From NCBI GenBank assembly GCA_002483145.1, contig DLHJ01000019.1, positions 124,001 to 188,000 of the forward strand: DNA of 64,000 bases. Direction: 5' to 3'. The translations under genes were made by a program, and so were the position numbers. The notes under the pieces are model-generated. The model was not told the origin of the DNA, searched no databases, and saw nothing but the letters and a program-made list of their open reading frames with translations. Source of the DNA: Cellvibrio sp. UBA7671. GTDB taxonomy: Bacteria > Pseudomonadota > Gammaproteobacteria > Pseudomonadales > Cellvibrionaceae. Of this stretch, positions 1-64,000 are shown in pieces; the stretch's first letter is position 1, and every line of letters starts with the position of its first letter.

Positions 1-1
1 T

Positions 2-862
2 TTGGTCGGCAAAGGATGGAAAAAAATCTATGTGCCGCTGAGTTGCTTTAAACAAGAGCAAGATAATTTCTCGGCGACGACTATGCCTTTTGCATTGGAA
101 GTGGGTGGTGCAGGTGAAGTTGCTGTCGCCAATGTACAACTCTTAATTCAAACACCTAAAGACGTAACGCTCGCCACCTGCCCGGATTACAAAACTGTAT
201 CGGTTACGCCGGGCATGTTAAATGAATGGTGGTCAATCGACTGGTGGTTGCCGCGTCACGAACAGAAACTGGCTGATGCTAAAGCAATAAAAGCGAAAGG
301 TGGAAAAATCGATTTACTGTTTATTGGCGATTCCATTACCCAGGGTTGGGAAAAAGAAGGTGCGGCTGTGTGGGAAAAACACTACGCAAAACGTAATGCT
401 TTTGCGATAGGTTTTGGCGGCGATCGTACCGAGAATGTGCTCTGGCGTTTTCAGCACGGTGCATTGGAAAATATGTCGCCCAAGTTGGTAGTCATGATGA
501 TCGGCACCAACAACACCGGTCATCGCCATGAAAATCCGGCAACTACGGCAGCAGGAATTAAAAACTTGCTAAATGAATTGCAACAGCGTTTACCTCAATC
601 AAAAGTGCTGTTATTGGCTGTGTTTCCGCGCGATGAGAAGCCCGATGGTCAGTTGCGCCAGATCAATAACGGTGTAAATACGATCATTAAAGATTATGCT
701 GATAACAAGAAAATATTTTTTGCGGATATTAACTCCGTATTTTTAACCAAAGAGGGTGTATTGCCAGAGGTGATTATGCCGGATCTTTTGCATCCGAATG
801 AGAAAGGCTATGAGCTGTGGGCAAAAGCACTGGAACCCCATCTGCAGAAGCTCTTAAAGTAA
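2..862 (+). CDS. GDSL-family esterase with N-terminal GH3-type ExoP-like domain (5' partial)
   Basis: The gene is cut by the left edge; the first in-frame TTG is almost certainly internal. Residues about 1-50 (GWKKIYVPLSCF ... VANVQLL) resemble the C-terminal beta-sandwich (ExoP/galactose-binding-like) domain of GH3 exo-beta-glucosidases. Residues about 100-286 form an SGNH/GDSL hydrolase of the PAF-acetylhydrolase type: block I GDSIT with Ser111, the GTNN block, and the DLLHPNEKGY block carrying the catalytic Asp-x-x-His. GDSL enzymes of this group usually remove acetyl groups from polysaccharides. The upstream part is therefore probably a GH3 beta-glycosidase, making a bifunctional glycosidase-esterase, but only the tail is visible. 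A strong terminator follows the stop, so GH95 downstream has its own promoter. The esterase call is firm; the GH3 part is inference from a short stretch. Confidence 0.8.
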   Translation: MVGKGWKKIYVPLSCFKQEQDNFSATTMPFALEVGGAGEVAVANVQLLIQTPKDVTLATCPDYKTVSVTPGMLNEWWSIDWWLPRHEQKLADAKAIKAKGGKIDLLFIGDSITQGWEKEGAAVWEKHYAKRNAFAIGFGGDRTENVLWRFQHGALENMSPKLVVMMIGTNNTGHRHENPATTAAGIKNLLNELQQRLPQSKVLLLAVFPRDEKPDGQLRQINNGVNTIIKDYADNKKIFFADINSVFLTKEGVLPEVIMPDLLHPNEKGYELWAKALEPHLQKLLK

Positions 863-868
863 GTATTG

Positions 869-897
869 AAATCGGCGCCTGGTGCGCCGATTTTTTT
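869..897 (+). terminator. Intrinsic terminator after the GDSL esterase gene
   Basis: A perfect 10-bp stem (AAATCGGCGC at 869-878 paired with GCGCCGATTT at 884-893) with a 5-nt loop, followed by a T run. It begins 7 nt after the stop codon. Confidence 0.85.
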
Positions 898-980
898 AAG
901 TTAAGTAATTGTTTTCGACAGACGCTTTGCTTTCCTATAAAAACACCATTAGAACTAAATAAAAACGGAGTGTTTGTGCA

Positions 981-3455
981 ATGAGAATCCTGATTACTAT
1001 TCTATTACTAATGTGCGCGAGCATTAGCGTGAGCGCTAATCAATCCCATAAACTGTGGTATGCCCAACCCGCTGCGGTGTGGGAAGAGGCATTGCCCTTG
1101 GGAAATGGGCGGCTGGGCGCCATGGTGTATGGCAATCCTGCGAATGACACAATTCAATTAAATGAAAATACTTTTTGGGCTGGCGGCCCGCACAACAATC
1201 TCAATCCGGCGGCATTAGAATCCCTGCCGGAGATTCGTCGATTAATTGCAACGGGTGATTACCCCGCTGCTGAAGCGCTGGCTGCAAAAACCATTACCAG
1301 TCAGGGCGCCCATGGCATGCCCTATCAAACAGCAGGTAATTTACAACTGGAATTCCCTGGTCACAGTCAGTATCAACAATATTATCGCGAACTCGATATT
1401 GGCAACGCTCTGGCCACTACACGCTATCAAGTGAAGGATGTGGTGTTTACACGTGAAGTGTTCAGCTCTTTTGTCGATCAAGTTGTTGTGGTGAAGTTGA
1501 GTGCGAGCAAAACAGGGCAACTCAATTTCAGTGCACATCTATCTCATCCTTCCCAAGCTGTTTTTTCGCAAGAGGATGCAAATACCTTGGCGATGCAAGT
1601 GCAATCCAAAGATCACGAAGGCATCAAAGGGCAAGTCAAGCTCGCATCGCTATTAAATGTGAGTGCAAGTGGTGGCAAGCTTACGCAGCGCGATAATCGT
1701 ATTCAGGTTGCCAATGCAGATTCCGTGGTGATACTGATTTCCATGGCAACCAATTTTGTTAAATATAATGATATCAGTGCAAATGCCTTGGAGCGTTCAC
1801 GTCAGTATCTTGCACAAGCAAAACGGAATTTTGAAAATAATCAATTTGCTGTCCGTAAAACAGCGCACAGCAATTTTTATCAACAGTATTTCAATCGCGT
1901 GAGCCTTAATTTGGGTAAAAGCGAGTTTGCGCAGGAACCCACGGATCAACGCATCCGTTTATTTGCCAATCGCCATGATCCGGAGTTAGCCAGTCTCTAT
2001 TTCCAATTTGGGCGCTACTTATTAATTTCTTCATCGCAACCGGGTGGCCAGCCAGCTAATCTTCAAGGCTTATGGAATCATCGGCAAGATCCGCCCTGGG
2101 ATAGCAAATACACACTCAACATTAATGCTGAAATGAATTACTGGCCCGCAGAGGTCACTAACTTAAGTGAGTTACATGAGCCGCTGATCACCATGACCAA
2201 AGAGTTGGCGATAACCGGACAGGAGAGCGCTAAAACCATGTATGGCGCACGTGGTTGGATGGCACACCATAATACGGATATTTGGCGCATCACCGGCGGT
2301 GTGGATCACACTTGGGGTTCATGGCCAACAAGCAATGCCTGGCTGAGCCAACACCTGTGGGAAAAATATTTATACACGGGTGATAAAAAATACTTGGCCG
2401 ATGTCTACCCGGTGATGAAATCAGCCGTCACTTTTTTCGAAGATTTTTTAATTGAATCACCCAACAAAAAATGGCTGATTGTTTCACCTTCAATGTCACC
2501 GGAAAATGCACCCAAGGCGACGGGCACAAAAATCGCGGCGGGCGTGACTATGGATAATCAACTTTTGTTTGATCTATATAGCAATACCATCGCTGCCGCA
2601 AAAATTCTGGGTGAAGATAAAGCGCAAATTCCGGTTTGGGAAAAAACGCTCGCGCGTTTACCGCCAATGCAAATTGGTAAATACCATCAACTACAGGAGT
2701 GGCTGGAGGACTGGGATGATCCGCAGGATCAGCATCGCCATGTCTCGCATTTGTATGGGCTTTATCCCAGCAATCAAATATCGCCCATTCGTTCGCCGGA
2801 ATTATTCAGTGCAGCGCGGGTGAGTATGGAGCAACGCGGTGATCCATCTACCGGTTGGTCGATGAATTGGAAAATCAATTTATGGGCCCGTTTGTTGGAT
2901 GGTGATCGCGCATTTAAATTAATGTGCGACCAAATTAAACCTGCATTAACACTGGACGGTAGTGTGAATGAAAGTGGCGGTACTTATCCCAATATGTTTG
3001 ATGCACATCCTCCATTCCAGATCGATGGCAATTTTGGTTTTACTTCGGGTATGGCTGAAATGCTGGCGCAAAGCTATGACGGCGCAGTGCACTTGTTACC
3101 GGCATTGCCGCAGGCCTGGCCTGAAGGTGAAGTAAAAGGTTTGGTGATGCGCGGCGGTTTTGTAGTGGATATGCGCTGGGCTGAGGGTCAGATTAGGGAA
3201 TTAAAAATACATTCACGTCTCGGCGGTAATTTGCGTTTGCGCACCCATTCCCTTCTTCCAGCGGTAAACAATTTCAAGGTGAAAAAAATTACGGGTAACG
3301 GAAAAAATCCCAATCCTTATTATCAACAGGCTCAGATCAAAAAACCGCTAAAAAACACCACCAAAGCAATGCCGCAGCTATCGCTTGCAAATGCCTATTT
3401 GGTTGATGTTACTACGGAAGCGGGGCACGATTACGTTTGGGGCGCAAGTCAATAG
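981..3455 (+). CDS. GH95 family alpha-L-fucosidase (or alpha-L-galactosidase)
   Basis: 824 residues, the usual GH95 length. The N-terminus is a signal peptide (about 20 residues, ending SVSA-NQ), so the enzyme is exported. The GH95 N-terminal signature LPLGNGRLGAMVYG is near residue 40. The catalytic groups known from Bifidobacterium AfcA have counterparts: the Asn pair N380/N382 in LNINAEMNYW, the acid Glu511 in SPENAP, and Asp682 in QIDGNFG. GH95 enzymes invert alpha-1,2-fucosyl linkages, and some remove alpha-L-galactose; in plant-biomass degraders they trim xyloglucan side chains. The adjacent acetyl-esterase-type gene fits hemicellulose debranching. A CGGAG sequence lies 12 nt before the ATG. 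Fucose and galactose specificity cannot be separated from sequence alone. Confidence 0.9.
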   Translation: MRILITILLLMCASISVSANQSHKLWYAQPAAVWEEALPLGNGRLGAMVYGNPANDTIQLNENTFWAGGPHNNLNPAALESLPEIRRLIATGDYPAAEALAAKTITSQGAHGMPYQTAGNLQLEFPGHSQYQQYYRELDIGNALATTRYQVKDVVFTREVFSSFVDQVVVVKLSASKTGQLNFSAHLSHPSQAVFSQEDANTLAMQVQSKDHEGIKGQVKLASLLNVSASGGKLTQRDNRIQVANADSVVILISMATNFVKYNDISANALERSRQYLAQAKRNFENNQFAVRKTAHSNFYQQYFNRVSLNLGKSEFAQEPTDQRIRLFANRHDPELASLYFQFGRYLLISSSQPGGQPANLQGLWNHRQDPPWDSKYTLNINAEMNYWPAEVTNLSELHEPLITMTKELAITGQESAKTMYGARGWMAHHNTDIWRITGGVDHTWGSWPTSNAWLSQHLWEKYLYTGDKKYLADVYPVMKSAVTFFEDFLIESPNKKWLIVSPSMSPENAPKATGTKIAAGVTMDNQLLFDLYSNTIAAAKILGEDKAQIPVWEKTLARLPPMQIGKYHQLQEWLEDWDDPQDQHRHVSHLYGLYPSNQISPIRSPELFSAARVSMEQRGDPSTGWSMNWKINLWARLLDGDRAFKLMCDQIKPALTLDGSVNESGGTYPNMFDAHPPFQIDGNFGFTSGMAEMLAQSYDGAVHLLPALPQAWPEGEVKGLVMRGGFVVDMRWAEGQIRELKIHSRLGGNLRLRTHSLLPAVNNFKVKKITGNGKNPNPYYQQAQIKKPLKNTTKAMPQLSLANAYLVDVTTEAGHDYVWGASQ

Positions 3456-3525
3456 GCCGATTAATGCTATATTCATCAACTCGGGTGTATAAGCAAAAAC
3501 TTACCTCAATCAAGGAGACAGTATT

Positions 3526-4143
3526 ATGAACAAGCTATTGTTAGGTTTTGTCGCCGTTATCGGTACCACAGTTTTATCATCGCAAGCTGAGCCAATCAAA
3601 GTTGATATGAAAGCGGGGTTGTGGGAAAACAATATGACTTGGGATGCAGATAGCGCCAAGGAAATGCAGGCCATGCAAACCGATCAAATGAAAGCAGCTA
3701 TGGAGCAAATGAAAGAGCAATTCGCCAATATGCCGCCGGAGCAGCGTAAACAAATGGAGGCGATAATGGCGCAATCGGGTATGGAAATCAAAGATGACGG
3801 AGTTAGTTTCAAGAATGATCAGGTGCAGGTATCGCCATCGGGGACTAACGTAAAAAGTTGCATCACTCAAGCGGAAATTGATCGTGGTGAGTTGCCGGAT
3901 GATGTCGATGGCTGCAAATCTACTATTACAAAAATCAGCGCCACCCGGTTCAAATCTACCTATGTGTGTTCAGGTGAAGAACAAGCCAGGGGTGAGAGTG
4001 AGGTGAATTTTCACTCACCTAAACATTATTCTGGCACAGGAACCATGGTGCATATGATGAACGGGGAAAAGCGCACCATGAATTTTAAAATGGAAGGTAA
4101 GTGGTTGGGCAGTGATTGTGGTGATATCAAACCAGCACAATAG
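3526..4143 (+). CDS. DUF3617 family periplasmic protein
   Basis: 205 residues with a signal peptide (cleavage near SSQA-EP) and a good ribosome site (AAGGAGACAGT) before the ATG. The layout matches DUF3617: the opening 'GLWE' strand, a charged Met/Gln-rich middle (about residues 45-90, probably helical), then a beta-rich C-terminal half with four cysteines (C113, C126, C147 and a C in GSDCGD) that could pair as disulfides in the periplasm. The function of the family is unknown. It is the last gene before a convergent terminator and has no obvious partner. Confidence 0.8.
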   Translation: MNKLLLGFVAVIGTTVLSSQAEPIKVDMKAGLWENNMTWDADSAKEMQAMQTDQMKAAMEQMKEQFANMPPEQRKQMEAIMAQSGMEIKDDGVSFKNDQVQVSPSGTNVKSCITQAEIDRGELPDDVDGCKSTITKISATRFKSTYVCSGEEQARGESEVNFHSPKHYSGTGTMVHMMNGEKRTMNFKMEGKWLGSDCGDIKPAQ

Positions 4144-4173
4144 CTGGAACATAGCGGTAAATTTTTAAAACTT

Positions 4174-4198
4174 GGGCGCGATTGGCGCCCTTGTTTTT
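4174..4198. terminator. Bidirectional intrinsic terminator between the DUF3617 gene and chrA
   Basis: GGGCGC at 4174-4179 pairs with GCGCCC at 4185-4190 across a 5-nt loop. It is flanked by an A-rich left side and TTGTTTTT on the right, so it can serve both convergent genes. Confidence 0.75.
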
Positions 4199-5540
4199 AT
4201 CCAACTACAAATTTCACCGCAATACCCAGTAAGGCACAAATCCCCAATACTTTCATGATGCTCAGCTTCCAATAAAATAATAAAGCACTGGCAAGAATGC
4301 CTATCGTTAATGCGATCCAATCTATTTGCAATAGCCAACCTGATTCCGTTCCCTCAGGCCAGAGCGTGTGATAAGCAAAAAATAATGCGAGGTTAATGAT
4401 CACACCCACGATTGCAGCAGTAATTGCTGTTAACGGGGCAGTGAAATGCAAATTGCTTTGGGTGGACTCCACTAGCGGGCCACCAGCGAGAATAAAAATA
4501 AACGAAGGTAAAAATGTAAACCAGGTCACCAGTGTTGCAGCAATCGCGCCTGCTAAAAATAATTGCTCGGCGCCGAGAAATTGCTGGGTATAGGCACCCA
4601 CAAATCCTACAAACGCGACCACCATAATTAATGGCCCGGGGGTGGTTTCGCCGAGCGCCAAACCATCCATCATTTGCGCCGGTGTCAACCATTGGTAATT
4701 AACCACTGCACCTTGGTAAACATAAGGTAGAACGGCATAGGCACCGCCAAACGTCAGCAGTGCAGCGGTGGTGAAAAACCAGGCCATTTGGGTAAAGCCG
4801 TGTTGCCAACCGAAACTGGTGCCGAGCAATAGCATGGGCAATATCCACAGTAGTAATCCGCATGCAATCACTAATATCAAGCGTGCCGTGCGAAATTTTG
4901 CATGCGCGGGTGTGGGTGTTGCATCATCGATAATCGCGGCGCCGTAATTTTTCTGGTTCGCCTGGTGTTTGGCGCTGGCATTAAATAATTGCGGTGCAAA
5001 TTTTCCACCTAACCAGCCAATAATCCCTGCTGCCAGCACAATCAATGGAAAGGGTAGGTGCAGGGCAAAAATGGCAATAAAGGCGGCAAATGCGATACCC
5101 CATAACCAATTATTTTTTAAACTGCGTGAACCAATGCGATGTGCCGCCTGCACCACAATGGCAGCTACCGCCGGTTTAATGCCGTAGAAAATTCCGGCAA
5201 TGAATGTGAGATGTCCATAGGCAATATAAAGCCAGGAAAGCAAAATTAAAATAAATAACGAGGGTAAAACAAACAGCACACCGGCAATGATTCCACCCCA
5301 GGTGCGATGCATTAGCCAGCCGATATAAGTGGCGAGTTGTTGCGCCTCTGGCCCCGGCAGAAGCATGCAGTAATTAAGCGCATGCAAAAAACGTTTCTCG
5401 GAAATCCAGCGGCGCTGTTCCACTAATTCCTGATGCATGATGGCGATTTGTCCGGCAGGGCCACCAAAACTGATAAAGCCTAGTTTGAGCCAGAATTTTA
5501 ACGCTTGCCAGAGGCTGACCGGGGGGGGAGGTGTATTCAT
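4197..5540 (-). CDS. chrA: Chromate transporter, ChrA family
   Basis: 447 residues, mostly membrane segments. There are two CHR domains: the first has FGGPAGQIAIMHQELVEQ and LLPGPEAQQLATYIGW near the N-terminus; the second has LTFGGAYAVLPYV and ETTPGPLIMVVAFVGF after residue about 255. This is the standard two-domain ChrA arrangement. Members export chromate or move sulfate-like anions; the substrate is not decided by sequence. The start is the ATG at 5540, preceded by AAGGCATCCGC. Codons 4-7 are proline codons containing a run of eight C (5521-5528 on the opposite strand), a possible slippage tract just after the start. Confidence 0.88.
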   Translation of the reverse strand: MNTPPPPVSLWQALKFWLKLGFISFGGPAGQIAIMHQELVEQRRWISEKRFLHALNYCMLLPGPEAQQLATYIGWLMHRTWGGIIAGVLFVLPSLFILILLSWLYIAYGHLTFIAGIFYGIKPAVAAIVVQAAHRIGSRSLKNNWLWGIAFAAFIAIFALHLPFPLIVLAAGIIGWLGGKFAPQLFNASAKHQANQKNYGAAIIDDATPTPAHAKFRTARLILVIACGLLLWILPMLLLGTSFGWQHGFTQMAWFFTTAALLTFGGAYAVLPYVYQGAVVNYQWLTPAQMMDGLALGETTPGPLIMVVAFVGFVGAYTQQFLGAEQLFLAGAIAATLVTWFTFLPSFIFILAGGPLVESTQSNLHFTAPLTAITAAIVGVIINLALFFAYHTLWPEGTESGWLLQIDWIALTIGILASALLFYWKLSIMKVLGICALLGIAVKFVVG

Positions 5541-5726
5541 GCGGATGCCTTGTTATAACTTTTTCGATAGGGTACATCATAACAAGCAATTGGATTGCTC
5601 AACAGTAAGACGCAAGTGGGATGTAATCCTCTTGTCACAAAGTCGTCATATAGTGCACCGCTTCAGAGGTCGGTAGATATTTCCCTCGTCTATCGACTAT
5701 TCGACAATGAAAACCAGAGAGCCTTT

Positions 5727-7454
5727 ATGTCCCCCAAATCCCACAAGCATATGCATTACAACGTGGCCTTGGTCGATAAATTATGGAATTTAAAACGGCT
5801 GTGCGAAGCTCACTTAAAAATGCACATTCCGTTGAATATGGTACTGAAGGATGAAGAATATCGCGCTGAGTTGTTAGAAAAAGCCCTGACTGCAAATGAT
5901 GATGAATTAACCAAACTGGTGTGGGATGTGCGCCAGATGGAAGATTCAATAGTAACCGCAACTCACACTGGTGATGAGTTTTCACCCAAAAAGAAAACAC
6001 GCGGCACCATTAAACTCAGTTTTATTGCAGCAGTAGCGTGCTCGTTATTGCTGCTCTTGAGTGGATATTTATTGCGCTCATTTTTACCGCTTGATGCGGG
6101 CGAAGTGTTTGTGTTGCAGGCGATTACTGAAACGCGGGTGAAGTCCGCTGTTAAGCCTCAGCAACAAGTTTATGTTCCCGGTAGCCCGGTGATACGTGCG
6201 AGCAAGCCGCTGTTCCGTGTGCATGGTTCCAATACCGTTGGTGAAAAATTAACACCGCGGTTGGTGGAGTCTTATTTGATGGCGCGTGGCGCTACGGATA
6301 TTAAAACCGAGCAAGGTAAAGCACCCACTGAAAAAGCGGTCAGTGCACAGCTTAATGGCCGCATCGAATTTATCGAAATCCATGCTCATGGTTCCAGTAC
6401 GGCGTTTACCGATTTACTGCAGGGCAGTGCGGAGTTGGGTATGTCGTCGCGCCGTATTAAAGAGCAGGAACGCGAGCTATTACTGGGTAAAAGTGGTGAC
6501 CTGACTGAGCCTGGCAGTGAGCATATTATCGGGTTGGATGGTCTGGCCATTATTACCAATACGCAAAATTCGATTAGCCAACTCTCGATTCCACAATTGG
6601 TGAAAATATTTTCCGGCGAAGTGACTAACTGGTCTGAACTGGGAGGTAAAGACTTGCCTATCACTCTTTATGCGCGCGACGAAAACTCCGGTACCTGGGA
6701 TTCAATTAAAAGTATGGTGCTTGACCCCGCCAAGGTAACGCTTGCGCTCACAGCCAAACGTTTTGAGTCCAGTACTGAGTTGTCGGATTTAGTGGCAAAA
6801 GATGAAGGCGCTATAGGTTTTATCGGCTTGCCCTATGTGCGCCGCGCAAAATTATTGGCAATTTCCACCACCAAAACATCCAAAGCGATTTTACCCACGC
6901 ACTTTACCGTGAGCACAGAAGACTACCCACTCGCACGCCGTTTGTATTTTTATCTGCCGCAAAAAAATATCAATACCGATGCGGAAGAGTTTGTGAAGTT
7001 CAGTGCAACCGAGCGCGGCCAAAGTATCGTGGAAGATATAGGCCTGGTATCGCAAAATATTAAAACTGGCCAGCCGTTCAATAATAATTTTTACCCTGAA
7101 GAGATGCGCAGCCTGACGGCGCGCTCGCAGCGCTTGTCGATTAACTTTCGCTTTAAAGATGGCAGCGACGAATTGGATACCAAGAGTATTTCTGACCTTG
7201 ATCGCCTGGTGAAGTACGTAGAAATCAACTCCCCCAAACGTGTGCAGCTCTTTGGTTTTTCTGATAGCGAGGGTGACAAGGCGCAAAATGTTGAGTTGTC
7301 GTTGCGCCGAGCCAAAGTAGTTGAGCAGCATTTAATTGCGCGCGGGATTTATCCGTTGGTAGCGCGCGGTATGGGCGAGGAGGCACCGCTGGCGAGCAGT
7401 AAATCGGAAGAGGGGCGTCGCATGAATCGCCGTGTAGAAGTGTGGATTTTATAA
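5727..7454 (+). CDS. Membrane-anchored PstS-like phosphate-binding protein fused to an OmpA peptidoglycan-binding domain
   Basis: 575 residues from the ATG at 5727, chosen over an upstream ATG at 5595 because AGAGAG precedes it and the extra N-terminal stretch looks non-coding. Order: a cytoplasmic N-terminal segment (1-95), one transmembrane helix (about 97-120), a PstS-like periplasmic substrate-binding domain from about residue 163 (FRVHGSNTVG, the SSTAF...SAELGMSSRRI switch region, NSGTWD), and an OmpA/MotB-type domain (about 470-575; GFSDSEGD, RRAKVVEQHL, NRRVEVWIL). It should sit in the inner membrane, bind a phosphate-like anion in the periplasm, and grip peptidoglycan. No Pst transporter genes are adjacent. 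A role in sensing rather than uptake is inference. Confidence 0.8.
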   Translation: MSPKSHKHMHYNVALVDKLWNLKRLCEAHLKMHIPLNMVLKDEEYRAELLEKALTANDDELTKLVWDVRQMEDSIVTATHTGDEFSPKKKTRGTIKLSFIAAVACSLLLLLSGYLLRSFLPLDAGEVFVLQAITETRVKSAVKPQQQVYVPGSPVIRASKPLFRVHGSNTVGEKLTPRLVESYLMARGATDIKTEQGKAPTEKAVSAQLNGRIEFIEIHAHGSSTAFTDLLQGSAELGMSSRRIKEQERELLLGKSGDLTEPGSEHIIGLDGLAIITNTQNSISQLSIPQLVKIFSGEVTNWSELGGKDLPITLYARDENSGTWDSIKSMVLDPAKVTLALTAKRFESSTELSDLVAKDEGAIGFIGLPYVRRAKLLAISTTKTSKAILPTHFTVSTEDYPLARRLYFYLPQKNINTDAEEFVKFSATERGQSIVEDIGLVSQNIKTGQPFNNNFYPEEMRSLTARSQRLSINFRFKDGSDELDTKSISDLDRLVKYVEINSPKRVQLFGFSDSEGDKAQNVELSLRRAKVVEQHLIARGIYPLVARGMGEEAPLASSKSEEGRRMNRRVEVWIL

Positions 7455-7494
7455 TTGCCGGTGACACGTTCTGCTCATGAAGAGTCCGTCCCAT

Positions 7495-7533
7495 AAAAAA
7501 GCCCCGCCCAATAGTATTGGGTGGGGCTTTTTT
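7495..7533. terminator. Bidirectional terminator between the PstS/OmpA gene and the chemoreceptor gene
   Basis: A 16-bp stem with one G-T wobble (AAAAAAGCCCCGCCCA at 7495-7510, partner 7518-7533) and a 7-nt loop. A and T runs at the two ends allow termination of both convergent genes. Confidence 0.9.
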
Positions 7534-7542
7534 ATTTAGCGG

Positions 7543-9048
7543 TTAACGCACTTTAAAAAATTCCATCATCTGCTGCAATTGCAAGGCTTGGCTGGTGAGT
7601 TCTTCGGCCGTGGAATAAAGCTCTTCCGCGGAAGAAGAATTTTGTTGGGTGGCGATACTGATTTGCGAAATCGCGATGGTAATTTGGTTGGCGCCCATGG
7701 TTTGTTCATCGCTTGCGGCAGAAATTTCTTGCACTAAATCAGCAGTCTTTTTAATGGCGGGGACTATTTCATCCAATAGCTGCCCTGCGCTTTCCGCGAG
7801 TTTTACTGAGCCTCCTGCAAGTTCCCCAATTTCTTTCGCTGCGGTTTGGCTGCGACCAGCGAGTTTGCGCACTTCACTGGCGACTACTGCAAAGCCGCGC
7901 CCGTGTTCACCGGCGCGCCCGGCTTCAATTGCTGCATTGAGCGCAAGTAAATTAGTTTGGTAGGCAATATCATCAATCACACTGATTTTTTGCGCAATTT
8001 TACGCATAGCTTCTACGGTGTTTTTTACTGCGCTGCCGCCATCATTTGCTTCGCGCGCGCTTTTGCTGGCAAGGCTATCGGTGACTTTGGCGTTATCGCT
8101 ATTTTGTCCAATAGAGGCGGTAATTTCTTCCATTGAGGCGCTGGTCTCTTCAATGCTCGCGGCTTGCTGTGTTGCCGCCTGGCTAAGCGACTGCGCTGTC
8201 GCACTTAATTCTTCTGATGCGGAAGAAAGTGAATCGGCAGTGGAGCGTACATCGCCAATAATTTCCGATAATTTTGTAACCATTTGGCGGATGGCAAACA
8301 GGATACTGCTTTGGTCTTTGGGATTAAGATCCACTTTTACCGAGAGATCACCTTCGGCAATGCGATAAATTACATCGGCAGTGTAATTGGGTTCACCACC
8401 CAATTGCCGCAGTAAACTGCGCGTGATGACAAAGCTGAGTAATATCGCGATCAAAATAGCGGAGCCGATAATAATGCTATTGAGCCTAAGCGTGTCGTGA
8501 TAGCGTTTGGTGGAGCGTTCGTATTCTTGTTTAGCTACGGTCACCTGCAATTTATTGAGTTCCGTAAATACTTCGTTGAGTGGGTCGAAGATCGGGTAAA
8601 TTCCAGTTTGGGTAAAACCGTTGATTGCTTCTACATTATTGCTGCTGTACCACTTCTGTAAATCGGCCAATTGTTGATGCGTTCTATCGATTAGCGGAGC
8701 GGCCTTTTTAATAAGTGCTTTTTCTTCATCAATCAAAAAAGTAGTTAGATAATATTCCCAGAGTTTATCCGTATTGGGTAAAACCTCTTGGGTAATTTTT
8801 AGTGCTTCTTGCGTAGTCATTATGCCCTTGACGGTTTTCTGTGGGACATCGACCAGAATGAGCGCAAAGTTATCAATCACCTCTTTCAGATCGCGCATAG
8901 GTTCAACACGATCCACATAAACGGTGTGCATGCCCTGGTTTGCATCGCTCATGCCTTTAATACCCATGGCACCGATGAGGATCATAAATGCCAGCAGTAT
9001 GCCTGCGAGCATAGCGAGGCGCAGTGCGACTTTCATATTGTTGAACAT
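7543..9048 (-). CDS. Methyl-accepting chemotaxis protein
   Basis: 501 residues from the ATG at 9048, which has AGGAG seven bases upstream; a longer frame opening at 9078 is less likely. Order: TM1 (about 8-30), a periplasmic four-helix-bundle type sensor (about 31-185), TM2 (about 187-208), HAMP ([20 protein letters not shown]), then a long MCP signalling coiled coil whose hairpin tip contains [20 protein letters not shown]. The tip is the CheA/CheW contact site. The ligand is unknown. No che genes are in the window, so it works with machinery encoded elsewhere; motAB near 52-54 kb shows the cell is motile. Confidence 0.93.
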
Positions 9049-9314
9049 GGAGAAACTCCTTGATGCGAGATCGGGCACCGGGAGCCAACAATTATTGGAC
9101 GATAATTTTTATAGAAAATGATCCAAAAAAGGCTTCCGACGTAGCGGTTGCTGCTATGAACCTTAGTAAGCAAGGAGATGTTTGTCAAAAATGGTAATGA
9201 CTTTAAGCGACCTCGCACCATAACTGAGCATCCCTCTGGAGTGGGAGGAGGCTGCGGCAGTGGGGTGGACTGTGGTGAGGTGAGTTTTTCGGGAATGAGA
9301 GCAGTGGCAGGTGG

Positions 9315-9689
9315 TTATTTTTGCGCGAGTAACCAGAGCTTTGCACTCTCGACGTCGTGAAACAATTTGCCATAGCTGACTGAACGATTAGCGAGTACGT
9401 TGTATACGAATTCGGTGGTCTCACGGGTGCGCGGGTTGTTATCTACCCAGGCAAATTGATATTTGGTTGTAATCCCGAGTTTTTTAAACATCGCCGGGTG
9501 GTCAAATGCTTCGAGCGTGGTTACAGAGTCGAGCAGGTATTGCTCACCAAGCACCCGGTAACATTGATATTGCTCACAGGCCGCGACCACTTGCTGCCAG
9601 AAATACAACGCGTTCTCGTAATTGCCGATGCCTTTCACCTTTACGTGAAGGTAGTTTTCATGCGGAGTGACATTAATTTCCAATTTCAT
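9315..9689 (-). CDS. STAS/SpoIIAA-like small protein
   Basis: 124 residues, no signal peptide and no membrane segment. An opening beta strand (MKLEINVTPHENYLHVKVKG), alternating helices and strands, and a late FHDVESAKLWLL helix resemble the SpoIIAA/STAS-like fold of small cytoplasmic proteins. There is no recognisable phosphorylatable Ser as in true anti-anti-sigma factors, so the function is open. It starts 23 nt after the GST gene on the same strand and is probably co-transcribed with it. Confidence 0.6.
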   Translation of the reverse strand: MKLEINVTPHENYLHVKVKGIGNYENALYFWQQVVAACEQYQCYRVLGEQYLLDSVTTLEAFDHPAMFKKLGITTKYQFAWVDNNPRTRETTEFVYNVLANRSVSYGKLFHDVESAKLWLLAQK

Positions 9690-9712
9690 TAGTGCGAATA
9701 CTCTGTTTGGGA

Positions 9713-10393
9713 CTAGTGGCGAAAATCGGCAAGTAAACTTCCTGCAGCGAGAATTTCCTGCTCGTGTTCTGGTTCACGCCAGGTTTCTGCCAGGCCGCTT
9801 GCATACCATTCCTGCATGGCTGGCAGATTCAATAAGCGCACAAGGTACTCTTGCGCAGCGCCAGTTAATGACAGGCCATAGGTTTGGAACCGAAAAGCAA
9901 CCGGCGCAAAAAAAGCATCGACAGCGGTAAATTTTTCGCCGGCTAAAAATGCCCCTCCAAATTTACGCAGGCCTTCATTCCAGAGTTCATCAATGCGTGC
10001 GATATCTTTTTGCAGTGCAGGGGAAATTGTGTGTAGCTGAATACGATGGCCACAGCTCATGCTGCAATTGTTGCGCAGGGCTTGAAAGCCCGAGTGCATT
10101 TCTGCGCTGGCGGAACGTGCCCAGGCGCGCGCGGTTTTATCGGCTGGCCAGACCTGTGGATAAGCCTCAGCGAGATACTCGGCTATAGCGAGGGAATCCC
10201 AAATATGTATTTCGCTATCTTGCAAGCAAGGTACTTTGCCCGATGGCGAAAATGCTCGGTATGCCGTCCAATTACTGTCTGGGTCAAACGGATGTAATTG
10301 TTCGTTGAAAGGGATATTCAATGTGCGCATCAACACCCAGGGGCGCAGTGACCAAGAAGAGTAATTTTTGTTGGCGATATGCAAAGTGAACAT
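9713..10393 (-). CDS. Glutathione S-transferase family protein
   Basis: 226 residues from the ATG at 10393, which has AAGGAGCC just upstream; an upstream in-frame start at 10417 would read through that ribosome site. The N-terminal thioredoxin-like domain opens with NKNYSSWSLRPWVLM, in which a Ser of the SSWS stretch is the likely glutathione-activating residue. GKVPCLQD and WDSLAIAEYLAE mark the cis-Pro loop and the gamma-Glu-binding Ser. The C-terminal helical domain follows (about 90-226). The substrate is unknown. Cytoplasmic. Confidence 0.85.
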   Translation of the reverse strand: MFTLHIANKNYSSWSLRPWVLMRTLNIPFNEQLHPFDPDSNWTAYRAFSPSGKVPCLQDSEIHIWDSLAIAEYLAEAYPQVWPADKTARAWARSASAEMHSGFQALRNNCSMSCGHRIQLHTISPALQKDIARIDELWNEGLRKFGGAFLAGEKFTAVDAFFAPVAFRFQTYGLSLTGAAQEYLVRLLNLPAMQEWYASGLAETWREPEHEQEILAAGSLLADFRH

Positions 10394-10483
10394 CGTATGG
10401 CTCCTTGTAAGATACACGCGGAAAGATGACAGAACCTATCACACTTCCCGCTATGCAAGATGCAAACATTAACCAAGACTTAC

Positions 10484-10514
10484 AAAAAAACCAGAGTTTT
10501 TCGGGCTCTGGTTT
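10484..10514 (-). terminator. Intrinsic terminator of purEK
   Basis: AAACCAGAG (10488-10496) pairs with CTCTGGTTT (10506-10514). Read on the minus strand, the stem is followed by a T run, 14 nt beyond the purK stop. Confidence 0.8.
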
Positions 10515-10527
10515 GTGCGCGAGTGTT

Positions 10528-11604
10528 TTACAGTGTGGCGAGCCCGTTCAGGCTCCAGTCGATGGCTTCGCGGTAGTGGTGCTCTGGCAGTAAATCACCA
10601 AGCAACACCAATGTCTCGCGGATTTCGGTGATGTTGTTGCTGACAATATTGATATGCCCAACCTTGCGGCCTGCGCGCACCTCTTTGCCGTACCAGTAGG
10701 TGCGTGCACAGGGCAGATCGCGCCAAGCGGGATTATAGTCAGTGCCGATGAGATTGATCATCACATTCTGGCCAATTATTTGCGGCAACGGTGTCCCCAT
10801 GCCAGCAACGGCACGCAGGTGATATTCAAACTGGCTGATGCTGGCGCCAGCTTGCGTCCAGTGACCTGAGTTGTGTACGCGCGGGGCTAATTCGTTAATT
10901 AGCAACTGATCGCCAACGCGGAAAGTTTCCATCGCCATAACGCCGACATAATCGAGCGCATTTAGAATTTTACCGAGCATCATCTCTGCTTGTGCCTGCA
11001 GCGGTTGTAGGCGAGCGAGCGGTGCAATCGAGGCGTAGAGAATTCCGCTGAGGTGCAGATTCAACGTGAGCGGATAAAACACGCATTCGCCTTGGTGGTT
11101 GCGCACACCGACCAATGATACTTCTTCATCAAAATTGATGGCTTGTTCGGCGATGGCTTCGCCCTGCCAATCATCGGGTACTTCATCTTCATCGGTGCGC
11201 AGCCAGTGTTGACCGCGGCCGTCATAGCCACCGGTGCGACGTTTAAGCAGTACGCGTTCGCCGAGTTGGTCGCGCAATTCGTTGGCGGTGATGTCATTGG
11301 CCACATTGCGCCAGGGAGCAGTCGCAATACCGAGTGAATCGATCAATTCTTTTTGGGTTTTGCGATCGGCCAAGCGGCCAAAGATATTCTGGTTGATGAA
11401 GCGCGGGTGTTGGGCAAGGGCGTGAGTCACCAGTGTTTCCGGCCACTGCTCGCGTTCGGCGGTAACCAGGTCATTGGGAGAAAGTGCAGGTGCTGTACCT
11501 TCATTAATATCCACTGGGCACACATCCAGAGCCAATGGCATACCGGCGTGCTTGAGCATCGCACCTAATTGGCCTGCACCTAATACCCAAATTCGTTGAC
11601 TCAT
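10528..11604 (-). CDS. purK: 5-(carboxyamino)imidazole ribonucleotide synthase
   Basis: 358 residues, the typical PurK length. The N-terminal motif WVLGAGQLGAML is the pre-ATP-grasp fold, followed by the ATP-grasp domain (LLKRRTGGYDGRGQ for nucleotide binding; NELAPRVHNSGHWT near the metal site). It uses ATP and bicarbonate to carboxylate aminoimidazole ribonucleotide in de novo purine synthesis and hands N5-CAIR to PurE. It lies 53 nt downstream of purE on the same strand and ends in a terminator, so purE-purK form a two-gene operon. Confidence 0.96.
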   Translation of the reverse strand: MSQRIWVLGAGQLGAMLKHAGMPLALDVCPVDINEGTAPALSPNDLVTAEREQWPETLVTHALAQHPRFINQNIFGRLADRKTQKELIDSLGIATAPWRNVANDITANELRDQLGERVLLKRRTGGYDGRGQHWLRTDEDEVPDDWQGEAIAEQAINFDEEVSLVGVRNHQGECVFYPLTLNLHLSGILYASIAPLARLQPLQAQAEMMLGKILNALDYVGVMAMETFRVGDQLLINELAPRVHNSGHWTQAGASISQFEYHLRAVAGMGTPLPQIIGQNVMINLIGTDYNPAWRDLPCARTYWYGKEVRAGRKVGHINIVSNNITEIRETLVLLGDLLPEHHYREAIDWSLNGLATL

Positions 11605-11657
11605 GCCTAACCTCGAAACGCGCTTACTAAATGCAAAGGGAAATGACTGATCGCGAC

Positions 11658-12149
11658 TTATTGATCACGAGGGTCTGGATTATCCAATACTGCTTGGGTC
11701 TGGTCGTGGCGGAACTGGTCGATTTTGGTCGCCAGCTTAGGATCAGTCACTGCCAGAATCTGGCAGGCAAGCAAACCGGCGTTAAACGCACCAGCCACAC
11801 CAATCGCCAAGGTACCCACGGCGATGCCTTTGGGCATCTGCACTATAGAATAGAGGCTATCCAAGCCACTGAGCGCTTTGCTTTGCACCGGTACGCCCAG
11901 CACTGGCAAGCGGGTGTGTGCTGCAACCATACCCGGCAAATGCGCCGCGCCGCCAGCACCGGCGATAATCACTGCATAGCCATTATCTACCGCCGTTTCC
12001 GCGAATTCAGTGAGTTTCTGCGGGGTGCGATGGGCAGAAACCACCTCGGTGTGATACTCCACTCCCATCTGCTCCAGTATCTCTACTGCCGCCTGCATGG
12101 TGGCCCAATCGCTCTTGGAACCCATAATCACCGCAACTTTTCTTGCCAT
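11658..12149 (-). CDS. purE: N5-carboxyaminoimidazole ribonucleotide mutase (class I PurE)
   Basis: 163 residues. The class I PurE motifs are intact: MGSKSDW (substrate phosphate loop), SAHRTP (with the catalytic His), and [16 protein letters not shown]. The protein converts N5-CAIR to CAIR and forms an octamer in characterised species. It is the first gene of purEK. I looked for a PurR-type operator in the 300 bases upstream and did not find a convincing one. Confidence 0.96.
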
Positions 12150-12475
12150 AGCGCTTGCCCGAATGCTTGAAACTCAATAAGTGTAAGCCCAGAAAATGGG
12201 CCGGAAACGGAAAAAAGGCGCGCATATTAGCACATGATGTTCCATACAGGGATTCCCGAGCGGATGCGCAGTTTTTGGTCTACCAGATAGTAAAATTATT
12301 GGCGCTAAATTCATCTTCGCGATAATATGGCCGCCCCTGATGAATAGCGTTCATTTTGGGCGGGATCTGGAGTGGCTTTTGGCAAGCATGCTTTTCAGCG
12401 TGTCGTTAGGGTTGCCGGTTTACGCTGAACAAATATGGATCAGGGAATACATAATCATTACCAGGAGCAGTAAAC
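12150..12475. other. Intergenic region between divergent purE and a lipoprotein gene
   Basis: 326 bases between divergent genes that must hold both promoters. The only clear signal is AGGAG at the right end, the ribosome site of the lipoprotein gene. Open frames here are short, lack ribosome sites and look like chance. No tRNA, repeat or strong hairpin seen. Confidence 0.5.
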
Positions 12476-13162
12476 GTGAAATATCTATCTGTGTTGTTAT
12501 CCGTCTGTGTACTTTTTGTGACTGGCTGCGCCAGTCTTCCGCCACAACAGGCTGTCGATTTAAACCTCAATACCATTCCGAAGCAGCAAAAAATTGGTGT
12601 CTATGTGTCGCCAATTCCTAAAATTAGCACTTCATTTCCTGGCGCAGGTTGCCTTTTATGTTTGGGCGCTGCATCTCTTGCTAATTCATCATTAACCAAA
12701 CAGGTCGAGACATTTCAAGCTGAGGAGTTAGCAAAAACCTCTGCCAGCGTCATTGCGCAATTGAAAGCCAAGGGTTACGAGGTGGTCACTATCAGCAGCC
12801 TAATCCCGGAGAAAAAATTGCCCAAAGTAAAACCGGTTGCAGGTTCGACGATCAGTAAAAATTATGCGGCATACAAAACCCAGTTTGGTGTAGATCAGTT
12901 GTTAGTGGTGAACTTCTTTAACGTTGGTGTTGTTCGTCAATATTCAAGCTATGTTCCTGTTGGTGCGCCTCAGGCCGCTGTTTCGGCGCAGTTTTATATG
13001 ATCGACTTAGCTAATAACTCCTACAGTTTGTTTGCGCCAATCAATATCCTAAAAGCCGCTGACGGTGAGTGGGATGCACCGCCGAACTTTCCTGGAATCA
13101 CTAATGCGTTTTATCAAGCTGAAGAAGAAGCAGTAGATCTCCTTCGCAAACCATTTAACTAA
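12476..13162 (+). CDS. Putative lipoprotein of unknown function
   Basis: 228 residues with a GTG start, supported by AGGAG eight bases upstream. The signal peptide ends in a lipobox (LFVTGC, Cys18), so the protein is lipid-anchored. A small hydrophobic Gly/Cys patch (GAGCLLCLGAASLANSS, about residues 57-73) follows. The rest is a mixed alpha/beta domain with an ASVIAQLKAKGYEVV helix-strand reminiscent of periplasmic proteins that bind or sequester other factors. I do not recognise the family. It is followed by another secreted unknown protein 67 nt downstream, with a large palindrome between them. Confidence 0.7.
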   Translation: MKYLSVLLSVCVLFVTGCASLPPQQAVDLNLNTIPKQQKIGVYVSPIPKISTSFPGAGCLLCLGAASLANSSLTKQVETFQAEELAKTSASVIAQLKAKGYEVVTISSLIPEKKLPKVKPVAGSTISKNYAAYKTQFGVDQLLVVNFFNVGVVRQYSSYVPVGAPQAAVSAQFYMIDLANNSYSLFAPINILKAADGEWDAPPNFPGITNAFYQAEEEAVDLLRKPFN

Positions 13163-13169
13163 TTGACCC

Positions 13170-13204
13170 ATAACAACTCGGCAAATTTATTGCCGAGTTG
13201 TTAT
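13170..13204. terminator. Large palindrome between two secreted-protein genes
   Basis: A perfect 15-bp stem (ATAACAACTCGGCAA at 13170-13184, partner 13190-13204) with a 5-nt loop. No T run follows, so this may be a weak terminator, an mRNA-stabilising hairpin, or a protein-binding palindrome. Confidence 0.5.
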
Positions 13205-13229
13205 AACGATAATAAAAAGGGAGGTTGTT

Positions 13230-14144
13230 ATGTTACGAAGCCTATTGCTGATCGCGTTCTTACTATCTGTTGCTTCCATGGCAAGTGCGAAAGCAGAGAA
13301 AAATATACCGGTATTGGATGAAGCGCTCTTTAATGTCAGCTTTGATCCAACCAATCCTATTACATTTGTTGGAAAAAAGTCATTAAATGGTAATGGCCAG
13401 GGAGCAGGAGGCATGATGTATCCGGCCGATACGGCGGGTGTATTTTTAGTCTCCATACTTGCACACGCAGCCGTATCAGGTTCGGTGGAAAAGTCCAGGT
13501 TAAATAAAGAACAAGAAGAGGCTAACAAAGTTCTTGAGCCTTTTAGTCAACATATTGCCGTTGTTAATACTGATTATTTGTCGAACGAATTGCGCCTAAA
13601 AATATCCTCCAGTCCTCTCGAAAAATTTACGTTTTTACACGGGGATAATCAATCTGAGAACAGTAAGTGGCAAATTAAAGTCACCCCTGTTTTTTTGATG
13701 ACACAGAGTAAAAGCAGTTTTTTGTTGTATAACAAAATGACATTTCTAGATCGGGAATTGCTATATTCAAAAAAGAAAAAGGTGCAAAAGAAACTCAAAA
13801 AAGGCGCACTTAATCCCTACGAAAAACTGGTTGTGATTGTGTCAGATCCGGTATTGGAAGAGGATGCAACTAATTATTGGTTGCGCGATGATGCAAAATT
13901 ATTCCGCGAGTCAGCTAAATCACTTTATGTGGAATCGTTTCAGCTTGGTGTGGGGCGTCAATTTGGCAGCCTGGAATCTGCACAAACCAAGCAGGTAACT
14001 ATTAAATATCTTGAGGATGGTGTGAAAAAAATCGAGCGTGGGTATGTTATTTCCCAGACTTGTAAGCGCACTTTGTTTGAGTCGCTTGCGGGTGAAATAA
14101 AATCCGTACCTAATCTTGAGTTTGCTACTTGTACAACTGGGTAA
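13230..14144 (+). CDS. Secreted protein of unknown function
   Basis: 304 residues with a strong ribosome site (GGGAGG) and a signal peptide (MLRSLLLIAFLLSVASMASA-KA). A Gly-rich hydrophobic stretch (GNGQGAGGMMYPADTAGVFLVSILAHAAV, about residues 53-81; described by ends rather than in full: GNGQG to AHAAV) could insert in a membrane. A Lys-rich patch (KKKKVQKKLKKG) is near residue 190. Two cysteines near the C-terminus could form a disulfide. I do not recognise a family. The tandem arrangement with the preceding lipoprotein suggests they act together at the envelope, but this is inference. Confidence 0.65.
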   Translation: MLRSLLLIAFLLSVASMASAKAEKNIPVLDEALFNVSFDPTNPITFVGKKSLNGNGQGAGGMMYPADTAGVFLVSILAHAAVSGSVEKSRLNKEQEEANKVLEPFSQHIAVVNTDYLSNELRLKISSSPLEKFTFLHGDNQSENSKWQIKVTPVFLMTQSKSSFLLYNKMTFLDRELLYSKKKKVQKKLKKGALNPYEKLVVIVSDPVLEEDATNYWLRDDAKLFRESAKSLYVESFQLGVGRQFGSLESAQTKQVTIKYLEDGVKKIERGYVISQTCKRTLFESLAGEIKSVPNLEFATCTTG

Positions 14145-14204
14145 TTGGTGAGTGCAGAGGTATTTGGTATTTTTTAACCCGCTTTTTTCCAGGATGAATC
14201 GGCA

Positions 14205-14226
14205 GGAGCACTGGAAACAGTGCTCC
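14205..14226. other. Perfect hairpin with GAAA tetraloop
   Basis: GGAGCACTG (14205-14213), loop GAAA, CAGTGCTCC (14218-14226). It sits between convergent transcription units without a T run. It could end transcription weakly or be part of a small structured RNA. Confidence 0.4.
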
Positions 14227-14280
14227 ATAACGATAGCATTGTAGACAACTCAGATTCGCAACCCAAGTCAACTCCCAAGC

Positions 14281-14441
14281 CTAAAATAAAAATTTCTTTG
14301 AAAACGCTTGCATTGACTCTGTCAGACTTTTCACCAGCTCAGCAGTAGAGCGATCGCGAGGAACGAATTTTTTGGGCAATGCGGGTGGCAGGTAAGGTTG
14401 TAGTTGGCTTATGCCTGTATTTTTCGTGAGTTAAGAGACAT
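14281..14441 (-). pseudogene. Possible broken small gene directly behind cysD
   Basis: Eleven bases after the cysD stop there is AGAGGA followed by an ATG at 14441, a good start site. Its frame closes after ten codons. Moving the frame at an A5 run (14421-14425 on the opposite strand) gives a further 40-odd codons that read like protein (LPKKFVPRDRSTAELVK near the middle) and end in TAG at 14281. One base added to the A run would give a single small protein of about 53 residues. It shows no resemblance to CysN, which normally follows cysD. It may be a frameshifted remnant or chance. Confidence 0.3.
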
Positions 14442-14451
14442 TCGGAATCCT

Positions 14452-15372
14452 CTAAAAATACCCTTCACGTTTTTTCTTCTCCATCGACCCAACTTGGTCT
14501 TTATCCAGCATGCGCCCTTCGCGTTCGCTGGTTTTGCTTTCGATTAATTCCTGAATCACATCTTGTAGGCTGGTGGCATCACTGAGTACCGCGCCCGTTT
14601 GTGGATAGCAACCCAGCGTCCGGCAGCGCAGTGGGCGGATTGCTAAACTGGCGCGTTCGGTTTCGCTCAAAAATGGCAGCATGCGCTCGTCGTCCAGAAT
14701 TAAATATTGGCCGCCGTCATCGCTGATCCAACTCATGCGTGGGGCGGACAAGTAGAGTGAGACCAATTCAATATTTTCGTTGAGGATGTATTGCCAAATA
14801 TCCAACTCTGTCCAGTTGGAAAGCGGGAATACGCGTACCGATTCGCCCTTGTCGATTTTGGTGTTGTAGATGTTCCACAATTCAGGGCGTTGATTTTTAG
14901 GGTCCCAGCCTTGATGTGAATCGCGCACCGAGAATACGCGCTCTTTCGCGCGCGATTTTTCTTCATCGCGCCGCGCGCCACCCAATGCGGCATCAAACTG
15001 ATGCTGTTTCATTGCCTGTTTTAAGGCTTGTGTTTTCATCAAGTCGTTGTATTTCACCGAGCCAGAGGTGATGGGATGAATGCCCATCGCCAGTGCTTCT
15101 TCATTGGTGTGTACCAAAATTTTGAGTTTATGTTTTGCTGCCATCGCATCGCGAAAGCGCGCCATCTCGGCAAATTCCCAGGTTGTATCAACGTGCAGGA
15201 GTGTGAATGGAACAGGCGCGGGATAAAACGCTTTGCGTGCGAGGTGCAGCATCACGGTTGAATCCTTGCCAATCGAATAAAAAAAGCAGGGGTTTTCAAA
15301 GCTGGCTGCCACTTCGCGGATGATATAAATCGCTTCGGCTTCCAATTGTTGCAAATGCGTTTGACTGTACAT
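14452..15372 (-). CDS. cysD: Sulfate adenylyltransferase subunit 2 (CysD)
   Basis: 306 residues from the ATG at 15372, which has GGAG upstream; an extra six codons before it are unlikely. The PP-loop motif [11 protein letters not shown], the [15 protein letters not shown] stretch and the C-terminal [11 protein letters not shown] signature are typical of CysD. With the GTPase CysN, CysD makes adenosine-5'-phosphosulfate from ATP and sulfate. Here no cysN follows. Instead an SbtA-like permease gene lies upstream with 36 nt between, suggesting a transport-activation operon. The enzyme must find its CysN elsewhere in the genome, or work in another sulfation pathway. Confidence 0.94.
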
Positions 15373-15408
15373 AAATGCTCCGCGAATCATTGTGATAAGT
15401 AGAAGAAG

Positions 15409-16344
15409 TTAGATGCTGATCCACGTGAGCATCTGGTAGTAAACCGGAATCCCCACCAGCACATTCAACGGAAATGTCACACCCAGCGCTGCAAAAATTG
15501 CGAGCCCGATATCGGCTTCTTTGATTGCGGCTTGGATTGCAGCAGGAGCGGCTATGTAGGAGGCGCTAGCGGTGAGCGCAGCCAGGATGAGTGTGCTGCC
15601 TTCAGGTAAACCTAACGCAATGCCTGCGGCAATACCTATCACCGCCAACGCAAAAGGCGCGACAAGAGCGAAGCTGATCAAGCGCCAATGATGTTTAGGA
15701 AAAGGATGCAGATGTTGCGAGGCGCACACGCCCATCTCCAATAAAAATAACGCGAGCAAGGCTTTAAACGCGCCGAGAAATAATGGGGCTATATCTTTGC
15801 TCGCGTCTGGCCCGTAGAGGTAGCCAATAATCACACCGCCGGCGAGCAAAACCACTCCGCGACTGGTGAGCGCTTCGTGCCAAATTCCCTTCATGCCGCC
15901 GGTGCTGCCCGTGGCTTTTTTGTATAACAAAATCGCGACCACAATCGCCGGCAATTCTAATAGCACTAGGTACAAAGTGGTTTGTGGGGCAATGGTTAGG
16001 TTGTTGGCTTCCGCAAACGCCAGTGCCACCGCAAAGGTACCCGCACTCGCTGAACCATAATGGGCGGCGATGCTGGCGCTGTTGGCGGCGTTGAGCAGGA
16101 TGAATTTGCGCAGCAGCGGGTAGAGCAGTAGTGGTATCGCAATCCCCAGCAGAATGACCGTAATAACTTCCGGCAGTAAGTGCCAGCTTACTTGGCCATG
16201 CAGTGCTAGCCCGCCTTTGAGGCCGAGGGTGAGCATCAGCAGAATGCTCAGGGTATCGTAAGCTGCCTTGGGGACTTTGAGATCGGACTTGGCTAAACCG
16301 GCCAGTACGCCGAGTAAGAAAAACATAATAACGATATCGGGCAT
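15409..16344 (-). CDS. SbtA-like sodium-dependent bicarbonate-family permease
   Basis: 311 residues from the ATG at 16344 (GGAA upstream). A longer frame begins at 16395, but its first 17 residues break the hydrophobic start. About ten membrane helices; SDLKVPKAAYDTLSILLMLTLGLKGG near the start and SAGTFAVALAF in the middle match the DUF897/SbtA family. Cyanobacterial members import bicarbonate with sodium. The pairing with cysD and a LysR regulator in a heterotroph suggests that this one may carry sulfate or a related anion, but that is inference. Confidence 0.82.
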   Translation of the reverse strand: MPDIVIMFFLLGVLAGLAKSDLKVPKAAYDTLSILLMLTLGLKGGLALHGQVSWHLLPEVITVILLGIAIPLLLYPLLRKFILLNAANSASIAAHYGSASAGTFAVALAFAEANNLTIAPQTTLYLVLLELPAIVVAILLYKKATGSTGGMKGIWHEALTSRGVVLLAGGVIIGYLYGPDASKDIAPLFLGAFKALLALFLLEMGVCASQHLHPFPKHHWRLISFALVAPFALAVIGIAAGIALGLPEGSTLILAALTASASYIAAPAAIQAAIKEADIGLAIFAALGVTFPLNVLVGIPVYYQMLTWISI

Positions 16345-16400
16345 GCTTATTTCCAGATGAATGATGTACCTGGCGGCCATTGTGGCGATGGGCATTGATA

Positions 16401-16445
16401 GAAGATAATTAATGTTTATGTTTTTTAATATTTACGATTATCTAT
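16401..16445. promoter_or_regulatory. Candidate LysR-regulator site in the divergent promoter region
   Basis: AGATAAT (16403-16409) and ATTATCT (16437-16443) form an inverted repeat with 27 bases between. It lies in the 126-bp divergent region between the SbtA-like and LysR genes, where LysR proteins usually bind. The A/T-rich context weakens it. Confidence 0.3.
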
Positions 16446-16470
16446 AAGTATTCCTAAGCAAGGGTACCCT

Positions 16471-17430
16471 ATGAATATCCGCCATCTGACCTTCCGCCTG
16501 TTGCAGGTCTATATCGCTGTGGTGCGCACGGGTTCTATCTCCCAGGCGGCAGCGCAATTACATCTCACCCAGCCCACGGTTTCGCTGCAAATCAAACGCC
16601 TCACCGAAGCGGTGGGAGAGTTGTTGCTGGAGGTGCGCGATGGTCAGTATCAGCCGACCTTTGTAGGTAAAGAGCTGTATCACGCCGCGCTTGATGCACT
16701 CACGCGCTTTGATGATTTCAATGGTTTTTTAAGTGATGCCGCGCAGGGCACTAAAGGGCATTTCAGTATTGGGGTTGTGACTACTGCACAATATGTTTTG
16801 CCGCGTCTGCTCAGCCCCTATGCACAACAGTATCCGGCGGTGGATGTGACTTTTAACATCGGTAACCGCAGCAGCGTTTTGCAGCGGTTCCAAAATCAGA
16901 TGGACGATTTGTACTTATTTAGCCATCCGCCGACCGGCGATCATGTGGTCAGTGGCCGATTCTTGCGTAATCCGCTGGTGCTGATTGCACCGATTCACCA
17001 TTGGGCAGCGCAAAAAACACAAATTGATTTTTCCGAATTAATCGACGAGCGTTTTTTAATGCGCGAACCCGGCAGTGCGACGCGTATGGTGTTTGAAAAT
17101 TTTTTGCGCGAACAGAATTTACAGCTGCATAAAACGTTGCAGATTGAAAGCAATGAAGTGATCCGGATGAGTGTGGAAACCGGGCTGGGGTTGGCGGTGT
17201 TATCGGAGCATACATTGGCGCAAACGCTGTCACAGTCCAACGCAAAAGTCGCCGTCATCAATGTGCGCGATTTTCCGTTGAACAGTCACTGGTATGTGGT
17301 GCGTCATGGCGATAGACGTTTGCCTATCGCCGCACATCATTTTATTGAGTTTATGAATGCCCATTTACCGGAATGGGTGGAAGAAAAATATATCCGAAAT
17401 GAATTGGCGGTGCTACTGGGCACTCACTGA
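16471..17430 (+). CDS. LysR family transcriptional regulator
   Basis: 319 residues. The N-terminal winged helix-turn-helix (RTGSISQAAAQLHLTQPTVSLQIKRL, quoted by its core AAAQLHLTQPTVSLQIKRL, about residues 22-45) is followed by a LysR substrate-binding domain (about 90-300). It is divergent from the SbtA-like permease/cysD pair and is the likely regulator of that operon, by the usual LysR logic. The co-inducer is unknown. Its last 18 bases overlap the 3' end of the convergent EEP-family gene, with no terminator between them. Confidence 0.9.
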   Translation: MNIRHLTFRLLQVYIAVVRTGSISQAAAQLHLTQPTVSLQIKRLTEAVGELLLEVRDGQYQPTFVGKELYHAALDALTRFDDFNGFLSDAAQGTKGHFSIGVVTTAQYVLPRLLSPYAQQYPAVDVTFNIGNRSSVLQRFQNQMDDLYLFSHPPTGDHVVSGRFLRNPLVLIAPIHHWAAQKTQIDFSELIDERFLMREPGSATRMVFENFLREQNLQLHKTLQIESNEVIRMSVETGLGLAVLSEHTLAQTLSQSNAKVAVINVRDFPLNSHWYVVRHGDRRLPIAAHHFIEFMNAHLPEWVEEKYIRNELAVLLGTH

Positions 17431-18285
17431 TGCATCTGCCGGTGCTGCGGAGGTGTCGATGTTGACTATGACGGGATAGTGATCTGATGGATAAATATTA
17501 TTGTAGATGGTGGTATCGACTTGATGGCTTTGTACTTTGGTGGATTTCTTCACAAAAATAAAATCGATTTTATTGTTTGGCTCTTTGTTTTCACCAAAAC
17601 CATTAAATGTTTTTCCACCACCGACTGCCGGTGTAATGGAAGTTTTTTCTGCATCTGCCAAAACCTGGGTGATGATATCGTAGGTCGCAGATGGCGCGGT
17701 GAGATTAAAATCGCCGGTGACCGCAATAGGTGATGCTGCATCTAATTTTGCAATCTCACCAAGCAGCAATTTTGCACCTTCTTGTCGTGCGGTTTCGCCC
17801 TCATTGTCTAAATGGATATTAAAAACATGCAGAAATTGTTTAGATTGCGCATCGAGTAATTTGGCGATGCTCAGTGTGCGGCGATAGGTTGCATCCCATC
17901 CGAGTGATGGTTTGAGTGGTGTTTGCGACAGCCAGAGTGTTTGTTGGGCTTGCAGTGAAAAGCGTGCCGTGCGGAATAAAATCGCTGTGGTTTCACCTTT
18001 GTCGCGGCCATCATCGCGGCCGACCCCCATCCAAGAATAATCATCCAGCATTTCAACCAAATCTTCCACTTGGAACAGTTCAGCCTCTTGTAAACCAATC
18101 ACATCAGGGTTGTGGGTTTTGATCAGGTGCGCGACAAAATATTTACGCTTTTTCCAGTTGTGTGGATTTTCCGGGGCCTCACACAAGCCGCAACGGATGT
18201 TGTAACTCATCACGGTAGCAGAAGTGTTTGCAAGCGCGCTGGATGTTAACCCCAGCAATAAAAAAAACAGGATAAATTGTTTCAT
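17413..18285 (-). CDS. Secreted endonuclease/exonuclease/phosphatase family protein
   Basis: 290 residues with a signal peptide (to about residue 19, SALA-NT). EEP-fold motifs are in order: MSYNIRCG, IGLQEAELF (metal-binding Glu), HVFNIHLDN, VTGDFNLTA and SDHYPVIV (catalytic Asp-His). These metal-dependent hydrolases cleave phosphoesters in nucleic acids, lipids or sugar phosphates; the export signal points to an extracellular or periplasmic substrate. The start ATGA overlaps the stop of the DUF2007 gene by 4 bp, so the two are translationally coupled. Confidence 0.88.
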   Translation of the reverse strand: MKQFILFFLLLGLTSSALANTSATVMSYNIRCGLCEAPENPHNWKKRKYFVAHLIKTHNPDVIGLQEAELFQVEDLVEMLDDYSWMGVGRDDGRDKGETTAILFRTARFSLQAQQTLWLSQTPLKPSLGWDATYRRTLSIAKLLDAQSKQFLHVFNIHLDNEGETARQEGAKLLLGEIAKLDAASPIAVTGDFNLTAPSATYDIITQVLADAEKTSITPAVGGGKTFNGFGENKEPNNKIDFIFVKKSTKVQSHQVDTTIYNNIYPSDHYPVIVNIDTSAAPADASVSAQ

Positions 18286-18599
18286 TGCGCCATCTCCGTT
18301 TTGTCAGTTTGGCAATTCCAGCAGGTTTCAAATGCTGCATCATTATTTTCGTTACAGCTTCGGCATATCCATTCAGGTGCATTGGGTGCACTCAGTGCAT
18401 TGGCAATAATCTGAATCGCATGATCGTAATCGGCATCGTCAACTACCCACAATTCTGGCCAGGTATCAAAGGGTGCTATTTCACCAATTGCGCTGGACGC
18501 AAATTCATTTTTCCACACCACACGAATTCCCGCCTGTTCAAGGATGTTGTGTGCATTACCGACCAGAAAACGGTTTTCGTGGGTGTAGATGAGTTTCAT
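18282..18599 (-). CDS. DUF2007 domain protein with C-terminal zinc ribbon
   Basis: 105 residues from the ATG at 18599. The first two thirds (MKLIYTHENRFLVGNAHNIL ...) are DUF2007, a ferredoxin-like domain annotated as a putative signal-transducing protein; the end has two Cys pairs (CRSC and CWNC) that can hold zinc. Cytoplasmic. It is the middle gene of apbE-DUF2007-EEP: 22 nt after apbE, and overlapping the next gene by ATGA. The role is unknown. Confidence 0.82.
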   Translation of the reverse strand: MKLIYTHENRFLVGNAHNILEQAGIRVVWKNEFASSAIGEIAPFDTWPELWVVDDADYDHAIQIIANALSAPNAPEWICRSCNENNDAAFETCWNCQTDKTEMAQ

Positions 18600-18621
18600 G
18601 TTGTGTCCATCCAATATGTTG

Positions 18622-19656
18622 TTAAGGGTTTTTAAAACTCACATCTTTCATTTCATTCATAGCGTTACTTTGTGACTCAATTAATTCATCGCCCTGTTGG
18701 TCGATAAACAGCACAGCGAGATTATTGTCATTGGCGACTTGTAAACCTTCTTTGCTGCCCAGGCATAGCAGCGCGGTAGACCAAGCGTCGGCAAAGGTAG
18801 GATCTTGATGCAAAATCGCGACAGAAACTGTGTTGTGCTCGACGGGTTTGCCGGTGCGTGCATCAAGAATGTGGCTATAGCGTTTGCCGTTGCTATCGAA
18901 GTAATGGCGATAAGTGCCGGATGCCATTAAAGACATAGGTACACCAGTATCAAAGCTGGCAATTTTGTGCATTTTGCGCTCATTTGGAAGTGGTTTTTCC
19001 AGTGCAATTTTCCAGGGTTCTCCATCCGGTTTTTTGCCACTGATTTTTAACTCGCCCCCAATTTCAACCAAATAATTTTTGACGCTGAGTTGTTCAAGGA
19101 TTTTCACAATGCGACTTACCGCATAACCCTGGCCAATCGAGGAGACATCAATTCGCAATGCAGGAATCTGTTTGCGCAGGTGAGTTGCATCAACGGTTTC
19201 CAAATTGTCTAACCCAATGATTGCCATAGTTTGTGCAAGATCGGCGTCGCTCGGTGGGCTGAATACTTCTTTTTTAAATCCCCACAAATCGAACAGGGGT
19301 TTGACGGTGAGATCGTAACAGCCGTTGCTGGCGCGATGTACTTTGCGCGCTTCTTCAACCAGTGCGACTAATTCTGCTTCGGCTGGCAATACCTCGGTGG
19401 TTTGCGCTGCGTTAAATGCTTCGATGACTGAATCATCGCGGTAGTTAGATAGGGATTTATCCATGCGCGCAAATTCATCGGTTACGGCTTTTTCGATTGC
19501 GGACAATTCGGCAGTGGAATCAGCAGGCAATTCAAAGGTGAGATGGTAGGTAGTGCCCTGGGCAAAACCTTCAATTTTTGACAGCTCAGGGGTCTTGCTA
19601 CAGGCGAGGGTAAGTGCGCAGAGTGCGCCAATCATGCTGCGGTACATCAAGCTCAT
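18622..19656 (-). CDS. apbE: FAD:protein FMN transferase (ApbE)
   Basis: 344 residues. The N-terminus has a lipobox (LTLAC, Cys19), as in many periplasmic ApbE lipoproteins. ApbE motifs: KIEGFAQGTTYHLTF, the RIDVSSIGQGYAVSRI region, YLVEIGGELKISG, the HILDARTGKPV stretch, and TFADAWSTALL (metal-binding Asp/Thr). ApbE attaches FMN to Thr or Ser of proteins such as NqrB/C and RnfD/G. No nqr or rnf genes are in the window. First gene of a three-gene operon. Confidence 0.94.
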   Translation of the reverse strand: MSLMYRSMIGALCALTLACSKTPELSKIEGFAQGTTYHLTFELPADSTAELSAIEKAVTDEFARMDKSLSNYRDDSVIEAFNAAQTTEVLPAEAELVALVEEARKVHRASNGCYDLTVKPLFDLWGFKKEVFSPPSDADLAQTMAIIGLDNLETVDATHLRKQIPALRIDVSSIGQGYAVSRIVKILEQLSVKNYLVEIGGELKISGKKPDGEPWKIALEKPLPNERKMHKIASFDTGVPMSLMASGTYRHYFDSNGKRYSHILDARTGKPVEHNTVSVAILHQDPTFADAWSTALLCLGSKEGLQVANDNNLAVLFIDQQGDELIESQSNAMNEMKDVSFKNP

Positions 19657-19833
19657 GTTGTGTCTCTCAAGTCAACGTAAATGATCCAGAACAATTTGGG
19701 CAGCATTATAGCCCGCTATACTTTGAATACACCGGGTTTGTGTTGAATGGCCTCATTTTTGAGTCCATACAAGGATGTCTGGTGTGGATACTGCTTGGTA
19801 TTTCGCTCTATCGATATTTTTATTGAGGTGTAT

Positions 19834-21567
19834 ATGCCCCATCGCGCACATTTATTTTCCCTACGCATTGCTCATGCTTTTCGTGAAGCCTGCTTTTCGG
19901 AAACTTATGGTGCAGCGCGTTTTACCCGCGATTTATTAGCGGGCATTACCGTTGGCATTATTGCCATTCCATTGGCAATGGCGCTCGCCATTGCCAGCGG
20001 TGTAGCGCCGCAATACGGGCTGTACACCGCTATCATCGCCGGTTTTTTAATTCCGTTGCTGGGTGGCTCGCGTTTTAGTATCTCCGGTCCTACCGCCGCC
20101 TTTGTCGTTATTCTTTATCCCATTGCACAAAAATACGGTTTGGGAGGATTGTTGGTCGCCAGTGTGATGGCCGGTGGAATTTTGGTGGTGATGGCGCTGC
20201 TGCGGTTGGGGCGTTTGATTGAATATATTCCTGAAGCGGTCACGCTGGGGTTTACCGCCGGTATTGCGGTAGTGATTGCGACTTTACAAATCAAAGATTT
20301 TTTCGGTTTGCAATTCGATTCAATGCCTGAACATTATTTGGAAAAACTCTGGCTGCTAGTGCAAAACCTGCCCGATTTCTATTGGCCGAGTTTTGTTGTC
20401 GCCGCTGCTACACTTGTCATCATGTTGTTGTGGCCGTTATTAAAGTTGCCTGTCCCGCCGCACCTGCCCGCACTTATTGTCGGTACTTTGGTCGCTTTGG
20501 TTTTTAATCAATCCGGCTTTTCTGTCGATACCATTGGCTCGCGTTTTTCCTACACGTTGGCTGATGGCACAACCGGGTTTGGTATTCCACCGCAGTTGCC
20601 ACAATTTGAATGGCCCTGGCTACAGGCCGGTGCACAGGGTGAAGCGATTCAGTGGAATTCGCGTGTGGTGCAGGATTTACTCGCCGCTGCATTTGCGATT
20701 GCGATGCTTGGAGCAATTGAATCCTTGTTGTGTGCGGTGGTGTTGGATGGTATGTCCGGCAAGCGTCACAGTGCGAATAGTGAATTATTGGGGCAGGGTA
20801 TCGCCAATATAATCACTCCATTTTTTGGCGGTATTACCGCGACTGCGGCGCTCGCCCGCTCGGCGGCCAGTATTAAGGCCGGTGCGGAATCACCAGTAGC
20901 AGGAATGATTCATGCGTTGGTGGTATTGCTTGGGCTGGTTGCACTTGCGCCGCTACTCGCTTATTTGCCTATGCCTGCAATGGCTGCCTTACTGGTAATG
21001 GTCGCCTGGGGAATGAGTGAAGCGCATAAAGCCGTACATTTAATTAAAACCGCACCACGCGGGGATATTTGGGTATTTATCACTTGTTTTGCGTTGACCG
21101 TTTTATTCGATATGGTGATAGCGATTACTGCGGGTATCGTATTGGCTGCGCTCTTGTTTATGAAAGAAATCGCCGCCATGACCCATGTGGATGATGTGAC
21201 TGTTGATGAAAACGCTACCGATGAGACAAAGCAGTTACCAGAAAATTGGCGCGCGTTCAGTATTAGCGGGCCATTATTTTTTGCGGCGGCTGATCGAGTT
21301 TTTGGAGAGCTTTCAACGCTCTGTACGGTGCAACAACATATTATTCTTTCCTTAAAAGAGGTGTCACTGCTGGATGCTGGCGGATTGTCTGCGCTGAATA
21401 AATTAATTGCCAAATGCGAAAAAAATAATACCGAATTAATCCTGACCGATATTCCCAAGCAGCCGCTCAGTACCCTCGCGCACGCTAATATCAAACCGAT
21501 TAAAGGCGTGCTGCGATTTTATCTAACGCTGGGTGAAGCGCGTCGGGTGGTTGTCGAAGGCCATTGA
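19834..21567 (+). CDS. SulP family anion transporter with STAS domain
   Basis: 577 residues from the ATG at 19834, which has TTGAGG upstream; an in-frame ATG at 19747 is upstream of this ribosome site. SulP core: DLLAGITVGIIAIPLAMALA, the SISGPTAAFVVIL motif, and 10-12 further helices to about residue 440; the STAS domain follows (about 460-560, FSISGPLFFAAADRVF, SLLDAGGLSALNKL). Members move sulfate, bicarbonate or dicarboxylates. The last 45 bases overlap the 3' end of eptB on the other strand. Confidence 0.9.
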   Translation: MPHRAHLFSLRIAHAFREACFSETYGAARFTRDLLAGITVGIIAIPLAMALAIASGVAPQYGLYTAIIAGFLIPLLGGSRFSISGPTAAFVVILYPIAQKYGLGGLLVASVMAGGILVVMALLRLGRLIEYIPEAVTLGFTAGIAVVIATLQIKDFFGLQFDSMPEHYLEKLWLLVQNLPDFYWPSFVVAAATLVIMLLWPLLKLPVPPHLPALIVGTLVALVFNQSGFSVDTIGSRFSYTLADGTTGFGIPPQLPQFEWPWLQAGAQGEAIQWNSRVVQDLLAAAFAIAMLGAIESLLCAVVLDGMSGKRHSANSELLGQGIANIITPFFGGITATAALARSAASIKAGAESPVAGMIHALVVLLGLVALAPLLAYLPMPAMAALLVMVAWGMSEAHKAVHLIKTAPRGDIWVFITCFALTVLFDMVIAITAGIVLAALLFMKEIAAMTHVDDVTVDENATDETKQLPENWRAFSISGPLFFAAADRVFGELSTLCTVQQHIILSLKEVSLLDAGGLSALNKLIAKCEKNNTELILTDIPKQPLSTLAHANIKPIKGVLRFYLTLGEARRVVVEGH

Positions 21568-23229
21568 CGTTGGGTTATCGCTACACCAATTATTTTGCGC
21601 TTTTATGCCACCATCAGGCGATGAGTAGCCCATGCAACCTAACAGGCTATCGAAAATTTGTTCGTGATGCGGGTTAAAATTATTTTTTTCACGCTTCTGT
21701 AAATTCGCAAAGAGTTGTTGGTGGTGTGGGTGCGCAATAAACTTATCAGATGCCCAGACAATAAAAGGGACGCGGAATTGTTCGGGCGGCGCCATCTCTT
21801 TGGGGGTGGCATGGAAGTGACGGTTTTCATCGATGGATTCGCCATGGTCGGGAATGTAAAATACCAACGCATTTTTATCGCGCAGTTTATCGAACACATT
21901 TTTCAGCATGTAATCAATATACAGTACCGAATTATCAAAGGAGTTTACCAATTGTTGTTTGGTACAGTTATCGTCTATATCTATGCATTCCGGGGTAAAA
22001 CGCGCAAATTCGCGTGTATAGCGCTGGCTATACATATGATGTGAGCCTTTGGTATGTAGCACTACCAAGTGTTTTCCCTGTTGGTATTTGTTAATGGATT
22101 TTTCCATTTGATCAACCAATAACATATCGTCAATCGGGCGTTTGCCGTGAGCATATTCCGAGGCAATAATTTCACGGATCTCATAACTGTTGGCATCCAC
22201 GCTGGAATAAAACCAGGCCTCGCTTTGCATCCCAAATAATTCCGAGGTGAAACCCAGTTTGCGCATCACGGCAAACACATTGCGCTCTTTGAGCGTGCGT
22301 TGGTCATCGTCTTCTGTGCCGTTTTCACGCACAAACATACAGCGCAAGGATAATTTTGTGGCGGTATCGCAGGAGGTGCCGCGCAGCGCGATCAGGTTAG
22401 GTTCCTGCGACAAAAACGGCGTGGTATCGCGCTCATAACCCAATAAACCCATGTGATCCCAACGGGTGGTTTCACCAATCACAAACACCACAAATAAATT
22501 ATCGATGGCCGGTGTTGGTTGGTAAGTGAAATGGCTGCTCGGGTCATAGAGTTGTTTTGCGCTGGTATCTTCTTTGCCGAGTTGATGTGCATAAATCGCG
22601 AGGCTGGCGATCCAGTTGGTGGGCAAATAGGAGTGTGCAATTACACCGCCGATGCTCGCGGTGTATTGATTATTTTTGCGCGCCTGGTCCTTGGTGAGCT
22701 TGACAATGGTATCTATGCTGACATTGAGCACCAGTAGCATACCGACAGCGGGCACCAGCTTTTTGGCAAATACTCCAACACCATTCCACTGATTGCTATA
22801 GACATCTTTTAGCAGGCGGGTGCACCAGAGCCATAAGCATGGCATTAGTCCGACCAGCAGAAACCACAAGAAAAATTCGTGCCCGAGCGCTTCGCCGTTT
22901 AAATCAGTGTCCAGCGTCAGCGTTGAAACAATCACACCATAGCCAATGATTACATTGAAAAATGTCATGTAATAGCTGGCTGCAGCTGATGCAAGGAGTG
23001 TAAAACTCGCGAGCGTTTTATAGGCGATTTGGCCAAACAGGCTGAAAAAGCTGATGAGCAAATAGCAAAAAGCAAAGAGCGCAATGGCTGACAGCAAGGC
23101 AGAAATCACCTCCAGCCAGCCGCCGGATATGCCATTGCGAATCAGGCAGGCGCTATTGAGGATTACACCAATATAAACACTGAGCGCCAGCGACACTTGC
23201 CGCTGGCTCAAAACAGTTAGGGAGCGCAT
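21523..23229 (-). CDS. eptB: Kdo2-lipid A phosphoethanolamine transferase (EptB-like)
   Basis: 568 residues from the ATG at 23229. Five N-terminal membrane helices (to about 190) are followed by a periplasmic sulfatase-fold domain. Motifs: VIGETTRWDHMGLLGY (metal-binding Glu), RGTSCDTATKLSLRCMF with the acceptor Thr, LHTKGSHHMYSQRY, and FYIPDHGESIDE (metal site). The CDTATKLSLRCMF core and the C-terminal MGYSSPDGGI match EptB rather than EptA or EptC. EptB adds phosphoethanolamine to the outer Kdo of lipopolysaccharide, lowering negative charge. Overlaps the convergent SulP gene by 45 bp. Confidence 0.88.
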   Translation of the reverse strand: MRSLTVLSQRQVSLALSVYIGVILNSACLIRNGISGGWLEVISALLSAIALFAFCYLLISFFSLFGQIAYKTLASFTLLASAAASYYMTFFNVIIGYGVIVSTLTLDTDLNGEALGHEFFLWFLLVGLMPCLWLWCTRLLKDVYSNQWNGVGVFAKKLVPAVGMLLVLNVSIDTIVKLTKDQARKNNQYTASIGGVIAHSYLPTNWIASLAIYAHQLGKEDTSAKQLYDPSSHFTYQPTPAIDNLFVVFVIGETTRWDHMGLLGYERDTTPFLSQEPNLIALRGTSCDTATKLSLRCMFVRENGTEDDDQRTLKERNVFAVMRKLGFTSELFGMQSEAWFYSSVDANSYEIREIIASEYAHGKRPIDDMLLVDQMEKSINKYQQGKHLVVLHTKGSHHMYSQRYTREFARFTPECIDIDDNCTKQQLVNSFDNSVLYIDYMLKNVFDKLRDKNALVFYIPDHGESIDENRHFHATPKEMAPPEQFRVPFIVWASDKFIAHPHHQQLFANLQKREKNNFNPHHEQIFDSLLGCMGYSSPDGGIKAQNNWCSDNPTSMAFDNHPTRFTQR

Positions 23230-23353
23230 TATTATTATCCACAAGGGTAAATGTATCTTTCGCTTTACTATCGGGCTTCTGGTTGAAGCACCATTCCCTT
23301 GTGAGACTAACAGACCTTACTTAAGGTTTTCTTATTAGTATTTTGTCCGTAAC

Positions 23354-24271
23354 TCAATGGTCGAGACGCGAATCATCTTCGCCGCCGAATGCAGCCAATA
23401 GTGCCTGAATAAAGTTCTTTAATTCAAGTGCCATAATCGCAAAGTCAGCGTCAAATTGTTCCGCTTTGCTTTCCGGATTGCGCTCGTTGGCCTTCTCGCT
23501 GATAACATCTTCAAATTTCAGACGTTTAACGGCCACCTGGTCGTCAATCACGCAACTGATCGCCTCTTTCCATACCAGTGCGATCTTGCTCACGTGCATA
23601 CCACTTTCTAAATGGTTGCGAATCTCGGTTGCAGTGAGATCTTGTTTTTTGCAGCGGATGACCCGGCCATCTTTTGCAGCTTGCAGCTCTACTTCCTCGC
23701 CCAATTCAAACTGGTGCGGGGCTTGGCTTTCGCGCAACCAATGGGTCATCACTTGAGTGGGAATATTTTTTGGGGCGATAGGCAAACAGCGCAAACTGCC
23801 TAGTGCTTCACGCAGTTTACTCAGCAAATCTTCTGCGCGTTTCGCTGACGACGAATTCACCACAATCATATTTTCTTGTGGGGCGATATAGGCATAATCC
23901 AGCGATGAGCGGGTGAAGGCGCGCGGTAAGAGCGAAAAAATAATTTCATCTTTTAATGTATCGCGCTCCTTGCGTCCAATTGGACGGGATTCCGCCTCGC
24001 TTAGTGCCAGCACTTTTTCTTCCAACTGTTCTTTGATCACACCACCGGGCAGGATTTTTTCCTGCTTCTTGGCGCAAATCATGATGTAGCCGTTGGTTAC
24101 ATGGATAAATTCGCTGCCGTGACGCCCAAGCGGAAATTCAAAACCGTAACGCATCGGGTCCAGACTGCCGCAGGGGTTAAAACAAAATTCGGCGAGCTTT
24201 TCATTTAATTCTTCAGCAGAAATAGTCCACTGCTCGGTGAGGCGATACAAACGTAAATTTTTAAACCACAT
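23354..24271 (-). CDS. rdgC: Recombination-associated protein RdgC
   Basis: 305 residues, the normal RdgC length. MWFKNLRLYRLT at the start and the LDPMRYGFEFPLG segment are family signatures; the MTHWLRESQAPHQFELGEE stretch lies in the middle. RdgC forms a ring dimer around duplex DNA and restrains RecA. Start ATG at 24271 preceded by GGATTTTCC. A composite inverted repeat lies just upstream. Confidence 0.96.
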   Translation of the reverse strand: MWFKNLRLYRLTEQWTISAEELNEKLAEFCFNPCGSLDPMRYGFEFPLGRHGSEFIHVTNGYIMICAKKQEKILPGGVIKEQLEEKVLALSEAESRPIGRKERDTLKDEIIFSLLPRAFTRSSLDYAYIAPQENMIVVNSSSAKRAEDLLSKLREALGSLRCLPIAPKNIPTQVMTHWLRESQAPHQFELGEEVELQAAKDGRVIRCKKQDLTATEIRNHLESGMHVSKIALVWKEAISCVIDDQVAVKRLKFEDVISEKANERNPESKAEQFDADFAIMALELKNFIQALLAAFGGEDDSRLDH

Positions 24272-24335
24272 GGAAAATCCAACAACAGAAAAGGTTTTTA
24301 TTTAGGGATGGAAAATTACTGGACGGTTGCGATGA

Positions 24336-24446
24336 AGCATGGGGTTCGGTGTGATCTTTGAGACCGTATGCGGCAAGGATGCCGCATCCGAGCCCCCAAG
24401 GATGGGTTCACGGCGTGTCGAAAAAGGTCACACCGGAGCCCATGCT
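24336..24446. repeat. Composite inverted repeat between the FKBP gene and rdgC
   Basis: Outer arms of about 24 bases (24336-24359 and 24423-24446) pair with only a few mismatches (AGCATGGG...CGGTGTGA). Inside is a perfect 8-bp hairpin, ATGCGGCA/TGCCGCAT at 24368-24375 and 24380-24387, with a CCC/GGG hairpin next to it. The folded form resembles a cloverleaf. The inner GATGGGTTCACGGCGTGTC text recalls elements scattered in pseudomonad-like genomes, so it may be a REP- or MITE-like repeat. Not a terminator by shape. Confidence 0.6.
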
Positions 24447-24469
24447 GGTGGTCATTTCAAACTGAGGAA

Positions 24470-25090
24470 TTAACCAACAATATCAATCAACTCAACATCA
24501 AAAATCAACGTCGAGAAAGGCGCAATGCTCGCACCTGCACCGCGCTCACCGTAGGCGAGATTGTGCGGTACATACAAACGCCATTTGGAACCAACAGGCA
24601 TCAACTGCAGGGCTTCAGTCCAGCCGGCGATAACACCGTTGACCGGGAAATCAATTGGCTGGCCGCGTTTAACAGAACTGTCAAACACAGTGCCATCAAT
24701 CAATGTACCGTGGTAATGGGTTTTTACTTTTGAGGTCGCGGTTGGAATCGCACCGGTACCCTGAGTGATCACTTCATATTGCAAACCTGAAGCCGTCACG
24801 GTGATACCGGCTTTTTTAGCATTCTCTGCCAGAAAAGCTTCGCCAGCACCTGCTAAAGCCTTGTGCTTTTCTGCTTCTTTGGCTTGCATGCGGGTATTGA
24901 TCTCTTCAAATGCCGCTTGCATCTGATCATTGCTATAGGGCATATCCACACCGTTGAGCGCATCCATCACTCCCTGCGCAACTGCAGCGGCTGATACACC
25001 TTCAAAAGGATTGCTTGCCAGTTGGTCGCCCATTTGACGGCCAATGCCGTAGCTGACGAGCTCTTCAGTGGTCTTGTATTGGTTAGACAT
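24470..25090 (-). CDS. fklB: FKBP-type peptidyl-prolyl cis-trans isomerase
   Basis: 206 residues from the ATG at 25090. An N-terminal dimerisation helix domain (about 1-90; YGIGRQMGDQLASN) precedes an FKBP domain (about 105-206) with GTLIDGTVFDSS, VIAGWTEALQLMPVGSKW and PHNLAYGERGAG. No signal peptide, so it is cytoplasmic, like E. coli FklB rather than periplasmic FkpA. It catalyses proline isomerisation and has chaperone activity. It is 45 nt downstream of the AI-2E permease gene on the same strand. Confidence 0.92.
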   Translation of the reverse strand: MSNQYKTTEELVSYGIGRQMGDQLASNPFEGVSAAAVAQGVMDALNGVDMPYSNDQMQAAFEEINTRMQAKEAEKHKALAGAGEAFLAENAKKAGITVTASGLQYEVITQGTGAIPTATSKVKTHYHGTLIDGTVFDSSVKRGQPIDFPVNGVIAGWTEALQLMPVGSKWRLYVPHNLAYGERGAGASIAPFSTLIFDVELIDIVG

Positions 25091-25135
25091 AAAATCAATT
25101 TCCAAGGGATAAATAAGGCCGCGCAGTCTAGCAGA

Positions 25136-26236
25136 TCAGGCAGCAGAATCCTTACCGGAATCGGCTTCTGGTTGTCCCTCTTCGTCTTCACTGGGCACCA
25201 TTACATGCACCTCACGAATAAAAATTCCCCAGAAGGCGATAAACAGCGCGGCGACCAAAGGTCCTATCACAAAGCCATTAATACCAAACAGCGCCAAGCC
25301 ACCGAGGGTGGACAACAGCACTACGTAGTCGGGCAGTTTAGTATCGCGTCCCACCAGGATCGGGCGCAGGATATTATCGACCAGGCCAATTACGCCCGCG
25401 CCGAAGGCGACCAAAATTAAGCCTTTAACGTTATCGCCGGTGGCAAAAAGATAGATAGAGACAGGAACCCATACAATGGCTGGTCCCACAGCGGGAATTA
25501 GCGACAGTACCGCCATTACCACCCCCCAGAGCAGCGCACCGGGAATTCCCAGTACCCAAAAAATCAAACCGCCCAGCGTTCCCTGGATTGCTGCAATCAC
25601 CAGGTTGCCCTTGATGGTGGCGCGAGTGACCTCGCCAAACTTTGCAAACAGCATACGCTCGCGTGCATCGCCCAAAGGCAGGGCGCGGATCAACAGCTCC
25701 AGCAAGTAATTACCATCGCGCAGCAGGAAAAAAGTCAGGTACAACATCAGGCAGATGTTCAACAGCAAACTGAAGGTGTTTTGACCAATACTCAGTGCAT
25801 TTTGAGCCAACCACTTGCCACCACTCATGGTTACACTCAAAGCGCCTTCTTTAACTTTGGCAAAGTCAATGCCGACGCGATCCAGTGCCTGCTGTACTGC
25901 CGGAAACGCAGTGCGTATCTGCTCAATATAATGGGTGGGATCCACCTCACCTGATTCCAGTTTTTTGTAGTAATCAGCACCTTCTGCCACTACCGAACTT
26001 ACCAGCACAGTGACCGGCAATACCACTACCAAAATACAAGCGGCTAAGGTCAGTAGTGCGCTGGTATTGGTGCGCCCCTTGAAGCGCTTGAGCAGGCGCG
26101 CTTGCATTGGGTAAAAAATTACCGTGATTGCACAAGCCCAAAAAATCGTGCCGAAAAAGGGTTTTAAGATCATCAAAAAACCGACGGTGACGATTAATAA
26201 AAATAGTAAAAATGTACGGGTTTCCAATTTTTGCAT
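25136..26236 (-). CDS. AI-2E family transporter (PerM/YdiK type permease)
   Basis: 366 residues, about eight membrane helices, with the family features: an N-terminal helix pair, a periplasmic-like helical segment (about 80-150), and the C-terminal core (SLIPAVGPAIVWVPVS, GLVDNILRPILVG). The name comes from E. coli TqsA; most members export unknown substrates, and some are sodium/proton antiporters. The C-terminal tail is acidic. AAGGATTAC precedes the ATG. Likely first gene of a unit with the FKBP gene. Confidence 0.88.
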   Translation of the reverse strand: MQKLETRTFLLFLLIVTVGFLMILKPFFGTIFWACAITVIFYPMQARLLKRFKGRTNTSALLTLAACILVVVLPVTVLVSSVVAEGADYYKKLESGEVDPTHYIEQIRTAFPAVQQALDRVGIDFAKVKEGALSVTMSGGKWLAQNALSIGQNTFSLLLNICLMLYLTFFLLRDGNYLLELLIRALPLGDARERMLFAKFGEVTRATIKGNLVIAAIQGTLGGLIFWVLGIPGALLWGVVMAVLSLIPAVGPAIVWVPVSIYLFATGDNVKGLILVAFGAGVIGLVDNILRPILVGRDTKLPDYVVLLSTLGGLALFGINGFVIGPLVAALFIAFWGIFIREVHVMVPSEDEEGQPEADSGKDSAA

Positions 26237-26392
26237 GGAAGTAATCCTTAACGAAGCTAGGGGATGGCATCGCGCCGACTATACGGGAGCGGGTGGTGAG
26301 TGTCATCCCTCGGCGCGTAATGCACTCTATTCGGCAGGATGATGGGTTTTATTCTATCCTTCGTAAATGTTGATTTGGTCGGTGAGCCCACT

Positions 26393-27316
26393 ATGCCCAA
26401 GCCGTTGTTTGATCGTTGGCAGTCGCCTTTACGCACAAGATTGCCGCTCTGGTGTCTGGTGCTGGTCGCTGTGCAGCTATTGATGGCACCCGTCCGCGCG
26501 GAGCAAATCCGTATTCCGGTCAAGGTGCAGGCTACCGCATTTGAGCAACCGAGTGACTATTTCACTACGTTGCTGGTGATGGCACTGGAAGCCAGTAAAG
26601 CCGATAACGAAGAGATTGATATTATTTTCTCCCCGCGCGATTACTCGCAAGCGCGCTGGATCAATATGTTGCAGAGCGATAAAAGCAACTTTGTGATCTG
26701 GACTATGACCGATAAACAACGCGAGCAACAATTGCGCCCTATTCGCATCCCGCTATTTAAAGGATTATTCAGTTATCGCGTATTGTTAATCCGAAAACAG
26801 GAACAGGCGCGTTTTGATCATGTGAAAGATGTCGGTGATTTGGCAAAGCTGCTCGGTGGGCAGGGCACCCATTGGCCGGACACCTTGATTCTACAAGCCA
26901 ACGGGTTGCGTTTGACTACTGCAGAGACAACGGAATCGCTATTTCGGATGATCAATGCCAAACGCTTCGATTATTTTCCGCGCGGTATTTCCGAGGCCTG
27001 GTTTGAACTGCTCCAACGTCAGGAAACCAATTTAGTCGTAGAAGAAAATTTGTTGCTCTACTATCCAACGGATATTTATTTTTTTGTTAACAAAAATAAT
27101 GAACCTTTGGCGCAGCGTATAGAAAAAGGCATGGAGGTATTAATCGATAATGGCAAATTTGACCAATTTTTTTATAATCACCCGCGCGTTAGTTCCGGAT
27201 TGGAGCGATTAAAAAACCGGCGCATTGTCGAATTAAGAAATCCTTACTTGCCAGCGGAAACCCCCGTGAATAATCCACGCTATTGGATTAATTTATCGAC
27301 GTTGCAGGCAGATTAA
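26393..27316 (+). CDS. Secreted solute-binding-like protein
   Basis: 307 residues from the ATG at 26393; an upstream ATG at 26339 would put 18 extra polar residues before the signal sequence. The protein has a long N-terminal signal (hydrophobic core LPLWCLVLVAVQLLMAPVRA) then a periplasmic type II binding-protein fold (about 40-290), with a terminal IEKGMEVLIDNGKFDQFFY helix typical of amino-acid-type solute-binding domains. No transporter genes are adjacent. It may be a sensor or orphan binding protein; the ligand is unknown. Confidence 0.7.
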   Translation: MPKPLFDRWQSPLRTRLPLWCLVLVAVQLLMAPVRAEQIRIPVKVQATAFEQPSDYFTTLLVMALEASKADNEEIDIIFSPRDYSQARWINMLQSDKSNFVIWTMTDKQREQQLRPIRIPLFKGLFSYRVLLIRKQEQARFDHVKDVGDLAKLLGGQGTHWPDTLILQANGLRLTTAETTESLFRMINAKRFDYFPRGISEAWFELLQRQETNLVVEENLLLYYPTDIYFFVNKNNEPLAQRIEKGMEVLIDNGKFDQFFYNHPRVSSGLERLKNRRIVELRNPYLPAETPVNNPRYWINLSTLQAD

Positions 27317-27359
27317 TTATTTGGCTCACACTATGAGCCGAATAGTAGTTTTAATCGGC

Positions 27360-27530
27360 TCAATGTTGTGTTTTTTCGGTGGGATTCGCGCAGCTCGATT
27401 CACTCGTCTTGGCGCAGCCGCCACAACCACCACAGGCGGCGGATTTTTTTGCTGAGGGAAATAGCCAGCGGCGCACTAAAAAAATCACCGCTGTGATTAC
27501 ACAAATCCCGACAATCACTTCTTGCCACAT
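27360..27530 (-). CDS. FeoB-associated Cys-rich membrane protein
   Basis: 56 residues. The ATG at 27530 has GGGGAA six bases upstream; a longer frame exists but overlaps feoB and has no such support. One N-terminal membrane helix (VIVGICVITAVIFLV) is followed by a short Cys cluster (CGGCGGC plus one more Cys). This matches small proteins that follow feoB in many bacteria and that may help iron delivery, in place of FeoC. It is 20 nt after feoB and is surely in the same operon. Confidence 0.85.
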   Translation of the reverse strand: MWQEVIVGICVITAVIFLVRRWLFPSAKKSAACGGCGGCAKTSESSCANPTEKTQH

Positions 27531-27550
27531 AATGATTCCCCGTCTACCGG

Positions 27551-29410
27551 TTAACCCACGATTGCGCTGGCGATTTGATAAGTCGCCCAAGCAGCAAAAT
27601 AAGCCAATGCAAATAAATAGATGGTGAAGAAGGTGGTTGCTTTGATGGAGTTGGTTTCGCGCTTTACCACTGCGATGGTGGAAATACATTGGGGCGCATA
27701 TACAAACCACGCGAGGTACGCATAGGCAACCGGCAGTGACCAACTTGCAGCGAGCGCAGAGCCGAGTGCGACATCAATCGATTCTTCACCTACCGCATAA
27801 ACGGTTGCCAGTGCACTTACGGCAACTTCGCGCGCGCCCATGGCAGGGATCAGCGCAATACACATCTGCCAGTTAAAGCCGAGTGGGGCAAACAGTGGTT
27901 GCATAAAGTGGCCGAGTTGACCGGCGAAGCTGTAGTCGATTGCGGGTAGCGTTGCATCGGCCGGTGCGCCGGGAAAGGTCGCCAAAAACCAGAGCACAAT
28001 CGAGAGCGCGAGAATGATGGTGCCCACGCGGCGAATAAAAATCCACGCGCGTTCACGCAAGCCCATCAGTAGGTGATAGGCCATCGGCCAGCGGTAAGTG
28101 GGTAATTCGAGCAGCAGCGGAAATTCTTCGCGGCCGCTGGCGCGGCGGCGCATTATCCACGCGATCAATGCGGCGCTGGCGACACCCGCGAAATAGAGCG
28201 CAAACAGGGTAAGGCCTTGCAGATTAAAAAAGCCCCATACGGTTTGCTCGGGAATAAACGCGGCGATGATCAATGCATAAACCGGCAAGCGCGCCGAGCA
28301 GGTCATCAGTGGTGCAACCATGATAGTGATAAAACGCTCGCGTGGATCAGCGATAGTGCGGGTCGCCATAATGCCCGGCACTGCGCAGGCGAAGCTGGAT
28401 AAAAGCGGGATGAACGAGCGGCCGGATAAACCCAAACCGCGCATTGGGCGATCGAGCAAAAACGCGGCGCGCGTGAGGTAGCCGGTGTCTTCCAGCACAA
28501 GAATAAAAAAGAAGAGGATGATAATTTGCGGCAGGAATACCAGTACTCCGCCAACCCCAGCGATAAGTCCATCGACAATAAAGTCTTTGAGAACGCCATC
28601 AGGTAAAACCGCGCCGACTAATCCCCCAAGTCCGCTGAAGCCCGCATCAATTAAATCCACCACGGGCGATGCCCAGGCAAATACCGCTTGGAATATCACT
28701 AATAAAATGCTGAACAGCACCACCAAACCGAGTAGTGGATGCATTACCAGCGAGTCCAGACGATCCTGCCAGCGTGGCAAATGCGCCGGTTGGATCACGT
28801 GTTGGCTGATGATGCTTTCGATTTCGGCGTAGAGCGCCTCTACCGATTCCTGACGGTCGCTGAGCGCGAGTACTTGCTCGCCTGCGGGTGTTGCTGGTTG
28901 TTGCGCGTAGCCATCCAGCACCTTCCGCAGCTCAGCTACACCTTGGCTGTTAACTGCGACGGTTTCGATAATGGGGATGCCGATAGCTTGAGCGAGGGCA
29001 GCAGTATTGATGCTAATGCCACGGCGCTTGGCTTCATCCATCTGGTTGAGCGCCAGAATCATCGGGCGGTTCAGGCTTTTGAGTTCCATCACCAAACGCA
29101 AACCCAAACGAAGGTTGCAGGCATCGATCACGGCGATCAGTAAGTCCGGGCGGCGTTCACCGGGGAGTTGCCCGAGGATTACATCGCGCGCGACCTGCTC
29201 ATCGGGCGAAGTTACAAACAAGCTGTAGGTGCCAGGTAAGTCCAGCAGTTCGGCGGGTTTGGCCAAACCGGTCACCATACCGGAGCGGCGCTCAACGGTA
29301 ACGCCAGGGTAGTTGGCAACCTTGGCGCGCGCGCCAGTCAGACGATTAAATAAAGAGGTTTTGCCGCAATTGGGGTTGCCAATCAAGGCGAAGCGAATGG
29401 GGGTGGACAT
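27551..29410 (-). CDS. feoB: Ferrous iron transporter B
   Basis: 619 residues, on the short side compared with E. coli FeoB (773), as in many gammaproteobacteria. The N-terminal G-domain has G1 GNPNCGKTS, G3 DLPGTYS and G4 NQMD; a guanine-dissociation-inhibitor-like helical linker follows; then two gate domains with the conserved LSSFACAVPGIMATR and MGAREVAVSAL core. It imports Fe(II) across the inner membrane. feoA lies 12 nt upstream, the Cys-rich gene 20 nt downstream. Confidence 0.96.
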   Translation of the reverse strand: MSTPIRFALIGNPNCGKTSLFNRLTGARAKVANYPGVTVERRSGMVTGLAKPAELLDLPGTYSLFVTSPDEQVARDVILGQLPGERRPDLLIAVIDACNLRLGLRLVMELKSLNRPMILALNQMDEAKRRGISINTAALAQAIGIPIIETVAVNSQGVAELRKVLDGYAQQPATPAGEQVLALSDRQESVEALYAEIESIISQHVIQPAHLPRWQDRLDSLVMHPLLGLVVLFSILLVIFQAVFAWASPVVDLIDAGFSGLGGLVGAVLPDGVLKDFIVDGLIAGVGGVLVFLPQIIILFFFILVLEDTGYLTRAAFLLDRPMRGLGLSGRSFIPLLSSFACAVPGIMATRTIADPRERFITIMVAPLMTCSARLPVYALIIAAFIPEQTVWGFFNLQGLTLFALYFAGVASAALIAWIMRRRASGREEFPLLLELPTYRWPMAYHLLMGLRERAWIFIRRVGTIILALSIVLWFLATFPGAPADATLPAIDYSFAGQLGHFMQPLFAPLGFNWQMCIALIPAMGAREVAVSALATVYAVGEESIDVALGSALAASWSLPVAYAYLAWFVYAPQCISTIAVVKRETNSIKATTFFTIYLFALAYFAAWATYQIASAIVG

Positions 29411-29422
29411 GTTGCTACCTGG

Positions 29423-29725
29423 TTAAAGGCTGGGATTGTCGATTGGCTCGACACAAATTTTGGCGGCTTCAGCGCGACGCAAGGCGAATTTGGTGCCGTT
29501 GACTTGTACAGCGAGTGGATCAGAGCCCAACAGGCCAAAGCCGATGACTTTTAAAGGGGCACCGGGCAAAAAGCCCAGCTCTTTCAAGCGCAGGCTGACA
29601 CGCTCATCCTGGGTGCCGAACAGTGGCTGCTCGATCAAACCAGTGACGCGCACTGTCGCGCCTTTGCGGCATTGATCCAGACGGAGTGTAGCGGGCAGCG
29701 TATTGGCAAACACGGCAGTATTCAT
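29423..29725 (-). CDS. feoA: Ferrous iron transport protein A
   Basis: 100 residues from the ATG at 29725; an upstream extension to 29788 runs through the operator and is not used. An SH3-like FeoA domain: LDQCRKGATVRVTGL, RLKELGFLPGAPLKVIG (the conserved LxELGFxPG motif), and FALRRAEAAKICVE. FeoA is a cytoplasmic partner needed by FeoB. First gene of feoA-feoB-Cys-rich; a Fur-box candidate lies 24 bases upstream. Confidence 0.93.
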   Translation of the reverse strand: MNTAVFANTLPATLRLDQCRKGATVRVTGLIEQPLFGTQDERVSLRLKELGFLPGAPLKVIGFGLLGSDPLAVQVNGTKFALRRAEAAKICVEPIDNPSL

Positions 29726-29748
29726 AGTAAACACATCTTGAATGTAAA

Positions 29749-29763
29749 TGAGAGTGATTATTA
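29749..29763 (-). promoter_or_regulatory. Candidate Fur box upstream of feoA
   Basis: TGAGAGTGATTATTA at 29749-29763 matches the 7-1-7 Fur consensus TGATAATNATTATCA at 11 of 14 fixed positions. It sits 24 bases before the feoA start, where Fur-Fe would block transcription. Confidence 0.55.
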
Positions 29764-29834
29764 GGAAGGATACTGTATTTGCCTCCAAGCCGCAATTTGC
29801 GCTTGGTGGTTTTGTGTACTTTCTTTGTGCTTGC

Positions 29835-32231
29835 CTAGCGATTCTCCAGCCGGTTGTAGTCCAGCAGAGCTGCCTCCTCCGGTTCGCTCAGGTGGTAAAG
29901 CTGGTGGACTTTATCGCTAAACGCCCAGAATTGCGGATTGCTGCGGCGTACAGCGTATTTGTCTTTTAATGCGCGATAGCTTTCTTCGGAGTCGAGTTGT
30001 TGAAATTGGGTAATAAATGCGTCGATTTCGGTTTCTTTAATCCGCAAAAAGCTATTGGGGTAGGCGCCAATAATACCGCGAGTGATAGTGAGGTTGTCCT
30101 CCGCGGGAATGCGTCGTTTGTCCTCGCCAAACAGTGACGACAAGTTGGAGTAGGCACTGTTTTGTACCAGCGTAAATAAACCCACATTCGGAATGTGAAT
30201 GACAGTGGTCTGGGGTAAAAAACTGATTGCAGTTCCGCGTATGCTCTGTAGTTTTTCGTAGAGCGCCAGTTTGCTGGCAGGCAACTTTTTCGTGCTGATA
30301 TTGTGATGCGACTGACTTGCCTGACCCAAGTAAGCTCGCAGTTTTTGGTATAGCTCCTGTTGCGGATTATTGGTGAGGTAGCGGATATTGTTCGGTGCAT
30401 CCACTTGCTTGATGTACAAATCCACATAGGTTTGCAAATGGGATTCGGCGTCGCGGTACCAGTAATTCATCAGCGGTTGTTGATCTTTTTCCGGCAGCAT
30501 CCCCACAAAATTCATTTCACCTTCAATGCGTAAAAAATCCATATACAAGCGGCTTAACAACTGATGCGATACGTTGCCATACACGTCAAACCCCGCCACT
30601 AATAAATAGTGAATGCGTTCCAGTAGCGGGTAGCCTATTATCCAAGCCGTTTTCGGCGCTTTGCCAATCATTCCTTTATGCACACTCGCACTGTCGCTGT
30701 GGCGAAAAATTGTCAGCGCCGCATTAGGGTTTTTACCCTTGCCACCATCCCAAATTTCGTTCAACTCCAATCCGCCTTCAGCAGCAATTTTTTTACTCAC
30801 AAACGCCGCTTTAGCTGCGAGATATTCTTTTTGCAATTCTGAGTATTTTAGCCAGTTGCTCATCGGTAGTAGAGTGTTGCCCGCTTCGGCGGGGAGCCGC
30901 AGGTGTTTGCTATTTTCCGCAAGGAACTTTGCATTGCCTTCGGTACTTTGATTTTCCGGTGCAAAAAAGAAAACCCAGAAATGATCCTGAATGACATTGA
31001 GCGCAACCTGCCCGCGACACACTGGGCCTTTAATAAAATTCATGATGGTGAATTGCGCTTCATCGAGCATAAAACGGTAGCGCGCGTTAATCGGTAGTTC
31101 GGCAAAAGTGACAAACGGGTTGGCCGATATATCTGGTGCATATTCGGGTAAGGTGGATACCTCGTATGCGAAAGCAGGATCAGACGAGAGAAATAGTTGC
31201 TGCCATTTTTTCATGCGCGCGGGCGTGAGCGAATAAGACATATGGGTTTTGGCTATCACACTCGATGGGTCTTGCCACAGGCGGTAGTAGACGCGGCTCA
31301 CACCTGGGTCATCAAATGGGCGAGCCGTGCTGATTCTCGCTAATGGTTTTCCTGGCGGTGTGCTGGAGCGCACCAGCCGAAAATAGAGGTGAGGTGATTC
31401 GGAAAAAAATATCTGCGCTAAAAATACATGTTCATAAATATAGCGGCTGACGAGTTGCTGTTTAAGGCTGCCAGCATTAAAAAATGTTTCCCACTCTTCA
31501 ACCTGTTTTTGTACCACTGCGGGTATCGCTGTTGCAGTGCCCACGGCAGCGCCTTGAGCCAGCCACTCCATAGTGGTGTTGTGCTCGCTGCTACTTAGCC
31601 CCGGCAAGCCATAAGGCATGCCCCAGAGTGGTTTGCTTTCAGTAAAGCTGGCGAGACTTTCTATCGGGGCGCAGTGATGCGCGTGGTCGATATTAAAATC
31701 AAAGCTTGCCGGCAGGATTGTCGTGGCTGGAAGTGGATGCGCTTTTTTTAACTCCAGCATTTGCGCCATCACCCCCGCATTAATATTCGCGGCGGGGATG
31801 TTTTTACGTTCATTCAAAACCGGATGAAATCCTTTGTCGCGCCACTGTGCTGTAGTGTTGGCATCTTCAAACAAGCGCGTGAGCGATGCGCCGAGTAGTC
31901 GCGTACCGTCGTAAACCTTGCTCGGGTTGGCTCCGCGCAGCAGCCCTTCATATGCTTCAAGCTTGAGTTGGCAGGGCGCATCGTAGCAACCGTGGCAAAC
32001 AACACAGCGCTGCTCAATAATCGGTTTGGTATCTTTGTAATAGGTTAATGTTGCCCGAGGCAGGGTATCGGTAATTTCGCGCGGCGTGGCTTTGCCGTAG
32101 CGCCGATCCCATTGCGAGCTTGTGATGCTTGTGCAGCCAAGAGTAACAAGTAGCATCAGTCCGAGAGAGCTGCGTGTTAAATACTTGAGTGGTTGGATAA
32201 GCGTGATGAGCAGAGAGTGCTGACGAAGCAT
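29835..32231 (-). CDS. cti: Fatty acid cis/trans isomerase
   Basis: 798 residues. The N-terminus has a lipobox-like signal (LVTLGC) and is exported. A c-type heme motif CVVCH lies near residue 75, followed by GCYDAPCQLKLEAYEGLLRGA. Cti from Pseudomonas converts cis- to trans-unsaturated fatty acids in place, stiffening the membrane under solvent or heat stress; it is periplasmic and heme-containing. Length and the segments ERIHYLLVAGFDVYGN and LSRLYMDFLRIEGE fit the family. Gene stands alone; it is upstream of feoA on the same strand, but the feo operator in between argues for separate control. Confidence 0.93.
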   Translation of the reverse strand: MLRQHSLLITLIQPLKYLTRSSLGLMLLVTLGCTSITSSQWDRRYGKATPREITDTLPRATLTYYKDTKPIIEQRCVVCHGCYDAPCQLKLEAYEGLLRGANPSKVYDGTRLLGASLTRLFEDANTTAQWRDKGFHPVLNERKNIPAANINAGVMAQMLELKKAHPLPATTILPASFDFNIDHAHHCAPIESLASFTESKPLWGMPYGLPGLSSSEHNTTMEWLAQGAAVGTATAIPAVVQKQVEEWETFFNAGSLKQQLVSRYIYEHVFLAQIFFSESPHLYFRLVRSSTPPGKPLARISTARPFDDPGVSRVYYRLWQDPSSVIAKTHMSYSLTPARMKKWQQLFLSSDPAFAYEVSTLPEYAPDISANPFVTFAELPINARYRFMLDEAQFTIMNFIKGPVCRGQVALNVIQDHFWVFFFAPENQSTEGNAKFLAENSKHLRLPAEAGNTLLPMSNWLKYSELQKEYLAAKAAFVSKKIAAEGGLELNEIWDGGKGKNPNAALTIFRHSDSASVHKGMIGKAPKTAWIIGYPLLERIHYLLVAGFDVYGNVSHQLLSRLYMDFLRIEGEMNFVGMLPEKDQQPLMNYWYRDAESHLQTYVDLYIKQVDAPNNIRYLTNNPQQELYQKLRAYLGQASQSHHNISTKKLPASKLALYEKLQSIRGTAISFLPQTTVIHIPNVGLFTLVQNSAYSNLSSLFGEDKRRIPAEDNLTITRGIIGAYPNSFLRIKETEIDAFITQFQQLDSEESYRALKDKYAVRRSNPQFWAFSDKVHQLYHLSEPEEAALLDYNRLENR

Positions 32232-32403
32232 AATTGTCCCTGGATTGACTGCACATGAGTTTCCCAGTCTAGCTCGCGGTAATAAATTGGGGAACTGGCA
32301 CCGGTCAAGGCTGTCCCCCTATAGAGGATTAGGCCATAATCCTGCTGTCTGTTAACTATTAACAACAGTTGCCATAAAAAATCGCCACATAAAGGGTATT
32401 GCT

Positions 32404-33243
32404 ATGAGTGATGACTACCAACCGCGCAAAAATTCATCCACCACTATGATTGTTATTGTGGTGTTGGCATTGATTGCTGCTGCGGCTGCTTTCTTCTTTT
32501 TACGCGACGATGCCCCAATCGCATCACAAACGGTTACCACGCCAGTAGCGGTTGCCCCACAAGCGGTGGCTATCAGCAGCGCAGCTGCAGCGCCCATTGT
32601 TGAGTACGAACCACCGCAGCCGGTGATTGAGGTGGAGCCGCTGCCGGGCTTAAATGACAGCGACGCCAGCATAATTGCCGCATTGCAGCAATTGCGTGGC
32701 GAAGGTCTGTTGCAATTATTGGTACCGCAAGAAGTGCTGCGTAAATTTGTGCTGGCGGTAAATAATGTGGCTGAAGGTAAGGTTATCCATGAATACCGCC
32801 CGGTAGTATCGCCACCACCACCCTTTATTGCAGACACTTTTTCGGTGATGGTCGAAGGTACCGCAGTTGACCAGGAACGTGTTTCCCCCAACAACTTCCA
32901 GCGTTACGAACCCTATGTCACCACCTTAGCCTTAATCGATAGCGACGCAGCTGTTGCTGTGTATCGCCGCTTTTACCCACTGTTAGAGGAAGCATTTCGC
33001 GAATTGGGTTTGAAAAAGCCTAATTTTCACAGCGTGATGATTGCGGCCATCGATAACATCCTCGCCGCTCCCGATGTACAGGGCGATTTGTTGTTAGTGC
33101 GCCCCAAAGTGTTTTACCAATTCGCTGATCCTGCGCTTGAAACTATGCCTCAAACGCACAAATTAATGCTGCGCATGGGCCCCGAAAACGCGCGCAGTGT
33201 GAAGGCCAGCTTGCGCCAATTGCGGGCTCGTTTAGTGAACTAA
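32404..33243 (+). CDS. DUF3014 domain protein
   Basis: 279 residues. A short cytoplasmic N-terminus, one membrane helix (about 14-35, MIVIVVLALIAAAAAFFFL), a Pro/Ala/Val-rich linker, then the DUF3014 domain (about 80-275; LPGLNDSD, LVPQEVLRKFVLAVNNVAEG, YRPVVSPPPPF). The anchor makes it a periplasmic inner-membrane protein. The function is unknown. A terminator follows. Confidence 0.85.
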   Translation: MSDDYQPRKNSSTTMIVIVVLALIAAAAAFFFLRDDAPIASQTVTTPVAVAPQAVAISSAAAAPIVEYEPPQPVIEVEPLPGLNDSDASIIAALQQLRGEGLLQLLVPQEVLRKFVLAVNNVAEGKVIHEYRPVVSPPPPFIADTFSVMVEGTAVDQERVSPNNFQRYEPYVTTLALIDSDAAVAVYRRFYPLLEEAFRELGLKKPNFHSVMIAAIDNILAAPDVQGDLLLVRPKVFYQFADPALETMPQTHKLMLRMGPENARSVKASLRQLRARLVN

Positions 33244-33286
33244 TGGTTCATGTTTGTGCATTATTGATTTCTGCTCCCTCCACTAT

Positions 33287-33313
33287 AAAAAGCCGCATTG
33301 AGCGGCTTTTTTA
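33287..33313 (+). terminator. Intrinsic terminator after the DUF3014 gene
   Basis: AAAAGCCGC (33288-33296) pairs with GCGGCTTTT (33302-33310), loop of 5, followed by more T. Confidence 0.85.
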
Positions 33314-33487
33314 TTGTCTGCAATTTCGAGTGTGTATTTTCGTAATAACTTTGCTTTAACCGAGAAAAATATATTTTTGATCCTTTCTGTCGCCTAAATT
33401 ATCTAATTGGCTGATTTGTAACAAATTTATTGAGAAATCCCCCTGTTTTCCGTCGGCAACAGAACTTTACATTGCCTTACAAAGATG

Positions 33488-33537
33488 TTGACAACGTTGT
33501 CCTGCGGGGATAGTGTTGGCTCATCGACAACGTTGTC
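33488..33537 (+). promoter_or_regulatory. TonB-receptor promoter with two LacI-type operators
   Basis: A TTGACA -35 (33488-33493) is followed after 17 bases by a weak -10 (TAGTGT, 33511-33516). Palindrome GACAACGTTGTC occurs at 33490-33501, overlapping the -35, and again at 33526-33537, just downstream of the start point, 36 bases centre to centre. The same palindrome lies in the nagK promoter. The LacI-family regulator at 44.7-45.8 kb is the likely ligand-controlled repressor. Confidence 0.75.
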
Positions 33538-33610
33538 TTGTGTCCCCAGTTGTTGAAAAGTTAGTTCATTATTAAATACACACAAATTGCCAAGTCACGG
33601 GAGAATAACC

Positions 33611-36319
33611 ATGCGTAACAAGTTAAGTGATGCGATCAAACTGGCCAATAAGAGTGCACTGATGCTCGGTTCAGTAGCAGCTGTCGCCATGATGGGTTTT
33701 GTTGGTACTGCACATGCACAAGATGCAGGCGCAGAGCCAGAAGAAGTGTTGGTAACCGGTATTCGTGGTGCATTGAAAAATGCAGTTGATATCAAACGTA
33801 ACTCTACCGCTGTTGTAGATGCTGTTTCAGCTGAAGATGTGGGCAAGTTCCCTGATTCTGACATAGGCGAGTCACTTGGCCGCGTCCCAGGTGTAACTGT
33901 TGGCCGTGCATTTGGCCAAGGTGCATCAGTATCTATTCGTGGTGCCGCACCACAAATGACGTTGACCCAATTAAATGGTCAGAACGTTGCTTCTACTGGT
34001 TGGTATGATCAACAAGCTATCGATCGTAGCTTCAACTACTCATTGCTTCCATCACAATTGGTGGATGGCATGGAAGTTTACAAATCATCGCGAGCTGATC
34101 TTAATGAAGGGGGCATCGGTGGTACCGTTGTCGTTAAAACTCGCAAACCATTGGATATGGAGGCCAACACTGTCTATGTGGGTGCTAAGGCACGCACTGG
34201 CACTATTAGCGATGAAATCTCTCCAGAAGTATCTGGTTTGTATAGCTGGAAAAATGATTCAGAATCTTTTGGTATTTTGGTTGCTGGAGCAACTGAAGAA
34301 TTCGACTACGTACGTCGTGGTACCGAAGCAGATTACCGTTGGTGGGATGACGTTTCTCCAACCACTTTCATCCAGGAGCGTGAACGTACCGCATTGGATG
34401 TAACTACACAGTGGGCTCCCACAGACGAATTGACCTTTGGATTGCACTATTTGTCTTTGGATCTCAAGGCAAACAATACTAATACCAGTACTTATATTTT
34501 TTCTGGTTTGGATCAGTCTGCTGCTAACTACACTTGCTCGGAAAAAAATGCGGCTGGTGTATGTACAGTGAGTACGACCAAAAAACCTGTTCGCGGTAAC
34601 TTAACTGCTGGTTGGGCGAGTGGCGCATTGGGAACCGAGACCTTCAACCAAACTTGGGGTCGTGTTGCGAGCATGGACTCTGAAACCTTTGATTTGAATG
34701 CTGAATACGCTGCTGATTCATTCAAAGTAACCGCTAGCGCAGGTAGTACCAAAGCTGGTGGCGGTACTGACTTAACGACCAATTTTTCGCACTTTGCTAG
34801 CCTGGGTGACTACAACATGGCGTTGTGGGCAGGTAGCATCGATGCCTCCGGTAAGAAAATTAAGATCAATGCTACATCTGATCTGAACATGACTTTGGCC
34901 AACTACCGTGACAAATCTGCTGCAGAAGCCTGGGCTGTAAAAAGAGGTCCAAACTCAGACGAAGAGAGCTATGCACAAGTTGACTTCGAATTTGATCTGG
35001 GCCTTGGTGCCATCAAGTCGTTCAAAACCGGTGTCCGTACTACCGACCACGATGTAGAGAAATCTTCTGATGCGGCGGTGTTTGGTAATGCAACTCCTCA
35101 AACTCTAAACGATACTTCTATGTTCTATCGCGGCACCTTTGAAGTGGGTTCACATGGTTTCAAAGCGCCAAAACCTGTACTGGGTGCAATGGTTAAAGCA
35201 ACCTTGGCAGATGTAACTGGCTGGAAAGAAGAGCGTGCTGGCTACGCTGCGCTGAATGAACAAAATGATGCGCTGTACGGTATGTTTACTTTTGAAGCTG
35301 ATGCCGTTAAAGGTGACTTTGGATTGCGTTATATCAGCAGTGATATAACTGGTACGTCATATGCGTTGGATGGTACTCCGCTGGCTGCTGGCGATCTAGG
35401 TCAAAATCTCTATTACAGCACCAACAAAACATCTGTTGGTGAAGATTATGATGATGTGTTGCCAAGCTTGAACGTAACCTTTGATCTGACTGATGACTTG
35501 GTGTTGCGTACTACCGCTTCACAGGCAATCAGCCGTGCAAATTACAACGATATGTTCACCAATGCGAGCCAAACTGGTTATCAGGATGGCATTCCAGGTA
35601 ACGAACGTCTGACCACAGGTAATGTTGGTTTAAAACCAATGAAAGCTTCTCAGGCGGATCTTGGTGTGGAGTACTACTACGGTGACGGTAACATGTTGTC
35701 TGCGACTTATTTCGTTAAGTCAATCAATAACTTTGTTACTAGTGATATTGAAATCAATAGATCTGTTGGTTTGGTGAGTCCTGATAGTAAAGTGGACAAC
35801 TGGGAAGTAGTTACCCTTAAGAACTCTGGTGGCGGTGAAATTGATGGTATAGAGCTGCAGTTGACCCATGCGTTTGATAATGGCTTCGGTATGGCTGCAA
35901 GCTACACTTACGTAAATGCTAATGCGCCACTGGAAAGTTATACGGATCGTCTTGGCGTATTCACTGAATCTTCTAAAGACAGTGTGAACTTGGTTGGTTA
36001 CTGGGAAAACGATGTGTACTCGGCGCGTGCTGCTTATAACTGGCGTTCAGAGTATATGATTCGTGAAACTGGTTACTATGGCAACCGTATGCATGATGAC
36101 TTCGGTTCACTGGATTTGAGCTTGGGCTGGAATGTATCTGATAGCATCAGTGTGAGTTTTGAGGCTACCAACATTCTTGAAGAAGATGATGTTCAGTATG
36201 GTGGAGCCGAATTTTGGGCCGCAGATTCTGGCACCAAGCGCCCGCTGTTGGAAGGCTTCCCGGCTTGGTCATTTGAAGGTGAAGCAACTTATATGTTGGG
36301 TGTAAGCTTCAAGCTATAA
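33611..36319 (+). CDS. TonB-dependent receptor, probably for GlcNAc or chitooligosaccharides
   Basis: 902 residues from the ATG at 33611 (GGGAGAATAACC upstream). Long signal peptide (to about residue 37, GTAHA-QD), TonB box EEVLVTG, then a plug domain (SIGESLGRVPGVTVGR-like segment with VSIRGAAPQ and the GGIGGTVVVKTRKP strand) and a 22-strand barrel (about 180-902). It belongs to the carbohydrate-type TonB receptors of Caulobacter, Xanthomonas and Cellvibrio. Shared operators with the nag operon indicate that it takes GlcNAc-containing sugars across the outer membrane. Energy comes from TonB-ExbB-ExbD, encoded elsewhere. A perfect terminator ends it. Confidence 0.9.
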   Translation: MRNKLSDAIKLANKSALMLGSVAAVAMMGFVGTAHAQDAGAEPEEVLVTGIRGALKNAVDIKRNSTAVVDAVSAEDVGKFPDSDIGESLGRVPGVTVGRAFGQGASVSIRGAAPQMTLTQLNGQNVASTGWYDQQAIDRSFNYSLLPSQLVDGMEVYKSSRADLNEGGIGGTVVVKTRKPLDMEANTVYVGAKARTGTISDEISPEVSGLYSWKNDSESFGILVAGATEEFDYVRRGTEADYRWWDDVSPTTFIQERERTALDVTTQWAPTDELTFGLHYLSLDLKANNTNTSTYIFSGLDQSAANYTCSEKNAAGVCTVSTTKKPVRGNLTAGWASGALGTETFNQTWGRVASMDSETFDLNAEYAADSFKVTASAGSTKAGGGTDLTTNFSHFASLGDYNMALWAGSIDASGKKIKINATSDLNMTLANYRDKSAAEAWAVKRGPNSDEESYAQVDFEFDLGLGAIKSFKTGVRTTDHDVEKSSDAAVFGNATPQTLNDTSMFYRGTFEVGSHGFKAPKPVLGAMVKATLADVTGWKEERAGYAALNEQNDALYGMFTFEADAVKGDFGLRYISSDITGTSYALDGTPLAAGDLGQNLYYSTNKTSVGEDYDDVLPSLNVTFDLTDDLVLRTTASQAISRANYNDMFTNASQTGYQDGIPGNERLTTGNVGLKPMKASQADLGVEYYYGDGNMLSATYFVKSINNFVTSDIEINRSVGLVSPDSKVDNWEVVTLKNSGGGEIDGIELQLTHAFDNGFGMAASYTYVNANAPLESYTDRLGVFTESSKDSVNLVGYWENDVYSARAAYNWRSEYMIRETGYYGNRMHDDFGSLDLSLGWNVSDSISVSFEATNILEEDDVQYGGAEFWAADSGTKRPLLEGFPAWSFEGEATYMLGVSFKL

Positions 36320-36341
36320 GTGCTAATTAGCTGAGTAGTTC

Positions 36342-36371
36342 AAAAAAGCCCAGCTTAAGCTGGGCTTTTTT
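36342..36371 (+). terminator. Perfect palindromic terminator after the TonB receptor gene
   Basis: A 15-bp arm (AAAAAAGCCCAGCTT, 36342-36356) is immediately followed by its full complement (36357-36371), then GTTT. It lies between the receptor and halogenase genes, which are 94 nt apart. Confidence 0.9.
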
Positions 36372-36413
36372 GTTTAAAAATAATGGGTACAATTTTTATT
36401 TGGTAAGCCAGTG

Positions 36414-37937
36414 ATGAAAATTAAACGCGTGGCAATTGTGGGTGGTGGCACTGCGGGTTGGCTGGCGGCGAATCACCTGGGGGTGGAACTTAGTCGCGAC
36501 CCTGAAATTGAAATCACCCTGATTGAATCAAAAGATATTCCTATCATCGGCGTAGGTGAGGGGACGGTTCCGCAAATCAAAGCGACCTTGAAGCGCTTCG
36601 GCATAGCGGAAATCGATTTGTTATCCACTTGCGATGCAACTTTTAAGCAGGGAATTAAATTTGCACATTGGATGGATGCGCAAAAGCATGGCGCCGATAA
36701 TTTTTATTATCATCCTTTCAGCTCACCTTATCCCTCGGGTTTTGATGTCACTAATTACTGGCTAAATAATAAATCAGCATTTGAGTTTTCAAAGCTATCC
36801 GAGATTTATTCGGTAGCTGAAATGAATCGCTCCCCCAAACAAAAGTCATCGCCACCTTATATGGGCTTGGTGGATTATGCCTATCATTTCAACGCGCTTA
36901 AATTTGCGGATTTATTAGCTAAAAACGCGCGTGAAAAATTTGCCGTCAAACATATATTTGAAACTATTTCCCAAGTTTTGCTCAATGCAGATGGCAGCAT
37001 TAAAGGATTTGTTTATGCATCTGGTAGCGAAGAAGAATTTGATTTTTTTATCGATTGCACCGGATTTTCATCGCTATTGATTGGTGAAACATTAGGTGTA
37101 CCTTTCCTGGATAAATCGGCGCAGATTTTAACTGATACGGCGCTTGCTATTCAGGAGCCTATCGCCGAGAGCAATGAAATTCTGCCTTATACATTAGCAA
37201 CCGCACACAAAGCGGGATGGATTTGGGATATCCCCTTGACTCATCGCAGAGGTGTGGGTTTTGTCTATTCATCCCGACATATGACAGAGAGCGAGGCTGT
37301 TGGAACTTTCTCAACCTTTTTCGGGCGAGACTTGGAAGATGCCAACCTTAGAAAAATACCTATGACAATTGGTTATCGGGAATCTTTTTGGAAAAAGAAT
37401 TGCGTCGCTTTGGGCCTGGCGCAGGGATTTGTAGAGCCGTTAGAGGCCACATCCATATTAGTCACTGATTTTGCTGCATTGCTGGTGGCCAGAAATTTTC
37501 CAAAGATGATAAATGATATTCCTATTGTGTCTGAGTACTGCAATAAAGCGGTGCGCTATACCTGGGAGCGGGTAATTGATTTTGTACAGCTACACTATTT
37601 GATTTCAGACCGCCGTGACTCGCAATTTTGGATTGATAACACTGAAAATTCAGTAATGTCTGATGTGCTGCGGGAAAGGCTTGAGTTATGGAAAATCGGC
37701 GTACCTAAAAAGACAGATTTTTTCAGTTCGTTTGATATTTTTGGTGTAGAAAACCACTTGTTTGTTCTCTACGGGATGGATTATCCAACAAGGCCTGGTG
37801 TGCTTGGTGCTAATGAAGAATCTAGATCAAAGGAACTGGTGCGTGCTGTCCAGGATAAATCATTGCAGATGGGTAATTCTTTGATGTCGCATCGTGCTTG
37901 GTTAAGTGAGCTAAAACAAGCGCTTGCGTCCCGCTAG
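36414..37937 (+). CDS. Flavin-dependent tryptophan halogenase family protein
   Basis: 507 residues. The FAD-binding loop GGGTAGW is at the N-terminus, with IGVGEGTVP next. The catalytic Lys of PrnA/RebH-type enzymes is present (K78 in ATFKQGIKF), as are the Glu of FVEPLEATS (about E344) and the halogenase motif WIWDIP (about W269-P274). All parts needed to make hypohalous acid appear intact, but no substrate can be read out. Homologues recur next to TonB receptors for sugars in Proteobacteria with no known product. Start at the second of two ATGs (36411, 36414). Transcribed after the receptor terminator, with DUF6445 52 nt downstream. Confidence 0.88.
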   Translation: MKIKRVAIVGGGTAGWLAANHLGVELSRDPEIEITLIESKDIPIIGVGEGTVPQIKATLKRFGIAEIDLLSTCDATFKQGIKFAHWMDAQKHGADNFYYHPFSSPYPSGFDVTNYWLNNKSAFEFSKLSEIYSVAEMNRSPKQKSSPPYMGLVDYAYHFNALKFADLLAKNAREKFAVKHIFETISQVLLNADGSIKGFVYASGSEEEFDFFIDCTGFSSLLIGETLGVPFLDKSAQILTDTALAIQEPIAESNEILPYTLATAHKAGWIWDIPLTHRRGVGFVYSSRHMTESEAVGTFSTFFGRDLEDANLRKIPMTIGYRESFWKKNCVALGLAQGFVEPLEATSILVTDFAALLVARNFPKMINDIPIVSEYCNKAVRYTWERVIDFVQLHYLISDRRDSQFWIDNTENSVMSDVLRERLELWKIGVPKKTDFFSSFDIFGVENHLFVLYGMDYPTRPGVLGANEESRSKELVRAVQDKSLQMGNSLMSHRAWLSELKQALASR

Positions 37938-38000
37938 TACTTGTCGGTACCAGTTAATTAAATGATGTGAATTGGTTGAACCAAATTAGTGAGACCGCTA

Positions 38001-38705
38001 ATGATGATTAATGAAAGCCTGACTATGCAGACACTGTCTGTGGGCAATGAAAAAAACAAAGTCATTTATTTTGATGATTTTTTAGTGGAGCCGTCACGGC
38101 TTGTTGAATTTGCCAGTGGCGCGGTCTTTTCACCTTATGCCGCAGCGGTACAGCGCAAAGGGTATCCCGGTGTGCGAACTCCGGCGCCCGCTGATTTTGC
38201 CAATCAGTTTAAAAACATGGTTGGTGAAATAATAAAGAGTGAATTTGGCATTCCGGCTGAAACTCAAGTAACTGCGCTACAAAATGCCCTGTGTTTGATG
38301 ACTGTACCCGAGATGGAACTGGGGCCACTTCAGCGGATTCCCCATTTTGATGCAAGTAATCCTTATTTTTTTGCCACGCTGCTTTATCTTTGCGGTGAAG
38401 GACATGGAGGAACAGGATTTTATCGACACAACAGTACGGGCTATGAATCTATTACGCCTGAACGATGCGATCCCTATCTCGATGTTTCCTATGAAGAGCT
38501 GAATAGAAAAAAACCTGAGCGCCGTTATTTTTCTGAATCAGATGAGTTTTTTACCAAGATAGGATTTATTCCTGCACAATTTAATCGCTTGGTTATTTAT
38601 CCTGGTTGCTTATTACATTCGGCCAATATTTTATCGAGTGTCAGTATTAATTCTGATCCAAAGACGGGCAGGTTAACGGCGAACAATTTTTTTAGTTTTG
38701 ATTAA
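38001..38705 (+). CDS. DUF6445 family protein, 2OG-Fe(II) oxygenase-like
   Basis: 234 residues from the ATG at 38001 (GTGAG upstream); a GTG at 37989 is possible. HxD at H115/D117 (IPHFD), a distal His at H206 (CLLHSAN), and Arg224 (GRLTANNFF) are placed as in prolyl-4-hydroxylase-like 2OG-Fe(II) enzymes, where they bind iron and 2-oxoglutarate. No signal peptide: cytoplasmic. Its gene follows the halogenase, a pairing recalled from other TonB-receptor sugar loci. It may hydroxylate a protein or small molecule; this is inference. Confidence 0.72.
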   Translation: MMINESLTMQTLSVGNEKNKVIYFDDFLVEPSRLVEFASGAVFSPYAAAVQRKGYPGVRTPAPADFANQFKNMVGEIIKSEFGIPAETQVTALQNALCLMTVPEMELGPLQRIPHFDASNPYFFATLLYLCGEGHGGTGFYRHNSTGYESITPERCDPYLDVSYEELNRKKPERRYFSESDEFFTKIGFIPAQFNRLVIYPGCLLHSANILSSVSINSDPKTGRLTANNFFSFD

Positions 38706-38934
38706 ACGTGACTGCAGCATTAATTGCCTAATGAGTTTTTCATTGGTGAATGCGTTGTGTAATCTCCAAAAAATGCGTTGTGAATATTGTTAGTCTGGTT
38801 CAATAGCTGCTGTATTTTGCATGCTGCATTATGGGCGGCTGCGCCCCATTCCCCCCATTTAACTCATCTGCCGCGTTCTATTTCCCTGTATTTTAAAGGT
38901 TTTCCTTTTGACTATAAAAAAGTCAAAATTTTCT

Positions 38935-38963
38935 TTGACAACGTTGTCTGGTCGGCGTAATCT
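38935..38963 (+). promoter_or_regulatory. nag operon promoter with a LacI-type operator over the -35
   Basis: TTGACA (38935-38940), 17-base spacer, TAATCT (38958-38963). GACAACGTTGTC at 38937-38948 covers the -35 and is identical to the two sites before the TonB receptor. Same geometry in both promoters, so binding would block RNA polymerase. Confidence 0.75.
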
Positions 38964-39060
38964 AATCCTGTCCGATGATGACATCTGGGTCTGATAACTC
39001 TCCTTATTAGGCTCAGTATCATGGGGCATGAGTTCTCTAGAGCTGTAGTAGTGGTCTTGT

Positions 39061-39092
39061 GGTTAGTGTCCTGCGGGGCACTAACCTTTTTT
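39061..39092 (+). terminator. Terminator hairpin within the nag operon leader
   Basis: GGTTAGTGTCC pairs with GGGCACTAACC (one G-T wobble; 39061-39086) and T6 follows. It lies about 100 bases after the nag promoter and 107 bases before nagK, so it would stop most leader transcripts unless bypassed. No gene lies between promoter and hairpin. Confidence 0.7.
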
Positions 39093-39198
39093 AACTGTCT
39101 GTTATGATCGCAAGCCAATTGGGAACATTCGAATTTTTAAGTATCCGGCGCTGCATCAGTTAGGCCGGGTATTTGCTCTAAAAATAAAGAGGTAGATC

Positions 39199-40125
39199 AT
39201 GGCAAAGATGCCACTCGGCGAACAAACCTTGTATATAGGGATTGATGGCGGCGGTACTAAATGTCGCGCCAGTATCATGACCGCAGATTTACAGGTGCTG
39301 GGTACTGGTGTCGGTGGTCCTGCTAACCCTTTCCAAGGCGTACAACAAGCCAAAGATTCTATTCGCACTGCTGCCGAGCTGGCATTGATTGATGCTGGTT
39401 TACCTCCTTCAGCAATGACTGAACTAATTGCTGGCGCTGGCCTTGCCGGTGTCAATGTTCCAAGTCTTTACGAAGTGATGTCGGCTTGGGAGCACCCTTT
39501 CAAAGAAATGCATCTCACCACTGATCTTCATATTGCCTGCCTCGGCGCCCACAACCGCGATGAAGGTGCGGTGATGATTTGTGGCACGGGTTCCTGTGGC
39601 TATTCTTATGTAGGTGATAAATCGCTCTTTATCGGCGGTCATGGTTTCCCCATTGGCGACAAAGGCAGTGGTGCCTGGATGGGATTAGAGGCAATTCAAG
39701 CGATTTTGTTGGCCTCTGATGACTTGGGACCAAAGACCAGTTTGAGCGAATCTATTGGTGAATTCCTGCAAGCATCCGGTGTGATGATCGTAGACCGTAT
39801 GTTTGGTGCCAAGCAGGGCGACTACGCCAAATTTGCTATTTTTGTGGTGGATGCAGCCGATGCCGGCGATGCTGTTGCAGTCAGTATCGCAAAAGAAGGA
39901 GCTGCCTACATGAGTGCAGTCGCGCGCAAGTTATGGGCGACTCAACCTGGCCGCATGTCAATTATCGGTGGTCTTGCTCCGCGTCTGATTCCCTGGATGG
40001 AACAGGATATGGCCAACAATCTTTCCCCCGCTTTATACCAACCGGAATTTGGCGCCGTGTATTTCGCCAAACAGCGTTTCAAGCTAGCCAATAATAACCA
40101 GAGTGTTTTAACCACTGCCATCTAA
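39199..40125 (+). CDS. nagK: N-acetylglucosamine kinase, BadF/BadG family
   Basis: 308 residues. IGIDGGGTKCRASI is the phosphate-1 loop of the ASKHA fold; GTGSCGYSY and IGDKGSGAWMG are the phosphate-2/adenosine region. The family is BcrAD/BadFG ATPase-like, which includes the GlcNAc kinase of Shewanella and eukaryotes and is unrelated to E. coli NagK (ROK). It phosphorylates incoming GlcNAc to GlcNAc-6-P. Good ribosome site (AGAGGTAG). First gene of nagK-nagP-nagX-nagA-nagB. Confidence 0.9.
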   Translation: MAKMPLGEQTLYIGIDGGGTKCRASIMTADLQVLGTGVGGPANPFQGVQQAKDSIRTAAELALIDAGLPPSAMTELIAGAGLAGVNVPSLYEVMSAWEHPFKEMHLTTDLHIACLGAHNRDEGAVMICGTGSCGYSYVGDKSLFIGGHGFPIGDKGSGAWMGLEAIQAILLASDDLGPKTSLSESIGEFLQASGVMIVDRMFGAKQGDYAKFAIFVVDAADAGDAVAVSIAKEGAAYMSAVARKLWATQPGRMSIIGGLAPRLIPWMEQDMANNLSPALYQPEFGAVYFAKQRFKLANNNQSVLTTAI

Positions 40126-40140
40126 CGCGAGAATTTGACC

Positions 40141-41445
40141 ATGAGTAACGACGCTATTGCTGTCCCGGCACCGGGCGCAAATTCAAAGAGTTCATTTCTT
40201 CCTTTGGCAATGATTGCCGGGATGTTTTTTATTTTCGGATTTGTCACCTGGCTTAATGGCTCGTTGATGCCTTATTTGGAAGTGGTTTTGGCGTTAACCC
40301 CATTTCAAGCTTCATTTATTCTGTTTTCTTTTTATATTGCGGTAACGGTTTTTTCGCTGCCATCCTCCTGGATAATTCGTAAAGTCGGTTACAAGAATGG
40401 TATGGCAATTGGCCTGGCTACCATGGCTTCAGCTGCACTGATTTATATCCCTGCTGCAAAAACTCACTGGTTCGGTATGTTTTTGATTGGGCAGTTCATG
40501 ATGGGTGCCGGACAAACGCTGGTGCAAACAGCAGTGAATCCTTACGTAGTAAAAATGGGGCCTGAAGAGTCTGCGGCGCGCCGTATCAGCATCATGGGTA
40601 TTCTCAATAAATCGGCGGGCATTGTTGCACCTATTGTATTTACTGCGTTGATTTTGGGGGGGATGACTGGGCACCCAACGACAACACCAACGCCCGAAGA
40701 AATTGAGCAGATGGCAAGTAATTTGGTATTGCCGTACATCTACATGGCCTTAGTGATTGGTGCTGTGGCATTTTTGGTAAAATTTTCTTCGTTACCTGAA
40801 TTGGAATCTGAAGACGATAGTTCAGAAAAATTACCGTTGCGTGGTGCGCTGCAATTTCCAAATCTGGTATTGGGCGTGATGGCGTTATTTCTCTATGTTG
40901 GTGTAGAAGTAATTGCTGGTGATACGATTGGCGCTTACGGCCGTAGCATCGGGTTTAGCAATTTCTCTATCCTTACGTCAATCACTATGACCTGTATGGT
41001 GATTGGTTACATACTGGGTATTTTATTAATTCCGCGTGTTATTTCTCAGCAAAATATGTTGCTGGTGTCTGCTGCGCTTGGTGTATTTATCAGCCTGTGT
41101 ATTGTATTCGGCAGCAACGAATCTACTTCTATTTCTTCACTGTTTGCCTTTCTCGGCGCGCCTGCAATCCCTAACACTATTTTGTGTATCGCATTACTGG
41201 GTTTGGCGAATGCCATCGTATGGCCGGCAATTTGGCCTTTGGCATTAAGCGGTTTGGGTAAATACACCGCAACGGGTTCTGCGTTGCTGATTATGGCAAT
41301 TGCGGGTGGTGCGGTTGTACCTGTGATTATGGGCGCATTATCAACGGTTATTGACCGCCAAACGGCTTATATTGTGATGACACCCTGCTATTTGTTTATC
41401 CTCTTTTATGCAGCTAAAGGATACAAACTGCGTAGTTGGAAATAA
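40141..41445 (+). CDS. nagP: N-acetylglucosamine MFS transporter
   Basis: 434 residues from the ATG at 40141, six codons past an alternative at 40135. Twelve membrane helices; FFIFGFVTWLNGSLMPYLE in the first helix pair and GQFMMGAGQTLVQTAVNPYVV are signatures of the FucP/NagP (FHS) sugar:proton symporters. It moves GlcNAc from periplasm to cytoplasm unphosphorylated, which is why nagK is needed. It starts 15 nt after nagK. Confidence 0.92.
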   Translation: MSNDAIAVPAPGANSKSSFLPLAMIAGMFFIFGFVTWLNGSLMPYLEVVLALTPFQASFILFSFYIAVTVFSLPSSWIIRKVGYKNGMAIGLATMASAALIYIPAAKTHWFGMFLIGQFMMGAGQTLVQTAVNPYVVKMGPEESAARRISIMGILNKSAGIVAPIVFTALILGGMTGHPTTTPTPEEIEQMASNLVLPYIYMALVIGAVAFLVKFSSLPELESEDDSSEKLPLRGALQFPNLVLGVMALFLYVGVEVIAGDTIGAYGRSIGFSNFSILTSITMTCMVIGYILGILLIPRVISQQNMLLVSAALGVFISLCIVFGSNESTSISSLFAFLGAPAIPNTILCIALLGLANAIVWPAIWPLALSGLGKYTATGSALLIMAIAGGAVVPVIMGALSTVIDRQTAYIVMTPCYLFILFYAAKGYKLRSWK

Positions 41446-41490
41446 GGTCTAAATATCAGTAACACGACTACATGATTTGCGAGGTATCCG

Positions 41491-42579
41491 ATGGTCAAGC
41501 AGCGTTTTCTAGCGTTGGATGTAATGCGTGGTTTGACCCTCGCGTTGATGATTCTGGTAAACACTCCCGGTTCCTGGGAGTTTGTTTACGCGCCCTTGCT
41601 GCATGCAAGTTGGCATGGTGCGACGCCCACCGATTTTGTATTTCCTTTCTTTATGTTCATCGTTGGCTCGGCAATGTATTTTGCTGTGCGTGGCTTGAAC
41701 ACACTCGGTTTTGCTGCAAAATCCAAAAAAATCCTGCGCCGTGTTGCGCTGCTGTTTTTAATAGGTGTGCTGCTCGCTGCATACCCGTTTACCGAAAGCC
41801 TTGAGCAATGGCGAGTGATGGGCGTATTGCAACGCATCGCTGTTGCCTACGGTTTTGCTGCATTTATTATTTTGTATTTTGGTTTTACCGGGCGAGTCGT
41901 TATTAGCGCAATTTTATTGGTCGGGTACTGGGGTTTGTTAAACTTATCCGCCGACCCATACAGTCTTGAGCACAACATCGTGCGTCAATTTGATTTGAGT
42001 GTGTTGGGTGCAAGCCACCTGTGGCAGGGAAAAGGTATGCCCTTTGACCCAGAGGGTATCCTGAGTACCTTTCCATCGATAGTGAATGTGATTATCGGTT
42101 TTGAAGCCACACGGGTATTACTCGCGAGTGAAGACAAAGAAAAAGCACTGAGTAAATTGTTTGTATCTGCACTGGCATTGATTGGTTTGGCGTTATTGTG
42201 GAATACCGTTTTCCCGATCAATAAATCCTTGTGGACCAGCCCATTTGTATTGCTGACCTGTGGTGTTGCGATTTTGATGCTGATTTTATTGGTGAAGCTT
42301 GAGCAGTCGGCGGCAACCAACGCCATCAAACCTGTGTATCACTTCTTTGAAATTATCGGAAAGAATCCACTCTTTATTTATGTGCTGTCGGGTGTGTTGG
42401 CAACTACTATGTATTTAATACCGATTGGCAATGAATCACTCTACACCGCACTTTATGCGGCCTTCCGCAGTGTGACTGACCCTTATTTTGCATCGCTAGT
42501 GTTTGCAATGTTGCAAGTGGCGATTTTGTGGCTTGTTGCCTGGGTATTGCACAAACGCAATATTATTATCAGTTTGTAA
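41491..42579 (+). CDS. nagX: NagX-type membrane protein (DUF5009, heparan-glucosaminide acetyltransferase-like)
   Basis: 362 residues with about ten membrane helices. RFLALDVMRGLTLALMILVNTPG and TDFVFPFFMFIVGSAMYFA near the N-terminus, and RVMGVLQRIAVAYG, are family signatures shared with lysosomal HGSNAT. In nag operons of Shewanella and Xanthomonas the gene is called nagX, and its exact role is not settled; acetyl transfer across the membrane or transport have been suggested. 45 nt after nagP. Confidence 0.88.
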   Translation: MVKQRFLALDVMRGLTLALMILVNTPGSWEFVYAPLLHASWHGATPTDFVFPFFMFIVGSAMYFAVRGLNTLGFAAKSKKILRRVALLFLIGVLLAAYPFTESLEQWRVMGVLQRIAVAYGFAAFIILYFGFTGRVVISAILLVGYWGLLNLSADPYSLEHNIVRQFDLSVLGASHLWQGKGMPFDPEGILSTFPSIVNVIIGFEATRVLLASEDKEKALSKLFVSALALIGLALLWNTVFPINKSLWTSPFVLLTCGVAILMLILLVKLEQSAATNAIKPVYHFFEIIGKNPLFIYVLSGVLATTMYLIPIGNESLYTALYAAFRSVTDPYFASLVFAMLQVAILWLVAWVLHKRNIIISL

Positions 42580-42625
42580 CGTTTGTCGCTGTCAGTGCGG
42601 CGAGCGATTTTTGACAGGTGTTGTT

Positions 42626-43783
42626 ATGAAACAGGCGTTAGTGGGCGCGCGCATTTTTACCGGTGAAGACTTCCTGGAAAATTATGCGGTAGTGGTCGCA
42701 GGCGAACAGATTGCAGCGCTGGTTCCCGTCGCTGAACTGGATGAATCTATTCCGCAAATTTTATTGGACGGCGGTGTGATTGCGCCGGGCTTTATCGATT
42801 TACAAGTCAATGGCGGTGGCGGTGCGTTTTTTACTAACGATACCAGCGTCAGCGCAATCGCGACCATGTTGAATGGTCATCGCCCTACAGGCACCACCTC
42901 GTTATTACCTACTTTGATTAGCGATACCCGTGAAGTACACCAGGCTGGTGTTAAAGCCGTTGCCGATGCTGTTGCCGCCGGAATGAAAGGTGTGCTCGGA
43001 GTTCACGTTGAAGGTCCGTTTTTTGATATGGCGCGACGCGGTGCGCACAACGAACGCTACATTCGCGAAATGGAACAGGCTGATATCGATTGGTTAGTTG
43101 CCTCGGTAAAAGGCCAGCACGATTTTAAAGTCATGCTCACGCTTGCGCCCGAACATGCGGCGCCTGGTCAAATTAAACAATTAACCTCAGCTGGTGTAGT
43201 TGTCTGTGCTGGTCATACCGATGCGCATTACGAATCGGTAGTGAGTGCACTCAAAGAAGGCCTCTCCGGATTTACCCATTTATACAATGCGATGCGCCCA
43301 ACTACTGGCCGCGAGCCAGGCGTTGTGGGAGCTGCACTGGAAGATGCAAACAGTTGGTGCGGAATTATTATCGATACCTACCACGTGCATGCCGCTTCTG
43401 CACGTATTGCTTGCGCCGCAAAACCCAAAGGCAAAATGTACTTAGTGACGGATGCTATGTCGACTGTCGGCTCGCCCGAAAAATCTTTCCAGATTTACGG
43501 CGAAACTATTTATGAAAAAGATGGCTGTTTGGTAAACGCAGAAGGGCGTTTGGCAGGCAGTGCAATCGGCATGATTGACGCAGTGCGCTTGAATACCGAA
43601 TGGGTTGGCATGGAGTTGAGTGAGAGCTTGCGTATGGCGGCGCTATACCCTGCCGAATTTATGCAGGTGGATAAGTATCTCGGTCGAATTCAATCAGGTT
43701 TCCGTGCGGATTTAGTGCATTTTACGGATGATTATCGTGTAACCCATACTTGGGTTGCCGGTGATTTTTTGCGGCATAGTTAG
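42626..43783 (+). CDS. nagA: N-acetylglucosamine-6-phosphate deacetylase
   Basis: 385 residues from the ATG at 42626; the open frame reaches back into nagX, but its extra residues are not plausible. Amidohydrolase fold: GFIDLQVNGGGG, HVEGPFF (metal Glu), GHTDAHYE and FTHLYNAMRP (metal His), and VTDAMSTVG (catalytic Asp). It converts GlcNAc-6-P to GlcN-6-P and acetate. 46 nt after nagX and 48 nt before nagB. Confidence 0.95.
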   Translation: MKQALVGARIFTGEDFLENYAVVVAGEQIAALVPVAELDESIPQILLDGGVIAPGFIDLQVNGGGGAFFTNDTSVSAIATMLNGHRPTGTTSLLPTLISDTREVHQAGVKAVADAVAAGMKGVLGVHVEGPFFDMARRGAHNERYIREMEQADIDWLVASVKGQHDFKVMLTLAPEHAAPGQIKQLTSAGVVVCAGHTDAHYESVVSALKEGLSGFTHLYNAMRPTTGREPGVVGAALEDANSWCGIIIDTYHVHAASARIACAAKPKGKMYLVTDAMSTVGSPEKSFQIYGETIYEKDGCLVNAEGRLAGSAIGMIDAVRLNTEWVGMELSESLRMAALYPAEFMQVDKYLGRIQSGFRADLVHFTDDYRVTHTWVAGDFLRHS

Positions 43784-43831
43784 TTTTAAATTGTTAATTT
43801 TTTCGGTCAATACCACTCACTGGAGTGTTCA

Positions 43832-44626
43832 ATGAAAGTTGTTATTTTGAAAGATGCTGCTGCAGTTGCTAAATACGGCGCGAACATTTTTATTAAACAA
43901 ATCAGCCGTAAACCTGATTCGGTAATGGGTTTGGCAACTGGCTCAACGCCCGTGGCGCTTTACAAAGAATTAATTGACGCTTACAAAAGTGGGCAGGTTT
44001 CATTTAAAAAAGTGAGCAGTTTTAACCTGGATGAATATTTGGGCTTGAACCCAACTCATCCGCAAAGTTATCGCTACTTTATGAATCAACAATTGTTCGA
44101 TCATATTGATATCGATAGAGCCTCTACCTTTGTTCCGCCGGGTGATGCAGAAGATCCATTTACTGCCTGCGCACTTTATGAAACTGCAATCAAACAAAAA
44201 GGCGGTATTGATATTCAATTATTGGGTATCGGGCGCAATGGCCATATAGGTTTTAACGAGCCGTCTTCATCCTTGATGTCGCGCACGCGCATCAAAACCC
44301 TTACCCGTGCCACCATTGATGATAACGCGCGTTTTTTTGGCCCCGATGAATACCAGCCGCATTTATCCATCACCATGGGTATAGGCACTATTCTCGAATC
44401 GAAAAAAGTCGTGTTGTTGGCAACAGGTGAAAACAAAGCTGAAGCAATTAAAGCTACTGTAGAAGGCCCACTCACAGCGGCATGTCCGGCCTCTGCGTTG
44501 CAGTTGCATGAGCAGGTAGTCTTGGTGATTGATGAAGCGGCTGCATCATTGTTATCGGATGTGGAGTTATACAAGCATATTGAAATCGAAAATCAGAAAT
44601 TGTTGGAGCGACTGGGTCGCGCGTGA
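43832..44626 (+). CDS. nagB: Glucosamine-6-phosphate deaminase
   Basis: 264 residues. [15 protein letters not shown] (phosphate loop), FNLDEYLG (catalytic Asp), and [13 protein letters not shown] with the catalytic His. The Asp of E. coli NDGH is Asn here, as in many homologues. [14 protein letters not shown] follows. It yields fructose-6-P and ammonia, completing GlcNAc catabolism. Strong ribosome site (CTGGAGTG). Last gene of the operon; a bidirectional terminator follows. Confidence 0.95.
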
Positions 44627-44650
44627 TTTTTATTGTCACCGATTAAAAAT

Positions 44651-44684
44651 AAAAAGGCCGACTTGATTGCAAGTCGGCCTTTTT
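44651..44684. terminator. Bidirectional terminator between nagB and the LacI-family gene
   Basis: A 14-bp perfect stem AAAAAGGCCGACTT (44651-44664) with AAGTCGGCCTTTTT (44671-44684), loop of 6. A and T runs serve both convergent units. Confidence 0.92.
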
Positions 44685-44708
44685 TATAGAGCTGAGTTGC
44701 TATTGTCG

Positions 44709-45761
44709 TCAACGTTTTGATGGAGCAGGGCAAGTGGAATCGCGCACAATTAATTGCGGATAAAAACCTTCGCTCTCTACATCGCGATGCGCGCGAATGG
44801 TATCAATCAACAATCCGGTGGCGCGCTCTGCGATGGTGGTGTTGGGTTGTTGCGCGGTGGTTAAATTTGGCCAGGCTTGGCGGGAGAAGGGGCTATCTTC
44901 AAAGCCGACAATGGATAATTGTTGCGGCACATCCACGCCTTGGATGCGCGCCGCAAACAAAGTACCAGCCGCGATTTCGTCGTTACAGGCGAACACCGCT
45001 GTTGGTTTTAAATTGGATGAGAGCAATTGGCGGGTGCGTTTTACCCCGGATTCAAACGAGTATTCACCGGGCAGGATTAATTTTTTATCGAGCGTAATTT
45101 TATTGGCTTTGAGTGCAGCCTTGTAACCTTCCAAACGTTCGCCGCTGGATTTATGCGCTTCTTCACCTCCTAAGAAGGCGATGGCTTTGTGGCCGAGGTC
45201 GATCAGGTATTGGGTAATTTTGTACGCGGCGGTGCGGTCATCGATAAAAATGCAGGGCCCTTTTTTATCTGGCGCCTGTGAGCCAGACAGGATGCGTACA
45301 AACGGTATTTTGCGTTTGCCCAGCGCCGATAATACTTCCGGCATTTCCGACATCGGCGGTGTCAACACCAGCCCGCCCACCTGGCTACGATCCACCATGT
45401 TGAGCACTTCATCAATAATGTCATCGGCCTTGGAGTTGCAGGGGTGGATAACCAACTCATAGCCCTGGCGACGGCATTCCCCCAGAATCCCCTTCTGCAT
45501 ATCGATCACATAGTTGCTGTTGGGGTTGTCGTAAATAAAACCAATCGATGAGGCTGCACCGCGCAGTAAGCGCGCCGATAAGTTGGGTTGGTAATTCAGC
45601 GCCTTGACTGCCTGCATTACCTTGTCTTGCAGCTCCTGGCCGACAGTTCCTTCTTTATTGATCACACGCGATACGGTCTTAAAGGAGACTCCGGCCAACT
45701 TGGCTACATCTTTAATCGTGGCTTTGGATTTGGGTGCGTGTTTATCGACACTGGTTTTCAT
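44709..45761 (-). CDS. nagR: LacI family transcriptional regulator, probable GlcNAc repressor
   Basis: 350 residues. The N-terminal LacI helix-turn-helix (KDVAKLAGVSFKTVSRVIN, about residues 17-35) and hinge helix (NLSARLLRG) are followed by a periplasmic-binding-protein-like effector domain. LacI proteins bind palindromes with a central CG, as in GACAACGTTGTC, found three times at nag-locus promoters. It lies at the end of the locus and is convergent with nagB. I found no such site before its own gene. The effector may be GlcNAc, GlcNAc-6-P or GlcN-6-P; inference. Confidence 0.85.
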   Translation of the reverse strand: MKTSVDKHAPKSKATIKDVAKLAGVSFKTVSRVINKEGTVGQELQDKVMQAVKALNYQPNLSARLLRGAASSIGFIYDNPNSNYVIDMQKGILGECRRQGYELVIHPCNSKADDIIDEVLNMVDRSQVGGLVLTPPMSEMPEVLSALGKRKIPFVRILSGSQAPDKKGPCIFIDDRTAAYKITQYLIDLGHKAIAFLGGEEAHKSSGERLEGYKAALKANKITLDKKLILPGEYSFESGVKRTRQLLSSNLKPTAVFACNDEIAAGTLFAARIQGVDVPQQLSIVGFEDSPFSRQAWPNLTTAQQPNTTIAERATGLLIDTIRAHRDVESEGFYPQLIVRDSTCPAPSKR

Positions 45762-46049
45762 AGGTTTTTAGGCTTATCAGGCAATTGATTATCAGGCAGA
45801 CCCCTACAGGGCTGGTTGCTAGGGTAGAGCTTAGGCCATCCAAGCGCAATGATTTCGCTGCCGCCGCATTTTATTTGTTTCCGCTGGCGTCAAGAGCCGT
45901 AACGGTGGCGCAAGGTTTTGTAAAGAGTTTTGCGGCGGGGAAATCCCCAATGGCAACATGGTCTAGAGTTAAGGATGGGTCAAGCTGTTGCAGGGATTCC
46001 CGTCGGCAATTAAAAATAGATCACAACAATAAAATAATGAGGTATCGCT

Positions 46050-46889
46050 ATGAACAGACTCTTTGCATTCCCCAGTCTCTTGCTCTTGTTAATACCCCTT
46101 GCACTACCCGCACTGGCGCAGCACAAATTGGAGCAGGCGTGGCTGACTCCCGACTTACCCACCCCGGAATCAGTGCTTTATGTATTGGGGAATGATGAAC
46201 CTTATTTGTTTGTTTCCCTGATCGACGGTCAGGGTGATGGCGTTGATGGCAAGGGCGGAATTGCCAAATTGTCTACTGAAGGGGAGGTCATTGATAAGGA
46301 GTGGTTCTCAGGCCTTAATGCTCCAAAAGGGATGGCGATCTACCAGAACCGGTTGTATGTGGCCGACCTTACCGACTTGGTGGTGATCGATATTAAAAAA
46401 CAGGCGCTGGTTAAAAAGATTCCCATCGCCGGGTCAGTTTTTTTAAATGATGTCACCGCGAATTCCAGTGGTGTGGTGTTTGTATCTGATACCCGCACTA
46501 ATAAAGTCCATCGCATTGAAAACGACGAGCCAAGCCTGTATCTGGAAAATATGACCAGCGCGAATGGGTTGAAAGTGTTTGGTTCTAGTTTGATTGTTGG
46601 TGCTGGCCCGGAATTATTATTGGTGGGACCGGATAAAAAGCCGCTGACTCTGGCAAAGGGTTTTGCCCAGGGGATCGATGGTATAGAGATGACCGAACGC
46701 GGTGAATTTATCGTCTCCTGCTGGGCAGGGTTGGTGTACTACGTTTACAGCGATGGCAAGATTGAGTTGTTGATCGATTCCCAAGCCGAAAAAATCAATA
46801 CGGCCGATATTGGCTTTGACCCAAACACCAAGCGGGTTTTTGTACCCAACTTTTTTAAAAATTCGGTCACTGCCTATCAGTTGAAATAG
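46050..46889 (+). CDS. Periplasmic SMP-30/NHL-like beta-propeller protein
   Basis: 279 residues with a signal peptide (LALPALA-QH, about 24 residues). Repeated strand units (LYVADLTDLVVID, VVFVSDTRTNKVHRI, GLKVFGSSLIVGAGPELLLV, GIDGIEMTERGEFIVSCW) mark a six-bladed propeller of the SMP-30/NHL kind. The SMP-30 metal-binding residues are not obvious, so it may bind rather than catalyse. AGGT lies before the ATG. No clear partner; the next gene, a sensor, also has a propeller. Confidence 0.7.
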   Translation: MNRLFAFPSLLLLLIPLALPALAQHKLEQAWLTPDLPTPESVLYVLGNDEPYLFVSLIDGQGDGVDGKGGIAKLSTEGEVIDKEWFSGLNAPKGMAIYQNRLYVADLTDLVVIDIKKQALVKKIPIAGSVFLNDVTANSSGVVFVSDTRTNKVHRIENDEPSLYLENMTSANGLKVFGSSLIVGAGPELLLVGPDKKPLTLAKGFAQGIDGIEMTERGEFIVSCWAGLVYYVYSDGKIELLIDSQAEKINTADIGFDPNTKRVFVPNFFKNSVTAYQLK

Positions 46890-47054
46890 GGGTGGGCATG
46901 CGCTCAGGCCGGTTGCCTCAATCTGCCTGAGCGGTTTAACTGTTACTTCGTTCCCTTCGCTCCTTCCGGATAGCTGCTAAAATTGGAGTTCGCCAGATAA
47001 ATTAAGCTGGTTTTGGTTTGTCCACCCTATATCAGTATCCCGCTGGAGCTGACG

Positions 47055-50000
47055 ATGGCGCTTGCCCCACTGCTTAAATTATTGATAGTCAGCTGTTTAT
47101 TTGTGCCGCTTTTTACACTCGCCCAGACCGCACCTCGTCCACTGGATAGCCCGCCGCTACACTATTCCTTCAGCCATATATTGCCGGATCAAGTTGCCGC
47201 TATAGGCTACATCAGCACCGTTGCGCAGGATTCAGAGGGTTTTATGTGGTTCGGTGGCGCCAACGGCCTTGCGCGTTACGACGGTTACAATCTGGTTATT
47301 TACCGCCGCGACGATATCGATGAACACAGTTTAAGCAACAACTACGTCAACGATATTCATCTCGACCGCGATGGCAATCTATGGATTGCAACCCGTAAAG
47401 GCATCAATCGTTACGATGCGCAGCTAAATCGTTTCACCCGCTACAGCGTCGCCAGTACCCCCGAATTGCTCAGTGCTGATGACATTATGTCAATTGAAGA
47501 AACCGATGATGGCCGCTTTTGGTTGGCCAGCCGCGGTGGTCTTTACAGCTATACACCCAGCAACAACCAATTCCAGCTTCACACCCTGGAAGATAAGGCT
47601 TCTACGGCTGGCGAGGGTTTGCTTTGGGCGGTCGTTAAAGACCAGCAAGGTAATTTATGGGTCGGCCATCAGGATCGCGGTATCTCTCGCTTTAATCCGG
47701 CTACGGGAGAAATGCGCCGCTACGCGCAAGCGCAAGGGCTGACTTCTGCGGATATTCGCGAGCTCTATGTCGATTCTGCCAATAACCTGTGGGCGGGCAG
47801 TTATGGTGCGGGCCTGTTTATGCTGGATGACAAGCGCGAGCACTTTGTTGCACTTGAACACGATACCCAGGAAAAAAGCGCAATGGTCATGGCGGTGCTG
47901 GAAGATCGCCAAAAAAATCTATGGGTGGGCGATGGCAGTGCCGTTTATGTCCGCGCACCCGGCGCACAAACTTTTGCCCGTTTTACCTATGACGAAACCA
48001 ATCAGGCATCGCCCGGCAACTATGTGGTGAACACACTCTTTGAGGATGCAGCAGGCGATATTTGGCTCGGTTATTTTCCCTCGGGTGTCGATGTGATTGA
48101 TCGCCAGGCCTCGATTTTCCACAACTACAGCCATAGCCCCAATGACCCTAATACGGTAACTGGCGGCGGTGTACTTTCGGGCTTAAAAGACGCGCAAGGA
48201 AATTTGTGGATTGGCTCCGGCTACGGCCTGAATTATTTTGATCCCAGCACTCAACAGTTCACACGCTATGTTTACGATCCTGAAAATTTGACGGGTATTG
48301 GTGGCAACACTGTGTTGTCGATGGTTTTGGGAGCCGACAGGGAATTATGGTTGGGAATCTATTCGGGTGGGCTTAACCGGTTAGATATAAGCACCGGGAA
48401 ATTTACCCGTTACATGCCTAATCCTGACAGCGCCAACGCGATTCGCGGCCGCGAGGGCTGGTCGGTCATTCGCGATCAGCAGGGGCATATCTGGGTTGCG
48501 ACCGAGGAGGGATTGAATCGCTACGATCCCACTACTGATTCTTTCCGCTATTTTGTACCTCCACCTGAGCACCTCGACGGTGACAAAGCACTTTATGCCC
48601 GGGTGGTTTATCAAGACCGGCAGGGACGTATTTGGGTTGGCGGTATTCGGGGTCTATTTTTATTTGATCCTGCTACCGAAACTTTCACGCGCTACCGCCA
48701 TATAGATAATGATCCAACCAGTTTGAGCGCGGATTTTGTTTTTGCTATGTATGAAGATAGCCGCGGTAATTTCTGGGTGGGCACCGACGGCGGCGGGATC
48801 AATTTGTTTGATCGCACCACAGGTAAATTCACCGCCTACACCAGCCGCGATGGCCTTGCCGATGATGTGGTCGCCGGTATTGTGGAAGACCCGCAAGGTT
48901 ACTTGTGGTTAGGGACCCAAAAAGGTATTGCCCGCTTTGATGTTGATAAAAAACAATTCCGCAATTTTGATAAGCGCCACGGCTTAAACGACAATTTGTT
49001 TAACCGCAATTCACCCGTGGTAATGAATTCGGGCGAATTGTTTTTTGGTAACAGTAAAGGCTTTGTCGTGTTTGACCCAGCCGCAATTTCTACCAATAAT
49101 TATTCGCCGCCCATCGTATTTACCAACTTACTCATTCTCAATAAACCGGTCATGGTAAACGCAAAGGGTTCGCCCCTCACTGCGTCGATTAACCATATCG
49201 ATGAAATCAGGCTTTCGCATGAAGACGCGGTGGTTACGCTGGAGTTTTCTGCACTCAATTTCCAAATGACTGAAGAAAACCAATACGCCTACCGCCTGTT
49301 AGGTTTTGATGGCGATTGGATTTTTGCTGGGACAAAACGTACGGCTACTTACACCAACCTTGACCCGGGCTATTACGTATTTGAAGTTAAGGCGAGTAAC
49401 AACGATGGAGTGTGGAGCGATAAACAAGCGCGCCTCGCGATCCATATTGCGCCGCCGTTTTGGTTAACCTGGTGGGCATATCTGGGCTACTTGCTGATAA
49501 CTTGTTTGCTGTTTTACTGGTTTGTGCGTATCCAACAATTAAAATTGCGCTATGAACAACAACAAGTTGAACAAGAGCGATCACTGGTGCGTCGCCTGCA
49601 GCAGGTTGATAAATTAAAAGATGAATTTCTCGCCAATACCTCGCACGAATTGCGCACACCACTCAACGGCATTATTGGATTGGCGGAGTCGTTGCTGGAT
49701 GGATTAAATGGCCCTTTACCTGCACATACGCGCTACAGTTTGCGCTTGATTGCGGCTAGCGGAAAACGGCTTGCAGCGCTCGTGGACGATATTCTTGATT
49801 TCGCCAAATTAAAAAATCAGGGTGTGGTATTGCACAAAAAAGCGGTGGACTTGCGTGTGCTGGTCGATATTGTTATCACCCTCTCACGTCCATTGGTAGG
49901 TGATAAGCCGCTCACCTTACACAATCACGTGCCGGAAAATTTACCTGCTGCCTATGCAGATGAAGATCGGCTGCTGCAAATTTTGCACAACCTCATCGGC

Positions 50001-51599
50001 AACGCAGTGAAGTTTACTCATGAGGGCAGCATTAATATTTATGCAGAAGTAAACGAAAAAGAAGATCAAATTTTGGTGCAAATTGCTGACAGTGGAATAG
50101 GCATAGCCGCAGAACACTTAACAACTATTTTTCAACCTTTTCAGCAGGTAGATGGCCGTGCAGAACGTGTCTACGGTGGGACAGGTTTGGGATTATCCAT
50201 CACCAAACAATTGGTAGAGCTGCATGGTGGAACCATTAGTGTTCAATCCAATGCCGGTCAGGGTTCGGTATTCTGTTTTAGTTTGCCTCTGTCGCTGGAA
50301 CTTCCTGCACAGTCTGCAGTTGACGATACTGCACATGAACTGGCGGTTGATTTTGTTGAAACGCCCACACAGCAATTAAATGAATCCCGGGCGGCTCGTA
50401 CTGGCAAGACATTCCAGGGACACATACTGGTGGTGGACGATGATTCGGTAAATCGCTTGGTGCTAGTGAACCATCTCGCGCTGCGCAACTACCGTGTTAC
50501 CGAAGCTGCCAGTGGTGAAGAGGCTATCGCACTGGTAGAAGAACATGGCGATATTGATCTTGTACTGCTCGATATCATGATGCCGAAAATGTCTGGCTAT
50601 GAAACCTGCAAACGCTTGCGCGAGTCTTATAGAACCTATGAGTTACCAATTATTTTTCTCACTGCCCGCAGCCAGACCCAGGATTTGGTGATGGGTTTTG
50701 AGGTGGGCGCGAATGACTATTTAATTAAACCGATCTCCAAAGAGGAATTACTGGCGCGCGTCGACATGCATCTGCAGTTGTACAGTGCGACGCAGTATTT
50801 GGATCGCAAAGTGGCTGAGCGCACTGAAGAATTGCGCGCAAAAAATGAAGGCTTGAAACAGGCGCAACAAGAACTACAAAGCGCGTACCAGAAATTGGAA
50901 GAGGCAAGTTTGTCAGACCCGCTTACCGGGTTGCACAATCGTCGCTTTCTGAGCAAATCCATGCCTTCTGATATTTCGCTGGTGGAGCGCGAATACCAAA
51001 ATTGGTTGTTCGCGAATCAAACCAATGGCGATGATGAAATCCATTGGCCACTACCCAAAGACCACGATTTAATTTTTATGTTACTCGATGTGGATTATTT
51101 CAAATGGGTCAATGACAGTTACGGCCACAGTGCGGGTGATAAAGTGTTGGAACAATTGAGCCGCCTGTTGGAAGATGTGTTGCGCGATTCCGATTATCTT
51201 GTGCGGTGGGGGGGGGAAGAATTTTTAATTGTCGCGCGTTTTTGTTCGCGTGCAGAAGCACCGGAAATGGCCGAGCGAATCCGCCAAGCGGTCGCGCATT
51301 ACACCTTTGATCTAGGCAATGGACAGCAGCTGCAAAAAACCTGTTCGATCGGTTATGCGGTTTATCCATTTTATCCGCAAGTGCCCAATACCTTGAGCTG
51401 GGAACAAGTGGTGGATACGGCGGATCGCGCGCTCTACGCCGCAAAAAATGCCGGACGCGATTGCTGGGTAGGTATCGCCAGTAAACCGGGGGTGGTGCTG
51501 GATATGAACCCTGCTGTCGATAAAAACCTCAATCTCTTGCTCGCCAAAGGTGCAATTGAAATTGAGGCTTCAGTAGATAAAACGCAGGTTAAATTTTAA
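47055..51599 (+). CDS. Hybrid sensor: periplasmic propellers, histidine kinase, receiver and diguanylate cyclase
   Basis: 1514 residues from the ATG at 47055, which begins a signal peptide (to about FTLA-QT). Order: about a dozen Reg_prop repeats (W-hG...GL-RYD type, about 45-700) forming two propellers, a Y_Y_Y domain (about 725-795), one membrane helix (about 808-830), coiled coil, HisKA with His864 (TSHELRTPLNG), HATPase_c (GGTGLGLSI), a receiver with Asp1173 (LLDIMMPKMSG), a second coiled coil, and GGDEF with an active GGEEF (1386-1390) and an I-site RxxD five residues before it (RDSD). It should sense an extracellular, often carbohydrate, signal and make c-di-GMP. No separate response regulator follows. 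Confidence 0.92.
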   Translation: MALAPLLKLLIVSCLFVPLFTLAQTAPRPLDSPPLHYSFSHILPDQVAAIGYISTVAQDSEGFMWFGGANGLARYDGYNLVIYRRDDIDEHSLSNNYVNDIHLDRDGNLWIATRKGINRYDAQLNRFTRYSVASTPELLSADDIMSIEETDDGRFWLASRGGLYSYTPSNNQFQLHTLEDKASTAGEGLLWAVVKDQQGNLWVGHQDRGISRFNPATGEMRRYAQAQGLTSADIRELYVDSANNLWAGSYGAGLFMLDDKREHFVALEHDTQEKSAMVMAVLEDRQKNLWVGDGSAVYVRAPGAQTFARFTYDETNQASPGNYVVNTLFEDAAGDIWLGYFPSGVDVIDRQASIFHNYSHSPNDPNTVTGGGVLSGLKDAQGNLWIGSGYGLNYFDPSTQQFTRYVYDPENLTGIGGNTVLSMVLGADRELWLGIYSGGLNRLDISTGKFTRYMPNPDSANAIRGREGWSVIRDQQGHIWVATEEGLNRYDPTTDSFRYFVPPPEHLDGDKALYARVVYQDRQGRIWVGGIRGLFLFDPATETFTRYRHIDNDPTSLSADFVFAMYEDSRGNFWVGTDGGGINLFDRTTGKFTAYTSRDGLADDVVAGIVEDPQGYLWLGTQKGIARFDVDKKQFRNFDKRHGLNDNLFNRNSPVVMNSGELFFGNSKGFVVFDPAAISTNNYSPPIVFTNLLILNKPVMVNAKGSPLTASINHIDEIRLSHEDAVVTLEFSALNFQMTEENQYAYRLLGFDGDWIFAGTKRTATYTNLDPGYYVFEVKASNNDGVWSDKQARLAIHIAPPFWLTWWAYLGYLLITCLLFYWFVRIQQLKLRYEQQQVEQERSLVRRLQQVDKLKDEFLANTSHELRTPLNGIIGLAESLLDGLNGPLPAHTRYSLRLIAASGKRLAALVDDILDFAKLKNQGVVLHKKAVDLRVLVDIVITLSRPLVGDKPLTLHNHVPENLPAAYADEDRLLQILHNLIGNAVKFTHEGSINIYAEVNEKEDQILVQIADSGIGIAAEHLTTIFQPFQQVDGRAERVYGGTGLGLSITKQLVELHGGTISVQSNAGQGSVFCFSLPLSLELPAQSAVDDTAHELAVDFVETPTQQLNESRAARTGKTFQGHILVVDDDSVNRLVLVNHLALRNYRVTEAASGEEAIALVEEHGDIDLVLLDIMMPKMSGYETCKRLRESYRTYELPIIFLTARSQTQDLVMGFEVGANDYLIKPISKEELLARVDMHLQLYSATQYLDRKVAERTEELRAKNEGLKQAQQELQSAYQKLEEASLSDPLTGLHNRRFLSKSMPSDISLVEREYQNWLFANQTNGDDEIHWPLPKDHDLIFMLLDVDYFKWVNDSYGHSAGDKVLEQLSRLLEDVLRDSDYLVRWGGEEFLIVARFCSRAEAPEMAERIRQAVAHYTFDLGNGQQLQKTCSIGYAVYPFYPQVPNTLSWEQVVDTADRALYAAKNAGRDCWVGIASKPGVVLDMNPAVDKNLNLLLAKGAIEIEASVDKTQVKF
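51208..51216 (+). repeat. G9 homopolymer inside the GGDEF active site codons
   Basis: Nine consecutive G bases encode the end of Trp, Gly-Gly and the start of Glu of the WGGEE motif. A slip of one base here would remove the diguanylate cyclase activity and everything after it. Possible phase-variable tract; could also be neutral. Confidence 0.6.
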
Positions 51600-51626
51600 C
51601 TATGGTTTTATTTTTCTCGTCGCTTG

Positions 51627-51938
51627 TTATTTGTCATGCTGTGTTTGTTGAAATTGTTGTAACTGCGCAGGGTTAGCATCAGTCTGGTATTTTTCTTTCC
51701 ATTCAGCGTAAGGCATACCGTAAATACGCGTGCGCGCATCTTCATAATCCAGTTCGATGTTGTCTGCCTTGGCCGCCGCTACATACCATTTGCTCAAGCA
51801 ATTGCGACAGAAACCCGCGAGATTCATCAGGTCAATATTTTGCACATCCTTGCGGCTGTCCAAATGCTCCAGCAAACGGCGAAACGCAGCAGCTTCCAAT
51901 GCTTGTTGGTTGGCAGGCGAGAGTTCATTAATTTTCAT
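51627..51938 (-). CDS. DUF1244 family protein
   Basis: 103 residues with a good ribosome site (AAAGGTTAAC). All helical; signature AAFRRLLEHLDSRKDVQNIDLMN, quoted by its start AAFRRLLEHL, then GFCRNCLSKWY with two Cys and YEDARTRIYGMPYAEWKEKYQ-like text. Matches DUF1244 (SMa0974-like) small cytoplasmic proteins common in Proteobacteria. Function unknown. It is convergent with the hybrid sensor, with no strong terminator seen between. Confidence 0.88.
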   Translation of the reverse strand: MKINELSPANQQALEAAAFRRLLEHLDSRKDVQNIDLMNLAGFCRNCLSKWYVAAAKADNIELDYEDARTRIYGMPYAEWKEKYQTDANPAQLQQFQQTQHDK

Positions 51939-52213
51939 AAGTTAACCTTTAGCTTCTGGATTAGTGGCCGATTAAGTGGCGTGCGCCAGTGTGGGTGATC
52001 GTCAGTGGCAGGTCAATTGCAGCTAATTCATCGGCGTTGCTTGAACCTCAAATCAACCTGCCTATACTCAAACCGTGCTGGCCGCATTGTCGTATTTGTC
52101 ATGTTTGTTTTGTGAGCGTTTTTGCCGCCGTCTTTTTGCCGTATTAATGCAGGGCTGTTGCTGTGCCGGGGCCGTTGCTACCTTGAGGCCGTTTTTATGT
52201 TGGGGGTAAGTGC

Positions 52214-53071
52214 GTGAATATAATTCTAGGGATTATTATCGTCCTGGGCTGTGTAATTGGTGGTTTTGCCATCCATGGTGGTAACCCCATGGCGTTGATG
52301 TCGCCGATTGAGGTACTGATTATTTGTGGTGCCTCGTTTGGTGCGATGGTGATCGGCAACCCGCTCTCGGTCACAATGGGCGTAATCAAATCGGCCGGGG
52401 CACTCATGACCCCATCCAAATTTAATAAAACCTTTTATCTGGAAATTCTGACCCTGCTGTACGACATCCTCAATAAAACCCGCCGTGAGGGGTTGATGGC
52501 AATTGAAGGCGATATTGAGGAGCCAGATACCAGCCCCTTGTTCGCCAACTACCCGGAAATTCTGAAAGACCACCACATAGTGGAATTTATCTGCGATTAC
52601 CTGCGCATTATGGTGGCGGGCAACATGGCACCCCATGAGCTTGAGTCGCTTATGGAGCAGGAATTGGATGGGCATCATCAAGAGGCCGCTGTCATTCCCG
52701 GAGCCATACAAAATGCGGCGGATGGTTTGCCAGGCTTTGGTATTGTTGCCGCAGTGCTGGGGGTAATCATTACCATGGGCAAGATTGGCGGGCCACCTGG
52801 TGAAATCGGGGCGGCGGTGGCAGCGGCCTTGGTGGGAACCCTGTTGGGGATTCTGTTTGCCTACGGGTTTATTGCACCCTTTGCCTCTTACCTCGGCGGC
52901 AAGAACCGCGACGAATCGCGTGCCTATGAATGTGTTAAAGCCGTTCTGGTTGCCTCTATGAATGGTGTGCCGCCGCAAGTTGCTGTGGAATTTGGTCGCA
53001 AAGTACTGTTCCACAGCGTTCGCCCCAGCTTTAAAGAGTTGGAAGAACAATATCGCGCCAGCAAGAAGTAA
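52214..53071 (+). CDS. motA: Flagellar motor stator protein MotA
   Basis: 285 residues with a GTG start preceded by GGGGGTAAG. Four membrane helices: two at the N-terminus (NIILGIIIVLGCVIGGFAIHG, described by its core IIIVLGCVIGGF) and two after residue 170 with the conserved PGFGIVAAVLGVIITMG and GTLLGILFAYGFIAPFAS. The long cytoplasmic loop carries the charged residues that press on FliG (ANYPEILKDHH region). Length matches the Pseudomonas type. Coupled with motB 12 nt downstream. Confidence 0.95.
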   Translation: MNIILGIIIVLGCVIGGFAIHGGNPMALMSPIEVLIICGASFGAMVIGNPLSVTMGVIKSAGALMTPSKFNKTFYLEILTLLYDILNKTRREGLMAIEGDIEEPDTSPLFANYPEILKDHHIVEFICDYLRIMVAGNMAPHELESLMEQELDGHHQEAAVIPGAIQNAADGLPGFGIVAAVLGVIITMGKIGGPPGEIGAAVAAALVGTLLGILFAYGFIAPFASYLGGKNRDESRAYECVKAVLVASMNGVPPQVAVEFGRKVLFHSVRPSFKELEEQYRASKK

Positions 53072-53083
53072 GGGCAGAGGTTT

Positions 53084-54085
53084 ATGGAAAAGGGCGCGAA
53101 TCAGCAACCCATCATTATCAAAAAGAAGAAGGCGCATGGCCATGGCCACCATGGTGGCTCCTGGAAAGTAGCGCTTGCTGATTTTATGACTGCACTAATG
53201 GCGTTCTTTTTGTTGATGTGGCTGTTAGGCAGTACGTCTTCAGAAGAACAGAAGGCGATTGCGGCGCATTTTAAAGATCCGGGCAGTAAATATGTGGTGG
53301 GCGAGGGGGGGGCTGATCTCGGTCTAATCACTCAAGACAAACCTTTGGAGCAAACCGAATCAGATGACCCCAATGATGAAACTGCCAATGATCAGGAGGC
53401 TACCAAAGATCTGACGGAAGAAGAATTGCAAAAAGAGTTGGAGCGTATTGAAACGCAACAACTGGAAGAGTTGAAAAAACAATTGGAAACTGAAATCAAT
53501 GCGCTTGATTCGGTCTTCCAGCAAATCAAGGACCAAATCCTGATCGACTTTACCGCGCTGGGTTTGCGAATCCAGATTGTCGATAAAGACCAGCGCCCTA
53601 TGTTCGATGTCGGCAGTGCCAACTTACAACAGTGGTCATCCGATGTGCTGAATGCATTGGCACCGATTTTGGATAAAGTGCAAAACAAAATCAGCGTCAC
53701 TGGTCATACCGATGCAACCCCTTATGGCGTAGGTGCAACCTATACCAACTGGGAATTGTCCGCCGACCGCGCTAATGCCGCGCGCCGCGCGTTGTTGGAA
53801 GGTAGCTATCCGGAAGGCAAGGTTGCTACAGTGCAAGGTATGGGTTCAGCTGCACCTTTGGTGGTGGATAAACCAGGCGAGCCGATCAACCGTCGGATTG
53901 CGATCATTGTGCTGAAAAAAGCAGTTGCTGATGCGTTGGGCAGCGGTGCGGGAATTGATAGCAGCCAGTTGATGAAAAGCGGTGATACGTTTGCCAAGCC
54001 TCCTGTGCAATCGCAGCCGGCCGGACCGAAAATTCTTTCACCCACGGAAGTGGATGACGCTATTGATGCGGCCAATGCACAATAA
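53084..54085 (+). CDS. motB: Flagellar motor stator protein MotB
   Basis: 333 residues. A His-rich N-terminus (AHGHGHHGG) precedes the single membrane helix with the proton-carrying Asp33 (ALADFMTALMAFFLLMWLLG, core ADFMTALMAF). A plug/linker with acidic coiled coil follows (about 90-155), then the OmpA-like peptidoglycan-binding domain (about 195-300; VTGHTDATPYG, NRRIAIIVL). MotA4-MotB2 form the proton channel that turns the flagellum. A G8 run at 53305-53312 lies in the linker. Terminator follows. Confidence 0.95.
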   Translation: MEKGANQQPIIIKKKKAHGHGHHGGSWKVALADFMTALMAFFLLMWLLGSTSSEEQKAIAAHFKDPGSKYVVGEGGADLGLITQDKPLEQTESDDPNDETANDQEATKDLTEEELQKELERIETQQLEELKKQLETEINALDSVFQQIKDQILIDFTALGLRIQIVDKDQRPMFDVGSANLQQWSSDVLNALAPILDKVQNKISVTGHTDATPYGVGATYTNWELSADRANAARRALLEGSYPEGKVATVQGMGSAAPLVVDKPGEPINRRIAIIVLKKAVADALGSGAGIDSSQLMKSGDTFAKPPVQSQPAGPKILSPTEVDDAIDAANAQ

Positions 54086-54105
54086 TCCAACTAATTCCTG
54101 ATGCG

Positions 54106-54138
54106 AAAAAAGGGGCTGGATAACCAGCCCCTTTTTTT
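54106..54138. terminator. Bidirectional terminator between motB and ybaL
   Basis: AAAAAAGGGGCTGG (54106-54119) with CCAGCCCCTTTTTT (54124-54137), loop of 4, then more T. Confidence 0.92.
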
Positions 54139-54179
54139 ATGCACTTGTTTTATCGCAACTTACTAACAGTAATTGCGCG

Positions 54180-55889
54180 TTAGCTTTTGCCCATCCGTTG
54201 CAGCACATGTTCTGCCATACCACCGGCCAATTGTTGTTCGCTTAAAAATATCCGTCCGATATTTTCTTTCACCCAGAGTTCGGCTTCCTCTTCGTTGTGG
54301 GTGCGAATCACAGTTTCAATTTTTGGGTTCAACTTGCGCGCAATGTCCACCATTTGGCGCACATGGAAGGTGTTGGAGGTTGCTGCGACCAATATGCCTG
54401 CCTTGGCGATATGCGCTTGGATGAGCACATTCGCGTCAGATGCATCGCCGCACACTGCTGGAATGTTTTTCGCGCGCAACTCTTCAACAATTGCGCGATT
54501 CGCTTCAGTAACAACGTAAGGTATTTGCTTCTCGTCGAGTATTTTGGCAATACGACGACCCACTCGACCATAACCCACCAGCACCACCTGGCCTGAAAGA
54601 TATGCCTCGTCGGTACTCATCGGCAGTACTGCCAATGGGTCATCGCGTACCTCCAGTTTTCGTGCAAAAGCGGAATGCTTAAGCGCCCACTTACGCAGCG
54701 GTTCCAGCAGCGTAAACATGAGCGAGTTGAGTGCGATGGACACCAGAGCGCCGGCGAGGATTAGGTTTTGTGCTTGAATATCCATCAACCCTAGACTGAT
54801 ACTCAATCCAGCCAAAATAAACGAAAACTCACCTATCTGCGCCAAGCTCGCACCGACAATCAACGCCGTATTCAGCGGGTAGCGGAACACCAGTACCAGT
54901 GCTACAGCGGCGATGGTTTTCCCAAACATAATAATGGCTACGACGGCGAGCACTTTTAGCGGCTCGTCGAGCAAAATGTTTGGATCAAACAGCATACCGA
55001 CCGACACAAAAAACAATACGGCAAATGCATCGCGTAGGGGTAGTGAATCATCGGCGGCGCGGTGGCTGAATTCCGATTCGCGCAGCATCATGCCCGCAAA
55101 GAAAGCACCCAGTGCGAAGGACACATCGAACAACAGCGCCGAACCATAGGCGACCCCTACAGCAGTGGCGATAACACACAAACTGAACAACTCGCGCGAA
55201 CCGGTACCGGCCACCCACCAGAGCAATTTAGGCAACAAGCGTTTACCGACCACCAGCATAAATGCTACAAACGCGGCAACCTTACCCAGTGTAATCAACA
55301 GCGTGACGGCGATGTGCTGGTCATTGGTGGCCGGGGCGTGGCCATCGGCGGCGGGAATAGTTCCCATGATGCCCGCAACGACTGGCAGGAGTACCAACAC
55401 CAGTACCATCACCAGATCTTCCACCACCAGCCAGCCTACCGCGATACGGCCATTAAGCGTTTCAATTTGCCCGCGCGCTTCGAGCGCTTTGAGCAGCACC
55501 ACCGTACTGGCACAGGAAAGCGATAAACCAAACACCAGGCATTGCGCCAGATCCCAGCCCCAGCAATAGCCTGCACCGGCGCCGAGCAGAGTGGCAATGG
55601 TGATCTGTAGCATCGCACCCGGTACGGCGATACGTTTGACAGCCATCAGGTCGCCCACCGAAAAATGCAGGCCAACACCAAACATCAGCAGCATCACGCC
55701 AATTTCCGCGAGCTGGGCAGTGAGTGCCATGTCGGCGACAAAACCGGGAGTTGAGGGGCCGATAATAATACCGGCCACGAGGTAGCCGATGAGCGGTGGT
55801 AAGCGCAGGCGCGCGGCGACGAACCCCAGGATCATCGCCAGGCCGAGGCCGGCCGCAATAGTTGTGATTAGGCTAATGTCATGTGGCAT
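54180..55889 (-). CDS. ybaL: YbaL-type cation:proton antiporter (CPA2) with TrkA-N domain
   Basis: 569 residues. The first 390 hold about 12-13 membrane helices of the Kef/CPA2 type (RLPPLIGYLVAGIIIGP, GLHFSVGDL, FALGAFFAGMMLRESEFSH). The C-terminal part is a Rossmann RCK/TrkA-N domain (VLVGYGRVGRRIAKIL near 430; GDASDANVLIQA). Length and sequence recall E. coli YbaL, a predicted potassium or sodium/proton antiporter that responds to a nucleotide. Convergent with motB. Confidence 0.9.
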   Translation of the reverse strand: MPHDISLITTIAAGLGLAMILGFVAARLRLPPLIGYLVAGIIIGPSTPGFVADMALTAQLAEIGVMLLMFGVGLHFSVGDLMAVKRIAVPGAMLQITIATLLGAGAGYCWGWDLAQCLVFGLSLSCASTVVLLKALEARGQIETLNGRIAVGWLVVEDLVMVLVLVLLPVVAGIMGTIPAADGHAPATNDQHIAVTLLITLGKVAAFVAFMLVVGKRLLPKLLWWVAGTGSRELFSLCVIATAVGVAYGSALLFDVSFALGAFFAGMMLRESEFSHRAADDSLPLRDAFAVLFFVSVGMLFDPNILLDEPLKVLAVVAIIMFGKTIAAVALVLVFRYPLNTALIVGASLAQIGEFSFILAGLSISLGLMDIQAQNLILAGALVSIALNSLMFTLLEPLRKWALKHSAFARKLEVRDDPLAVLPMSTDEAYLSGQVVLVGYGRVGRRIAKILDEKQIPYVVTEANRAIVEELRAKNIPAVCGDASDANVLIQAHIAKAGILVAATSNTFHVRQMVDIARKLNPKIETVIRTHNEEEAELWVKENIGRIFLSEQQLAGGMAEHVLQRMGKS

Positions 55890-56112
55890 AAGCAGCTAAG
55901 TCCTTGATGAATGAGGGTTAACTATATTGGCAGGTGGCAAAAAAGTGTAATCATTGGGTCCATATTTACCTTTTATATATGGCTATTTTACCCCGCCGGG
56001 ATTGAATAGCCGCTGGCGCAGCCCCAAATCGCCCAAGTCCCAAATGATCTGTTCATGCAATGAACACTGATTATCCAGATCAGTCTACCCAAGGTATTCA
56101 CAGGAGAATTCC

Positions 56113-56625
56113 ATGTTTTACGAACTTACTGTTGTGCAATTCAGCAAGACCCTCAATAACCTCAACGCAATTCTCGATAAGGGAGCGGCCTATGCCGAAG
56201 CGAAAAAATTTGATGTATCTGTGCTGTTGAATTCGCGCCTCGCCCCTGATCAATTCAATCTGATTCGCCAGGTACAAATCGCTTGCGATACGGCCAAGTT
56301 GGGCGTCGCGCGTCTGACGGGCAAAGTTGAATCAGCCCCTGTCCATGCTGATACCGAAACCACCTTGCCAGAGTTGAAGGCGCGCATCCAGGCAGTGCTG
56401 GATTATTTAGCCGGTTTTAAACCCGAGGATTTTGCTGGTGCCGCCGAGCGCCATATCAGCCAGCCACGCTGGGAAGGCAAATATCTCACCGGTACCGAGT
56501 TTGCGATCCAGCATGCGATCCCGAATATTTATTTCCATGTTACTACTGCTTACGCGATCCTGCGTCACAACGGTGTTGATGTGGGCAAGAAGGATTATCT
56601 TGGAAGCATGCCTTACAAAAGCTAA
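56113..56625 (+). CDS. DUF1993 family protein
   Basis: 170 residues, soluble, no signal. MFYELTVVQFSKTLNNLNAIL at the start, HISQPRWEGKYLTG-like core, and FAIQHAIPNIYFHVTTAYAILRHNGV near the end match DUF1993, a DinB-related four-helix fold. His residues (AIQHAIPN, IYFHVTTAY) are placed as in DinB-type metal sites. Function unknown. ACAGGAGAATTCC precedes the ATG. Confidence 0.9.
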   Translation: MFYELTVVQFSKTLNNLNAILDKGAAYAEAKKFDVSVLLNSRLAPDQFNLIRQVQIACDTAKLGVARLTGKVESAPVHADTETTLPELKARIQAVLDYLAGFKPEDFAGAAERHISQPRWEGKYLTGTEFAIQHAIPNIYFHVTTAYAILRHNGVDVGKKDYLGSMPYKS

Positions 56626-56695
56626 TATGGCGCATCAATAATTAACTCATGCGCTGTGCGAGCGGCGCATGGGTTTTATAAAAGGATGCGTAAGG

Positions 56696-58351
56696 ATGTC
56701 TGATACTCGATTGGATGTATATTTGCTCGGTGAACCGCAACCGGGTATAGATAGACCAACTCTGGTGCGCAATCTCGCCACCACCTTCAAAAAAGATGTT
56801 CCGGTCATTGAAAAAATGCTGCGCAGACCGCGTAGTTTGCTCAAAGCCAATGTCGATGCGGCAACTGCCGCGAAATACCAAAGCGCAATCAAAAAAGCTG
56901 GTGGCCAATGTGAATTGGTAAACCACGGCGAACAATTATTTCCGAGTGAAGCATTGAGCCCGGTAGCCGCACGCGCGCCACTGAGTGTTGCGCCTATCGA
57001 ACCTACTGCGCTCACACCTGCAGTCGATGATCAGGCACCTGCGGCAGATAACATCCCACACGGCAACGCTCACTACCAATCTCCTTACAGTGCTCCCACT
57101 ACCAACAGCGAGTCCACGGATTATTTTTGCTATAAGTGTGGGCGGGGCATCGCACCTGGTTTGGCGCAGTGCCCGTACTGCCGCGCTCCTCAGGTCCAGT
57201 TGCATCGCAAAGAAAAAGCGACTGCGGGTGTGCTCGCATTTTTCCTCGGCGGTTTAGGTGTGCACCGTTTTTATTTGGGGCAGTGGTGGGGAATTTTTTA
57301 TCTGCTGTTCTGGGGCACATTGATTCCCAGCATTGTTTCGCTGATTGAAGCTTTTGTATTTTGGTTTACGCCCAATGAGCGTTGGAACCAAAAATACGGG
57401 CAGGTGCCCGCACGCGGTGCCGGTATGGCAGTGGCGTTAGTTATCGGCGCGATTTTGATGGTAGCCATTGTCGGTATTCTCGCCGCAGTCGCCTTACCCG
57501 CCTATCAGGATTACACCACGCGCAGCAAAGTGCAGGCTGCATTACCGTTGATCAATGAAACCCGACAAAAAGTCACTGCTGTCATTAAACAGAAAAATTT
57601 TTTACCGAGTGAAAATGTGTTGGCGGGTTTGCCAGAAACGATCAACAATGAATTTGTTACCTCTATTGAATTAATTGAGGATGCAAAAATGGTTGTCAGT
57701 TTTCGCATCCCGCATTTAATTCAGAATGGCACCAATACGATTATTTGGACTCCAGAAATAAAAGGAGATGATGTGGTGTGGACCTGCCTTGAGGGTTCAC
57801 TGAGCGATAAATACCGCATGCCCGAGTGTCGTGGTGGTAGTGGCGCGGTTGAGTCTTCGCGGTCGCAGAGTGCCGATAAAACGTCATTGAATGCGCGCAT
57901 GTACAGCGATGATAAAACCATATCCTTGATGGTGCCGAATGATTGGAAAGGTAATCGTAAATTAAATGAAGAGGCGATCCTCGGTGTTGCCAATACCTAT
58001 GATGAGGTTTATGCCATTGTTATTCGCGAATCCAAAACGGATTTTGAATCATCAGTAACATTGGATGATTATTTGCAGCTGGTGGTAAAAAATACGGAAT
58101 CATCAGCAGAAAATTTTCGCGAAATTAGTACTGTTCAATCGCTTAATATAAAAGGCCTTTCCGCAAGGCAGCAGGTAATAGCTGCTTCAGTAAATCGCCT
58201 AAAAGTGACCTATCTTTTAACGGGCCTGGAAGACGATACCCATTTTTACCTTATTTATGCCTGGACTATGGATTCCCGCTTTGAAAAAAATCGCGCTTTA
58301 CTGAAAAAGGTGAGTGAGAGTTTTACGGTTCATGCGGGAGTTAATCAATAA
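56696..58351 (+). CDS. Mosaic membrane protein: zinc ribbon, TM2, type IV pilin-like and PsbP-like domains
   Basis: 551 residues from the ATG at 56696. Order: an N-terminal alpha/beta module (1-76, ending KKAGGQCELVN), a Pro/Ala linker, a zinc ribbon with CYKC (145/148) and CPYC (159/162), a TM2 domain with two helices (173-228, GGLGVHRFYLGQWW), then a third helix with the pilin hallmark AAVALPAYQDYTTRSKV (about 263-279) and a pilin-like soluble domain ending in a Cys pair (WTCLEG ... MPEC), and a C-terminal PsbP/DUF1795-like domain (about 395-551). The prepilin peptidase site is missing, so it is not a normal pilin. Function unknown. The next gene starts on its stop codon. Confidence 0.8.
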   Translation: MSDTRLDVYLLGEPQPGIDRPTLVRNLATTFKKDVPVIEKMLRRPRSLLKANVDAATAAKYQSAIKKAGGQCELVNHGEQLFPSEALSPVAARAPLSVAPIEPTALTPAVDDQAPAADNIPHGNAHYQSPYSAPTTNSESTDYFCYKCGRGIAPGLAQCPYCRAPQVQLHRKEKATAGVLAFFLGGLGVHRFYLGQWWGIFYLLFWGTLIPSIVSLIEAFVFWFTPNERWNQKYGQVPARGAGMAVALVIGAILMVAIVGILAAVALPAYQDYTTRSKVQAALPLINETRQKVTAVIKQKNFLPSENVLAGLPETINNEFVTSIELIEDAKMVVSFRIPHLIQNGTNTIIWTPEIKGDDVVWTCLEGSLSDKYRMPECRGGSGAVESSRSQSADKTSLNARMYSDDKTISLMVPNDWKGNRKLNEEAILGVANTYDEVYAIVIRESKTDFESSVTLDDYLQLVVKNTESSAENFREISTVQSLNIKGLSARQQVIAASVNRLKVTYLLTGLEDDTHFYLIYAWTMDSRFEKNRALLKKVSESFTVHAGVNQ

Positions 58352-58797
58352 TGACGAACCCTTATGAAGTGCCGCAAGCGGTTCTGGAGAATGAAGTTAT
58401 TCCGCTGCGCAAGAAAACCGGGTGGAAGGTGTTTTTTTGGATATTTATGCCCTTGGCGTGTTTATCTTTTTGGTCCGTTATTGCTGATGCTGAATCCAGT
58501 AATATTGATAAGTTAGGCGAGGTGATTGTCTATAGTTTGATAGGGTCAGGACTGTTTGGTTTTTCATACAATAAAAAAATATTCACGATGCAGTTTTGGC
58601 GATATTTTATTCCTGTCGCTATCGGATGGGATATTTATACCTTAGTGAGTCAGGACTGGTCAGTATTTTCTGAAAGCGAGATGGCAGTGTACATATTTAT
58701 TGGTATAACCTTGGTTTGTTTGGGATTGATGCTGTTTTTTCAGTATTTTGGTTTGTATAAATATGCATATCAATCACAGGAAATTTGGGACAAATAA
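58351..58797 (+). CDS. Small four-helix membrane protein
   Basis: 148 residues; its ATG shares a base with the previous stop codon (TAATG), showing translational coupling. The N-terminus NPYEVPQAVL is the short NPYxxPx leader often found at the start of small inner-membrane proteins. Four hydrophobic helices follow (about 27-47, 62-80, 90-106, 115-140). No motif suggests a function; it probably works with the mosaic pilin-like protein. Confidence 0.75.
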   Translation: MTNPYEVPQAVLENEVIPLRKKTGWKVFFWIFMPLACLSFWSVIADAESSNIDKLGEVIVYSLIGSGLFGFSYNKKIFTMQFWRYFIPVAIGWDIYTLVSQDWSVFSESEMAVYIFIGITLVCLGLMLFFQYFGLYKYAYQSQEIWDK

Positions 58798-58801
58798 CGA
58801 A

Positions 58802-58821
58802 TGGCTCCCGATTGGGAGCCA
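58802..58821. terminator. Hairpin between convergent genes
   Basis: TGGCTCCC (58802-58809) pairs with GGGAGCCA (58814-58821), loop GATT. No T run, so a weak terminator at best. Confidence 0.45.
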
Positions 58822-58836
58822 CAGGCGGTTTCCAAA

Positions 58837-60924
58837 CTACAACTCCTTCGCAATCTTCGCCTTTCTTACCAACTGCACAAACTCAGTGCGATAACCAAAT
58901 TCATCTTTGCCTTTGTTTGCTTGCGCCAGTTCAATCACCTTGTCGTAGGTGAAATTACCAGCGTAGTTACTACCGCGTAGCAGCTGTGCAAAACCGGCAA
59001 CAGCGATAGAGAAATTCACTTCTTGTTGATAGCCAGCATGCGCGTCAAGCAATACGTTTTTCTCGATAGGTGTTTCAATCAGTTTTGATTGGGTTTCGCT
59101 TGGTAATTTATAGCGCAAGCGCAAGAAAGCATATTCACCATTTTTACCAATATCAGGTTTATTTTCCTTTTGATAGCGGCTGTTTTCCAATAAGCCACTC
59201 TCTGCTCCGACGGGTGTGATTTCATAAATAGCAGTCACACGTTGGCCTGCGCCAATTTCACCGGCATCCACTTTGTCGTTGCTAAAATCTTCGCGGTTGA
59301 GAGCGCGGGTTTCGTAGCCTATCAGGCGATATTCCTTAACGGTGTTGGGGTTAAATTCCACCTGGATTTTCACATCCTTGGCGATCGGGAATAAATTGGA
59401 GGTAGCCTCTGTCACCAATACTTTTTGCGCTTCGCTGAGTGTATCGATATAAGCGGCGGTACCATTGCCGTTTTGCGCCAAGGTTTGCATCATTTCATCC
59501 TGATAATTGCCCTGGCCAAAACCGAGTACAGATAAATAAATCCCTTTATCGCGTTTGCGCTCCACAAAATCCTGCAGTGCTTCATCGCCGGTTTGGCCGA
59601 CATTAAAGTCGCCATCGGTTGCGAGGATAATGCGGTTGACACCTTTCGCATTAAAATTCGCTTCCGCCAATTGATAGGCGAGGGCGATACCTTCGGCACC
59701 AGCAGTGCTACCACCGGCTTGCAAATTATTTAATGCAGCGAGAATTTTATTTTTCTCTTTTGCTTTAGTTGGCTCCAACACTGTACCCGCGGCACCGGCG
59801 TAAACCACAATCGAAATGGTGTCGTCAGGTTTGAGGGTATCCAACAATAAACTCATGGATTGTTTTACCAGCGGCAATTTGCTGGGCTCATCCATAGAGC
59901 CGGATACATCCAATAAAAACACCAGATTGGATTGCGGAATGTCACTCGCTGCCAATTGATAACCTTGAATACCGATATGTATTAATTTGTTGCCCGCTTT
60001 CCAGGGCGAATCCATCACGCTGGTATAAGTTGCAAAGGGTGTTTTGCGATCTTTAGGTAATGGGTAGGCATAATCAAAATAATTAATCATCTCCTCACTG
60101 CGCACCGCATCTTTTTCCGGCAACTGGCCGTTGTTGAGCATGCGCCGTACAAAACTATAAGAAGCGGTATCCACATCGATAGAAAAAGTAGAGACAGGAT
60201 TTTCGCTCGCCGCGATAACGGCATTCTCATTGAAATCTTCAAATCGGTCGCGGAATTCTTGTGGAGGTTGGGTAACAATTATTTCTTTCACCCTTGGCGC
60301 AGGTGCACTCAGTGCCATGGGTTGAGCTTCGGATTTCATCTTTTGTACAACACTCATGTCCATTTTTTGCGCAGCTAATTTAGTTTGTTCTTTGCGCTCT
60401 ACGGCTACCGCCGCTTCCATTTCTTGGTATTCAACTGCATCTTCAGCGATGGTCATGTCAGCAAGGATTTTTTTATCTTCACTAATAATTGCGTTCGCTG
60501 GTTCTTGCACATTTAGTGGGACACTTTTACGGAGTGATTGCTCGGCAATGCGCGTAGCCAATTCCTGTTGATCGGAATTGATCATCAAGTTCTGCATAAA
60601 GGTTAGTCCCGCTAGCACCGCAAGGCTGGAGGCGGCGATACCGGAAATCAATGCTGGTTTTTGCCAGAAAGGGCGACTATCAAAACCGTTGTTGTTCATC
60701 GTATTGTTCATAGATTTGTCCCCGTGATGGTTGGTGTCACGGGTAAGACGCAAGCGCTCTAAAAATCCTTGGAGAACAGTGGATTTTTTTTCTGCACTTT
60801 GTTGTGCAGCGAATGCGGCCATGGCGGCAGCCATATGACGCGCTTTGGTATCGGCATCCGGCTTGGGTGGCTGCTCTTGCAAGAGTTGTTGCAAGTCATC
60901 GTCGTTTATATCTTGTCTATTCAT
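58837..60924 (-). CDS. yfbK: VWA domain membrane protein (YfbK type, DUF3520)
   Basis: 695 residues. A cytoplasmic N-terminus (1-88) is followed by one membrane helix (about 90-113), a periplasmic segment, the YfbK N-terminal domain with the PVSTFSIDVDTASYS motif, a von Willebrand A domain with a complete MIDAS (DVSGS, D339-S343), and DUF3520 to the C-terminus. Its ATG overlaps the stop of the ECF sigma gene by 4 bp (ATGA). The cytoplasmic part, rich in Ala/Gln, could hold the sigma factor, as in membrane anti-sigma factors; this is inference. Confidence 0.88.
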   Translation of the reverse strand: MNRQDINDDDLQQLLQEQPPKPDADTKARHMAAAMAAFAAQQSAEKKSTVLQGFLERLRLTRDTNHHGDKSMNNTMNNNGFDSRPFWQKPALISGIAASSLAVLAGLTFMQNLMINSDQQELATRIAEQSLRKSVPLNVQEPANAIISEDKKILADMTIAEDAVEYQEMEAAVAVERKEQTKLAAQKMDMSVVQKMKSEAQPMALSAPAPRVKEIIVTQPPQEFRDRFEDFNENAVIAASENPVSTFSIDVDTASYSFVRRMLNNGQLPEKDAVRSEEMINYFDYAYPLPKDRKTPFATYTSVMDSPWKAGNKLIHIGIQGYQLAASDIPQSNLVFLLDVSGSMDEPSKLPLVKQSMSLLLDTLKPDDTISIVVYAGAAGTVLEPTKAKEKNKILAALNNLQAGGSTAGAEGIALAYQLAEANFNAKGVNRIILATDGDFNVGQTGDEALQDFVERKRDKGIYLSVLGFGQGNYQDEMMQTLAQNGNGTAAYIDTLSEAQKVLVTEATSNLFPIAKDVKIQVEFNPNTVKEYRLIGYETRALNREDFSNDKVDAGEIGAGQRVTAIYEITPVGAESGLLENSRYQKENKPDIGKNGEYAFLRLRYKLPSETQSKLIETPIEKNVLLDAHAGYQQEVNFSIAVAGFAQLLRGSNYAGNFTYDKVIELAQANKGKDEFGYRTEFVQLVRKAKIAKEL

Positions 60925-61478
60925 AATGAAAGCTCCCAGCTTCCGTCGGATTGTTGTTGCAGAAGCTGAAGTTGTTTGCGAATTTCGTGGAGCCGCCAGG
61001 AGACGGTAGATTCTTTCAGTTGCAGAACGGTGGCGGCCTCGGCATGGCTAAGGCCTTCGCCATGTACCAGTAGTACCGTCTCTTTAAAACCCTCGGCCAT
61101 CTGGTCGAGCAGGCGCAGTAGCTGCTGTAGATAAATGCGGTTCTCGGCGGTTTGGTCTGGCGTCCGCTCCGGCTCTATCCAGTCGTCGATGTTGTCGTGC
61201 ATGTGGCGGTTCTGACTCTTGTACCAATCCTTGGCGCAATTGATAACTAATCGGTACAGCCAGCTGCTAAAGGCCGCCTCAAAGCGGAATTGGCCGAGGC
61301 TCTGCGCGAGTTTGATGCACGCCTGCTGGGTTATGTCTTCGGCATCGGCCTTATTGCCACACCAGCGGTAGGCGAAACGGTAGACGGTGTCGTAGTTGGA
61401 AGTTAACACCTGCTCAAAGGCATTTTGATCGCCTGCTTGAGCGGCCTTGATGAGTGCATAGGATTCTGGCGCTACCAT
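60921..61478 (-). CDS. ECF-type RNA polymerase sigma factor
   Basis: 185 residues. Region 2 (about 20-88; FAYRWCGNKADAEDITQQACIKL with DAED for promoter melting and core binding) and region 4 (about 125-175; ETVLLVHGEGLSHAEAATVL with a helix-turn-helix) are clear; region 3 is absent, as in ECF (group 4) factors. Translationally coupled to the VWA protein, its probable membrane regulator. The ribosome site is weak. Promoters it recognises cannot be told from here. Confidence 0.92.
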   Translation of the reverse strand: MVAPESYALIKAAQAGDQNAFEQVLTSNYDTVYRFAYRWCGNKADAEDITQQACIKLAQSLGQFRFEAAFSSWLYRLVINCAKDWYKSQNRHMHDNIDDWIEPERTPDQTAENRIYLQQLLRLLDQMAEGFKETVLLVHGEGLSHAEAATVLQLKESTVSWRLHEIRKQLQLLQQQSDGSWELSL

Positions 61479-61568
61479 GCGGCGATACTCATGTAGTCGC
61501 CGGAGCGACGATAGGGGTGTGTTATTTCTTGGACGAGCGGCCGTGCGGAATCCTTGGCTGGTTTCTTC

Positions 61569-62885
61569 TTATTTATCCATCATTCCACCGGACGGTGCTT
61601 GCCAATTGATTTTGGGCACCAGTTCGCGGCGCTTTTGCAAGGCGCAAATTTGTTTAAATAACCAGAGTCGCCAGCGTACAGCAAAGCTCGGGGTCAGCTT
61701 GCCGGCCAGAATGGAATTGATGGCTTGCGGCAAACGCAGCGTCGGGCGCGGGGACATAAATACCTCGCAGGCCTCGTTGTCATAGTAAGCATCGATCAAC
61801 TGGCGCATATAGCCGATCCTGCTTTTCATCGCGTTGGTATAGCTGACGTACAAGCGCGCCTCGGCCAGCGCCGATGATGGTTTTGTTATCAGATCGGCGA
61901 TTTTATCGGCCGCAAGCAGGCCGGATTCGAGCGCCAGGTAAACGCCCGACGAAAACACAGGATCAATAAAACTTGCCGCATCACCGGCGAGTAAGCAGCG
62001 ATCCCGGCCAAATTCGTTATGGGAGAAGCTGTAATCCGACTCAATACGATAGTCACCAGCAGCGGTCGCAGTTGCCAATGCCTGACTCAAGAAAGGAGAT
62101 TCACTGACCTTGCGCCAGAACAGTGATTCCCAGGATTCACCGGCCTGCCTGCCACTATGTTTCTGCAACACTACGCCGACAGAGGTGGTGGTGGGGGAGA
62201 TGGGAATCACCCAGAACCAGGCGTCGCTCAAGCGCATTACGATGATGTCGCCAGCAGTATCGCCTTGATCGCGCGTCATGTTTTCAAAATGGTTGAACAC
62301 AGCCATGCGTCCGGGGTAGGGCAAGGAGGATTTCTCCAACTTCATCGCCCGCCCCATCACACAATGCCTGCCACTGGCATCAATCACCCAATCAGCGGTA
62401 AGGGTTGATGTATTACCCTCGTGCTCCGTTTCAATATGCCATTGCTCCCCATTACGGGAAACTGAGACAACGCGCGTTTCTTCCTGAACCTGCGCCCCCA
62501 GTTGCTGGGCATGGCGCAGAAGAATCTCATCGAAACGGGCGCGCTCGACTTGATAGGCCATGTCCAGACCGGGAATCCAGCCCTTGGCAAACACATTTCG
62601 AACCGTGCGTGAGCGATCTGCCAGGGTAAATTGTGCACCACGTTTCTCAATGAAGCCGGCTGTGGCGATCTTCTCCCACACGCCAATTTTTTTCAGTATT
62701 GAGTTACCGTTCGGCAGAAGTGATTCGCCGATATGAAAGCGAGGGAATTTCTCGCGCTCCACTACCAGAGCATCAATTCCCCTTTGAGCCAAGCGGGAGG
62801 CGGCCACACTTCCAGCGGGACCGCCACCAATGATCACCACCTTATGTTGGGCTGTTGACGAGGCTAAAGCAGGCAGTGAAGACAT
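61569..62885 (-). CDS. Flavin-dependent halogenase-fold oxidoreductase
   Basis: 438 residues from the ATG at 62885; a GTG at 62918 is an alternative. GGGPAGSVAAS is the FAD site; FPRFHIGESLLPN follows. A Lys in EKRGAQF (K81) matches the catalytic Lys of phenol/pyrrole halogenases such as PltA and CmlS. The WFWVIP motif is at 223-228, and DPVFSSGVYLALESG at the flavin's isoalloxazine side. It could be a halogenase or a geranylgeranyl-reductase-like enzyme. Its sequence is not close to the trp-halogenase at 36 kb. It starts 19 nt after a small secreted protein gene. Confidence 0.8.
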   Translation of the reverse strand: MSSLPALASSTAQHKVVIIGGGPAGSVAASRLAQRGIDALVVEREKFPRFHIGESLLPNGNSILKKIGVWEKIATAGFIEKRGAQFTLADRSRTVRNVFAKGWIPGLDMAYQVERARFDEILLRHAQQLGAQVQEETRVVSVSRNGEQWHIETEHEGNTSTLTADWVIDASGRHCVMGRAMKLEKSSLPYPGRMAVFNHFENMTRDQGDTAGDIIVMRLSDAWFWVIPISPTTTSVGVVLQKHSGRQAGESWESLFWRKVSESPFLSQALATATAAGDYRIESDYSFSHNEFGRDRCLLAGDAASFIDPVFSSGVYLALESGLLAADKIADLITKPSSALAEARLYVSYTNAMKSRIGYMRQLIDAYYDNEACEVFMSPRPTLRLPQAINSILAGKLTPSFAVRWRLWLFKQICALQKRRELVPKINWQAPSGGMMDK

Positions 62886-62904
62886 ATGGCAACCGTTACA
62901 CTGC

Positions 62905-63309
62905 TTAATTGAGTGCACTCAACTGCATATTCTTGCTGATGTCCCCTGCAACATTCTTCACCCAGCTCAGGTAATTGCGATGGATGTAGCGCTTGCCGTC
63001 CTTCTCTTTATATTTCAGGTTTTCGCTGGATACGTACTCGATACGAACTTGTTTGAGGTCGTGATAAATCGCGATACGTGCAACATGGGAACGAAGATTG
63101 AGGGTTGCATCAATCTTGCCATTGCTCTCGCCGCTTACAACCCAACCGCGTGTTACCAACGCGCGCTTTATATCGCTGGTGACTTGGAACTCGGTCAGAC
63201 CTGCGGGTACAGCAACAGGATCCGGGTTGACCAGTTCAGGTGCGGCTTGTGCAGACAGTGCAAACATGACCGCGATTGATGTAATGACAGACCAGAATAG
63301 ACGTTTCAT
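62905..63309 (-). CDS. Small secreted protein of unknown function
   Basis: 134 residues from the ATG at 63309, which has a strong AAGGAG seven bases upstream; the longer open frame beyond it has no such site. Signal peptide (MKRLFWSVITSIAVMFALSAQA-AP). A small alpha/beta domain follows (FQVTSDIKRALVTRGWVVSG ... ARIAIYHDLKQVRIEYVSSE), similar in shape to lipoprotein-like proteins of DUF-type families, but I do not recognise it. Next gene is the halogenase-fold flavoprotein. Confidence 0.75.
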   Translation of the reverse strand: MKRLFWSVITSIAVMFALSAQAAPELVNPDPVAVPAGLTEFQVTSDIKRALVTRGWVVSGESNGKIDATLNLRSHVARIAIYHDLKQVRIEYVSSENLKYKEKDGKRYIHRNYLSWVKNVAGDISKNMQLSALN

Positions 63310-63628
63310 AGATAACTCCTTGTGAGTTTTAGGGGGGCTAACGAGACCGGCGAGAGTATAAGCATCGACTTTCATTAAATCGAGCTTGTCATGTCGCAGT
63401 TGGGCGACAAATCTGCCGCAATTTTTGGATTGAAACCAATAATGCGGCAGTTTTATGTCGAATTTCTTTACGGTTTGTCTCTCGTAATGTGACACGCCTA
63501 TCGTTATTTTGTTGATTTTAGTGACATTTTTTTAGTGGTGTGAATTTTGCTGATTATGGCGACAATTGGGCGCAACAGATGAAAGCCTCAGATGCGCCCC
63601 TATAGCCGAGTAAACTCAGGGTAATCTT
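63310..63628. other. Divergent intergenic region
   Basis: 319 bases between the small secreted protein gene and the last gene. A/T-rich in the second half (63500-63560), where promoters are likely, but no -35/-10 pair stands out. No tRNA, repeat or operator seen. Confidence 0.4.
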
Positions 63629-64000
63629 ATGTCTCTTAAATCTATCTACACCTCATGTCTGGTTGCCGTGCTTGGAGCCCTTAGCGCCGGTGCTAGCGCC
63701 AATCTTATCGTGAATGGCGGTTTTGAAGACAATAATGTGGCTGCCGGTAATTGGGCCTATTTTTCTTCTGCCAGTGTCAACGGTTGGGATGGGGACAATA
63801 TTGAAATTTGGGATAGCTTTGGTGGCGTGGTTGCCCCTGAAGGTACCCAGCACGCAGAGCTGAATGCCCATCCCTTCGACGGCAGCGTCTTCTCGATTTA
63901 CCAAAGTTTTGCCACCGTTGTTGGCCAAACTTATGATGTTTCGTTCTTCTACAGTGCGCGTGTCAACGCCAACGAGCAGTTTTCATTTAGTGCTGGCAGC
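63629..64000 (+). CDS. Secreted protein with PEP-CTERM/DUF642-like N-terminus (3' partial)
   Basis: The first 124 codons from ATG at 63629; the frame is open to the edge of the window. Signal peptide (MSLKSIYTSCLVAVLGALSAGASA), then NLIVNGGFEDNNV, the start of a beta-sandwich carbohydrate-binding-like domain of the DUF642/PEP-CTERM exosortase type. AGGG lies seven bases before the start. If it is a PEP-CTERM protein, a sorting tail with Pro-Glu-Pro should lie beyond the edge. Function unknown. Confidence 0.75.
   Translation, partial: MSLKSIYTSCLVAVLGALSAGASANLIVNGGFEDNNVAAGNWAYFSSASVNGWDGDNIEIWDSFGGVVAPEGTQHAELNAHPFDGSVFSIYQSFATVVGQTYDVSFFYSARVNANEQFSFSAGS

Follow-up and report, generated by a model that had tools for sequence, protein, structure and literature searches.

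Halogenase genes in the genome of Cellvibrio sp. UBA7671 lie beside genes for TonB-dependent sugar receptors more often than chance would place them, and with genes for predicted oxygenases they make up a receptor-linked, uncharacterised module whose enzyme families are known. One copy is encoded in the window, as we call the whole 64,000-nucleotide stretch analysed here (assembly GCA_002483145.1, contig DLHJ01000019.1, positions 124,001 to 188,000), where a flavin halogenase and a DUF6445 protein stand next to a receptor of the N-acetylglucosamine (GlcNAc) uptake type. Among the possible explanations we favour, at a probability of about 0.37, a dedication of these enzymes to oxidative tailoring of the receptor or of a protein partner, which would be modified in the cytoplasm before export.

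Gene order and operators of the receptor locus

The receptor, halogenase and DUF6445 genes are co-directional, lying 91 and 51 bases apart, and 493 bases separate the DUF6445 gene from nagK, after which nagP, a nagX-like gene, nagA and nagB follow (Table 1); gaps in the operon are short except at the promoter regions. A reading of the window made beforehand from the letters alone (the sequence-only reading) had placed the enzyme pair between a sugar receptor and the nag genes, and the order TIGR01782 receptor, pair, nagK-P-X-A-B confirms it. The receptor gene starts with TTG, with an ATG 24 bases downstream, and its product falls in one clade of the receptor tree with nag-locus receptors of other bacteria. 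Expression of the halogenase may be lowered by the terminator-like hairpin that precedes its gene, and the true start of nagA is probably downstream of the listed one.

Table 1. Features of the receptor and nag genes, in positions of the window
Feature	Position	Strand	Basis
Operator-like palindrome GACAACGTTGTC, first of two 5' of receptor	33490..33501	none	Genome pattern count
Operator-like palindrome, second 5' of receptor	33526..33537	none	Genome pattern count
TonB-dependent receptor, TIGR01782, nag type	33587..36319	+	556.6 bits, cut-off 310
Terminator-like hairpin GCCCAGC-TTAA-GCTGGGC then T6, receptor/halogenase gap	36348..36365	+	By eye
Flavin-dependent halogenase-family protein	36414..37937	+	Pfam profile, motif alignment
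DUF6445 protein, predicted 2OG-Fe(II) oxygenase	37989..38705	+	Pfam profile, alignment, structure model
Operator-like palindrome 5' of nagK, overlapping a TTGACA -35-like hexamer	38937..38948	none	Genome pattern count
Conserved structured RNA leader or small RNA, terminator-like hairpin at its end	38960..39096	+	Folding, comparison
nagK, N-acetylglucosamine kinase	39199..40125	+	NCBIfam equivalog NF046058, 454 bits
nagP, N-acetylglucosamine transporter	40135..41445	+	NCBIfam equivalog NF046060, 701.7 bits
nagX-like membrane protein (HGSNAT_cat)	41491..42579	+	Pfam; name nagX from position and analogy
nagA, deacetylase	42503..43783	+	ORF list; named by eye from sequence
nagB, deaminase	43832..44626	+	ORF list; named by eye from sequence
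LacI-family repressor, presumed NagR, convergent	44709..45761	-	Pfam

The palindrome GACAACGTTGTC occurs 13 times in the host genome, and the reversed pattern once. Two copies lie 5' of the window receptor, one 5' of nagK and two 5' of another receptor (C1:331170), which precedes two halogenase genes. The remaining eight are found near genes for a GH18 chitinase with CBM5/12, a GH19 chitinase, a GH20 hexosaminidase, a chemotaxis receptor (MCP), an acetyl-CoA synthetase, a 337-aa protein without Pfam match and an amylase about 1 kb off, whose proximity may be incidental, as well as in a GH20/GH18 locus on contig C18 with four halogenase-like genes, one of them degenerate. From their placement the sites look like marks of a chitin/GlcNAc regulon, and the LacI-type protein of the window would bind them. 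All three receptor loci of this regulon carry halogenase-like genes. The claim that the enzyme pair belongs to a sugar regulon stands accordingly, with palindromes before both receptor and nagK that are common to chitinase and hexosaminidase genes. The window regulon resembles the nag regulon of Shewanella and its relatives, which comprises NagK, NagP, NagX, a LacI-type regulator, a receptor and a chemotaxis protein; it differs in that the window receptor operon carries the halogenase and DUF6445 genes, and the term 'halogenase' is absent from the available part of the Shewanella paper (PMC2996990).

The halogenase and the DUF6445 protein

The halogenase ORF is complete, starting with ATG and with a GTG one codon upstream (36411), and its product matches the Pfam profile Trp_halogenase (PF04820) with 413.9 bits (cut-off 21). 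Its motifs are GGGTAG (G10/G12/G15), K78, W269/W271/I273/P274 and PLE at 342-344 with E344; a complete flavin halogenase had been claimed from K78, WIWDIP from residue 269 and FVEPLEATS from residue 339, all of which we find at these positions. Judged by sequence, the window protein is a member of the flavin halogenase family with its catalytic motif set intact. It has the FAD motif, catalytic Lys, WxWxIP and Glu-bearing motif in common with RebH and PrnA. Unlike these it lies outside any natural-product cluster, and its local alignment with RebH (275 bits) ends at residue 430-431 of 507, beyond which lies what we take to be the part that binds free tryptophan. A sequence search of the PDB gave 9lu2 (417 bits, residues 3-499), 9ltb and 2pyx as the closest solved relatives, which places the protein near the unassigned alpha- and gammaproteobacterial halogenases such as BrvH (presumably PDB 6frl). 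BrvH has the same motifs and a second halogenase gene alongside, and its natural substrate was left unassigned; receptor linkage goes unmentioned in the portion of the BrvH paper available to us, where the words 'TonB' and 'receptor' are absent (PMC5945002).

The PF04820 profile returned 31 rows from the host genome, counted as 28 halogenase-like genes after omission of two pieces of one 449-aa protein (C3:185569) and of C18:359190. These genes bear on a reading in which proteins of the halogenase fold serve receptor expression as flavin-binding chaperones or redox sensors and have no role in halogenation. Three of the 28, each neighbouring intact ones within a receptor locus, have lost both K78 and E344, and 17 of 142 halogenase ORFs from other loci (not deduplicated) lack one or both residues, as such a role would allow; against it, 25 of the 28 and 125 of the 142 keep both, for which a pure scaffold would have no use, and we regard a non-catalytic function as improbable. 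The degenerate proteins (C15:230671-232155, C15:233653-235119 and C18:282231-283895), which share their receptor loci with intact halogenases, are possible heteromeric partners. The 25 intact host proteins form two subtypes, PLEA (7) and PLES (18), and in several loci with two halogenase genes each subtype is represented once (C14:67127/68650, C15:284196/285733 and C9:236410/239842), a pairing that hints at a division of labour.

The DUF6445 ORF is likewise complete and its product scores 229.3 bits with the Pfam profile (cut-off 24). The sequence-only reading had assigned it a full iron/2OG set at H115, D117, H206 and R224; counted from the GTG start, with an offset of 4, these are H119, D121, H210 and R228, and the HxD...H...R set is conserved in 84/84 aligned DUF6445 proteins. 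The sequence had no match in the PDB at E 1. An AlphaFold model (pLDDT 95.1) gave 35 Foldseek matches in the PDB with an E value no higher than 0.001, almost all of them 2OG oxygenases or uncharacterised proteins, along with one chain of an RNA-editing complex; the rows listed have 8-14% identity. The top match was HygX (4xcb, E 1.4e-4), which has the HxD...H...R set and the predicted fold in common with DUF6445, at a TM of only about 0.5. On the strength of the model the protein belongs to the double-stranded beta-helix fold of the 2OG-Fe(II) oxygenases and is a predicted enzyme. The family is rare, with three genes in the host genome and occurrence in 7/276 genomes of the class, and the term 'DUF6445' was not found in the open-licence literature searched.

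The FAD motif of the halogenase begins at residue 10 and the N-terminus of DUF6445 is not hydrophobic by eye, so that neither sequence has room for a signal peptide and both enzymes are taken as cytoplasmic. Such a location speaks against the idea that they detoxify or degrade aromatics arriving with the glycan, such as phenolic decorations or cuticle cross-links. Both families do have aromatics or small molecules as substrates, the loci function in the breakdown of polymers, and most of the proteins that Foldseek places near DUF6445 are oxygenases of small molecules; yet we recognised no aromatic catabolic genes nearby, and DUF6445 is kept in nag loci, where plant phenolics are not expected. 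Taken together, an action on co-imported aromatics appears to us a poor prospect.

Association with receptors in the host and in other genomes

The TIGR01782 profile returned 46 rows from the host genome, of which the 27 above the cut-off were used as receptors. Within 5 kb of one of these lie 24 of the 28 halogenase-like genes (P about 4e-24, the flanked receptors making up 7.1% of the genome), and counted by clusters 12/15 are near a receptor (P 6e-12). The linkage in this genome is real and exceeds chance. Seen from the receptors, 13/27 have a halogenase gene within 4 kb, and these are scattered across the host receptor tree; one unlinked halogenase gene stands at a contig start. Distances among the halogenases and among the receptors were weakly correlated in the host genome (Mantel r 0.17, with 27/2000 permutations as high), a correlation that is in keeping with co-evolution and does not prove contact.

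Genes for SapC-like (4), Cupin_8 (3) and DUF6445 (3) proteins are found in the same kind of loci of the host genome as the halogenases, one SapC-like gene adjoining a receptor without halogenase, and halogenase, DUF6445, SapC and Cupin_8 genes replace one another beside the receptors. A SapC-family protein (L104:9289-9996) and its relatives have a confident predicted fold (pLDDT 93.5); compared by structure, the model matched nothing in the PDB at E 0.001 and therefore gives no functional hint. The same four kinds of gene also appear in loci with GH5, GH81, GH95 and GH18 enzymes. The tie to GlcNAc that had been proposed for the pair cannot be upheld, since linked loci with GH5, GH81 and GH95 enzymes show that the module is not about this sugar; the common partner is the receptor.

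In a scan of other genomes, the best 80 of 228 DUF6445 relatives were kept as loci, of which 37 had receptor and halogenase, 19 a receptor only, 8 a halogenase only and 16 neither (62 of the 80, with the window, form set A2). The recurrence of the pair beside sugar receptors, put forward in the sequence-only reading, holds as far as linkage goes, with both partners in 37 and at least one in 64 of these best 80 of 228. A fixed halogenase/DUF6445 pair does not: halogenase is absent from 19/80 loci that do have a receptor, many nag loci of Burkholderiales have DUF6445 and receptor without it, SapC-like or a second halogenase replaces DUF6445 elsewhere, and many halogenases and receptors have no DUF6445 nearby. 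Two of the 16 loci with neither partner (L061 and L070) end near where relatives have the receptor, and the other 14 have different neighbours. DUF6445 genes that have neither partner in the stretch examined (L088, L091, L100, L110-L114, L117 and L121) indicate that the family works elsewhere too.

A receptor-first search of 61 genomes of the family, in which only the receptor sequence decided the choice of matches, gave 18 outside the host genome. Of the 12 closest nag-type receptors 11, and of all 18 receptors 14, had at least one gene for a halogenase, DUF6445 or SapC protein at a distance of up to 3 kb. One nag locus (L164) has operators, receptor, nagK, nagP and nagX and lacks halogenase, DUF6445 and SapC, so that the module is not needed for GlcNAc catabolism as such; the pair had been considered dispensable in this respect, and L164 agrees. 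A second sample comprised 106 receptors of six genomes (G336, G337, G340, G343, G010 and G126), not a random draw, since all six carry DUF6445; 34 of these receptors were linked, with a halogenase at each, and 72 unlinked. Receptors of G311, G307, G301, G122, G338, G339, G341 and G342 lie outside this sample, L085 and L122 lie in genomes also among its receptor listings, and L154 and L157 repeat genomes already included as L052 and L080. The receptor tree has mostly-linked and mostly-unlinked clades, common to several proteobacterial classes.

Possible roles of the module

If one conserved aromatic residue of the receptor were modified, that residue should track the enzymes. In the host genome no Trp, Tyr or His column differed by 0.5 between the 13 halogenase-linked and the 14 unlinked receptors. 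The best host column was 816 (numbering of the window receptor), with Ala in 12/13 linked and Ser in 10/14 unlinked receptors; Ala816 was present in 0/10 unlinked receptors of other loci, and in the second sample in 27/34 linked versus 28/72 unlinked ones (Fisher 1.4e-4). When 154 representatives were pooled, many columns were associated with linkage, as expected from clade structure, and the scan highlighted Ala816 and Trp819 in the motif AYNWR. A correlated-evolution test gave column 816 a likelihood ratio (LR) of 17.5, above all 44 random columns in a first run and at rank 12/573 in the full run; the optimiser was crude, and LR values are unreliable because columns without a frequency difference reached 41. 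Tracking of the module by Ala/Ser 816 keeps some, weak support after phylogeny. Trp819 was considered as a halogenation site, being present in 43/67 linked versus 19/87 unlinked receptors, but was rejected at an LR of 3.6 and rank 367/573; its association is explained by phylogeny. Among nag-type receptors, Trp139, Trp252 and Trp739 occur in 22/22 with halogenase and in 24, 23 and 23, respectively, of the 24 without (near four of which, L076, L077, L081 and L083, a halogenase gene assigned to another receptor lies at a distance of a few kb), and no conserved aromatic was lost along with the halogenase in these two groups.

Modification of the receptor is the reading that agrees best with the gene contexts; no target residue emerged from the columns compared. 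Tailoring of the receptor or a partner is preferred because the receptor is the neighbour shared across sugars, because it remains constant where the predicted oxygenase family varies (DUF6445, Cupin_8), and because we recognised in the loci no genes for making a precursor or for export, the neighbourhood tables showing no recognisable peptide synthetase, polyketide or exporter gene. The failure to find a tracking aromatic, the 16/80 DUF6445 loci that stand alone and the module-free L164 count against it, and no halogenase is known to us to act on a protein of the outer membrane. According to this proposal GlcNAc would relieve repression and turn on the receptor operon with its halogenase and DUF6445 genes, and both enzymes would act in the cytoplasm on the receptor precursor, or on its protein partner, ahead of export. 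The halogenase might halogenate an aromatic residue and DUF6445 hydroxylate another, and the modified receptor could gain in sugar binding, folding or resistance to damage. In its most specific form, namely that sugar TonB receptors of many Proteobacteria are both halogenated and hydroxylated by adjacently encoded cytoplasmic enzymes as a regulated finishing step, the proposal is doubtful.

The module could also make a small halogenated or hydroxylated compound, a signal, weapon or ligand derived from free indole or phenol, which the receptor would import or with which it would merely be co-regulated. Clade relatives brominate free indole in vitro, although the BrvH authors considered indole probably not the natural substrate, as far as the available portion of their paper goes (PMC5945002), and 28 halogenase-like genes in one genome are more than one modification per receptor would require. 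Since the loci lack recognised genes for making a precursor or exporting a product, and linkage extends to receptors of several sugars, we hold this synthesis to be unlikely.

Tailoring of receptors would bear on a wider question, as a great many bacterial halogenases still lack an assigned natural substrate and specific sugar receptors are now tied to them. DUF6445 can be named the predicted 2OG oxygenase of the module, and the question of the substrate becomes a test on one operon of a soil-type bacterium that is not a pathogen. Should the receptor be the target, the result would add a new type of modification of outer-membrane proteins and would supply biocatalysts for halogenating proteins; a finishing step of receptors, if true, would account for the orphan 'tryptophan halogenases' found in these bacteria. 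We found no description of a receptor-halogenase module in the open-licence literature searched, and a term search did not find 'halogenase' in PMC1790865, PMC4285296, PMC4052901, PMC7142613, PMC9007349 or PMC11909599. The suggestion that the system is undescribed holds within the open-access literature searched and for that scope only. Regulon databases may list similar gene neighbourhoods or co-occurrence.

Finally, the module might make a ribosomal peptide from a short precursor gene that had been overlooked. Halogenases and 2OG enzymes tailor such peptides in known systems (compare PMC12615548), and the unmatched SapC fold could bind peptides. The operon gaps of the window leave little space for a precursor, and no conserved small ORF was seen in them; the longest plus-strand gap ORFs encode 57 aa (38787-38960) and, inside the conserved RNA, 28 aa, and the latter has lost its start in L153 and is shifted in frame in L046. 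A peptide product, the precursor of which might be encoded elsewhere, is, in our estimation, very improbable.

The RNA itself, which lies between the operator and nagK, had no match in Rfam and was found in 3/61 genomes of the family searched. It has a fold z-score of -4.78, a run of 40 bases that is invariant among seven Cellvibrio-type loci and five both-sided pair changes in its stems, and by eye it is preceded by a promoter, TTGACA-17-TAATCT, that the operator overlaps.
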